This document shows, in pieces, positions 1-39,442 of a stretch of 39,442 bases of DNA. Position 1 is the stretch's first letter; every line of letters begins with the position of its first letter. This DNA comes from Sulfurimonas indica (GTDB lineage Bacteria > Campylobacterota > Campylobacteria > Campylobacterales > Sulfurimonadaceae), in the NCBI RefSeq assembly GCF_009192995.1, contig NZ_SDID01000021.1:1-39442 (forward strand), written 5' to 3'. Under the pieces are notes generated by a model. It saw only the letters and a list, made by a program, of their open reading frames with translations, searched no databases and had not been told where the DNA came from. The position numbers and the translations under genes were made by a program.

Positions 1-3000
1 AGCGATACACTCGATATCACAGTAACGCCTGTAGATGATGCCCCAACTATTGTATTAGATACTTATTCAGTGATTGAAGGTTCGACTTTAAATGCTACTT
101 CTGTTTTAGCAAATGATAGTGATGCAGAGGGTGATGCTATTAGTGTTGTTTCTGTTGCTAGTGATGCTAATGGTTTAAATGAGCAAGTTGTTGATGGTTC
201 ATCTACCTTTACAACGGCTCTTGGTGGGACTGTTGTTATGAATAGTGATGGAACATTTACATATACTGCACCGGTACTTAATCATACAACTGATGGACAA
301 GTAGAACAAGATTATCTTTATTATAAAGCAAGCGATGGAGCCAGTGATTCTGTATGGCAAAAAATTGAGTTGAACGTTGGAGATACTGCACCGACAGCCC
401 TTGATGATAGTGATAGTGTAGGCTTTGGTGGTACAGCTGATGGAAATGTCATAAATGGTGATGGTGGTAATGATGTTCAAGCTGATACATTAGGAGAAGA
501 CGCTACTTCTATTATTTCTGTGACATATAATGGAACTACATACAACACTTTTGATGGTAATGGAAATATTGTCATTGATACTGACAATGGTACATTGACA
601 CTAAATCAAGATGGTACTTATAGTTATGACTCTGCTTATGCTATTGGTAGTGTGAGTGGAACAAATCAAGCAGATTGGGACAGTGCAAAGATAGATTATT
701 ATGGTATTAACAGTGGTGATCCTTTTGATGCAAACGGAAACCTGGATTTATCACTCCTTACTGCAAGTAATGCAGCAAATGTCAATTTTGATGATAATAG
801 TGGCTTGGGTGTCAATGGAGGAAGTAGTGACACTAAAGTGGATGGTAATGAATATCTTGTCTTTGATGTCAATGGTAAAACATCTACTGCAACATTGGAA
901 CTTAGTAATTTCGGTAATAATGAAAATGTTGACTGGTATGCGTATAATGAACTTGGTGAATTAGTTGGTTCGGGAACAAAACGCGGTAATGGGAATGATA
1001 CTTTAGATGTCGTTAGTAATCAAACACCGGCAAATGGTAGTGACTTTATTCGCTATATTGTGATTGACCCGGCAAGTAACAGTGAAATCAGAGTAGATAG
1101 TTTAAGTTACAATGTAGATTCTACATTGAGTATCAGTGATACATTTACATATGAGTTACAAGATGCCGATGGTGACAGTTCAAGTGCAGATTTTACTGTT
1201 AATCATGATGCAACTATTGTAGGTGTTGATGATAGTGCAACTGTTTATGAGAGTGCTTTGGCAAATGGAACTGATGCATCTTCAGATGCAGAAGTTACTA
1301 CAGGCAATCTCTTTACAAATGATTTGGGTATAGGAAGCAGTGCAACTGTTGACAGTATAAATGGCACGAGTGCAAGTAATGGAGTGATTACAGTTAATAC
1401 AAGTAATGGTACTTTAGTTGTCGATGCTGCTACTGGAGATTATACGTATACATTGACAAGTTCTAATCTCAATGGTGATAATGTAGTTGAGAGTTTTACA
1501 TATAATATTACAGATGCGACCGGACAAAGTGCATCAGCACAACTCAATGTAAATATTGTTGATGATGCACCAATAGGCAGTGATGTTGTTCAAAATATTC
1601 AAGATACTTCTGCGAGTGCACAGACAACAAATCTTATCATCGTTCTTGACCGTTCAGGAAGTATGGCATGGGATTTAGAAGGTGATGCGGCTGGTGATGC
1701 TAACTTTAATGCGGATCAAGTGCGTATGGATATAGCAAAAGAGGCATTAAAATCTATGTTCGATTCGTATGATGACTTAGGAAATGTAAACATTAAATTT
1801 GTTGATTTTTCCGATAATGTCAATGAGTCAGCATGGTATGTAGATGATAAACAAAATGCGAATCTTTATCTTGATAATATAACTCCAAACGGAGGAACAT
1901 ATTATGATGATGCATTGAATGCAACAATGAATGGATATAACCCACCTGCTGCAGATAAGACATTGGTCTATTTTATCTCTGATGGTGAGCCAAACAGTGG
2001 ACATGAAGTTGATGCAGCTCTGCAGACAGACTGGGAAAATTTCTTAACAAATAATAATGTAGATATCTCTTTTGGTATCGGTATTACAGAGAGTGTGAAT
2101 CTAGACTCTTTAACACCGATTGCATATCCTGATACAAATGCGAATGGAGATACAGAGCCCTACGCTGTTCAAGTCCTTGATGCATTGGATCTAAAACAGA
2201 CACTGCTTGATACGGTAAGTGAAGGCATAGTACAAGGGGATGCATCTATCGTCAGCGGGAGTGCTGATACAGGAATTATCCTTGGTGCAGACGGTGGACA
2301 TATTGACACTGTAGTTGTAGATGGAGTAAGCTATGTATATGATGCAAATAATGCTCAACAAAGTATTACAACAAATAGAGGTGGAGTACTTGATATTGAC
2401 TTTAATACAGGAGAGTATATTTATACAATTAATCCAAACGATACAGTAAGTAATGAGCAAGAGATCTTTACAATTACTGCAATTGACGGTGATGGTGATA
2501 CAAAATCCATAGATTTAACAATCAACCTTGATTATGTTGCAAATATTGATGCTAACGTTGATAATATCATTACAAATGCTACAGATGGCAGCAGTGTGAG
2601 TGTTGCTTATGATGCATTGATACATAATGATACACTTTCATCAGACATGAAAGTAACAAATGTAGTTGCAGATAATGGAACAGATATCAATAGTGACAAC
2701 ACTGGCATAACTTTTACAGATATTGCAAATGGTGAAGCTGTTACATATACAATTTCAAATACTGATGCAAGTGTAACAGATAGTGCAAAAGCGAATGTTA
2801 CTTTGCAAAACAGTGACAGTATCCGTGGTACGGCATATGATGATATTATTATCGCAAATCGTCAAAACAGTAACAATGCAGCTACACATATTGTTCTTGC
2901 AACTGTTTTATCCGGTAGCACGTATAATCAAGATAATCAGATTGGTTTTGAATTTCAAAGATCTTTCAATGGTTCAGCAATAAACTCAATAACATTTACA

Positions 3001-3834
3001 TTGCCACAGGGTTACTTTGATACAAGTGGAAGTGGATCGACTGCTCCTTCTATAGGGGCTAGTACAGTTGGAATTGATAGCAGTGATGTGACATTTGATG
3101 CTCCTGATGGAAGTCAGACACTGACAGTTAATTTCGCACAGAACAGTTTTAGTGAAGGTGATGCTTTTTGGTTTGGTGTCGATACAGATTATATCAGTGG
3201 GAGTGCCGGTGATACAGGTGAAGATTTTGGACTGCAAGGTGTAAATGTCACTATCAACTATAGTGATGGAACTTCACAGACTGGTACATATCAGGCAAAT
3301 GCAGACGGAACGTCGAGTTTACTTTTAGATGATGGGAACTCACTAATTGGTGATGCTGGAGATGATACGCTTATTGGCAATGAGAACAGTGAACTTCTTG
3401 ATGGTGGTGCCGGTGATGATATGATATCTGCCGGAGGTGGTGATGATATGATAGTCTATGATATTCATGACAGCCTACTTGATGGAGGCAGTGGCAATGA
3501 TACACTTATCTTAAATGCAAATGATTCCATAGATTTCGGTAATATTGATACACTGAACAATACGATAATGAATATCGAAAAAATTGATTTAAGTCAGGGA
3601 GATCATATCTTAGATAATCTCTCCTTAGATGATGTACTGGATATGACAGATACCAACAATACACTCGAAATTACAGGTGATGCTGCAGATCAGGTTAATG
3701 TTGATACAACAGGCTGGACACAAGAGAGTGCTGTTGATGATGGTACGAGTACAACATATACATATTCAAATGATGCAACATCTGACAGTATTACATTGAT
3801 TGTTGATGACAATATCCAAAATACAGGTTTATAA
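1..3834 (+). CDS. Giant repeat adhesin with vWA and RTX repeats, type I-secreted (5' end outside window)
   Basis: The reading frame is open from base 1, so this is the C-terminal 1277 residues of a longer protein. In order there are VCBS/cadherin-like beta repeats rich in Asp, Asn, Gly, Ser and Thr, a von Willebrand A domain with the MIDAS motif DRSGS at about nt 1648-1662, another VCBS-like repeat (nt 2240-2530), a beta-rich domain (about nt 2880-3330), and RTX calcium-binding repeats of the GDxGDD / DGGxGDD type (nt 3349-3510). A C-terminal tail follows that would carry the type I secretion signal. There is no Cys in the visible part and the protein is very acidic, as usual for calcium-rich surface adhesins of the LapA/RTX kind. 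A GTG at nt 70 is internal, not the start. The gene ends within an intrinsic terminator. The transporter genes are not in the window. Role in attachment or biofilm is inferred from the domain order. Confidence 0.88.
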   Translation, partial: SDTLDITVTPVDDAPTIVLDTYSVIEGSTLNATSVLANDSDAEGDAISVVSVASDANGLNEQVVDGSSTFTTALGGTVVMNSDGTFTYTAPVLNHTTDGQVEQDYLYYKASDGASDSVWQKIELNVGDTAPTALDDSDSVGFGGTADGNVINGDGGNDVQADTLGEDATSIISVTYNGTTYNTFDGNGNIVIDTDNGTLTLNQDGTYSYDSAYAIGSVSGTNQADWDSAKIDYYGINSGDPFDANGNLDLSLLTASNAANVNFDDNSGLGVNGGSSDTKVDGNEYLVFDVNGKTSTATLELSNFGNNENVDWYAYNELGELVGSGTKRGNGNDTLDVVSNQTPANGSDFIRYIVIDPASNSEIRVDSLSYNVDSTLSISDTFTYELQDADGDSSSADFTVNHDATIVGVDDSATVYESALANGTDASSDAEVTTGNLFTNDLGIGSSATVDSINGTSASNGVITVNTSNGTLVVDAATGDYTYTLTSSNLNGDNVVESFTYNITDATGQSASAQLNVNIVDDAPIGSDVVQNIQDTSASAQTTNLIIVLDRSGSMAWDLEGDAAGDANFNADQVRMDIAKEALKSMFDSYDDLGNVNIKFVDFSDNVNESAWYVDDKQNANLYLDNITPNGGTYYDDALNATMNGYNPPAADKTLVYFISDGEPNSGHEVDAALQTDWENFLTNNNVDISFGIGITESVNLDSLTPIAYPDTNANGDTEPYAVQVLDALDLKQTLLDTVSEGIVQGDASIVSGSADTGIILGADGGHIDTVVVDGVSYVYDANNAQQSITTNRGGVLDIDFNTGEYIYTINPNDTVSNEQEIFTITAIDGDGDTKSIDLTINLDYVANIDANVDNIITNATDGSSVSVAYDALIHNDTLSSDMKVTNVVADNGTDINSDNTGITFTDIANGEAVTYTISNTDASVTDSAKANVTLQNSDSIRGTAYDDIIIANRQNSNNAATHIVLATVLSGSTYNQDNQIGFEFQRSFNGSAINSITFTLPQGYFDTSGSGSTAPSIGASTVGIDSSDVTFDAPDGSQTLTVNFAQNSFSEGDAFWFGVDTDYISGSAGDTGEDFGLQGVNVTINYSDGTSQTGTYQANADGTSSLLLDDGNSLIGDAGDDTLIGNENSELLDGGAGDDMISAGGGDDMIVYDIHDSLLDGGSGNDTLILNANDSIDFGNIDTLNNTIMNIEKIDLSQGDHILDNLSLDDVLDMTDTNNTLEITGDAADQVNVDTTGWTQESAVDDGTSTTYTYSNDATSDSITLIVDDNIQNTGL

Positions 3835-3854
3835 GTGGGTAAACCTGTTTTTTT
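3823..3854 (+). terminator. Intrinsic terminator of the adhesin gene
   Basis: A perfect 9-bp inverted repeat (3823-3831 with 3840-3848) closes an 8-nt loop and is followed by a T run to 3854. The adhesin stop codon TAA (3832-3834) lies in the loop. This separates the adhesin from the downstream regulator. Confidence 0.88.
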
Positions 3855-3862
3855 GCTACAAT
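3854..3862 (+). promoter_or_regulatory. Extended -10 promoter for the response regulator
   Basis: TGCTACAAT is an extended -10 element (TG-N-TACAAT, -10 at 3857-3862) directly after the terminator T run. It predicts a start near 3869 and a leader of about 25 nt that includes the AGGA ribosome site (3881-3884). No clear -35 box is visible, which is usual for Campylobacterota sigma-70 promoters. Confidence 0.5.
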
Positions 3863-3893
3863 TTCATAAAGAAGCACAAAAGGATGGGTGAAC

Positions 3894-4568
3894 GTGAGTG
3901 CAAATATTGTCATTGTAGAAGATGAAGAGGATTTACTAGAACTCTTAGAGTACAACCTTGCTAAAGAGGGTTTTGATATCATTGGATTTTTAAATACGAA
4001 AACAGTAGCACAGATTCTTGATGAAGAAGATATCGACCTGCTCATCATGGACAGAAATCTTCCTGGGGTGGAGGGAAGTGAGTTTGTCAAAGAGCTGCGT
4101 GAGGATGGGCTGGATGTCCCTGTCATATTTTTAAGTGCAAAAGACAGAGATGAAGATATCGAAGAGGGGTTTGAACGTGGTGGAGATGACTACATCACAA
4201 AGCCTTTTAATATGAAAGAGCTCATTTTACGTGTACGCTCCATCTTAAAAAGAACATCCAAAAAACACCATGAAGGAAAGCTTACATTCCGTGATCTGGT
4301 ATTGGATAAAAGTACACGTGAGGTCTTGGTTGATGGGCAAAATGTTGAAGTAACCAAGTTGGAGTTTGATCTTTTGGTAGAGTTTATTATGAATAAAAAC
4401 TCGGTACTTGAGCGTGATTATCTTTTAGAAAATGTCTGGGGAGACAGTGAAAACTATCAGTACAAAACTGTTAATGTCGCTATCAACAGACTCAAAGAAA
4501 AGATAGATCCAGATAAAAGTAAAGATTACATCCAAACAGTTCGAGGCGTTGGTTACAAGTTGTGTTAA
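3894..4568 (+). CDS. OmpR/PhoB-family response regulator
   Basis: A two-domain DNA-binding response regulator of about 224 residues. The receiver domain has the acidic pair in VEDEED, a phosphoacceptor Asp in LLIMDRNLPG (about residue 53) and the conserved Lys in YITKPF. A C-terminal winged helix (about residues 125-222) follows, ending with the family-typical RGVGYKL. AGGA at 3881-3884 sits 9 nt before GTG 3894 but only 3 nt before the alternative GTG 3888, so I prefer 3894. The next gene starts inside this stop codon. That gene is membrane-anchored but has no kinase domain, so the phosphate donor is not obvious here. Its position behind the adhesin gene suggests envelope or surface control, but this is only inference. 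Confidence 0.9.
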   Translation: MSANIVIVEDEEDLLELLEYNLAKEGFDIIGFLNTKTVAQILDEEDIDLLIMDRNLPGVEGSEFVKELREDGLDVPVIFLSAKDRDEDIEEGFERGGDDYITKPFNMKELILRVRSILKRTSKKHHEGKLTFRDLVLDKSTREVLVDGQNVEVTKLEFDLLVEFIMNKNSVLERDYLLENVWGDSENYQYKTVNVAINRLKEKIDPDKSKDYIQTVRGVGYKLC

Positions 4569-4930
4569 AAATTTTTAAAGATATCTATTTCCATTTTATT
4601 CTAAAAGTCGCCTCGTTATTTTTACTTCTTTTTTTCTTTATTTATATCATCTTGCACACTGCATCAATAAATGAAAATATGCAGTGGTTCTTTATAGCCT
4701 TTGGTTTTTTACTTACATTTGGAATTGTCGCTTTTATGGCTTACAGACTTTATAGTAAACTCAAAGAAGATATAGAGTCCTTAAGTGAATATCTTAAAAA
4801 AATAGATGCAAAAGAGTATGATGCAGAGATAAAAATCATACACTATATAGACTTTTTAGAACTCTCTCTTCTCCTTAAAAATCTTGTGAAAAGAATCTAT
4901 CAAAGAGAGAAAAAGTCTGCAAAAAAATAG
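4562..4930 (+). CDS. Small two-TM, HAMP-like membrane protein (kinase-less sensor)
   Basis: 122 residues starting at GTG 4562, overlapping the regulator stop codon, so translation is probably coupled. Two hydrophobic segments (about residues 10-32 and 40-62) are followed by a charged helical stretch (about 64-115) that resembles a HAMP or signalling helix, ending in a Lys-rich tail. The layout is that of the N-terminal part of a sensor histidine kinase, but there is no H-box, N-box or ATP-binding domain, and none appears downstream in any frame before the next gene at 4996. A run of seven A's precedes the stop. It may be a degenerated sensor or a true kinase-free partner of the regulator. Function is not established. 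Confidence 0.72.
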   Translation: MLKIFKDIYFHFILKVASLFLLLFFFIYIILHTASINENMQWFFIAFGFLLTFGIVAFMAYRLYSKLKEDIESLSEYLKKIDAKEYDAEIKIIHYIDFLELSLLLKNLVKRIYQREKKSAKK

Positions 4931-4974
4931 CATAATGCAATATTTTTATCTTTCTCTTTTTTCTTGCGTTATAT

Positions 4975-5001
4975 TTTCATCTACAGGAGCAGTAGATGAA
5001 A
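4975..5001 (+). promoter_or_regulatory. Dyad with Shine-Dalgarno in the loop and start codon in the stem
   Basis: A perfect 10-bp inverted repeat, TTTCATCTAC (4975-4984) with GTAGATGAAA (4992-5001), surrounds the 7-nt loop AGGAGCA. The loop carries the AGGAG ribosome site (4985-4989) and the right arm carries the ATG of the HTH gene (4996-4998). In RNA this is an initiation hairpin. In DNA it is an operator-like dyad. Confidence 0.7.
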
Positions 5002-5208
5002 GATTTTCGTGCAATTATTGAAAGTTTAAGAGAATATCTGGCAAAAGACGGAAGAAAAAAGGTCTATGATAAAGATATAGCAGCACTCCTTGGAATCTCC
5101 CAAGCACACTTTGCAACAATTAAAAAACGCAATGCAACACCGTATGTAGAAATTTTAAAGTTTTGTCATAGAGAGGGACTCTCTTGTTGTGAGCTCTTTT
5201 TTGATTAA
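4996..5208 (+). CDS. Small HTH DNA-binding protein (phage CI-repressor-like)
   Basis: 70 residues. The central segment, about residues 22-45 (DKDIAALLGISQAHFATIKK), reads as a helix-turn-helix, and the whole resembles the short N-terminal domain of CI/Cro-type repressors (Bac_CI_repr family). There is no effector or oligomerisation domain. A Cys pair lies near the C-terminus (SCCELF). AGGAG at 4985-4989 gives 6-nt spacing to the ATG, and both lie within a perfect dyad that could be its own operator. The stop codon overlaps the convergent dnaX stop by 4 nt (TTAA). It is likely an autoregulated small transcription factor. Targets are unknown. Confidence 0.75.
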   Translation: MKDFRAIIESLREYLAKDGRKKVYDKDIAALLGISQAHFATIKKRNATPYVEILKFCHREGLSCCELFFD

Positions 5209-6941
5209 ATTTTTGACTGGATTGTCACTTTTTTTGCTTCAAACAGTTCTATGGCCTTTTCTATCATAGGTTCTTTTGTAATGTTTGTTCCATCCACTTC
5301 ATCCTGCACAGAAGGCTCATCACAGTTACTTACACAGCTAGCTGCACCGCCTGCTTCTATATCTTCAATAGTTGAGGCACTTTGTGCACCTTGAGGCTCG
5401 TTAGACATGCTCTCTTGTACTTGTTTTTGTACTTCTTTTTTTTGCTCTACTATCTTTTTTGAACAAGGCACACCTTTGATAACAGTTTCAAAACCAAAAG
5501 TCTCACGTACAAGCTGTTTAATGACACCATAACCATGTCTCAGTGCTTTTTTACACTCTTCATCAGCACAGCTCTCCCAAGTAAGTGTGTTGTCACTAAA
5601 AGAGATGAAATGAATTTGTGCTTTAAAACACTCTCCAAGCGCTGCATTTCTATCCGTGATTTTTGCGATGAGTTCTTGGAATATTTCTAAATCAGGGTCT
5701 GTTTTTTTCTCTTCTTCTACGATTTGAGGTGTTGGTTCAGCTGGGACTTCTTCTTGAAGACTCTCTTGCTGTGTAGCCACTACACCATTCATCTCAGGTG
5801 TACTCTCTTGTAGTTTTATCTTTACAGGTGGTGCTGTCTGGGTTGTTTCTTGCGTGAGGATATCAGGACGAGGAACATCTTTTTGAAATGACTCTATCAT
5901 CTGGTCAATCTCACGGATACGAAGTGCTTCAATCATCTTGAAAAATATCATGCTCAGCACAAAAGAACCATCTGCATTAATGCTAAAGAGATATTTTGAT
6001 TCACTTAAAATTCTAAAGAATCTGTCAAGAACAAGTGTTGAAAAGAGGGCATCCTGATGGTACATCTTCTCTTTTAAAAAGGCGATAAGCTCATCGACTA
6101 CCATCTCGGATTCATAATCTTCAAGCACTTTTGTGTACTCTACAAGTTTTGCATAATCTTTTGCAAAAACAGCATCAAAAAGCTCAGAGATGAATTTTGG
6201 ATCAACAAGTCCGAGCATATCCGTAACCGTTCGCACATCGACATGGTTTTTTGAGTAGATGATGGCCTGGTCAAGCAGAGTAAGTGTATCACGTAGACTG
6301 CCACTCCCACTTCGTGCTAAAATCTCTAAAGCATCATGTTCAAAGCTGATACCTTCAAGATTTAAAATATGTGCCAAATGGTCCACTATCTTGTTGGTAG
6401 CTATGCTTTTAAAACGAAAGTGCTGTGTACGGCTGAGAATTGTTGCCGGGAGTTTGAGTGGGTCTGTCGTTGCTAAGATAAACTTGACATATTCAGGTGG
6501 CTCTTCAAGGGTTTTCAGCAAAGCATTAAAGGCCTCTTTTGTAAGCATATGGACTTCATCGATGATAAAGATTTTATAGCGTGCGGCAGCCGGTTTGTAT
6601 TTTGTCTGTTCAATGAGGTCCCGAATATCATCAATCTTACGTGAGGATGCTCCATCCATCTCGATGATGTCCATATGGCGTCCCTCTTTTGCCATTACAC
6701 AGTTTGAACATTTATCGCAAGGCTGATGGCTCATCCCCTCTTCACAAATGAGAGCCTTGGCAAAGATTCGTGCAGTAGAGGTTTTACCACTCCCGCGCAG
6801 TCCTGAGAAGAGATAAGCATGTGAGAGTCTGTTTGCATCAAGAGCAAGAGAAAGAGTCTGAGCGATGGTCTCTTGACCGATAAGCTCATCAAAATTGGAT
6901 GGTCGATATTTTCTCGCTAGTACTTCATGTGCTTCTCTCAA
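5205..6941 (-). CDS. dnaX: DNA polymerase III subunit gamma/tau
   Basis: 578 residues. This is the AAA+ clamp-loader ATPase of the replisome: Walker A in GLRGSGKTS (about residues 47-55), a zinc site made of Cys66, Cys75, Cys78 and Cys81, a Walker B-type segment IIDEVHML, sensor region and SRC-equivalent LSRTQHF. A middle domain follows, then a long Glu/Lys/Gln-rich, poorly conserved C-terminal region typical of tau. The start is TTG, supported by AAGGAG 7 nt upstream on the minus strand. An eight-A run in the coding strand (complement of 5436-5443, around residue 500) could allow slippage to a shorter product. rhlE is divergent upstream and the small HTH gene converges at the 3' end. Confidence 0.97.
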   Translation of the reverse strand: MREAHEVLARKYRPSNFDELIGQETIAQTLSLALDANRLSHAYLFSGLRGSGKTSTARIFAKALICEEGMSHQPCDKCSNCVMAKEGRHMDIIEMDGASSRKIDDIRDLIEQTKYKPAAARYKIFIIDEVHMLTKEAFNALLKTLEEPPEYVKFILATTDPLKLPATILSRTQHFRFKSIATNKIVDHLAHILNLEGISFEHDALEILARSGSGSLRDTLTLLDQAIIYSKNHVDVRTVTDMLGLVDPKFISELFDAVFAKDYAKLVEYTKVLEDYESEMVVDELIAFLKEKMYHQDALFSTLVLDRFFRILSESKYLFSINADGSFVLSMIFFKMIEALRIREIDQMIESFQKDVPRPDILTQETTQTAPPVKIKLQESTPEMNGVVATQQESLQEEVPAEPTPQIVEEEKKTDPDLEIFQELIAKITDRNAALGECFKAQIHFISFSDNTLTWESCADEECKKALRHGYGVIKQLVRETFGFETVIKGVPCSKKIVEQKKEVQKQVQESMSNEPQGAQSASTIEDIEAGGAASCVSNCDEPSVQDEVDGTNITKEPMIEKAIELFEAKKVTIQSKI

Positions 6942-7052
6942 CTTCTTGCTCCTTAAATAATAATAAGTGATTTTACCACGAGGTTGTTTAAGTTATGCTA
7001 TTATGAATTAGAGTTCTTCAAAAGAAGTCTAATATTAATACAATGGAAATAT

Positions 7053-8300
7053 ATGTCATTCGACAAACTCGGTTTATCAAAACCACTACTACAAGCTATA
7101 AAAGAGCAGGGCTATGTCAGCCCGACACCAATTCAGCAAAAAGCAATACCCGTCATTTTAGAGGGTAAAGATATTTTAGCCGGAGCACAGACAGGCACAG
7201 GAAAAACTGCAGGATTTACACTGCCATTACTAGAACTGCTCTCACGCAAGCAGATGCCAAAAGGTAAACACTACCCAAAAGCACTTATCTTAACACCGAC
7301 AAGAGAACTTGCTGCTCAGGTTGGTGAGAGTGTAGCACTTTACGGGAAACACCTCCCTTTTAAATCAACGGTCATCTTTGGTGGCGTGAAAATCAACCCA
7401 CAAATCACACAGCTCAAAAAAGGAGTTGATATTGTCATCGCAACACCTGGGCGGCTGCTTGATCATCTCTCACAAAAGACGATAGATTTGCGAAAGATTG
7501 AGTTTTTAATCTTGGATGAGGCTGATAGAATGCTTGATATGGGATTTATCAATGACATAAAAAAAGTACTTAATGTTGTGCCAAAACAAAAGCAGACGCT
7601 CCTTTTTTCTGCAACATATTCAAATGAGATAAAAAAACTCTCAAACTCACTTTTAAAGTCACCTGCAGTTGTTGAAGTTGCACGTCAAAACAGATCGAGT
7701 GAACAGGTTTCTCAATCTGTTTATCATGTTGATAAAGGACGTAAACGAGAGCTTTTAACCCATCTCATAAATGAAGGAAAATGGCAACAGGTCTTGGTCT
7801 TTACCCGAACAAAACATGGTGCAAATAAGCTTACAGGCCAACTTGAAAAAGATGGCATTCCTGCTGCTAGCATTCATGGAAACAAATCACAAAATGCTAG
7901 AACAAAAGCATTGGCTGACTTTAAAAAGGGTGATGTCCATGTGCTTGTGGCAACGGATATTGCAGCACGCGGTATTGACATCGACCAACTGCCTCATGTT
8001 ATCAATTATGAGTTGCCAAATGTGAGTGAAGATTATGTGCATCGAATTGGTAGAACTGGACGTGCAGGCAATGAGGGTGAAGCACTCTCACTTGTTTGTA
8101 TTGATGAAGATGACTATCTTAAAAACATAGAAAAGCTGATAAAAAAAGATATCCCAAAAGTGTGGCTTAAAGGTTTTAAACCAGATCCAAACATCAAAGC
8201 TGAGCCAATTAATAAAGGTGGTGGCAGAGGACGTGGGAGAAGTGGTGGCCCACGCAACAAAACACGAAGTTCAGGCAGTAGTTCTTCTAGAAGAGGGTAA
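7053..8300 (+). CDS. rhlE: DEAD-box RNA helicase, RhlE type
   Basis: 415 residues from ATG 7053; the frame is open further upstream to 6984 but that extension is not conserved-looking. All DEAD-box motifs are visible: Q motif (PTPIQQK), Walker A AQTGTGKT (about 45-52), [22 protein letters not shown], then domain 2 with [10 protein letters not shown] and HRIGRTGR. The tail after about residue 380 is rich in Gly, Arg and Ser (RGRGRSGG), as in RhlE/CsdA proteins, and should bind RNA non-specifically. It unwinds structured RNA in ribosome assembly or mRNA decay. It stands alone, divergent from dnaX. Confidence 0.95.
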
Positions 8301-8339
8301 ACCAGCCCTCATTTTACCTCCCTCATTACCAACTTAAGT

Positions 8340-8345
8340 TATAAT
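8340..8345 (+). promoter_or_regulatory. -10 box for the murL-murD2 unit
   Basis: TATAAT at 8340-8345 sits about 19 nt before ATG 8364. The predicted start near 8352 would leave a leader of only 12-21 nt with no clear Shine-Dalgarno sequence. No convincing -35 is seen. Confidence 0.45.
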
Positions 8346-8363
8346 ATCTCTATTAAATTAAAA

Positions 8364-9722
8364 ATGGCAATTATGAAAAATTTTGAGCAGTTACGAGAAG
8401 AAAATAATCAATTTATATATAAAAGTTATAAGGTTGTAGAGAGTGATGAAGAAATAGCACTTCATTTTCTTTATGAGTTGCGTGAGGGTGAGAAAGTAAC
8501 ACCATTTTATCATCGCATTGCACTTAAAAAAGATGTAAAAATGAGCACAGATTTTGATATGGAGACTATTGTCTTTCATATCGGTCTTGCTGAGGCTATC
8601 AGCTACTATAAAATTGCCGTTCCAAAAGAGTTTTATATTGAGTGTGGGTATCTCACGCAGCAGCAAAAAGAGTGGTTTGCTAAGCTCTACTTTAATGGTC
8701 TTGGTGAGTTTATCTACTTAAATAAGATAAATGTCACACAGGATGACTTGGTAGAGTTTATTACTGCAGATGAGCCGAAGTTTACAAAGATAGAGAGAGA
8801 AACTGAGGAACGTGCCATCATCCCAATAGGCGGAGGAAAAGACTCACTTGTAAGTTATGAGCTCTTGCGTGATGTTTTTCCTGATTCACTTCTTTTTTCT
8901 ATGAACCCTATCAAAGCCTCCAAGGCAATTTTAGATAAACATCCAGATAATAGTATTGTGCTAAAACGTGAACTTGATTTAGAGAAGATTTTAGAGTTTA
9001 ACAAGCGAGGCTATCTGAACGGGCATATACCATTTTCATCTATTGTTGGTTTTATCTCCATCTGGCTTGGACTGCTTTATAAAAGTCGCTATATAGTACT
9101 TTCAAATGAGTCAAGTGCCAATGAAGAGAACATCATCTATAACGGTCAAAAGATTAATCATCAATACTCAAAATCGATTGAGTTTGAAAATGATTTTCGC
9201 TGGTATATCAAAAACTTTGTAACGGATAATGTGGAGTATTTTAGCTTTTTAAGACCATTGGATGAGATTCACATTGCCAAACTATTTAGCATCTTGGCTA
9301 CTGAGCACTTTTTTACATTTCGCAGCTGTAATGTTGGCAGTAAAGCGAATATGTGGTGTGGTAAATGTCCAAAGTGTCTCTTTACCTACATAATGCTTTG
9401 TAACTATATCGATGATGTGACTTTGCGTGAGATATTTGGTAAAGATATGTTGGATGATGAGGAACTGCGTGAGCTCTTTGAAGGACTTTCTCAGAGCGAA
9501 GCTGTCAAGCCTTTTGAGTGTGTGGGAACCTATGATGAGGTAAATTATGCCCTGACACAGAAGTATAAAAGCTATGATAAAGAGCAGTTGCCAAAACTGT
9601 TGCAGAACTATCAATCAAAAGAGATAGCCTATAATCTGAGAGTTGATTTTGAGGGTGAAAATAATTTGCCACAGAAGTTTAAAGAGGTGCTGCGTGAGCA
9701 AGTTGCAAAACTTCATTTCTGA
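8364..9722 (+). CDS. murL: MurL-like UDP-MurNAc-L-Ala-L-Glu epimerase
   Basis: 452 residues (ATG 8364; ATG 8373 is a possible alternative). A P-loop-like motif IPIGGGKDS lies at about residues 153-161. A C-terminal Cys-rich segment (about 320-340) includes WCGKCPKC. Both features and the overall length fit MurL, the enzyme first defined in Xanthomonas that epimerises the terminal L-Glu of UDP-MurNAc-L-Ala-L-Glu to D-Glu, using ATP. The immediate overlap with a MurD-family ligase gene supports this strongly, since MurD2 makes the L-Glu substrate. This route replaces glutamate racemase plus classical MurD. The assignment is by remembered motifs and context, not by alignment. An unrelated PP-loop ATPase is the main alternative. 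Confidence 0.75.
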   Translation: MAIMKNFEQLREENNQFIYKSYKVVESDEEIALHFLYELREGEKVTPFYHRIALKKDVKMSTDFDMETIVFHIGLAEAISYYKIAVPKEFYIECGYLTQQQKEWFAKLYFNGLGEFIYLNKINVTQDDLVEFITADEPKFTKIERETEERAIIPIGGGKDSLVSYELLRDVFPDSLLFSMNPIKASKAILDKHPDNSIVLKRELDLEKILEFNKRGYLNGHIPFSSIVGFISIWLGLLYKSRYIVLSNESSANEENIIYNGQKINHQYSKSIEFENDFRWYIKNFVTDNVEYFSFLRPLDEIHIAKLFSILATEHFFTFRSCNVGSKANMWCGKCPKCLFTYIMLCNYIDDVTLREIFGKDMLDDEELRELFEGLSQSEAVKPFECVGTYDEVNYALTQKYKSYDKEQLPKLLQNYQSKEIAYNLRVDFEGENNLPQKFKEVLREQVAKLHF

Positions 9723-10956
9723 GCTAGCAGCTTATAAGAAGATAGCTATTTTTGGCTATGGAGTAGAGGGAAAATCCTTTCATTCTTTTGCTCAAAAGTA
9801 CTTACCACGTACAGAGATAATCATTGTTGATAAAGCTTACAATGATGAAGAAAATTATCTCAATAGACTGTGTGATGCAGAGCTGATTATAAAATCTCCT
9901 GGAATTTCACTGCATAATTTAGGCATCGATTATGATACTTACAATTTTACATCCATCACAGAGCTTTTTTTGAAACATTTTGGCTCACAAATCATTGGAG
10001 TTACCGGTACAAAAGGTAAAAGTACATTAGTAACACTCATTGATGCAATGTTGAAAAATGCTAGCAAAAAGAGTTTGTTATGTGGAAATATCGGATTGCC
10101 TCCACTAGAAATTATCGAAGATATTGATGAAAAAACAAAAGTTGTCATGGAGCTCTCATCACATCAACTCCACCATATTAATTACTCTCCGCATATTGCA
10201 ATTTTAACAAATCTTTTTGCAGAGCATTTGGACTATTATAAAAGTGAAGCAGACTATTATCAAGCAAAGTTCAATATCTTTTTACATCAAAAACTAGAAG
10301 ATAGCTTCATTACAAATATTGAAAACCGAGAAAAGTTTTTTAACAAAGAGCTTGTAAAGGCTGAACACTTTTATAATGTTTTTGATAAAAAACTTGCTTA
10401 TCCGTGCACTTTTAATATAAAACAGGGCTATATCCACCATGCAAGTTTGCAGATTTTAGAACAGCTACGTGAGGTATTGGATATTGACGCTTCCGCATAT
10501 AAAAAGAGTCTGCGTGAGTTTCAAACACTACCACACCGTCTTGAATATGTAGGCAGTGTCAATGGTGTCAGTTATATCAATGACTCCATTGCGACAATTC
10601 CCGAAGCGACAATGGAGGCGGTCAAGATTTTAAAAGATGTCGATACGCTCATCTTAGGTGGTTATGACAGGGGTGTGAGTTATGATACGCTTGCAGAGTT
10701 TTTACGTGCGAGTGGTGTAAAAAATATTATCTGCTTTTCAGATACAGGTAAGCAAATCTATGAGAAAATAAAGGACGTTAAAGGAGAAAAAAATATTTTT
10801 TACCTATATGATTTACACGAGAGTGTCGAAAAAGCAAAATATGTAGCAAAAAATATTGTACTTTTTTCTCCTGCAGCTTCAAGTTTTAATATGTACAAAA
10901 ACTTTATAGAGCGGGGCGAAGCCTTTAAAAATCTCGTAAAAAACCTAAAAGGATAA
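9694..10956 (+). CDS. murD2: MurD-family ligase, probably MurD2 (L-glutamate adding)
   Basis: 420 residues from GTG 9694, chosen because AGAGG lies 6 nt upstream; it overlaps the murL-like stop by 29 nt, so translation is coupled. A Rossmann-type N-terminus is followed by the Mur ligase ATP-binding motif GVTGTKGKST (about 102-111), the central domain segment MELSSHQL, and a C-terminal domain with NDSIATIPEAT. In classical MurD the last motif reads NDSKATN; loss of that Lys fits the MurD2 type, which joins L-Glu rather than D-Glu to UDP-MurNAc-L-Ala. Classical murD in this phylum usually sits next to mraY, which is not here. Cytoplasmic peptidoglycan precursor synthesis. Substrate stereochemistry is inferred. 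Confidence 0.8.
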   Translation: MSKLQNFISELAAYKKIAIFGYGVEGKSFHSFAQKYLPRTEIIIVDKAYNDEENYLNRLCDAELIIKSPGISLHNLGIDYDTYNFTSITELFLKHFGSQIIGVTGTKGKSTLVTLIDAMLKNASKKSLLCGNIGLPPLEIIEDIDEKTKVVMELSSHQLHHINYSPHIAILTNLFAEHLDYYKSEADYYQAKFNIFLHQKLEDSFITNIENREKFFNKELVKAEHFYNVFDKKLAYPCTFNIKQGYIHHASLQILEQLREVLDIDASAYKKSLREFQTLPHRLEYVGSVNGVSYINDSIATIPEATMEAVKILKDVDTLILGGYDRGVSYDTLAEFLRASGVKNIICFSDTGKQIYEKIKDVKGEKNIFYLYDLHESVEKAKYVAKNIVLFSPAASSFNMYKNFIERGEAFKNLVKNLKG

Positions 10957-10959
10957 AAA

Positions 10960-11289
10960 ATGCCGTTTATTGAGATAGATGAAGAAGATTTTGATGCGAT
11001 AATCGAGCGTGAGTTTGCAAAAGGACATACGGTTATACTGAAATTTGGTTCAACCTTTTGTGATGCCTGTCAATTGATGGAATTTGAACTTGAAGAGGTA
11101 CATGACAGAGTTACTAAAGTCTCTATCTTAGATATAGATAGTGGTGTTTGTGGGTCTTTGGTACATCGTTTCGATATTGAACAGGTTCCGACAACACTCA
11201 TCTTTAAAGATCCGTCGACACAGCTGTTGTATAAGTCAGGAATAATGTTAGCGGATGATATTGTAGATATTATCTTGCGTGAGCGATAA
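10960..11289 (+). CDS. Thioredoxin-like protein (CDAC)
   Basis: 109 residues with a thioredoxin fold pattern: beta strand TVILKFGS, active-site CxxC as CDAC (about residues 31-34), and the cis-Pro segment EQVPTTLIFKD. There is no signal peptide, so it is cytoplasmic. The dipeptide between the cysteines (Asp-Ala) is not the classical Gly-Pro, so redox properties probably differ from TrxA. It starts 3 nt after the murD2-like gene with a good AAGGA site and may be co-transcribed with it. Target proteins are unknown. Confidence 0.82.
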   Translation: MPFIEIDEEDFDAIIEREFAKGHTVILKFGSTFCDACQLMEFELEEVHDRVTKVSILDIDSGVCGSLVHRFDIEQVPTTLIFKDPSTQLLYKSGIMLADDIVDIILRER

Positions 11290-11311
11290 GAAGAGGTTAC
11301 TCTTACTTATC
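11285..11311. terminator. Shared hairpin at the convergent thioredoxin/rho ends
   Basis: GATAAGAAGAG (11285-11295) pairs with CTCTTACTTATC (11300-11311) around a GTTA loop, with one bulged base. The stop codons of both convergent genes lie inside it. Neither side has a T run, so it may stabilise 3' ends rather than terminate strongly. Confidence 0.45.
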
Positions 11312-12652
11312 TGTATTCATACTTTCTAAAAACTCTTCGTTTGTAGCTTTTTTACCCATAGTGTTGTAGATAAATTTCAGTGCTTCGATTTCATTATCTT
11401 GTTTATGAAGCATTTGACGTAAGATAAATACTTTCTGCAGTGTATCTTTTCCAATAAGCAGGTCATCTTTACGCGTACCAGATTTAAGGATGTCAATGGC
11501 AGGGAAGATTCTTCTGTCTGCGATTTTTCTATCAAGAACCACTTCCATATTACCCGTACCTTTGAACTCTTCAAAGATAACTTCATCCATTCTACTTCCT
11601 GTGTCAACAAGAGCAGTTGCGATGATAGTAAGGCTTCCACCATTTTCAATGTTACGTGCTGCACCAAAGAAACGCTTTGGTTTATGTAGAGCGTTTGCAT
11701 CCACACCACCTGAAAGAACTTTACCGCTTGATGGAGTAACAGTATTGTAAGCACGTGCAAGACGTGTGATAGAGTCAAGTAGAATTACTACATCACGGCC
11801 AATCTCAACACGACGCTTTGCTTTCTCAATCACCATCTCTGCAACTTTTACATGGTTTTTAGCAGGCATATCAAAAGTTGAGCTGTAAACTTCCCCTTTT
11901 ACACTACGTTCCATATCTGTTACCTCTTCAGGACGCTCATCAACAAGCAGAACCATTAAGTCCACTTCAGCATGATTCGCCGTAATTCCGTGAGCTATCT
12001 CTTTTAAAAGTTCTGTTTTTCCAGATCTTGGAGGTGCAACGATAAGTCCACGCTGCCCTTTACCGATAGGTGCAAACAGATCAAGCATACGACCCGTAAG
12101 CCCTTTTTCACGGTACTCTAATCTGAGTTGTTCTTCTGGGTAAAGTGGTGTCAAGTTGTCAAAAAGCGGACGTTTTTTGCTCTCTTCTGGTGGTAAGCTG
12201 TTTACCGCTTCAATCTTGATAAGTGCATAGTAACGTTCTTGGTCTTTTGGAGGACGAACCTGACCCGTTACAACATCACCGTTACGAAGAGCAAAGCGTT
12301 TAATCTGTGTGTTTGAAACGTAAGCATCATTGATAGACTCATTAAAAGATTTGTCAATTGAACGGATAAAACCATATCCGTCTTGCATAATCTCTAAAAT
12401 TCCAGAGAAGAGGATATAACCACCCTGAGCAGTTTGTGCTTTTAAAATTTCAAAGATAACATCTTGGCGTTTGAGTTCATTTGGTTGTTCAATACCAAGC
12501 TCTGTTGCCATCTCTACAAGTTCTTGGATACTTTTTGTACGAAGTTCTTCAACACTTGAACCTTTTACAGGTGTATGTGTTCGTTTAGAGTTATTGTTTT
12601 TATTGTTAGGTTTTGAATTTTTACGTGCTTGTGATGAACTGTTTTCACTCAT
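11303..12652 (-). CDS. rho: Transcription termination factor Rho
   Basis: 449 residues. Hexameric RNA-dependent ATPase that terminates transcription. A low-complexity N-terminus (residues 1-33, Ser/Asn/Lys-rich) precedes the Rho N-terminal helical domain (about 35-75), the cold-shock-like RNA-binding domain (about 78-155; YGFIRS) and the ATPase domain with Walker A APPRSGKT (206-213), Walker B-like [16 protein letters not shown], and the Q/R-loop region. Length is normal for the family. The minus-strand chemoreceptor gene lies upstream. Many convergent genes in this window lack intrinsic terminators, so Rho may matter for local transcript ends. Confidence 0.97.
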
Positions 12653-12730
12653 AAGTATGACTGCCTTAATTTTTTGGGATTTTGAATGTGGGAAAGGTTA
12701 AAAAGATTCTAATATCTTTTTTGATATCAT

Positions 12731-12755
12731 AATTTTACAATAAGAGTCGCTCTAT
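12731..12755 (-). terminator. Weak hairpin downstream of the atypical chemoreceptor
   Basis: CAATAAGAG and CTCTATTG (plus-strand order, about 12736-12755) form an imperfect stem with a 3-nt loop and one bulge just after the minus-strand stop at 12765. The downstream minus-strand sequence is A/T-rich but has no T run, so termination is uncertain. Confidence 0.3.
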
Positions 12756-12764
12756 TGTCAAGTT

Positions 12765-13853
12765 TTACTCTTTGAGCGTTGAAATTGAGTCGACAATAGT
12801 AGAGATTTCTACTTTTGCTTCAGAGAGTGTTTTTTGTGTTCTCTCTGCTAATTTTCGTACTTCATCTGCGACAACGGCAAAACCTCGACCATGTTCACCT
12901 GCCCGTGCAGCTTCGATTGCAGCATTGAGTGCAAGCAGGTTTGTCTGGTCTGCTATATCTGCTATGGTATCTAAGACCTGATAGATATTTTTGCTTTGTT
13001 CTTGAAGTCCTTGGAGTTTTTCATCAAAGATAAAATTCTCTTCAGAAATATTCTCTTTATCTTTTCGCAATGTTTCTAGTTCCTGATAGACTTCTTCTTT
13101 CTCTTTTTGAATACTTTGGATTTTTTCTTCTAACTCTTTGATATGCTGTTCTTGTTCGACTTTTAGTGTCTCGAGCGTTTCTGTAAGCTGCTTATTTTTT
13201 TCTTCCAAAGCACTCTTTTCATACTTGATATCATTTTTTTCTTTTTCAAGCTGCTCTTTTTTTGTTTTTATGCTTTCTTCAACGGAGATGAGTTGTTCTT
13301 GGAGTTGTCTGTTTTGTTCTTGGATCTCATGAGAAAATGGTGTTGTTTCGGCAGATGTAGACGCTTTTTTTCTAAATAGTAGATATCCTGTAAAAAGACC
13401 AAGTAGCAGTGTGATAAATGAAAAAAGAGCACTGTAAAGATAAGATGTTTTTGTGACTATTTTATCTTTATAGACGATTTTGGGTGTTGCAGTGGTCTTC
13501 TTTGCCTGTTCTTTGATAAGCTTTTGTGCTTCTTCATTCATTTGAAGATAGAGCGTTCTTATCTCTTGAAGCGCTCTCTTGTCTAGATTTTTTTTGCTAG
13601 AGAGTTGGTCCAGTACACTGAGTGTTTTTGATTCAATTGATTTGAGCTTATTGGTTTGGGATTCATCGACTGAGAGTGAAGATGTAATCTTATCATGCGT
13701 TGTCAGTATAAGATAGTAAAGCGAGAGCTTCTCTTCGGGTGTCAGTTCTTTTGAGACAGCATCGACTCTTTGGTTGAGCTCTTTGTATGTTGTCTCTATG
13801 TCTGCAGCAAATAAGAAGCTTTTTAGTAAAATAAATGCAAATAGTAGTTTCAT
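12765..13853 (-). CDS. Atypical membrane chemoreceptor with coiled coil and short signalling tip
   Basis: 362 residues. A signal peptide (about 1-17), a helical periplasmic region (18-130) with no recognised ligand-binding family, and one membrane segment (about 137-160) are followed by a long coiled coil rich in Glu, Lys and Gln (about 175-278). Then comes the methyl-accepting chemotaxis hairpin core, including [20 protein letters not shown] and [14 protein letters not shown]. The protein stops about 25 residues after the core, so the descending helix is far shorter than the roughly 100-residue ascending coiled coil. No HAMP domain is seen. It probably docks with CheA/CheW but cannot form an ordinary antiparallel signalling bundle along its full length. 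There is no continuation in other frames. Confidence 0.8.
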
Positions 13854-13872
13854 ACCTAGTACTTAAGCATAT

Positions 13873-13881
13873 TTTATACCA
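13873..13881 (-). promoter_or_regulatory. Extended -10 for the atypical chemoreceptor
   Basis: On the minus strand TGGTATAAAAT reads as an extended -10 (-10 hexamer 13873-13878), giving a start near 13865 and a leader of about 12 nt. It lies back to back with the surE promoter in a 59-bp divergent region. Confidence 0.45.
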
Positions 13882-13898
13882 GAATTAACCTCTTTTTG

Positions 13899-13904
13899 TA
13901 TAAA
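13899..13904 (+). promoter_or_regulatory. -10 box of surE (near-leaderless)
   Basis: TATAAA at 13899-13904 is only 8 nt from the surE ATG at 13913. The expected start of transcription (about 13911) leaves almost no 5' leader, and no Shine-Dalgarno sequence is present. Confidence 0.45.
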
Positions 13905-13912
13905 ATATCGTC

Positions 13913-14695
13913 ATGAATAAAAAGTATACAATTTTAGTAACAAATGATGATGGATATGAGGCAAAGGGACTCTTAAGTCTTGTAAGTGCTCTGCGTGAGC
14001 TTGATGATGTGGAAGTGACAGTTGTTGCTCCTGCAAATGAAAAATCTGCGTGTGGACACTCTCTTACTTTAACAAGGCCGCTTCGCTTTATCGGGGTTGA
14101 GGAGAACTTTTTTAAACTTGAAGATGGAACACCAACGGATTGTGTCTATCTATCACTGAGTGCAATATTTCAAGATAAAAAGCCAGACTTAATAGTAAGT
14201 GGTATAAACCGTGGTTCTAATATGGGTGAAGATATTACCTATTCAGGTACCGCTGCTGGAGCGATGGAAGGAGTGCTTCATAACATTCCATCCATCGCCA
14301 TAAGTCAGGTTATGGACTTTACAAATCCAAAGGGTGACTTTACATTGGCACAAAAAACAATTAAAAAAGTTGTCACGCAGGTACGAGAAAATGGCTTTCC
14401 TTTAGGTGATAGAGAGTTTTTAAATATTAACATTCCTTTTGAGAAAAAAGAGGCTGAGATGAAGATAACCTATGCAGGGTACAGAGTTTACTCCAGTGAG
14501 GCAGAGATTCATAGAAATCCACGTGGAGAAGAACACTACTGGCTTGGTCTACATCCGTTGAACTTTAGAGCACGTGAGGGAGCAAAGGGTATGAGTGATT
14601 ATGAAGCGATTCGTGACGGTTTTATCTCTATCACACCGGTTATGTTGGATCTAAGTGCCTATAAAAGTATGAAAAAATTGCAAGAGTGGCTTTAA
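13913..14695 (+). CDS. surE: 5'-nucleotidase SurE
   Basis: 260 residues. Metal-dependent nucleoside monophosphate phosphatase (EC 3.1.3.5) of stationary phase and nucleotide salvage. The N-terminal VTNDDGY motif (Asp12-Asp13 bind the metal) and SGINRGSNMGEDITYSGTAA (about residues 97-116), with the other active-site residues, are intact. Length is normal. It is followed without a gap by tcdA and then by two small overlapping genes, a likely four-gene unit (13913-15960). Confidence 0.95.
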   Translation: MNKKYTILVTNDDGYEAKGLLSLVSALRELDDVEVTVVAPANEKSACGHSLTLTRPLRFIGVEENFFKLEDGTPTDCVYLSLSAIFQDKKPDLIVSGINRGSNMGEDITYSGTAAGAMEGVLHNIPSIAISQVMDFTNPKGDFTLAQKTIKKVVTQVRENGFPLGDREFLNINIPFEKKEAEMKITYAGYRVYSSEAEIHRNPRGEEHYWLGLHPLNFRAREGAKGMSDYEAIRDGFISITPVMLDLSAYKSMKKLQEWL

Positions 14696-15349
14696 ATGAG
14701 CGGAAAATATGATCGTATAAAACTTGTTCTGCAAGATGATTTTGCAAAGCTGCAAGATGCCAATATTTTACTTTTAGGCGTTGGTGGTGTTGGAAGCTTC
14801 TGTTTAGACTGTCTCTATAGAAGTGGCGTGAAAAACATCACGATAGTTGATTTTGATACTTATGACAAGTCAAATCAAAATAGACAGATGTGGTCGGAAT
14901 TGCATGAGAACGAGGTAAAGGTCGAGGCTCTTAAAAAACACTATCCAGAACTTAAAATTATTAACAAACGTATTGATGAAGCGTGGGTTATGGCGTTTGA
15001 TTTTGAACCATATGATTTAGTTCTTGATGCTATTGATGATAGAAATGCCAAACTTGCTCTTGCACAAAAGTGTTATAAAAAACTTATCTCTTCTTTTGGA
15101 AGTGCGAAACGCTTAGACCCTACAAAAGTACAAGTTGGCGATATCTGGAAGAGCTATGGTGATAAATTTGGTTCAAAGATTCGATATGAGCTTAAAAAAA
15201 GAGGTTTTAAAAAGAAATACAAAGTGATATTTTCATCAGAAGAGGCACAGGTGAAAGCCAAAGGCAGTTTTATGGGTGTGACTGCGACCTTTGGTCTGAC
15301 GATGTGTGCAGAGGCAATAAAAGAGATAAGGAAGCAAAAAATTGTTTGA
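14696..15349 (+). CDS. tcdA: ThiF/E1-like tRNA threonylcarbamoyladenosine dehydratase (TcdA type)
   Basis: 217 residues, starting directly after the surE stop. The ATP-binding Rossmann motif GVGGVGSF (about 27-34), the acidic VDFDTYDKSNQNRQ segment and DAIDDRNAK are typical of the ThiF/MoeB/E1 family. The C-terminal stretch VKAKGSFMGVTATFGLTMCA resembles TcdA (CsdL/YgdL), which cyclises t6A at tRNA position 37. No CxxC zinc pairs and no sulfur-carrier partner are nearby, which argues against MoeB/ThiF. It is shorter than the E. coli protein by about 50 residues. Its co-location with surE suggests nothing more specific. Confidence 0.8.
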   Translation: MSGKYDRIKLVLQDDFAKLQDANILLLGVGGVGSFCLDCLYRSGVKNITIVDFDTYDKSNQNRQMWSELHENEVKVEALKKHYPELKIINKRIDEAWVMAFDFEPYDLVLDAIDDRNAKLALAQKCYKKLISSFGSAKRLDPTKVQVGDIWKSYGDKFGSKIRYELKKRGFKKKYKVIFSSEEAQVKAKGSFMGVTATFGLTMCAEAIKEIRKQKIV

Positions 15350-15725
15350 TTTTTTAGAGAGTGACTGGTTTAACATAGGTTTAGAGATATTTTTTGTGAT
15401 TTTAATCTCTTATGATGTAAAAAAGTATTTTGAGACAAAAAAGCGTGAGTATATTGTCAATATTGTGCTTACCATTGCTTTTGCCATCTGGGCACTCTAT
15501 CCTTATTATAACTCTTATATCGGTTGGGAAGAGAGTCAGAAAAAAGAGATGCTCTCTCACTGTAGTGGAGATGAAAACTCTACAAAACTCTGCCGTTGTC
15601 TTGATGATGCGACTTTTAAAAATTATACCTATGATGAGTATAAGGCAATAGATAAAAACGGTAGTGACTACAGAGAGTTTATCAAAGAGGCACGTGAGGA
15701 TTGTTTAGATGACTCATGGTTTTGA
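15342..15725 (+). CDS. Small two-TM protein with Cys-rich C-terminus, unknown
   Basis: 127 residues from TTG 15342, overlapping the tcdA end by 8 nt. Two hydrophobic segments (about residues 11-25 and 38-56) are followed by an acidic, soluble C-terminal half with four Cys (in SHCSG, KLCRCLDD and EDCLDD). The spaced Cys pattern suggests disulfides or metal binding outside the cytoplasm. I do not recognise a family. Continuous overlap with its neighbours supports that it is a real gene. Confidence 0.62.
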   Translation: MFDFLESDWFNIGLEIFFVILISYDVKKYFETKKREYIVNIVLTIAFAIWALYPYYNSYIGWEESQKKEMLSHCSGDENSTKLCRCLDDATFKNYTYDEYKAIDKNGSDYREFIKEAREDCLDDSWF

Positions 15726-15960
15726 TCTCAACTCGCCGCTTGTTTGTGAAGGCATCATAGGTGATGGTTGTGGCGGTGGACGCATCTTTTTTGTCGAAGA
15801 TGAAAAGTTGCAGGTCTATGATCCGCTTACGCAGGAGCGGATGGTATTGTTGTGTGAAGTAAAGTTAGTGGAGGAGATTGAAAAAGAAGGGTGTATTATC
15901 AAACTCTATTGTCAAAATGAGACAATAGAGTTTAATCTCTCTCTTTTACAGAGAGTTTAA
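15709..15960 (+). CDS. Small soluble protein, unknown
   Basis: 83 residues, ATG 15709, overlapping the previous gene by 17 nt in another frame. It is acidic, with a Gly-rich GDGCGGGR segment near residue 20 and alternating hydrophobic residues suggesting a small beta-rich fold. No membrane segment. No family recognised. The last gene of the surE-tcdA unit; its stop overlaps the convergent chemoreceptor stop in TTAA (15957-15960). Confidence 0.55.
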
Positions 15961-18788
15961 AACTTGTTCTTTTGAATATTTTGTAGTGCTTGAGATGACA
16001 TATCTTTGACACTGTTGGCTATTTCATTTACATCATGCGCTGTTTGGGCATTTTGCTTGGTTGCATTATCTACCTCTTCGGTTGTTTCATTAATCTGCAA
16101 GGCATTTGTTGTCTGCTCTTGTATGCTTGATTCAATGTCCATAATTGACTGACTTAATATATTGATGTTTGCATTGATCTCTGTGAGTGATTTTTGTGTT
16201 CGCTCTGCAAGTTTTCGCACTTCATCGGCAACAACTGCAAACCCACGACCATGCTCACCGGCACGAGCAGCTTCAATGGCAGCATTGAGTGCAAGCAAGT
16301 TGGTCTGGTCTGCAATATCTGTGATGATCTGTACAACAGATTTAATGTCATTTGACTGCGATACCACCTCATGCGCTTTCTCTGAAGTCTCCTCTATAGA
16401 TTGTGTAATATGTGCAACAGATTGGGCTGTCTCTTCAAGCATTTTTGATTGCTCTTGAGCTGAAGAGCTAAGTAGATTCATCTTCTCTTGAAGATGCTCT
16501 GACTGCTCTTGGAGTTGGGTGGAACTTTCAAAAGTATCACGCAACATGGTGCGAATAGCCTCTCCAAGAGTATTAATGCCATCAACCACCGCTTTTGTCT
16601 CTCCACCTATTTTAGCATCGAGTTCAATGGAATCAAGATAGTTGTAGTTTGTATATTTTTCAAGGCCATTTAAAATATCTTTCATTATCTGCTCTTGAGT
16701 ATCGAGCATTTTATTGATAGTGTTTGCCAATGTTTGAATCTGCGAGTTTGTTGCTTCTGAAGAGACACGGCAGTTGAAGTATCCTTGTTCAACTTTGTTG
16801 AGTGTTAAAATTGCTTCACCCACACAGAGCATATCGTTCTCTATGCCATCATTTATCTGTTCAATATTTTTATTGACCATTTTGGCAACGACTGCCATCT
16901 CATCGGTACCATCAAGCTCAATTTTCTCTATAAGATTATGATGGCGGTTTAAGAACTCTAAGAACTGTCTTACTCCATAGCTGATTTTCTCAACAGAGTT
17001 TGAGATGTTTTTAGAGATAAGGTAAGAGAGAACTCCTGTTAAGAAGATAATAATAATCATCACAGCCACATAGGTATAGAGTGCTGTTTTCTCAGATGAG
17101 TATTTCTCTGATGCTGTAGCAACAAGTTGCGCACTCAAGTGGTCATCCACTTTTTTCAGCAGATTGATCTTTTGTGTGATGGTATCAAACCAGTAGGTAG
17201 CACTCACGCCAAATCCACCGATAGTGTTTGCATCAAGTGCAATACGACGCATACGCTCCACTTCATTTACAATTTTACCACGCAGATGATTTTTGTAGTA
17301 ATTTTTCGTTTTTGTATCAGCTACTGCACGAAATGCTTGTGTAAAGCTTGCCTGTTCTGTTATAAGTTTAACAAACTTCTCTTTCATGCCCGGCAAAAAT
17401 TTGTTTCTTGCAAAGGTGTTTGAAAGCACTGCACGCTCAATTCCAGCGCGCTCTTTTGCCATCAAAAAGTCATAGTAAGCTACCATTTTTCTTGTTGTTT
17501 TTGCACTTTGTGGAATGTGTGTTACGGTTGCTATGGTATCTAAAAAGAGTGCATTCATATGGGTAAAGTAACCAATGGCATCCTTGCCACTGATGGAGAG
17601 TGCAGAGATTTTTTTACGAATAGATTGAATCTTTGCAAGCTCTTTTTTTGCGTTCTTAAGAGCGTTTTGCAGCTCTTTTGAGTAGCTGTTTGCATTAAAA
17701 TGGCGTAAATAGGTACTGAAGGCTGCCATTTTTGCATCGGTAAGTTTTCGCTGTGCAGGGAGTCGTTTTACAAATTTTTTCCCTTTTGAGCCTAAAAATC
17801 CTGCTGTTGCACCCCGCTCTTTTTGAGTTTCATGAAGCAGGAGTGCCATGGTTTTTGCAAGTTCTATGGCGGCTTTCTCTTTTGCACCACTTCCGTGCAG
17901 ATTTTTCTCCATATAGTTCTCTACATCTTTTAAGAGGTTAATTTTTTTGGTAATAGTGTCAAACCAGTAGGTAGCACTCACGCCAAAGCCGCCAATCTCA
18001 TTGGCACTCAGCAAGATGTTTCGCATTCTTTGGACTTCATCTACCGCTTTGCCTTGTAGAGTTTGCTGCATAAAAGCAACATCATCTTTGGTTGCAAGTG
18101 TTTGAAAACTCTCCATGTAGGAGTCTTGCTCAGAGATAAGTGAAGCGATTTTAGCTTTTGCTCCCGGGGCAAATTTATCATTGGCAAATGTAGCACTTCC
18201 TACTGCCCGCTCAATTCCTGCTCGCTCTTTTGCGTTTAAAAAGTTAAAGTAGGCAAGGGTGCGAAATGTAAGTTGTGCATCGGCAGCCTGTTGAGATGTT
18301 TTGGCGATGAAGTTTAAAAACAGGGCATTCATGTGGGTGTAGTAACTTATCGCTTTTTGAGCACTGATGCTTTGAGAGAGTGTTTGTGAGCGGATAGCTT
18401 CAATTCGCTTGAGTTCTGCCATCGCTTTTTGAAAGTAAGCTTTAACATCATCATTTAAAAGCGCCTCTACTTCACTTTCTTGGAGGAGTGCCTCTAATGC
18501 TTTAATCTTTTTGGTTGTATTTTTTTGTTGTGCAGGGAGTCGTTTAGTAAACTTTTTCCCTTTTGAGCCTAAAAATCCCGCAGTTGCTCCACGCTCTTTT
18601 TGTGTCTCATGGACAAGTGAGGAGATTGTTACATCAAGCTTGACAATGGCATTATAATCGGCATATTTTTCACTCTGCTTGATGTGTCCGGATATTACCA
18701 AAGATGCCATAATAATGATAGTTACAATAGGAATGACAACATTAAGCAGCAGTTTGTTTTTAATCGTTACATATTTTAAAAATTCCAT
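15957..18788 (-). CDS. Chemoreceptor with tandem nitrate/nitrite-sensing (NIT) units
   Basis: 943 residues. A membrane segment (about 13-30) is followed by two homologous NIT-type units of about 258 residues each (roughly 48-300 and 306-560). Each contains [34 protein letters not shown] and [15 protein letters not shown] second membrane segment (about 573-595), a HAMP-like linker region and an MCP signalling domain follow, with [20 protein letters not shown] at about residue 840. NIT domains sense nitrate or nitrite in known receptors; here the ligand is inferred. It starts immediately after the PAS gene stop (TAG-ATG), so they form a pair. No CheB/CheR pentapeptide is visible at the C-terminus. 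Confidence 0.9.
17187..18612 (-). repeat. Internal DNA duplication encoding the two NIT units
   Basis: Segments such as 17754-17830 and 18531-18607, and 17187-17215 and 17961-17989, are nearly identical at the DNA level. Copies are spaced 774-777 bp apart, a multiple of three, so the duplication is in frame. Similarity is patchy: sensor-core motifs are almost unchanged while connecting helices have diverged. Confidence 0.8.
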
Positions 18789-19196
18789 CTATGCTTCCTT
18801 CGCTCGCATCTCTTTGTAGAGTGCTTCATATTTGTCCCTCTCCATCTCAGAGACTTTTCTTCTGCATGAGATATAGCCTCGTGAGCCATCACAGGAGGTG
18901 AAAGGGTAGACTGTTGCAAAGACCCAGTAATAGCCGCCATCTTTTGTTTTGTTTTTGACAAAACCTCTCCACCGTTTTCCCTGTTTGATGGTATCCCACA
19001 AATCTTGAAATGCCGCCTTGGGCATATCGGGGTGTCGCACAATATTATGTGGTCTACCTATGAGCTCTTGTACGCTGTAGCCGGCATACTTGCAAAACTC
19101 ATCATTGGCAAAACGGATAATGCCTTTCTCATCCGTCTCGGAGACGAGAAAGGCTTTTGTATCTAACAATATTTCATTGCTGTTATTATAAGCCAT
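18789..19196 (-). CDS. Aer-like PAS domain protein
   Basis: 135 residues from ATG at 19196 (AAGG 7 nt upstream on the minus strand; the frame extends to 19250 but without support). Nearly the whole protein is one PAS domain: FANDEFCKYAGYSVQELIGR, the HPDMP segment, and GKRWRGFVKNKTKDGGYYWV, which is close to the FAD-binding PAS of the aerotaxis receptor Aer. There is no membrane or signalling domain. The NIT-type chemoreceptor follows with no gap, suggesting that this soluble redox/energy sensor acts with that receptor or another. FAD binding is inferred from the family. Confidence 0.85.
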   Translation of the reverse strand: MAYNNSNEILLDTKAFLVSETDEKGIIRFANDEFCKYAGYSVQELIGRPHNIVRHPDMPKAAFQDLWDTIKQGKRWRGFVKNKTKDGGYYWVFATVYPFTSCDGSRGYISCRRKVSEMERDKYEALYKEMRAKEA

Positions 19197-19259
19197 TATC
19201 TTGCCTTTTTTTAAGATTGAAACAATCATATAGATTTTTAATTTAAGCAAAGGTTAAAT

Positions 19260-19292
19260 GGGGGGGGGATTTTGTTTATATTTTGGTATAAT
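19260..19292 (+). promoter_or_regulatory. greA promoter with a nine-G tract at the -35 position
   Basis: TATAAT (19287-19292) is preceded by 18 nt and then by nine consecutive G's (19260-19268), which occupy the -35 position. Transcription would start near 19299, 15 nt before the greA ATG. Length changes in the tract would shift spacing and promoter strength. Confidence 0.6.
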
Positions 19293-19313
19293 TACGCAAA
19301 AAAGAGAACAATT

Positions 19314-19811
19314 ATGCAAAATGTCGAACCGATGACAATATATGGCTATGAAAAACTTCAGGCTGAGGTAAAAGATTTAAAAGAGGTGAAGCGTCCTGCT
19401 GTTGTGAAGGCAATTGAAGAAGCACTTGAACATGGTGACTTGAAAGAAAATGCCGAGTATCATGCAGCAAAAGAGCAACAAAAAAATATTGATAACCGTT
19501 TGGCAGAACTTCAAGAGATACTTGGGAATGCACAGATCGTTGACCCTAGTGAGCTGGCACACTCAAAAGTGAGCTTTGGTTCAACTGTTGTGATGACTGA
19601 TATGGAGAGTGATGAAGAGGTAACATATACGATTGTCGGTGGTGCTGAGAGTAATCCGGATATGGGGCTTATCTCATTTAACTCACCTTTGGCCAAACAG
19701 CTTTTAGGTAAAGAAGAGGGTGATGAGGTCAAGGTACGTCTTCCTGGTGGTGAGAAAGAGTTTGAGATAGATGAAGTGAAGTATCAGGAGATTATCTTTG
19801 ACTGCGAATAA
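19314..19811 (+). CDS. greA: Transcription elongation factor GreA
   Basis: 165 residues from ATG 19314 (the open frame extends to 19272, through the promoter). The N-terminal coiled-coil domain carries the DLKENAEYHAAKEQQ segment whose acidic tip residues reach the RNA polymerase catalytic centre, and the C-terminal FKBP-like domain ends in KEFEIDEVKY. It rescues backtracked polymerase by stimulating transcript cleavage. It leads an eleven-gene run; argC overlaps its 3' end by 14 nt. Confidence 0.96.
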   Translation: MQNVEPMTIYGYEKLQAEVKDLKEVKRPAVVKAIEEALEHGDLKENAEYHAAKEQQKNIDNRLAELQEILGNAQIVDPSELAHSKVSFGSTVVMTDMESDEEVTYTIVGGAESNPDMGLISFNSPLAKQLLGKEEGDEVKVRLPGGEKEFEIDEVKYQEIIFDCE

Positions 19812-20808
19812 AATTGATGTAGGCGTTGTTGGTGCAACAGGCTATACAGGACTTGAACTGGTCAAGATGCTACTCAAGCATCCTATTTTCAATCTTGTCT
19901 ATATTGCAAATTCAGAAGGTGGTACAACTATCAATGCACTTCATCCCTCACTCAGTGGAGTTTGTGAAGATGAAGTGCACTGTGCAGATGTAGATACAAT
20001 GGCGGCTGCCTGTGATCTGATATTTTTGGCACTGCCGCATAAAACAGCGATGGCCTATGTTAAGCCGCTCATTGCAAAAGGTGTCAAAGTTGTTGATCTC
20101 TCGGCCGACTATCGTCTGCCGCAAGATATCTATGAAGAGTTTTACTGTCCGCATACGGATGTTACCAATCTCTCTCACGCAGTCTATGGTCTACCGGAGC
20201 TTTTCCGTAAGGAGTTGAAATCGGCGAAACTTGTTGCCAATCCGGGATGTTTTCCAACTTCTGCCATTTTAGGACTCTTACCGTTTATGGATAAAAGAGT
20301 GCCAAGCACACCTGTCATTGTAGATGCAAAAACAGGTGTGAGCGGAGCTGGAAAAAAACTGAGCGATACAACGCACTTTGTCAATGTCAATGACAATCTC
20401 TTTGCTTACAATCCTTTAATGCATCGTCATGCACCAGAAATTGCAAATAAACTTGGAATTGAGTTTGATGAGGTGAATTTTGTGCCGCATCTCGTACCTG
20501 TAACACGTGGTATGATCAGTTCTATCTACATTCAGGTAGAGGAGAGTTTTGATGCCCAAATGCTCTTGCGTGAGTATTATAAAGAGGAGCCTTTTATTCG
20601 TATAAGTAAGACGCCTGTAACGATGAAAGATGTAGCAGGGACAAACTTTTGTGATATCTATGTCAAACAAAAAGGAACTCTGCTCTTTATCGCTTCTGCG
20701 ATTGATAACTTGATGCGTGGTGCATCATCACAAGCTCTTGTCAATGCCAACCTTGTGATGGGGCTTGATGAGAAGATGGGCATCCCCGATATAGCCTATG
20801 TCCCATAA
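19798..20808 (+). CDS. argC: N-acetyl-gamma-glutamyl-phosphate reductase
   Basis: 336 residues, TTG start overlapping greA. NADPH-dependent reductase of arginine biosynthesis (EC 1.2.1.38), converting N-acetylglutamyl-phosphate to the semialdehyde. The nucleotide-binding motif GATGYTGLEL (about 13-22), the catalytic Cys in ANPGCFPT (about residue 142) and the C-terminal HRHAPEI and PHLVPVTRGM segments are all present. Length is normal. No other arginine gene is nearby. Confidence 0.97.
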   Translation: MTANKIDVGVVGATGYTGLELVKMLLKHPIFNLVYIANSEGGTTINALHPSLSGVCEDEVHCADVDTMAAACDLIFLALPHKTAMAYVKPLIAKGVKVVDLSADYRLPQDIYEEFYCPHTDVTNLSHAVYGLPELFRKELKSAKLVANPGCFPTSAILGLLPFMDKRVPSTPVIVDAKTGVSGAGKKLSDTTHFVNVNDNLFAYNPLMHRHAPEIANKLGIEFDEVNFVPHLVPVTRGMISSIYIQVEESFDAQMLLREYYKEEPFIRISKTPVTMKDVAGTNFCDIYVKQKGTLLFIASAIDNLMRGASSQALVNANLVMGLDEKMGIPDIAYVP

Positions 20809-21535
20809 TTTAGAGCTGCGTGAGGGTGCCTACATCATCTCTGATGCACACTACTCACTACATAGACCAGAGCTTCTTGCTCTTATAAAAGATATCCACT
20901 CAAAAAAACTTCAACCATCACAACTTATCTTAATGGGTGATATCTTTGATGCCCTCTTTGGACTCATTGATTATACCTATGAAGAGAATAAAGAGATGAT
21001 AAGACTGCTTGATGCAATAGCAGAGGAGATCGAGGTCATCTACTTTGAAGGCAATCATGACTTTAATCTCAAGGTTGTCTTTGAAAACATTACAATCTTT
21101 CCTCTCGCACTCCAACCTGTAACCTTGCAGTTTGATGATAAAAAAGTCTGTCTGGCTCACGGTGATTTTGATGGAAAACTTGGGTATAAAATATATACGG
21201 CATTGATTCGCAATCCTTTCATTCTTTTTGTTTTAAAATACATCGATATCGCATTAAACCATCTCATCATCAACAAAATCGAAGCACATTTGGATAAAAA
21301 AGATGATTGTAAAGAGCTCTCTTGGTTTGAAGATTTCATCAGAAACCGTTTTACAAATCGCTTTGCATGTGACTATTTTGTAGAGGGGCATTTTCACCAA
21401 AATAGAAGCTTTGAACTTAGCAGTTTTACTTATATTAACCTAGCTGCTTTTGCTTGCAATCAAAGATATTTTATTGTAAAATCGAAGCACGATAAAGAAT
21501 TGTTAGAAGAACACCAATTCTCCAAGGAGATGTAA
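20798..21535 (+). CDS. lpxH: UDP-2,3-diacylglucosamine hydrolase-like metallophosphatase
   Basis: 245 residues, overlapping argC by 11 nt. Calcineurin-like metallophosphoesterase ligands appear in order: SDAHYS, MGDIFDALFG, EGNHDFN, AHGDFDG and VEGHFHQN. This set fits LpxH-type enzymes, which cleave UDP-2,3-diacylglucosamine to lipid X in lipid A synthesis at the inner membrane. DAH instead of the usual DLH/DTH at the first site is a common variant. A related metallophosphoesterase of other specificity cannot be excluded. Confidence 0.82.
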   Translation: MSHNLELREGAYIISDAHYSLHRPELLALIKDIHSKKLQPSQLILMGDIFDALFGLIDYTYEENKEMIRLLDAIAEEIEVIYFEGNHDFNLKVVFENITIFPLALQPVTLQFDDKKVCLAHGDFDGKLGYKIYTALIRNPFILFVLKYIDIALNHLIINKIEAHLDKKDDCKELSWFEDFIRNRFTNRFACDYFVEGHFHQNRSFELSSFTYINLAAFACNQRYFIVKSKHDKELLEEHQFSKEM

Positions 21536-21538
21536 AAG

Positions 21539-22477
21539 ATGGATGATAACTCCCTAAAAATCGGTTCCAATGAGATGGAACTTGTTGACTTTCGTATACT
21601 AAAACAAGAAGAAGATAAAGTATATGAAGGTATTTACGGTATCAATGTTTCAAAAGTGCGTGAGATTATCCGTGTGCCTTTTTTAACAGAACTTCCAGGA
21701 ACACCAGAGTTTATTGAAGGTATTTTTGATCTGCGTGAGGTTGTGATTCCAGTTGTCAATCTGGCAAAATGGATGGGAATCAAAGAGCCTGAAGATGCAA
21801 AGAAAAATGCCCGTGTCATTATTACTGAGTTTAATAATGTACTTATTGGTTTTATTGTTCATGAAGCAAGAAGAATCCGAAGAATCTCATGGAGCGATAT
21901 AGAACCGGCAAACTTCATAAGCTCTTCAAGCGGTCTTGATGCAAACAAGATCACCGGTGTGACAAAAATAGAGGGGGATTCTGTTTTGCTTATACTCGAT
22001 TTGGAGAGCGTGGTGCAGGATCTTGGACTCTATGAACCCGATACAGACAATGCACCGCAGGAGATTACGACATTTCATGGATTGGCACTGGTTCTCGATG
22101 ACAGTGCTACGGCAAGAAAGATCGTTAAAGATGCATTGCAGAAGATGGGCTTTAATGTGGTTGAAGCGATGGATGGAGAGGAGGGACTCTCAAAACTCAA
22201 TGACCTCTATGAGATGTATGGAGAGAACCTCAAAGAGCAGCTAAAAATCATCATCTCTGATGTGGAGATGCCTCGAATGGACGGTTTCCATTTTGCAGCC
22301 AATGTACGGGACGATGCACGATTTAACGATATACCGATTGTGTTTAACTCTTCGATTAGTGATCATTTTAGTGAAGGAAGAGGAATAGAAGCCGGAGGGG
22401 AAGCTTACCTTGTGAAGTTTCAGGCTTCTTCATTTTATGATGAAGTGTCGCGTGTTGTGCGTGCACATATGAAATAG
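21539..22477 (+). CDS. cheV: Chemotaxis protein CheV (CheW-receiver fusion)
   Basis: 312 residues, 3 nt after the lpxH-like gene. An N-terminal CheW-like coupling domain (about 14-165; IREIIRVPFLTELPGTPEF, LREVVIPVVNLA) is joined to a C-terminal receiver (about 180-310) with the phosphoacceptor Asp at about 241 in ISDVEMPRMDG. It couples receptors to CheA and is tuned by phosphorylation. CheV directly before cheA and cheW is the standard Campylobacterota arrangement. Confidence 0.96.
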   Translation: MDDNSLKIGSNEMELVDFRILKQEEDKVYEGIYGINVSKVREIIRVPFLTELPGTPEFIEGIFDLREVVIPVVNLAKWMGIKEPEDAKKNARVIITEFNNVLIGFIVHEARRIRRISWSDIEPANFISSSSGLDANKITGVTKIEGDSVLLILDLESVVQDLGLYEPDTDNAPQEITTFHGLALVLDDSATARKIVKDALQKMGFNVVEAMDGEEGLSKLNDLYEMYGENLKEQLKIIISDVEMPRMDGFHFAANVRDDARFNDIPIVFNSSISDHFSEGRGIEAGGEAYLVKFQASSFYDEVSRVVRAHMK

Positions 22478-22488
22478 GAGTATAAAAT

Positions 22489-24900
22489 ATGGATGAATTT
22501 CAAGAGATTCTACAAGATTTCTTAGTAGAAGCGTTTGAACTGGTTGAGAAACTTGATGAAGATTTGGTGGAATTGGAATCAAATCCGGAAGATTTGGATC
22601 TTTTAAACGGAATATTTCGTGTTGCACACACTGTAAAAGGGGCTTCTTCATTTTTAAATTTTGATGTACTGACACACTTGACACACCATATGGAAGATGT
22701 ACTCAATCGTGCACGTCATGGTGAGCTGACCATTACTCCAGATATTATGGATGTTATTTTAGAGTCTGTTGACTTAATGAAACAACTTTTAGAGCAGATT
22801 CGTGATACAAACAGTGATAGCGGCATCGATGTTGCAGCGTGTGTTGCTCGACTTGACAAGATAACAGGTGGAAGCGGTGAATTTGAAACGCCAACTGCAG
22901 CAGCATCTGCCCAAGAAGAGAGTAGAGAAGAAGAAAATGCTGCTTCAGAAGAAGGGAGCAGTTCTGAAGATGATGAAGAGGAGATAGATTATGAAAATAT
23001 GTCTCCTGAAGAGGTCGAAGCAGAGATAGAGAGACTTCTCGCACAGCGCCAGGAAGAAGATAGAAAAAAACGTGAAGCAAAAATAGCTGCAGGCGAAAAG
23101 GTACCGCAAATGCCAAATCCTGATGAAGAAGAGGAAAAGGCAAAAGAGGAGAAAAAAGAGGAAGAAAAAGTAACACCAGCTCCGGCTCCAACACCAGCTC
23201 CTGTAAAACAGGAGAAAAAAGAGGAACCAAAGGCCGCTGCACCTGCAAGAAAAGCTCCGGCTCAGGTTGAACAGACGATTCGTGTTGATGTAAAACGACT
23301 TGACCACCTGATGAATCTTATCGGTGAGCTTGTTCTTGCAAAAAACAGACTGATTAAAATCAATGATGATGTTGAAGAGCGTTATGAGGGTGAAGAGTTC
23401 TTAGAAGAGCTCAATCAGGTTGTATCAATTGTTTCACTTGTAACAACGGACCTTCAAATTGCCGTTATGAAAACAAGAATGCTGCCTATTGGAAAAGTGT
23501 TTAACAAATTTCCTCGTATGATCCGTGATCTCTCACGTGAGCTGAACAAAAAGATAGAACTTGTCATCTCTGGTGAGGAGACAGAACTGGACAAGTCTAT
23601 CGTTGAAGAGATTGGTGATCCGCTTGTTCATATTATCCGTAACTCATGTGATCATGGCGTTGAAGCTCCGGAGGAACGTGTTGCAAAAGGAAAACCGGAG
23701 ACAGGAACCATCGCACTAAAAGCTTACAACGAAGGAAACCAGATTGTCATTCAAATCGATGATGACGGTAAAGGGCTTGATCCTGAAATGCTTAAGAATA
23801 AGTCTTTAGAGAAAGGTATCATCACTGAAAAAGAAGCTGATACAATGAGTGATAAAGAGGCGTTTGCGCTTATCTTTAAACCGGGATTTTCAACTGCTGC
23901 AGCTGTTACGAATGTAAGTGGTCGTGGTGTTGGAATGGATGTTGTAAAAACAAACATCGAGAAACTCAATGGTATCATCGACATCGATTCTGAAGTAGGC
24001 AAGGGTACATCCATTAAATTAAAAATTCCTCTAACACTTGCGATTATTCAGGCACTTTTAGTTGGTGTTCAAGAAGAGCACTATGCGATTCCACTCGCTT
24101 CGGTTCTAGAGACGGTTAGAATCTCCAAAGATGAGATCTATACGGTTGAGGGGAAAAGCGTTATGCGTCTGCGTGATGATGTACTCTCTCTTGTTCATAT
24201 CGGAGATATTTTTGAGGTAGAACGTATCTTGGATGCAAGTGAACATGCTTATGTTGTTGTACTGGGACTTGGGACTTCAAAACTAGGACTTATTGTTGAT
24301 ACGCTTGTAGGTCAAGAAGAGATCGTTATCAAGTCACTTGGAGATTATCTCAAAGGTATTGAAGGTATTGCCGGTGCGACAATCAGAGGTGATGGTGGTG
24401 TGACACTCATAGTGGATGTTGTTGCACTCATGGATATCGCTAAAAATGTTAAAGCTACAACAATGACAGAAGCACAAGAGGGCGGTGCAAGTAAAGAGAA
24501 ATCACAGGCGAGTGATTATGTCATTATGATTGTGGATGATTCCAAAACAGACAGAACAATCATGAGAAAAGCACTCGAACCTATGGGTATGACACTTGTA
24601 GAAGCAGGTGATGGACAAGAGGCTCTGAGTATCTTGAAATCAGGTGATTATAACTTTGATGCTATGCTTATTGATATTGAGATGCCAAGAATGGATGGCT
24701 ATTCGCTTGCAAGTGAAATCAAGAAGTATAACAGATACAAAAATCTTCCTCTTATTGCTGTTACGTCAAGAACAAGTAAAGCTGACAGAATGCGTGGAGT
24801 TGAGTCCGGAATGGTTGAATATATTACAAAACCATATTCGTCTGATTATCTGGCAAGTGTTGTACAGAGAAATGTTAACTTTAAAGCGGAGTTCTTATAA
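22489..24900 (+). CDS. cheA: Chemotaxis histidine kinase CheA with C-terminal receiver
   Basis: 803 residues. Hpt domain with the phosphorylated His47 in VAHTVKGASS; then an acidic and Lys/Pro/Ala-rich linker (about 140-265) where CheA proteins often have the P2 CheY-binding domain, which I cannot see; dimerisation domain (about 265-360); ATPase domain with HIIRNSCDHGVE, DDDGKGLD and GRGVGMDVV (about 360-515); CheW-like domain (about 518-655); and a receiver (about 678-800) with Asp729 in LIDIEMPRMDG. The fused receiver, probably a phosphate sink, is characteristic of Campylobacterota CheAY. cheW follows with a 1-nt stop/start overlap. Confidence 0.97.
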   Translation: MDEFQEILQDFLVEAFELVEKLDEDLVELESNPEDLDLLNGIFRVAHTVKGASSFLNFDVLTHLTHHMEDVLNRARHGELTITPDIMDVILESVDLMKQLLEQIRDTNSDSGIDVAACVARLDKITGGSGEFETPTAAASAQEESREEENAASEEGSSSEDDEEEIDYENMSPEEVEAEIERLLAQRQEEDRKKREAKIAAGEKVPQMPNPDEEEEKAKEEKKEEEKVTPAPAPTPAPVKQEKKEEPKAAAPARKAPAQVEQTIRVDVKRLDHLMNLIGELVLAKNRLIKINDDVEERYEGEEFLEELNQVVSIVSLVTTDLQIAVMKTRMLPIGKVFNKFPRMIRDLSRELNKKIELVISGEETELDKSIVEEIGDPLVHIIRNSCDHGVEAPEERVAKGKPETGTIALKAYNEGNQIVIQIDDDGKGLDPEMLKNKSLEKGIITEKEADTMSDKEAFALIFKPGFSTAAAVTNVSGRGVGMDVVKTNIEKLNGIIDIDSEVGKGTSIKLKIPLTLAIIQALLVGVQEEHYAIPLASVLETVRISKDEIYTVEGKSVMRLRDDVLSLVHIGDIFEVERILDASEHAYVVVLGLGTSKLGLIVDTLVGQEEIVIKSLGDYLKGIEGIAGATIRGDGGVTLIVDVVALMDIAKNVKATTMTEAQEGGASKEKSQASDYVIMIVDDSKTDRTIMRKALEPMGMTLVEAGDGQEALSILKSGDYNFDAMLIDIEMPRMDGYSLASEIKKYNRYKNLPLIAVTSRTSKADRMRGVESGMVEYITKPYSSDYLASVVQRNVNFKAEFL

Positions 24901-25394
24901 TGAGTGATAAACTAAAAGATATTATTAACAAACAGTCCCAGCAGCAAGACAGCGTAGTAGAACAGCTCGATGATGTTGTACAGCTTGTAGGATTTATGAT
25001 AGGCGATGAAGAGTATGCAGTACCAATTTTATCAATTCAGGAGATTATCAAACCTTTTTCATGGACAAGAGTACCACAGGTACCACCTTATGTTCTTGGG
25101 GTCTTTAATCTGCGTGGTGCTGTTATTCCGCTTATAGATCTACGTCTCAAATTTGGGCTCTCTGCAAAAAAACATGGAGAAGATACTCGTTTTATCGTTA
25201 TGCGTCATGGGGATGATGTTGCCGGTTTTGTGATTGACAGACTTACAATGGCGATTCGTATCAAAAAAGAGAATATCGGTCCGGCACCTGATACTATAAA
25301 CGGTGATGATACTATCATTGATGGTGTTGGAAAACAGGCAGATAAAATTATTACAATTTTAAAAGTCAACAAATTACTAGAGAGAGATTTCTAA
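24900..25394 (+). CDS. cheW: Chemotaxis coupling protein CheW
   Basis: 164 residues, a single CheW domain (about 25-160) with EEYAVPILSIQEIIKP, VPPYVLGVFNLRGAVIPLID and LRLKFGL, linking chemoreceptors to CheA. A Gln/Asp-rich 25-residue N-terminal lead is present. TAATG overlap with cheA indicates coupled translation. The Mla-like genes start 9 nt downstream, so chemotaxis and lipid transport genes may share a transcript. Confidence 0.96.
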   Translation: MSDKLKDIINKQSQQQDSVVEQLDDVVQLVGFMIGDEEYAVPILSIQEIIKPFSWTRVPQVPPYVLGVFNLRGAVIPLIDLRLKFGLSAKKHGEDTRFIVMRHGDDVAGFVIDRLTMAIRIKKENIGPAPDTINGDDTIIDGVGKQADKIITILKVNKLLERDF

Positions 25395-25403
25395 AACATT
25401 TCG

Positions 25404-26522
25404 ATGTGTAAAAAACCTCTTATCGACCTCCATGATGATAAGCTCTTCATCACTTTTGAAGGAGAGCTTACACTCTATACAATTGCCAACATAGAAAAAG
25501 CGCTAGCTTATGTAAAAACATATTCTTTCAATGCATTGCAACTGGATTTTCAGGATGTGACATTTCTTGATACTGCCGGGGCGCTCTTTATTTATAATCT
25601 GGAAAAATACTTCACAAAAAAAGAGATAGCAGTTACTCTACTTTTAGAAGATACAACACAAAAAGATACTTTGAATCTCATCAAAGAGAATATGAAAAGT
25701 TCTCATAAGTCTGTACCAAGAAAGCAGAAGAGCTTTTTAGAACAAACAGGAGAGTTATTTTATAACTACTACATCGGGCTTCTCTCTTTTTTACATTTTT
25801 TTGGAAAGCTTTTTACAACGAACCTGCGTTATATAACATCACTCAAAAATATTCGTTTTAAAGAGATAGCTTTTGAGATAAATGAGAGTGCTATACGGGC
25901 TCTTGGAATTATTGCACTGACAAGTTTTTTAATTGGTCTTGTTGTGGCCTATCAGTCAGCTTACCAGCTAAAAATCTATGGAGCAAATATCTTCATCGTT
26001 GATATGCTGGGAATTTCTATCTTTCGTGAATTGGCACCTTTGATTACTGCTATTGTTATTGCAGGGCGTAGTGGTTCGGCCTATGCGGCACAGATAGGGG
26101 CAATGAAGATAACACAAGAGCTTGATGCAATGAAGACGATGGGCTTTGAGCCTTTTGCCTTTTTAGTACTTCCTCGTATCATCGCACTTGTGATAACGAT
26201 GCCGATTCTTATCTTTGTAGCAGATATGATGGCGATGCTTGGTGGTTTGATTGTTGCAAATATTGACCTGAACATCACAATGGAGCTTTTTATGGACCGT
26301 TTTAGTGAGGTTATTGCTGCGAAGCATTTTTATGTAGGAATCGTAAAAGGGCCATTCTTTGCATTTTTGATTGCTGCTATTGGGATCTACCGAGGGCTTA
26401 AGGTAAAAGATGATACGCAAAGCATAGGATTTAATACAACCAAAAGTGTTGTTGAGTCCATCTTTGCGGTCATTGTATGTGATGCGGTTTTTTCCATCGC
26501 ATTTACAAATTTAGGAATATAA
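25404..26522 (+). CDS. mlaE: MlaE-family ABC permease with N-terminal STAS domain
   Basis: 372 residues. An N-terminal STAS-like domain (about 5-95; LQLDFQDVTFLDTAGALFIY), comparable to the separate MlaB subunit, is fused to an MlaE/YrbE permease (about 120-372) with several membrane helices and the conserved segments RELAPLITAIVIAGRSGSAY and GAMKITQELDAMKTMG. It is the inner-membrane part of a phospholipid transport system keeping outer-membrane asymmetry. The fusion explains why no mlaB gene is present. mlaF starts 1 nt after the stop. Confidence 0.92.
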   Translation: MCKKPLIDLHDDKLFITFEGELTLYTIANIEKALAYVKTYSFNALQLDFQDVTFLDTAGALFIYNLEKYFTKKEIAVTLLLEDTTQKDTLNLIKENMKSSHKSVPRKQKSFLEQTGELFYNYYIGLLSFLHFFGKLFTTNLRYITSLKNIRFKEIAFEINESAIRALGIIALTSFLIGLVVAYQSAYQLKIYGANIFIVDMLGISIFRELAPLITAIVIAGRSGSAYAAQIGAMKITQELDAMKTMGFEPFAFLVLPRIIALVITMPILIFVADMMAMLGGLIVANIDLNITMELFMDRFSEVIAAKHFYVGIVKGPFFAFLIAAIGIYRGLKVKDDTQSIGFNTTKSVVESIFAVIVCDAVFSIAFTNLGI

Positions 26523-26523
26523 A

Positions 26524-27258
26524 ATGGAATTCATCAAAGTAAGAGATGTTCGCACTGTTCTTGGTGATAAAATTGTCCATGACGGTCTTAACCTTACAAT
26601 CAATGAGGGTGAGATCTATGGACTTTTGGGACCGAGTGGATGTGGAAAAACAACACTACTGCGTGAGATGGTACTACTCCAAGAGTTTACAAGTGGTTCC
26701 ATTGAACTGCTAGGCAAGAGACTTGAGACTATCAGTGAGAGAGACGCACAGAGCTTGCGGCATCAGTGGGGTGTACTTTTTCAGTTTGGTGCACTTTTTT
26801 CTTCTTTGACACTCAAAGAGAATGTTGCACTACCTTTGATTGAATATACAGAGCTCTCAGAAAAAATGATAGACGAGATAGTACGATTTAAAATCAATTT
26901 GGTTGGTTTAAAAACAGAAGATGCAAATCTCTACCCTTCAGAGATCAGTGGTGGTATGCGTAAGAAAGCAGGATTGGCACGTGCACTAGCAATGGACCCA
27001 AAACTACTCTTTTTAGATGAACCAACTAGTGGACTCGATCCGATATCGGCACGTGAGTTTGATAGTTTGATACTGAAACTGCGTGATATGTTGGGGCTTA
27101 CGATTGTTATGGTCAGTCATGATCTGCAGTCAATATATGATACTTTGGATAAAGTTGCTATAATTGACAACAAAAAGATTATATATGAAGGAACACTCCA
27201 AGAAGTGACAAATGTAAAAAATGATTTTATAGAAAGCTTTTTTGGGAAAATGAAATGA
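26524..27258 (+). CDS. mlaF: MlaF-type ABC transporter ATPase
   Basis: 244 residues. Walker A GPSGCGKTT (about 36-44), Q-loop, signature SGGMRKKAGLARALA (about 139-153, the MlaF-type GGMRKK variant), Walker B LLFLDEPTSGLD and switch His in VMVSHD. Energises the Mla permease. The stop overlaps the mlaD start by 4 nt (ATGA). Confidence 0.94.
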   Translation: MEFIKVRDVRTVLGDKIVHDGLNLTINEGEIYGLLGPSGCGKTTLLREMVLLQEFTSGSIELLGKRLETISERDAQSLRHQWGVLFQFGALFSSLTLKENVALPLIEYTELSEKMIDEIVRFKINLVGLKTEDANLYPSEISGGMRKKAGLARALAMDPKLLFLDEPTSGLDPISAREFDSLILKLRDMLGLTIVMVSHDLQSIYDTLDKVAIIDNKKIIYEGTLQEVTNVKNDFIESFFGKMK

Positions 27259-28205
27259 ATAATAAAGTAAATTATGCACTTATTGGTCTCTCTGTCTTAA
27301 TAGGACTTGGTTTAATGTTTGGTTTTGCATACTGGATGTTAAAACCCTCAACGGATGAAGAGACGCAAAAGTACCTTATCTATTTTGATGAGTCTGTTTT
27401 GGGGCTTAATCTTGATGCACCTGTAAAATACAGAGGCATTACAGTAGGAAAAGTGATACGACTGCGAATCAGCCCAAAAAATACAGAGCAGGTAGAAGTT
27501 ACGGTCGATATTTTAAAAAGCACACCAATTAAAGAAAACAGTGTTGCAAAACTAACTGCACAGGGTATCACGGGACTTACTTACATTAACCTCACGCAGG
27601 GAAAAAATGATGCGCCGCCACTCAAAGCAAAAGAGGGGCAAAAGTATCCGGTTATCAAAACAACTCCTTCCTTTTTCGAGCACTTTGAACGCTCACTTGG
27701 GGATGTCTCCTCGCAACTCTCTGCAACGCTTTATAAAACACAAAAACTGCTCAATGATGAGAATCAAAAACAGGTTGGACTACTTTTAAAACGAACTGCA
27801 AGTATCATGGATAAACTTGACAGGCTGCTTGATGAAAAAACGATTACACATTTTCAAAGCTCTATGAATAATTTAGACAATATCACCTATAAAGTTGATA
27901 ATTTGATGCCTAAGATTGATACCTTTGTTGCAAAGAGTATCGAATGGGAAGATAATATCAATGCATCTTTTGAAGCTATCAAAGGGACGTATTTTAGAAT
28001 GGATAACACAATGAAAAATATGGCAGTCTCTTTTTCGGACTCTGCTATTACCTTTGAGAAGATGAGTCATACAGTAAACAACACGATGCTTGAGAGTCAA
28101 AACGTAATGATAGATGTAGAAAATACGTTGCAGGAGTTTAAACGTAATCCTTCTGATATACTTTATAAAAAAACAGAAGAAAAAACTGCTCCGGGGGAGA
28201 GATAA
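27255..28205 (+). CDS. mlaD: MlaD-family (MCE domain) lipid-transport protein
   Basis: 316 residues. One N-terminal membrane anchor (about 7-30) is followed by an MCE domain (about 42-125; LNLDAPVKYRGITVGKV, LTAQGITGLTYINL) and then a long helical periplasmic region (about 140-300). E. coli MlaD (183 residues) lacks such an extension, so this protein is nearer to the tube-forming PqiB/YebT style or to plant TGD2. It binds lipid and passes it between the membranes. Confidence 0.92.
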   Translation: MNNKVNYALIGLSVLIGLGLMFGFAYWMLKPSTDEETQKYLIYFDESVLGLNLDAPVKYRGITVGKVIRLRISPKNTEQVEVTVDILKSTPIKENSVAKLTAQGITGLTYINLTQGKNDAPPLKAKEGQKYPVIKTTPSFFEHFERSLGDVSSQLSATLYKTQKLLNDENQKQVGLLLKRTASIMDKLDRLLDEKTITHFQSSMNNLDNITYKVDNLMPKIDTFVAKSIEWEDNINASFEAIKGTYFRMDNTMKNMAVSFSDSAITFEKMSHTVNNTMLESQNVMIDVENTLQEFKRNPSDILYKKTEEKTAPGER

Positions 28206-28206
28206 A

Positions 28207-28803
28207 ATGAGAAATATCGTAGTAGCTTTTATGGTGCTTTTTTTTGCGTCCTGTTCGACAACATATCCGTCAATAACAGAGTACAGGATTGATACAGAGA
28301 TCCAAACAGCACAAAGTCTAAAAAGCTCTTGTCAAAAAAGTTCCTTGACAGTTGCACAGGTCTTTGTAAAAAGCTCTTTGATGAGCAAAAAGATGAAGTA
28401 TGTTGTCGGCAAATACAAAGAGTTCGCATATAATCGATCAGAGTGGGCAGAAAATCCAAACAGAGCTATCAGTGATGCGATAGTAAAAGCACTCCAGAGT
28501 GCAAATATCTTTCAAACAGTAGATAATCATAAATCTTTCAGTCGCAGTGATTATACACTAGAGAGCAGAGTGGATGATTTTTCACAATATTATAGTGAAG
28601 ATGAAAAAGAGTCGTTTGTAAAAATTGCAATTACATTTTCACTTATTGATAATAAAACGGCAAAAATTATCGCAAGTAAGCATATAAGTAAAGAGAAAAA
28701 GACACAAAGAGCTAATGCTCAAAGTGGAGTTGTCGCTTTAAATGAACTGCTCGGTGAGAGCTTGGATGAGATGATACAATGGATATCAGGAAGTTGTAAA
28801 TGA
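28207..28803 (+). CDS. ABC-transport auxiliary lipoprotein (PqiC-like)
   Basis: 198 residues. A lipoprotein signal peptide with lipobox FASC (Cys at about residue 16) leads into a domain resembling ABC_trans_aux (PqiC/DUF330): short conserved beta strands, YVVGKYKEFAYNRSEWAENP, and a C-terminal helix. Such lipoproteins anchor MCE systems to the outer membrane. It is one nt after mlaD, and its stop overlaps the peptidase start by 4 nt. The final Cys-Lys at the C-terminus is unusual. Confidence 0.85.
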   Translation: MRNIVVAFMVLFFASCSTTYPSITEYRIDTEIQTAQSLKSSCQKSSLTVAQVFVKSSLMSKKMKYVVGKYKEFAYNRSEWAENPNRAISDAIVKALQSANIFQTVDNHKSFSRSDYTLESRVDDFSQYYSEDEKESFVKIAITFSLIDNKTAKIIASKHISKEKKTQRANAQSGVVALNELLGESLDEMIQWISGSCK

Positions 28804-30074
28804 TAAAAGAGAAAGAATATAAAGAGAGACGTACACAGTTTGCCAAAAAACTAAAGCCGTACTCTGTTGCTGTGCTATTTAGTGCTGAAGTAAAAACACG
28901 CTCAAACGATACAGAATATCCCTACAGACAAGAGAGTAATTTTTACTATATGACAGGATTTACTGAAGATAAATCAGCATTGATGTTTGTCAAAGAGGCG
29001 AAAAAAACAAAAATATATCTTTTAGTACACAAAAAAGATGCCAATGAAGAGCTTTGGAATGGAAAACGACTTGGGCAACAACAGGCAAAAGAGATCTTTA
29101 TTGTCGATGATGTATTTGAGTATAGTGAGCTCCCCTTGAAACTCAAAGAATTTTTAGAAGCAAAACAGAGACTCTATTATGACTTTAAACTTGATTACTC
29201 TAAAGTCAAGCTCTTAAAACGCTATGCCAAAAAGATAGATACCTTTAAAAATGCGGCAAGTCTGATTGAGAAGATGCGTCTTATTAAATCAGATGCAGAG
29301 ATAGCACTTATAAAAAAGGCACTTGACATAACAAAAAAAGCACACCACAGAGCGATGAAAAAGGCATCAAAACTGCACTATGAGTATGAGCTTCAAGCTG
29401 AATTGGAGTATGTGTTTAAAAAATATGGGGCACAGAGTGATGCGTACAGTTCCATCGTAGCATCAGGAAACAATGCAAATACTTTGCACTATATAGATAA
29501 TCGTGCAAGACTCACAAAAGATGAACTCATTCTCATCGATGCAGGGTGTGAGTATAACTACTATGCAAGTGACATAACACGAACGATTCCTGTAACAAAA
29601 TTTACAAAAGCGCAAAAAGAGATCTATGGGCTGGTTTTAGATGTTGAAAAAGAGATAATTAAAATGGTAAAACCCGGAGTCATGCGAAGCAGTTTGCAAA
29701 AAAGAGCCGAGAGGCTTTTATGCGAGGGAATGGTAAAACTTGGAATTTTGCATGGCAAGGTGAAAAAACTTCTCAAAAAAGAATGTCATAAAAAGTATTT
29801 TCCTCACGGAATAGGACACTGGATGGGCATTGATGTTCATGATCAGGCTCCGTACAAAACTAAAAAAGGCAAAGAGGTTCCTCTTAAAAAAGGTATGGTC
29901 TTAACAATCGAACCGGGTATTTATATAGATGAAAAAGATAGCAAAGTTCCAAAAAAATACAGAGGAATAGGCATACGCATTGAAGATAATATCTTAGTGA
30001 CAGAAAAAGGGGCTAAGAACCTCTCTAAAGCGATAAAAAAAGAGATAGAAGAGATGGAAGCTTACACTTCGTAA
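28800..30074 (+). CDS. pepP: Xaa-Pro aminopeptidase (M24B)
   Basis: 424 residues. An N-terminal AMP_N domain (about 5-125; YRQESNFYYMTGF) is joined to a pita-bread M24 peptidase domain. Dimetal ligands are present: Asp in LIDAGCEYNYY, Asp in ASDITRT, His in HGIGHWMG, Glu in TIEPGIY and Glu in RIEDN. It removes an N-terminal residue preceding proline. Length is near the E. coli PepP (441). It is the last gene of the greA run and overlaps the convergent unknown gene by 13 nt. Confidence 0.93.
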   Translation: MIKEKEYKERRTQFAKKLKPYSVAVLFSAEVKTRSNDTEYPYRQESNFYYMTGFTEDKSALMFVKEAKKTKIYLLVHKKDANEELWNGKRLGQQQAKEIFIVDDVFEYSELPLKLKEFLEAKQRLYYDFKLDYSKVKLLKRYAKKIDTFKNAASLIEKMRLIKSDAEIALIKKALDITKKAHHRAMKKASKLHYEYELQAELEYVFKKYGAQSDAYSSIVASGNNANTLHYIDNRARLTKDELILIDAGCEYNYYASDITRTIPVTKFTKAQKEIYGLVLDVEKEIIKMVKPGVMRSSLQKRAERLLCEGMVKLGILHGKVKKLLKKECHKKYFPHGIGHWMGIDVHDQAPYKTKKGKEVPLKKGMVLTIEPGIYIDEKDSKVPKKYRGIGIRIEDNILVTEKGAKNLSKAIKKEIEEMEAYTS

Positions 30075-30496
30075 GAGTAGCTCCATCCAGTGAGATTTTT
30101 CTCTTTTGCTTCGAAAAACTCATCAGAATCAGCAAGAAAATCCATAACATGCATCGGAACATTTGCAATGGTTCTCTGGTCTTCTGGTTTTACAAGTAAC
30201 ATTGGCATAGGTGTATCTTGAGAGCTACTGATGGCAAAACCAACCGGCATAATTTGACTCAAAAGTTCTGCCGGTTCACCTATTTTGTGTTCATCTCGAA
30301 ATTTATTTAGGATAGCTGTTTGAATATCAGCAGGAATAGTATCTGCAGTATTGAGAAAAATAGTGAAATGAATCGGTGTATCTTTAAAGTGTTCCGGTGC
30401 AGGGGCTGCCATAATGATGTATTCTACATTTTGCAGATGCTTTTGTATCTTTTCTTGTGATAAGTAACGTTCTGTTTTAATTGCTTTTGCTTCCAT
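30062..30496 (-). CDS. Unknown 144-residue cytoplasmic protein
   Basis: No signal peptide or membrane segment. The sequence is acidic, mixed alpha/beta in appearance, with MAAPAPEHF (about 29-37) and PVGFAISSSQDTPMPMLLVK (about 87-106) as the most distinctive segments. I do not recognise a family. A -10 (TAGAAT, minus strand, 30545-30550) with TG extension and an AAGAGA site support expression. It is divergent from the diguanylate cyclase, and its 3' end overlaps pepP by 13 nt. Confidence 0.65.
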   Translation of the reverse strand: MEAKAIKTERYLSQEKIQKHLQNVEYIIMAAPAPEHFKDTPIHFTIFLNTADTIPADIQTAILNKFRDEHKIGEPAELLSQIMPVGFAISSSQDTPMPMLLVKPEDQRTIANVPMHVMDFLADSDEFFEAKEKNLTGWSYSYEV

Positions 30497-30544
30497 AGTT
30501 TTCTCTTTTTATAACAATTTTTTTGGTTTATTTAAATTGGTGAA

Positions 30545-30550
30545 ATTCTA
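30545..30550 (-). promoter_or_regulatory. -10 of the unknown 144-residue gene
   Basis: On the minus strand TGGTAGAAT reads as an extended -10 with a predicted start near 30538 and a leader of about 40 nt. It lies 9 bp from the sigma-54 site on the other strand, so the two promoters are nearly back to back. Confidence 0.4.
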
Positions 30551-30558
30551 CCATAAAA

Positions 30559-30575
30559 TTGGCACAAGATATGCT
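30559..30575 (+). promoter_or_regulatory. Sigma-54 promoter of the diguanylate cyclase
   Basis: TTGGCACAAGATATGCT matches the -24/-12 consensus YTGGCACGRNNNTTGCW at all but two positions, with GG at 30561-30562 and GC at 30573-30574 separated by exactly 10 nt. The start would be near 30586, followed by an AGAGGGA ribosome site and the ATG at 30599. Confidence 0.65.
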
Positions 30576-30598
30576 TTATTATTGTCAGAGGGAGCCGT

Positions 30599-31867
30599 AT
30601 GCAGTTTATTGAAGCACTGAAACTTCGAAGTAAGCTTTTATTTCTTTTCTTACTCATTACTATTGGACTTATAAGTGTTGCTATCATGGGAACAACCTAT
30701 GTCAATGCCATGAAAAGAAATATCGATTCCCTCTATTTTGGTTCCTTGGTTCCTGTAACAGAACTCAATGAAATTTTGCAAAAATATCATAATGGACTTG
30801 CAGATACACTCTACAAAGCCTCACGCAAAGAGATAAGCACTTCTGAGATTATTTTTAATCTTGAGGACTCTTTAGATGAGATCAATAAAAAATGGAAAAG
30901 TTATATATCTCATTTTAAGAGTGAAGAGGAGATGGAGTATGTTGAGTATACAAATCTAGAGATAAAAGCAACGAACAGATACTTTCAACAGATCCTCTAT
31001 GCTGCAAAGAATGGTAAAGACCTTACAAAAATCTCTATAAACACTTTGGAAAAAAAAGTAGCATATATTCACAGGGTACTGCAAAAGCTTATCAACTATG
31101 AAGTGAGTGTGGCATATTATGAGAGAAAGAAGTTTTTACATACTTATCATACTATGATGCTGCGTATTGGAATTATTCTCTCTGTTGTTATTTTGGGCAT
31201 ACTTGCTGTTTTACTCTATGTCTTTAGAAGTATTCAAAAGGACCATACGCAGCTAGAAATTGCAGCGAAAAAATTAAAAATTGCAAACAAAAAACTTGAA
31301 AATGCATCTTATACGGACTCTTTGACAGATCTGCATAACAGAAGATATTTTAACTTTGTTTACGAACGTGAGCTCAAACGTGCAAAAAGAAACAAAACAT
31401 ACATTACGTTTATGATGCTAGATATCGACTACTTCAAGCAGTACAATGATACTTATGGACATGTTGAAGGAGATTTCGCACTCAAGTCCGTTGCAAAAGT
31501 TTTAAAAGATACACTCAAGCGTCCAAGCGATTATGTCTTTAGACTTGGTGGTGAAGAGTTTGGCGTATTGCTGAGTGAAACAGATGAGTCAAACAGTGCA
31601 AAACTTTCCCGTGAGATTTGTGATGCTGTACGCGGTCGTGAGCTGAGACATGAAAAGTCAAAGGTTTCTGATTTTGTTACGATCTCCATAGGCGTTGTCT
31701 GTTGTATAGCTGATGAGGCTTTAGATGATGAGATACTTATCTCACGTGCGGATGAGATGCTTTATGAGGCAAAAGAGAGTGGACGTGACAGGTACATCAT
31801 CACTTCAAATGTAAGTGCGGCAACAACAAAACCGATGCATGAAGAGGTACATCGTAACGCTTCTTAG
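30599..31867 (+). CDS. Membrane diguanylate cyclase (GGDEF)
   Basis: 422 residues. A membrane helix (about 13-33), a helical periplasmic domain resembling the four-helix-bundle sensors of chemoreceptors (about 35-180), and a second membrane helix (about 188-212) lead through a coiled coil to a GGDEF domain (about 235-405). The active site reads GGEEF (about 317-321), with DIDYFKQYNDTYGH upstream, so it should make cyclic di-GMP from GTP. No RxxD inhibition site is evident directly before GGEEF (the segment is SDYVFRLGGEEF). A sigma-54 promoter suggests co-regulation with flagellar genes. No EAL domain. Confidence 0.92.
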   Translation: MQFIEALKLRSKLLFLFLLITIGLISVAIMGTTYVNAMKRNIDSLYFGSLVPVTELNEILQKYHNGLADTLYKASRKEISTSEIIFNLEDSLDEINKKWKSYISHFKSEEEMEYVEYTNLEIKATNRYFQQILYAAKNGKDLTKISINTLEKKVAYIHRVLQKLINYEVSVAYYERKKFLHTYHTMMLRIGIILSVVILGILAVLLYVFRSIQKDHTQLEIAAKKLKIANKKLENASYTDSLTDLHNRRYFNFVYERELKRAKRNKTYITFMMLDIDYFKQYNDTYGHVEGDFALKSVAKVLKDTLKRPSDYVFRLGGEEFGVLLSETDESNSAKLSREICDAVRGRELRHEKSKVSDFVTISIGVVCCIADEALDDEILISRADEMLYEAKESGRDRYIITSNVSAATTKPMHEEVHRNAS

Positions 31868-32208
31868 TGTCCTTGTTTAAAACGGAAATCTTCTGCGATC
31901 AAAAGAGGGCGTAGTTTCTCTTTCAACTCGCCTTGAAACTCCATAAAACCATCTTTGTATGCTCCACCACATCCAAGTTTCTTCTTGAGTAGTTTTAAGA
32001 GTTTTGTGGCATCTTCTTTTTGCAGTTCAAAAGGTCCTACAAGCGTTACTGTCTTGCCTCGACGTTTCTCTTTTGCAAAGTGTAAGAGATGCTTTTGCGG
32101 TGCTAGGACTTCAGAAACCACTTGGCTTTTACGTGGACTCTGGACTTCTGCCCAGCCATCATCGATATCTGCACCGATGAAGATGTCAAGTTTTTTCCCT
32201 CTGCTCAT
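31864..32208 (-). CDS. yciH: SUI1/eIF1-like translation factor (YciH type)
   Basis: 114 residues. The C-terminal half carries the SUI1 fold pattern: KEKRRGKTVTLVGPFEL (about 46-62), KKLGCGGAYKDGFMEFQG (about 76-93), and a final helix/strand. Bacterial YciH resembles eukaryotic eIF1 and influences initiation fidelity on unusual mRNAs. It starts directly at the stop of the upstream DUF5718-like gene and is third in a trio behind an ABC-F ATPase. Its stop overlaps the diguanylate cyclase stop by 4 nt (TTAG). Confidence 0.88.
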   Translation of the reverse strand: MSRGKKLDIFIGADIDDGWAEVQSPRKSQVVSEVLAPQKHLLHFAKEKRRGKTVTLVGPFELQKEDATKLLKLLKKKLGCGGAYKDGFMEFQGELKEKLRPLLIAEDFRFKQGH

Positions 32209-33057
32209 TTAGATGACTTTTTGTGCCAAGACGCTTCTGTTTTCTTTTGCATATAGGCCATTTTGTAAATCCTGCGTAAGGCTTTCAATATTTTCTTGTG
32301 TATGGTCATAAAGCGTTACGATAACTTCATCACCGGATGCTAAAAAGGTACTCTCTCCGTAAGGTGTATACCGTGTCGCACCAATACTGATGATAAGCTC
32401 TGTAGGATTACTACAGGATGCGATATAACTTTTGATATCTTCAAGCGGGCCAAAATCTTCTTGGGTATTGATTTGATTGGCTATCCAGTCTGTTAGTTTC
32501 TTATAGAAATAGCTATAGCCATTTAGCTCTACATCTTCCCCATAAGCATGGAGTTTTCCATCACGACGTAAAAAACTACAGATACTGTAGTTATCCATAA
32601 TGCCACCCTCTGAAAATGTATCAATTTTAATGAGCTTCTCTGCAAGTCCTTTGGAATTCTCACCCCAGTTTTTCTTATCACTGATTTTTGCAGCACCTCC
32701 AACTCTGATAGAGCAGTCATTATATGCGCCAAATTGTTTTGGAGTGATATTTGTTACTTTGCCATCTTCGTACTCTATCTCACATACGAGTCCAACCTCA
32801 GGTTCTGCTTGTACATTGACATTTTCTTTTGGTAAGTTAATGGTAGTTGCTGAGAGTGGATAGGTAGAGAGAATTTCACGTGGGCGTTCAGTGGATGTTG
32901 TTTTTGCACATGGCAGATAAAAAGGGAAGATTCCCTTCGGTGCTGCCTCATCTTCAGTAATAACATCTTTAAAATCTTCAAGCTCTCCGGCTTGTGCGAG
33001 ATGCAGGGCAAAGTTGCCTGCAATTCCAAGTCCTAAAAAATTACGGTAAGCAGGCAT
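32209..33057 (-). CDS. DUF5718-like protein, unknown function
   Basis: 282 residues, cytoplasmic. LGLGIAGNFALHLAQAGE (about 9-26) opens the protein. A central AEPEVGLVCEIEY...FGAYNDCSIR region recalls the fold of fumarylacetoacetate-hydrolase-like proteins, and YTPYGESTFLASGDEVIVTL follows near the end. I assign it to DUF5718 from memory with limited certainty. The start lies 2 nt after the ABC-F stop and the SUI1-like gene follows with no gap, so it is sandwiched between two translation-related genes. Enzymatic activity is unknown. Confidence 0.6.
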   Translation of the reverse strand: MPAYRNFLGLGIAGNFALHLAQAGELEDFKDVITEDEAAPKGIFPFYLPCAKTTSTERPREILSTYPLSATTINLPKENVNVQAEPEVGLVCEIEYEDGKVTNITPKQFGAYNDCSIRVGGAAKISDKKNWGENSKGLAEKLIKIDTFSEGGIMDNYSICSFLRRDGKLHAYGEDVELNGYSYFYKKLTDWIANQINTQEDFGPLEDIKSYIASCSNPTELIISIGATRYTPYGESTFLASGDEVIVTLYDHTQENIESLTQDLQNGLYAKENRSVLAQKVI

Positions 33058-33059
33058 GA

Positions 33060-34667
33060 TTAGATCTTACCAGCTTCTTTAGCCTCAGCGAACTCTTCAT
33101 AACTGCCTTGGAAATCAACATAAGTATGATCCTCACGCAGCTCAATGATACGCGTTGCAAATGCATCAAGTAACTCTCTATCGTGAGAGACACAGATAAC
33201 ATTGCCGTCAAAGTTGTGCAGTGCTTCACCAAGGGCTACGATCGCTTCAAGGTCAAGGTGGTTGGTAGGCTCATCAAGAACTAAAAAGTTTCCACCCTCA
33301 AGCATCATTTTAGAAAGCATCATACGATGTTTTTCTCCACCTGAGATAGACTCTACAGATTTTTCTTGCTGTTCACCGTTAAAGAGCATACGACCAAGAC
33401 AGTTACGAATCTCTGCAATGTCGCGTTTTGGATCAAATGCACGCAACCAGTCATAGAGTGTTCCGTTGCCTTCAATGATGTCTGCTGTATCTTGTGGGAA
33501 GTAAGAGTTCTCAATTGTAGCACCCCATTTTACTTCTCCGCCACAGCTTGGCTTCATCTCTTCCATAAGGATTTTAATCAGTGTCGTTTTACCCACACCG
33601 TTACCACCGATAAGTGCGATTTTTTCACCCGGATTTACTTTAAAAGTGATGTCTTTGAGTACTTCATTATCACTATAAGCGTGACAAATATGGTTGACTT
33701 CAAGTGCTTCATCACCCATAACACGTTTTGCTTTGAACACGATAGACGGGTCACGGCGAGAAGATGGTTTGATCTCTTCGATATTGAGTTTTTCAAGCTG
33801 CTTTTGACGTGATGTTGCCTGTTTTGCTTTTGAAGCATTTGCAGAGAAACGGCGAACGAAAGCTTCAAGCTGTTCTTTTTCTTTGAGCTTTTTGGCATTG
33901 TCAAGTTCCATCTGTTTCGCCATTACATTTGCTGCAATGTACCAGTCATCATAGTTTCCTGTAAACTCACGGATCTTTTGATAATCAACATCCAGGATGT
34001 TTGTTACAACAGCATTTAAAAAGTGTCTATCGTGTGAGATAACGACCATAGTTCCCTCATGACGCTGCAGTTCATGCTCTAACCAGCTGATAGTCTCAAT
34101 GTCAAGGTTATTTGTCGGCTCATCGAGGAAAAGCACATCAGGTTTTGGATAAAGCACCTGTGCAAGAAGGACTTTGAATTTGTCCGCCGAGTCAAGTGTA
34201 CTCATCAGCTCATTATGCTTTTCAGCAGGAATTCCGACATTTTCAAGTATCTTTGCAATGTTTACATCATACTCATATGTCGGGTCTTCTTCAACACAGA
34301 TAGTCTCTAACTCTGCAAGACGATTGTTAACTGCATCATCTTCGAAGTCCCCTGTCATATAAATCTCTTCTTTTTCTTTGATGGCATCATAAAGACGTCT
34401 GTTTCCATAAAGAACTGCATCTGTGATAGTAAAATCTTCAAAAGCGTATTGATTTTGTCCTAAAACACCAACTCTGTTTTGTTTAGGGATGATAACTTCA
34501 CCCTCATACTCATTGATTTGACCTGAGAGGATTTTTAAGAAAGTTGTTTTTCCGGCACCGTTTGCACCGATAAGTCCATAACGTTTATGACGGTCAAGTT
34601 TTAAGTTGATATCTTGAAACAGAGTTCTGTTTCCGTATCGCATTGTAAGATTTTGTACTGTTACCAT
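33060..34667 (-). CDS. ABC-F family ATPase (YbiT-like)
   Basis: 535 residues with two ABC domains and no membrane segments. Domain 1 has Walker A GANGAGKTT (about 36-44), signature-region LDSADKFKVLLAQ and Walker B FLDEPTNNLD. A Lys/Glu-rich linker helix pair (about 245-300, the P-site tRNA interaction motif) precedes domain 2, with GGNGVGKTT, SGGEKHRM and LDEPTNHLD. Signature 1 is unusual for lacking the classical LSGG. ABC-F proteins bind the ribosomal E site; the linker fits YbiT. It leads the ABC-F, DUF5718-like, SUI1-like operon. Confidence 0.92.
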   Translation of the reverse strand: MVTVQNLTMRYGNRTLFQDINLKLDRHKRYGLIGANGAGKTTFLKILSGQINEYEGEVIIPKQNRVGVLGQNQYAFEDFTITDAVLYGNRRLYDAIKEKEEIYMTGDFEDDAVNNRLAELETICVEEDPTYEYDVNIAKILENVGIPAEKHNELMSTLDSADKFKVLLAQVLYPKPDVLFLDEPTNNLDIETISWLEHELQRHEGTMVVISHDRHFLNAVVTNILDVDYQKIREFTGNYDDWYIAANVMAKQMELDNAKKLKEKEQLEAFVRRFSANASKAKQATSRQKQLEKLNIEEIKPSSRRDPSIVFKAKRVMGDEALEVNHICHAYSDNEVLKDITFKVNPGEKIALIGGNGVGKTTLIKILMEEMKPSCGGEVKWGATIENSYFPQDTADIIEGNGTLYDWLRAFDPKRDIAEIRNCLGRMLFNGEQQEKSVESISGGEKHRMMLSKMMLEGGNFLVLDEPTNHLDLEAIVALGEALHNFDGNVICVSHDRELLDAFATRIIELREDHTYVDFQGSYEEFAEAKEAGKI

Positions 34668-34676
34668 TGTAAGCTT

Positions 34677-34711
34677 CTCTTGGATAAATTTTTCGCGATT
34701 ATATCCAAGAG
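34677..34711. promoter_or_regulatory. Dyad over the ABC-F promoter
   Basis: CTCTTGGATA (34677-34686) and TATCCAAGAG (34702-34711) form a perfect 10-bp inverted repeat with a 15-bp centre. The minus-strand -10 box TATAAT (34698-34703) and the expected start near 34690 lie inside it, so a regulator bound here would block the promoter. Confidence 0.6.
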
Positions 34712-34763
34712 TTGTTTAAAAGATGATTATTTTAGTTGGAGGAGTCTTTTGCGCTGCAGTCAC

Positions 34764-34822
34764 TTATCACCACCCCAACAAACTAACTCAAAATTTGAGT
34801 TAGTTTGTTGGGGTGGTGATAA
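34764..34822. repeat. 59-bp near-perfect palindrome
   Basis: A 29-bp arm (34764-34792, beginning TTATCACCACCCCAACAAAC) is repeated exactly in reverse complement at 34794-34822 around a single centre base. There is no T run on either side, so it is not a classic terminator. It lies between the divergent ABC-F and GNAT genes, more than 50 bp upstream of the ABC-F promoter. Confidence 0.9.
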
Positions 34823-34915
34823 TAAAAAAGTAGGAGAGTTTTTTCATTCTAACCTCTTTTTTCCTGAAAATATAGCTATATTTTTATAAATAAGAGGCTA
34901 TTTCTATGAAGCTTT

Positions 34916-34924
34916 TGTTACAAT
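34916..34924 (+). promoter_or_regulatory. Extended -10 of the GNAT gene (leaderless)
   Basis: TGTTACAAT is an extended -10 (hexamer 34919-34924). The expected start falls at about 34930-34932, which is the ATG itself. There is no Shine-Dalgarno sequence between them. Confidence 0.5.
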
Positions 34925-34929
34925 ACTGA

Positions 34930-35343
34930 ATGCAAATACGAGAAATGACACTAAAAGAGCTCTATCCTGTTTATGATGTTTTACAACAACTGCGTGAGCT
35001 TAGCTATGATGAGTTTGAAGACCTGATTTATGATATGCGTCATATGGAGTATAAGATGATAGGTCTTTTTGAAAAAGAACAGCTTGTTACTTATGCAGGT
35101 GTTGCCGTACAGACAAACTTATACCATAAACGACATCTTTATATCTTTGATCTTGTAACTGATGCATCATTTCGCTCACAAGGCTATGGCAAGATGATGC
35201 TTGCGTATCTGCAAGACTATGCAAAAACAGCGGCATGTGAAAATATCGTGCTTTCATCCGGTATGCAAAGAGAAGATGCACATAGGCTTTATGAGAAAGA
35301 GGGATTTGTGAAAAAGAGTTATCTTTTTGTAAGGTCTATATAG
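34930..35343 (+). CDS. GNAT-family N-acetyltransferase
   Basis: 137 residues, a single GNAT domain. Strand LVTYAGVAVQ, strand LYIFDLVTD, the acetyl-CoA pyrophosphate loop in RSQGYGKMML (Q/RxxGxG/A type, about 78-87), and a C-terminal LYEKEGFVK are typical. The substrate is unknown. It appears leaderless, and its 3' end overlaps the convergent YchJ-like gene by 8 nt. Confidence 0.88.
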   Translation: MQIREMTLKELYPVYDVLQQLRELSYDEFEDLIYDMRHMEYKMIGLFEKEQLVTYAGVAVQTNLYHKRHLYIFDLVTDASFRSQGYGKMMLAYLQDYAKTAACENIVLSSGMQREDAHRLYEKEGFVKKSYLFVRSI

Positions 35344-35683
35344 CGCAGCACTTTTTAAACTTTTTCCCACTACCGCATGGACATGGTTCATTTCTCTCTA
35401 CTTTGGCGTTAAAAAGTTCACCATCTTGATATTTCCAACTGCCACTCTCTTCTATAAAGTAACTTTTTTCATGTAAAACACCAATTTTTCCATTTTCACG
35501 GTAGTAGGCTTTAAACTCAACAATATTGTCATAATCATGCAACACTTCAAGTTTGAGCCATTCAAGATCTGGCATCAGTTTTAGTTCGTCGACACTTTGT
35601 GAAGTAGAGGTCCGAGCCAAATATTCCCAATCTTTTCTCACAAATGCCTCATACCTGCTTATCATTAACTTTTTTGGTGTCAC
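35336..35683 (-). CDS. YchJ-like protein with C-terminal SEC-C metal site
   Basis: 115 residues from GTG 35683 (AAAGG about 7 nt upstream on the minus strand). The N-terminal MISRYEAFVRKDWEYLARTS and the NTF2-like body match YchJ (UPF0225), and the C-terminus has the zinc-binding SEC-C motif CPCGSGKKFKKCC. Full YchJ has a second SEC-C motif at the N-terminus, which is missing here. SEC-C motifs bind zinc and often mediate protein or ribosome contact; the role of YchJ is unsettled. Confidence 0.82.
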   Translation of the reverse strand: MTPKKLMISRYEAFVRKDWEYLARTSTSQSVDELKLMPDLEWLKLEVLHDYDNIVEFKAYYRENGKIGVLHEKSYFIEESGSWKYQDGELFNAKVERNEPCPCGSGKKFKKCCAI

Positions 35684-35698
35684 AATATTGCCTTTTTT

Positions 35699-35707
35699 TG
35701 CTAGAAT
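35699..35707 (+). promoter_or_regulatory. Extended -10 of pta-ackA
   Basis: TGCTAGAAT (hexamer 35702-35707) directly follows a T-rich stretch and predicts a start near 35714, about 13 nt before the pta ATG. AAGGA (35716-35720) provides the ribosome site with 6-nt spacing. Confidence 0.5.
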
Positions 35708-35726
35708 TATACACTAAGGATTTTTT

Positions 35727-37811
35727 ATGAAGATAAAATCGCTCTATATCGCAGCACAGCAAAAAAACGCGGGTACGCTTTTTGTCTCTATGGGGATGAT
35801 GGAGATACTCAAACGTAATCTCCATCGTGTTGCTTTTTTCCGTCCTATAATCTACTCACGTGAGACTCGTGACAGTGATATCTCTTTTATTTTAGAGCGT
35901 TACAATCTTGATATCGCATATGAGGACTGTTTTGCTTATGATATTGCTGAGGTAGAAGAGCTTATTTCACAAGGTAGAGAAAGTGAGCTTATAGAAAATC
36001 TTATTGCAAAGTTTAAAAGGCTTGAGAAAGAGTATGACTTTGTTTTGTGTGAGGGAATCCGCAAATCTTTTTTAACTTCGACAATATCATATGATTTAAA
36101 TGTTAAAATCGCACAAAATTTTGGTGCGCCCTACATCAATATCATCAGTGCAAAAGATAAAACACCCAAAGAGGTATATGAAGAGGTACTGATAGAAAAT
36201 GAACACTCTAGCTCTGTTGGTTGTATCCATTTTGCAACTTTTGTCAATCGTGTTCAAGAAGAGAACTTAGAAAAACTTCACAAACTTTTTGCACAAACAA
36301 AATATACAACCTATCTTTTAAAAGAGTTAGAAGAACTCAATCTTCCAACCATTGAAGATGTGATGGATAGTTTACATGCCAAGAGTATTATCTTAGGCGA
36401 ACATGATCCGCTTCGTATTATCAGAGCTATGAAAGTTGCAGCACTCTCACTGGATAACTTTTTAGAACATATTGAAGAGGATGATCTGGTCATTGTTCCT
36501 GCTGACAGGTCTGACATTATTTTAGGGCTTTATGGTGCACTGCACTCCTCAAAGTATCCCAATATCTCTGCAATCGTATTTCCTTTTGATATGAAGATAC
36601 ATCCAAATATTCAAAAGCTCATCGATGGACTGGAGAGCTTTAAGATACCGATACTCTCGGTAAAAAGTGATACCTTCAATACGGCAAAAAACATCTTAAA
36701 GGTACATTCACGTCTGCGAGTCAACTCGAAACGAAAGATTGCTCTCGCACTGGGACTTTTTAATGAAAGTGTAGATATTGGGGCAATCGAAGAGAAAATA
36801 GCTTCTACATATAGTGAGATAATGACACCGCAGATGTTTGAGTATAAACTTTTTGCAATGGCTCACGCAAGCAAAAAAACAATCGTTTTACCTGAATCAA
36901 GTGATGAGAGAATTCTGCGTGCTGCAGAGATAGTTCTTAGACGTGGTGTTGCTAATATTATACTGCTTGGCGATGAAGATGAACTGCGAGAGCGCTCAAT
37001 GCGCCTTGGGCTCAATCTTTCAGATGCAAGGGTTATAAATCACTTGGAGTCTGCATATCTGGATGAGTTTGCTGAGAAATTTTATGAAAAACGAAAGTAT
37101 AAAGGGCTTTCACGTGAGCAAGCACGTGATGCCATAACACATTTGAGCTACTTTGCTACGATGATGGTTGAGTGTGGTTATGCTGATGGAATGGTTAGCG
37201 GAGCGATTCATTCAACGGCAGATACAATGCGACCGGCACTGCAGATTATAAGAACAAAACAGAATGTCTCTATAGTATCGAGCGTCTTCTTTATATGTTT
37301 TGAGACAAAGGTTTTGGTCTATGGAGATTGCGCTATCAATGAAGACCCAAATGCACAGGAGTTGGCAGATATTGCCATCGCTTCTGCAGATACTGCTAAA
37401 ACTTTCGGCATTACTCCAAAAGTTGCCATGCTCTCTTACTCTACAGGGGAGAGTGGTCATGGAGCTGATGTAGATAAGGTACGAGAGGCGACCAATATTG
37501 TCAAGCAAAAACGACCGGATTTGTTGGTAGAGGGGCCTATCCAATATGATGCTGCAATAAATAAAGACGTTGCACGTATAAAACTGCCAGACTCCAAGGT
37601 TGCAGGAGAAGCAACGGTTTTCATTTTCCCGGATTTAAATACTGGAAACAATACCTATAAAGCAGTCCAGCGAAGCAGTGGTGCAATTGCTATTGGGCCG
37701 ATTATCCAGGGGCTTAAAAAACCGGTCAATGATTTAAGCAGGGGATGTTTGGTCGAAGATATTGTCAATACCGTGGCCATTACAGCTATTCAGGCAGCAC
37801 AAGATTCATGA
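35727..37811 (+). CDS. pta: Phosphate acetyltransferase
   Basis: 694 residues, the long three-domain form. An N-terminal P-loop-fold domain (about 1-215; the degenerate QQKNAGTLFVSMG lacks the classical GKT) and a DRTGG-like domain (about 216-340) precede the catalytic PTA domain (about 365-690; LPESSDERILRAA, MVSGAIHSTADTMRPAL, STGESGHGADVDKV). It interconverts acetyl-CoA and acetyl phosphate. The N-terminal regions are regulatory in known enzymes. The ackA ATG overlaps its stop (ATGA, 37808-37811), so the pair is translationally coupled. Confidence 0.96.
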   Translation: MKIKSLYIAAQQKNAGTLFVSMGMMEILKRNLHRVAFFRPIIYSRETRDSDISFILERYNLDIAYEDCFAYDIAEVEELISQGRESELIENLIAKFKRLEKEYDFVLCEGIRKSFLTSTISYDLNVKIAQNFGAPYINIISAKDKTPKEVYEEVLIENEHSSSVGCIHFATFVNRVQEENLEKLHKLFAQTKYTTYLLKELEELNLPTIEDVMDSLHAKSIILGEHDPLRIIRAMKVAALSLDNFLEHIEEDDLVIVPADRSDIILGLYGALHSSKYPNISAIVFPFDMKIHPNIQKLIDGLESFKIPILSVKSDTFNTAKNILKVHSRLRVNSKRKIALALGLFNESVDIGAIEEKIASTYSEIMTPQMFEYKLFAMAHASKKTIVLPESSDERILRAAEIVLRRGVANIILLGDEDELRERSMRLGLNLSDARVINHLESAYLDEFAEKFYEKRKYKGLSREQARDAITHLSYFATMMVECGYADGMVSGAIHSTADTMRPALQIIRTKQNVSIVSSVFFICFETKVLVYGDCAINEDPNAQELADIAIASADTAKTFGITPKVAMLSYSTGESGHGADVDKVREATNIVKQKRPDLLVEGPIQYDAAINKDVARIKLPDSKVAGEATVFIFPDLNTGNNTYKAVQRSSGAIAIGPIIQGLKKPVNDLSRGCLVEDIVNTVAITAIQAAQDS

Positions 37812-38851
37812 AGATAGCAGTTTTAAATTCAGGAAGCTCATCACTGAAGTGCAAGATTTTTGAGTACCCAAGTAAAGCCCTACTTTTTTCGAAAACTATT
37901 GAGAGAATAGGGGAGAGTGATACAGACATAGCATCTCACGCAGAGGCATTGGACGCTTTAAATATAGACTTTGAGACTTTGGATGCCATAGGGCATAGAG
38001 TCGTGCATGGCGGAGAGAAACTTCAAAAGAGTGTTATTATAGATGAGAGCGTCGTTGATATAATTAGAGAGCTTATTGTTTTGGCACCACTGCATAATCC
38101 TGCAAACTTAATAGGTATAGAAATCTCACTGAAAAAGGCTCCACATATTTTGCAAGTTGCTGTTTTTGATACAGCTTTTCATGCAAGTATGCAAAAAGAG
38201 GCGTATCTTTATGCTTTACCATATGAACTGTATGCAAAAGAGGGAATTCGGCGTTACGGATTTCATGGTACCTCGCACGCATACTTGGCTAAAGAGGCTG
38301 CAAAAGAGCTGAAAAAAGAGTCCAGTGAGATAAATATCATTACACTCCATCTTGGAAACGGTGCATCTGCCTGTGCTATAAAAAATGGTGTAAGCATCGA
38401 TACCTCGATGGGGTTTACTCCGCTTGAAGGACTTGTGATGGGGACGCGTTGTGGTGATATCGATGCAGAGATAGTTTTGTATCTGCAGCGCTCTCTTGGA
38501 AAAACCTCAAAAGAGATAGAACATATTCTCAACAAAGAGTCCGGACTTTTAGGAATATGTGGTGAAAATGACCTACGTGAGATACTCCTGCGTGAGGATG
38601 AAAAAGCAAAACTAGCCATTAATATCATGGTGCGTAGAATCCAGAAATATATAGGTGCCTATATGGTTTTACTTGAAAATGTCGATGCCATTGTCTTTAG
38701 TGGTGGCATAGGAGAAAATTCTCAAGAGATTCGTGATGCTGTAATGGATAATACACTACTGAAAAATATAAAAATGTTAGTGATACAAACGGATGAAGAG
38801 TTGGAAATTGCGAATGAGTGCTATCGACTCATTAAAAAAAAGGAGATATAG
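37808..38851 (+). CDS. ackA: Acetate kinase (short form)
   Basis: 347 residues from ATG 37808; the open frame extends upstream inside pta but that part is not acetate kinase. LNSGSSSLK (about 6-14), IGHRVVHGGE, VFDTAFHASM, RRYGFHGTSHAY, TLHLGNGASAC, DTSMGFTPLEGLVMGTRCGD and FSGGIGENS are intact, and the C-terminal TDEELEIANE keeps the late catalytic Glu. It is about 50 residues shorter than the usual 395-400, with losses near residues 20-55 and before the C-terminal TDEE segment. It makes ATP from acetyl phosphate or the reverse. Confidence 0.95.
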   Translation: MKIAVLNSGSSSLKCKIFEYPSKALLFSKTIERIGESDTDIASHAEALDALNIDFETLDAIGHRVVHGGEKLQKSVIIDESVVDIIRELIVLAPLHNPANLIGIEISLKKAPHILQVAVFDTAFHASMQKEAYLYALPYELYAKEGIRRYGFHGTSHAYLAKEAAKELKKESSEINIITLHLGNGASACAIKNGVSIDTSMGFTPLEGLVMGTRCGDIDAEIVLYLQRSLGKTSKEIEHILNKESGLLGICGENDLREILLREDEKAKLAINIMVRRIQKYIGAYMVLLENVDAIVFSGGIGENSQEIRDAVMDNTLLKNIKMLVIQTDEELEIANECYRLIKKKEI

Positions 38852-38951
38852 GCAAGAAGCCTATATCTTAGTCAAAGGACTAAAGTGGTGTTACGTTCTC
38901 TTTAATAGAATATTTTAAGAAATTCCTATTTTTAGGGGATTCTCTATTAAA
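38844..38951 (+). terminator. Series of hairpins after ackA
   Basis: Three structures follow each other. AGATATAGGC/GCCTATATCT (38844-38868, loop AAGAA) contains the ackA stop. TTAGTC/GACTAA (38868-38883) follows. Then a larger hairpin has CTTTAATAGA pairing with TCTATTAAAG (about 38901-38951) and an inner GAAATTCCT/AGGGGATTC stem. None has a clear T run. They probably end or protect the pta-ackA mRNA. Confidence 0.4.
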
Positions 38952-38955
38952 GTTA

Positions 38956-39300
38956 CTATTTCATAGGGTTTGTAGAATACCCAAAAATAATACTAAAAAT
39001 ATTTTTGCCATTATGGTGTTTGTATTGAAGTTGAAAATGATGTTTTTCTAAAATAGTTTTGACTAAATTCAGTCCGAGACCGTAGCCTTTATCTTCTCTT
39101 GAGTTATTTTCTTGTGTGAAAAGTTTGCAGTAATAGTCTAACTCTTTGCTCAATGCTAAGCCATTACTGATGATTTTGAGGCTGTTTATATCTGCAATAA
39201 TTTTTATAGGTCTATTGGAAGAATATTTTAAAGCATTATCAATAAGGTTTTTTAAGGCGATAGAAAAGTAGTAGAGATCTGCATCTATTTTTATAGCAGG
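38956..39300 (-). pseudogene. 3' remnant of a sensor histidine kinase gene
   Basis: The minus-strand frame is open from about 39300 to the stop at 38956 and encodes only the end of a kinase ATPase domain: N-box LKNLIDNALKYSSNRP, then KGYGLGLNLVKTILEKH (G2-type lid) and a short tail. The conserved DxGxG box is missing or degenerate (the stretch between reads SLKIISNGLALSKEL, as in Campylobacterota ArsS/CosS-like kinases). Immediately upstream the frame has TAA and TGA stops, and no sensor, H-box or start is present. It is a truncated gene; the only ATG-initiated part is 39153-38956. The break coincides with the start of unrelated sequence. Confidence 0.8.
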
Positions 39301-39442
39301 ATATTATCAGACAATTTCAACATAATAGAGCTAAAAAGAAGTAAAAAAAGCAAACCATATTCTATACAACAGCGGTAGCCCTTTGTCACCTCTGTTATAT
39401 TTTGTCAAACGAATCCTAAAATTTTGCACTAAAAAGTAAAAA
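39301..39442. other. Unassigned sequence beyond the kinase break
   Basis: 142 bp with no long open frame. On the minus strand there is a TTGACA (rc of 39403-39408) and a short hydrophobic frame CIEYGLLFLLLFSSIMLKL that ends before joining the kinase. It could be the end of an insertion element or another gene remnant, but the window stops before this can be decided. Confidence 0.35.

Follow-up and report, generated by a model that had tools for sequence, protein, structure and literature searches.

Sulfurimonas indica very likely makes the D-glutamate (D-Glu) of its peptidoglycan through murL-murD2, the only D-Glu route that we found in its genome, gained horizontally and now standing in for murI and murD at the site flanked by rho and dnaX. 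The pair lies in the window analysed here, a stretch of 39,442 nucleotides that constitutes one of the 52 contigs of a 2.09 Mb genome estimated to be 100% complete (Table 1). In the proposed mechanism, MurD2 would attach L-Glu to the cell-wall precursor, MurL, a putative QueC-like PP-loop enzyme, would use ATP to adenylate the carboxylate of the ligated L-Glu, and this residue would then be flipped to D-Glu on the precursor; the two genes would have arrived by horizontal transfer and taken the place of murI and murD in the rho/dnaX slot. We infer the epimerase activity of MurL, its chemistry and the transfer from the comparisons described below. For the genus, we consider it probable that D-Glu supply is an exchangeable cassette, in which murD came to lie beside murI between rho and dnaX and murI-murD was swapped more than once with murL-murD2 by recombination through the conserved flanks, that the murL-murD2 route is widespread, common in Bacteroidales and Clostridia and sometimes carried by one fused protein, and that MurL represents a hitherto unrecognised QueC-fold branch in which carboxylate adenylation was turned into epimerisation. 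The pathway itself was already known; new here are its occurrence in Sulfurimonas, how widely it has spread, the swap and the predicted fold.

Table 1. The D-Glu slot of the window, with the four loci from elsewhere that encode MurL and MurD2 in one open frame (locus before the colon)
Feature	Position	Strand	Start, length or residues	Basis or remark
dnaX	5205..6941	-		other slot edge
DEAD-box helicase gene	6984..8300	+		between dnaX and murL; also in G020; presumably rhlE-like
murL	8364..9722	+	ATG, 452 aa	NF041275 match, motifs, model and fold match
PP-loop GGGKDS in murL	8829-8846		residues 156-161	motif
WCGKCPKC in murL			residues 331-338	motif
C322/C332/C335/C338 of MurL	within 9327-9377			C-x9-CxxCxxC cysteines
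murD2 open frame	9643-10956	+	TTG, 437 aa	ORF list
murD2	9694..10956	+	GTG 9694 (probable start), 420 aa	TIGR01087 and residues
thioredoxin-like gene	10960..11289	+		directly after murD2; PF00085, E 1.1e-10
rho	11303..12652	-		conserved edge of D-Glu slot
one-frame MurL-MurD2	L123:3923-6667			
one-frame MurL-MurD2	L125:3941-6928			
one-frame MurL-MurD2	L133:3962-6664			
one-frame MurL-MurD2	L154:3902-6664			

The initial annotation had read two overlapping frames at 8364-10956, with the motifs GGGKDS, WCGKCPKC and NDSIATI, as a MurL-type protein followed by a MurD-family ligase. Both frames and all three motifs are indeed present, NDSIATI in the ligase, and the MurL type of the upstream protein is borne out by homology over about 330 residues to the NCBIfam model NF041275 (E 1.7e-73, 247.6 bits, residues 73-402). 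The curated cut-off of this Xanthomonadales model, 700 bits, is reached neither by the window protein nor by any of 60 relatives, and the protein lies outside the narrow NF041275 equivalog, MurL_Xanthmoales. In the broad sense of XOO_1319 homologues paired with MurD2, it qualifies as a putative MurL by its homology and its MurD2-type partner; it matches the annotated X. sacchari murL in tblastn (E 4e-46), with 28-33% identity between the proteins. GGGKDS and the cysteines C322, C332, C335 and C338, which would bind zinc, are unchanged in 47/47 and 13/13 aligned rows. H221, H266, K382, E385 and C386, also invariant in the alignments, are candidates for proton transfer, and the PP-loop, the cysteines and the K382, E385 and C386 positions are common to the window and X. 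sacchari proteins. A Pfam search of the window MurL found no family at its threshold and, over the MurL members, weak matches only (DUF6395 in 36/47, E up to 0.1). Matches in a PDB sequence search with MurL alone were at chance level, and a MurL profile matched the PP-loop of TtuA in the PDB (E 0.0006). No match was found in a defence library, and promoter and terminator scans remained at the level of shuffled sequences.

The structural model of MurL (pLDDT 92.7, pTM 0.92) aligns with QatC over 327 residues (Z 18.6, rmsd 3.9; Foldseek E 2.3e-5) and with QueC over 198 residues (Z 13.4, rmsd 3.7; Foldseek E 5.7e-5). The hallmarks of QueC are reported to be SGGxDS and a zinc-binding C(x)8CxxCxxC (PMC13329287), and QatC is reported to have four zinc-binding cysteines (PMC13279940); with its PP-loop core and C(x)8-9CxxCxxC, MurL is predicted to have a QueC-like fold. 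The word "MurL" does not occur in the former, a 2026 paper on the QueC family. The window MurL lies below the threshold of the Pfam QueC family (PF06508), with no match up to E 10, and this family matches 4 of 47 MurL members weakly. MurL has been described as devoid of known conserved domains, requiring one ATP and forming AMP, with adenylation of the alpha-carboxylate given as its authors' hypothesis (PMC8788868). The predicted fold supports this hypothesis, since a QueC-like site could adenylate the carboxylate of Glu, and the invariant GGGKDS and C-x9-CxxCxxC fit the published ATP-to-AMP reaction.

The ligase gene probably starts at the GTG listed in Table 1, with AAAGAGG a short way upstream, and from there overlaps murL by 29 nt. 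Its product scores 270.6 bits against TIGR01087 (MurD), exceeding the cut-off of 211.95, and belongs to the MurD family, to which the initial annotation had assigned it. Its residues E177, I299, R326 and F398 correspond to D182, K319, K348 and L416 of E. coli MurD, through which we matched all sites because the published X. oryzae numbers misfit the X. sacchari protein. According to PMC8788868, the preference of X. oryzae MurD2 for L-Glu is set by its E197 and R358 (equivalent to D182 and K348 of the E. coli enzyme), the E197D/R358K variant uses D-Glu instead, and L-Glu is accepted by the K319T variant of E. coli MurD. The window ligase carries the Glu and Arg typical of MurD2 at the D182 and K348 positions and would thus be specific for L-Glu. 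The partners of MurL in Sulfurimonas have E, I, R, S and F in 11/11 cases and X. sacchari MurD2 has E, I, R, P and F, while E. coli MurD and 30/30 MurDs from genomes lacking MurL have D, K and K at the same sites. Among the non-gap residues of the MurD stretches of loci L081-L162, counted without stretches under 140 bits, we found E in 78/79, I in 79/79 and R in 78/78, the single exception at the D182 position being a D in the L107 partner. Given this split between E/I/R and D/K/K, NDSI instead of NDSK is a good marker of MurD2, unlike overall identity, which at 31% to X. sacchari MurD2 and 30% to E. coli MurD is no good marker for the window sequence. Alignment with the Xanthomonas proteins, which the initial annotation had suggested, thus yielded MurD2-type residues at the specificity positions together with MurL homology.

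A profile scan of genome contigs detected at least 574 relatives of MurL. The best 80 of these, a lower bound biased to close relatives, comprise four Sulfurimonas and one Gracilibacteria loci, the rest belonging to Bacteroidota and Bacillota (e.g., Ruminococcus flavefaciens). Together with two further Sulfurimonas loci (L161 and L162) they make up a set of 82, in 80 of which a MurD ORF follows MurL or is fused to it; L094 and L101 have no MurD in the stretch examined. Loci L081, L082 and L084 are second entries for genomes G020, G007 and G033, which therefore count twice in the totals over L081-L162. Four loci of Bacteroidales/Bacteroidia encode MurL and MurD in one open frame of 901-996 aa (Table 1). 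MurI was over the cut-off in none of the 50 genomes tested among the 76, mostly MAGs of unknown completeness, behind the non-Sulfurimonas loci, and gave weak matches in seven of the 50 (best 69.8 bits). The MurL/MurD2 route has been described in Gammaproteobacteria, Alphaproteobacteria and actinobacteria (PMC8788868), and orthologues of low similarity have been noted in a fungus, in cyanobacteria and in an amoeba (PMC5808125); the family is more widely spread than the available text of these two reviews states. In searches of an open-access library, judged by their listings, no paper turned up that reports MurL from Campylobacterota, Bacteroidota or Clostridia.

In a quick MurL tree of 46 chosen rows with long branches, rooted on Xanthomonas and Pseudonocardia as outgroup, all 13 Sulfurimonas rows fall into a single clade (100); G038 is the next to join them (85), followed by the Gracilibacteria row (99). 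The Pseudonocardia plasmid MurL-like proteins served as outgroup only, and no MurD is annotated in the one locus of theirs examined (L079). A quick MurD tree of 59 chosen rows is divided by one branch (97) into 44 MurL partners and 15 controls, with the warning that the E. coli and Campylobacterota MurDs are long branches that meet. The trees favour the view that both genes were acquired from one and the same pool of Bacteroidota/Bacillota type, and both proteins group with a divergent MurL/MurD2 set present in Bacteroidales, Clostridia and one Gracilibacteria genome. In-place evolution of MurD2 from the native Sulfurimonas MurD finds no support, since the two fall on opposite sides of the MurD quick tree.

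The genomic slot is shared by the two routes. The rho gene adjoins murI in 27/30 murI loci, and in 13/13 Sulfurimonas MurL genomes murL-murD2 occurs beside rho and is oriented opposite to it. Beyond murL, dnaX is found in 10 of these 13, separated from it by other genes spanning up to about 2.5 kb; the contigs of G022, G007 and G034 stop 1-2.6 kb past murL, before any dnaX. A thioredoxin-like gene separates murD2 from rho in 11/13 of these slots; in the window it has a CDAC motif and begins 3 bases after murD2, and we found no relative of it in L085-L160. Among 21 MurI-using Sulfurimonas regions, dnaX lies beyond murI in 17, and the slot also contains murD (rho-murI-murD-dnaX) in seven, the dnaX end not being seen in G018. 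In our reading, once murD had moved beside murI, the two formed a self-contained module, open to exchange as one piece.

The RpoB tree covers the 25 of 30 sought genomes in which the protein was found; G022, G033, G034, G003 and G019 are not in it. Ten MurL and five murI-murD genomes are together set apart by one branch (100/99) and interleave within that group, and a tree of rho and dnaX, obtained before the RpoB test, gave the same picture. A single MurL clade is rejected on the RpoB tree (p-AU 3e-59); this suggests that close relatives have exchanged the cassette, and it disfavours one swap followed by vertical descent only. Such a single ancestral swap, with the scatter of MurL due to tree or binning error, is in our view unlikely. 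Several of the genomes are drafts, and estimated contamination is 5 and 3 for G014 (MurL) and G023 (murI-murD), respectively, but the comparison of these two, whose RpoB proteins are 98.6% and rpoB region DNA 95.2% identical, also speaks against it: the flanks of their slots, both cut by contig ends, are as similar as the rpoB regions (93.6% over 955 bases and 95.2% over 293 bases), whereas blastn found no similarity between the slot contents.

The initial annotation had left a choice between replacement of MurI and a second route, to be settled by searching the genome for murI and a second murD. Glutamate racemase (MurI) has no match in the window genome, and the window MurD is the only one over the cut-off, the other Mur-ligase matches being three weaker ones of 64-88 bits. 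A search for D-amino-acid aminotransferase gave a single match, whose 129 bits fall short of the cut-off of 277. Matches of 118-132 bits are present in 18/18 genomes compared, including the MurI user G031, and this background match is probably the branched-chain enzyme. With MurI, a strong D-amino-acid aminotransferase and a further MurD over the cut-off all missing from the genome, the data favour the replacement and not the second route. Among 60 relatives, MurL is present in 12 (11 of the same genus, window genome counted, plus G038 from another family), MurI in 45, both in none and neither in three (G017, G029 and G054, estimated 68, 79 and 90% complete); for this exclusion Fisher p is 3e-10, with kinship ignored. 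The control set L047-L076 was taken as MurI users, although MurI matches weakly in G055 and not at all in G017, and a 1e-50 limit in one search missed G011, G033, G034 and G038, all four of which carry MurD2. In G038 (L016 and L169) murL and murD2 are on different contigs, unlinked within the stretches examined.

These results bear on whether the ligase might be an ordinary D-Glu MurD, the PP-loop protein having some other role and an undetected racemase or aminotransferase supplying D-Glu. We regard this as very improbable: although overall identity fails to separate MurD2 from MurD and a weak aminotransferase match exists, the residues that set chirality are all of the MurD2 type, MurI and MurL are mutually exclusive, and the aminotransferase match does not rise above the background. 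An altered peptidoglycan, in which L-Glu stays L or another residue is ligated, seems a shade less probable still, for the divergence of MurL and the Tyr that mostly occupies the L416 position in partners from other phyla (70/77 residues) are set against the PP-loop, cysteines and K382/E385/C386 positions kept from X. sacchari MurL and the E, I and R kept in the ligase. Nothing was found in favour of MurL/MurD2 as a second route beside MurI, which we rejected as practically without credibility, because MurI is missing from all 14 MurL genomes of the order, namely the window genome and the rest of the 12 MurL relatives, G062 and G174. The reading of murL-murD2 as the replacement route has itself points against it, namely the NF041275 shortfall, the low identities, the Asp of the L107 partner, the quick long-branch trees and the predicted nature of the fold.

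Among 397 Campylobacterota genomes at least 90% complete, MurL occurs in four, all of this genus. The MurI search matched 383, 357 of them over the cut-off, and left 14 without match, including the four MurL genomes; nine of the other ten have an aminotransferase match of 235-279 bits, two matches being over 277. The MurL and MurI searches presumably used the same draw, the MurL search naming 24 genomes. With MurI, MurL and strong aminotransferase genomes in one sample, all three known D-Glu routes seem to be in use within the order. Fourteen genomes without MurL from families f20 and f11 (L223-L228 among them), with no or weak MurI, have the 235-279-bit aminotransferase beside the background copy and therefore probably make D-Glu via D-amino-acid aminotransferase. 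One genome estimated to be 99% complete (G422, family f14, genus g57) has neither MurI nor MurL and only the background aminotransferase.

The D-Glu step, essential for the cell wall, had been taken as settled in this phylum. G014 and G023 appear to have two non-homologous D-Glu routes at the same locus, a natural experiment on the replacement of an essential pathway. PMC8788868 described the MurL/MurD2 route as limited to relatively few genera and put it forward as a narrow-spectrum drug target; that many gut Bacteroidales and Clostridia genomes carry it is relevant to this view. The link between MurL and QueC offers a structural basis for testing the ATP-dependent epimerase.

The closest known system is that of X. 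oryzae, where MurD2 and MurL are XOO_1320 and XOO_1319 (Feng et al. 2017, as cited in PMC8788868 and PMC5808125). As in Xanthomonas, murL is followed by an overlapping murD2 (the order seen in X. sacchari), the ligase has the E/I/R residues and MurI is absent. In contrast with Xanthomonas, identity is only 28-33% for MurL and 31% for the ligase, the host belongs to another phylum, the pair occupies the rho/dnaX slot, and its proteins group with the Bacteroidota/Bacillota-type set. In the route of E. coli and of MurI-using Campylobacterota, with MurI and a D-Glu-specific MurD, free Glu is racemised before ligation and inverted without ATP; MurI is unrelated to MurL, and the MurD of that route carries D, K and K. 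QueC and QatC (QueC family, PF06508) resemble MurL in predicted fold, GGxDS-type loop and four-cysteine motif but differ in substrate and reaction, and MurL is below the Pfam QueC threshold. The D-amino-acid aminotransferase route, like murL-murD2, dispenses with MurI, but it yields free D-Glu from 2-oxoglutarate, and the window genome has no match as strong as those of the genomes that probably use it.
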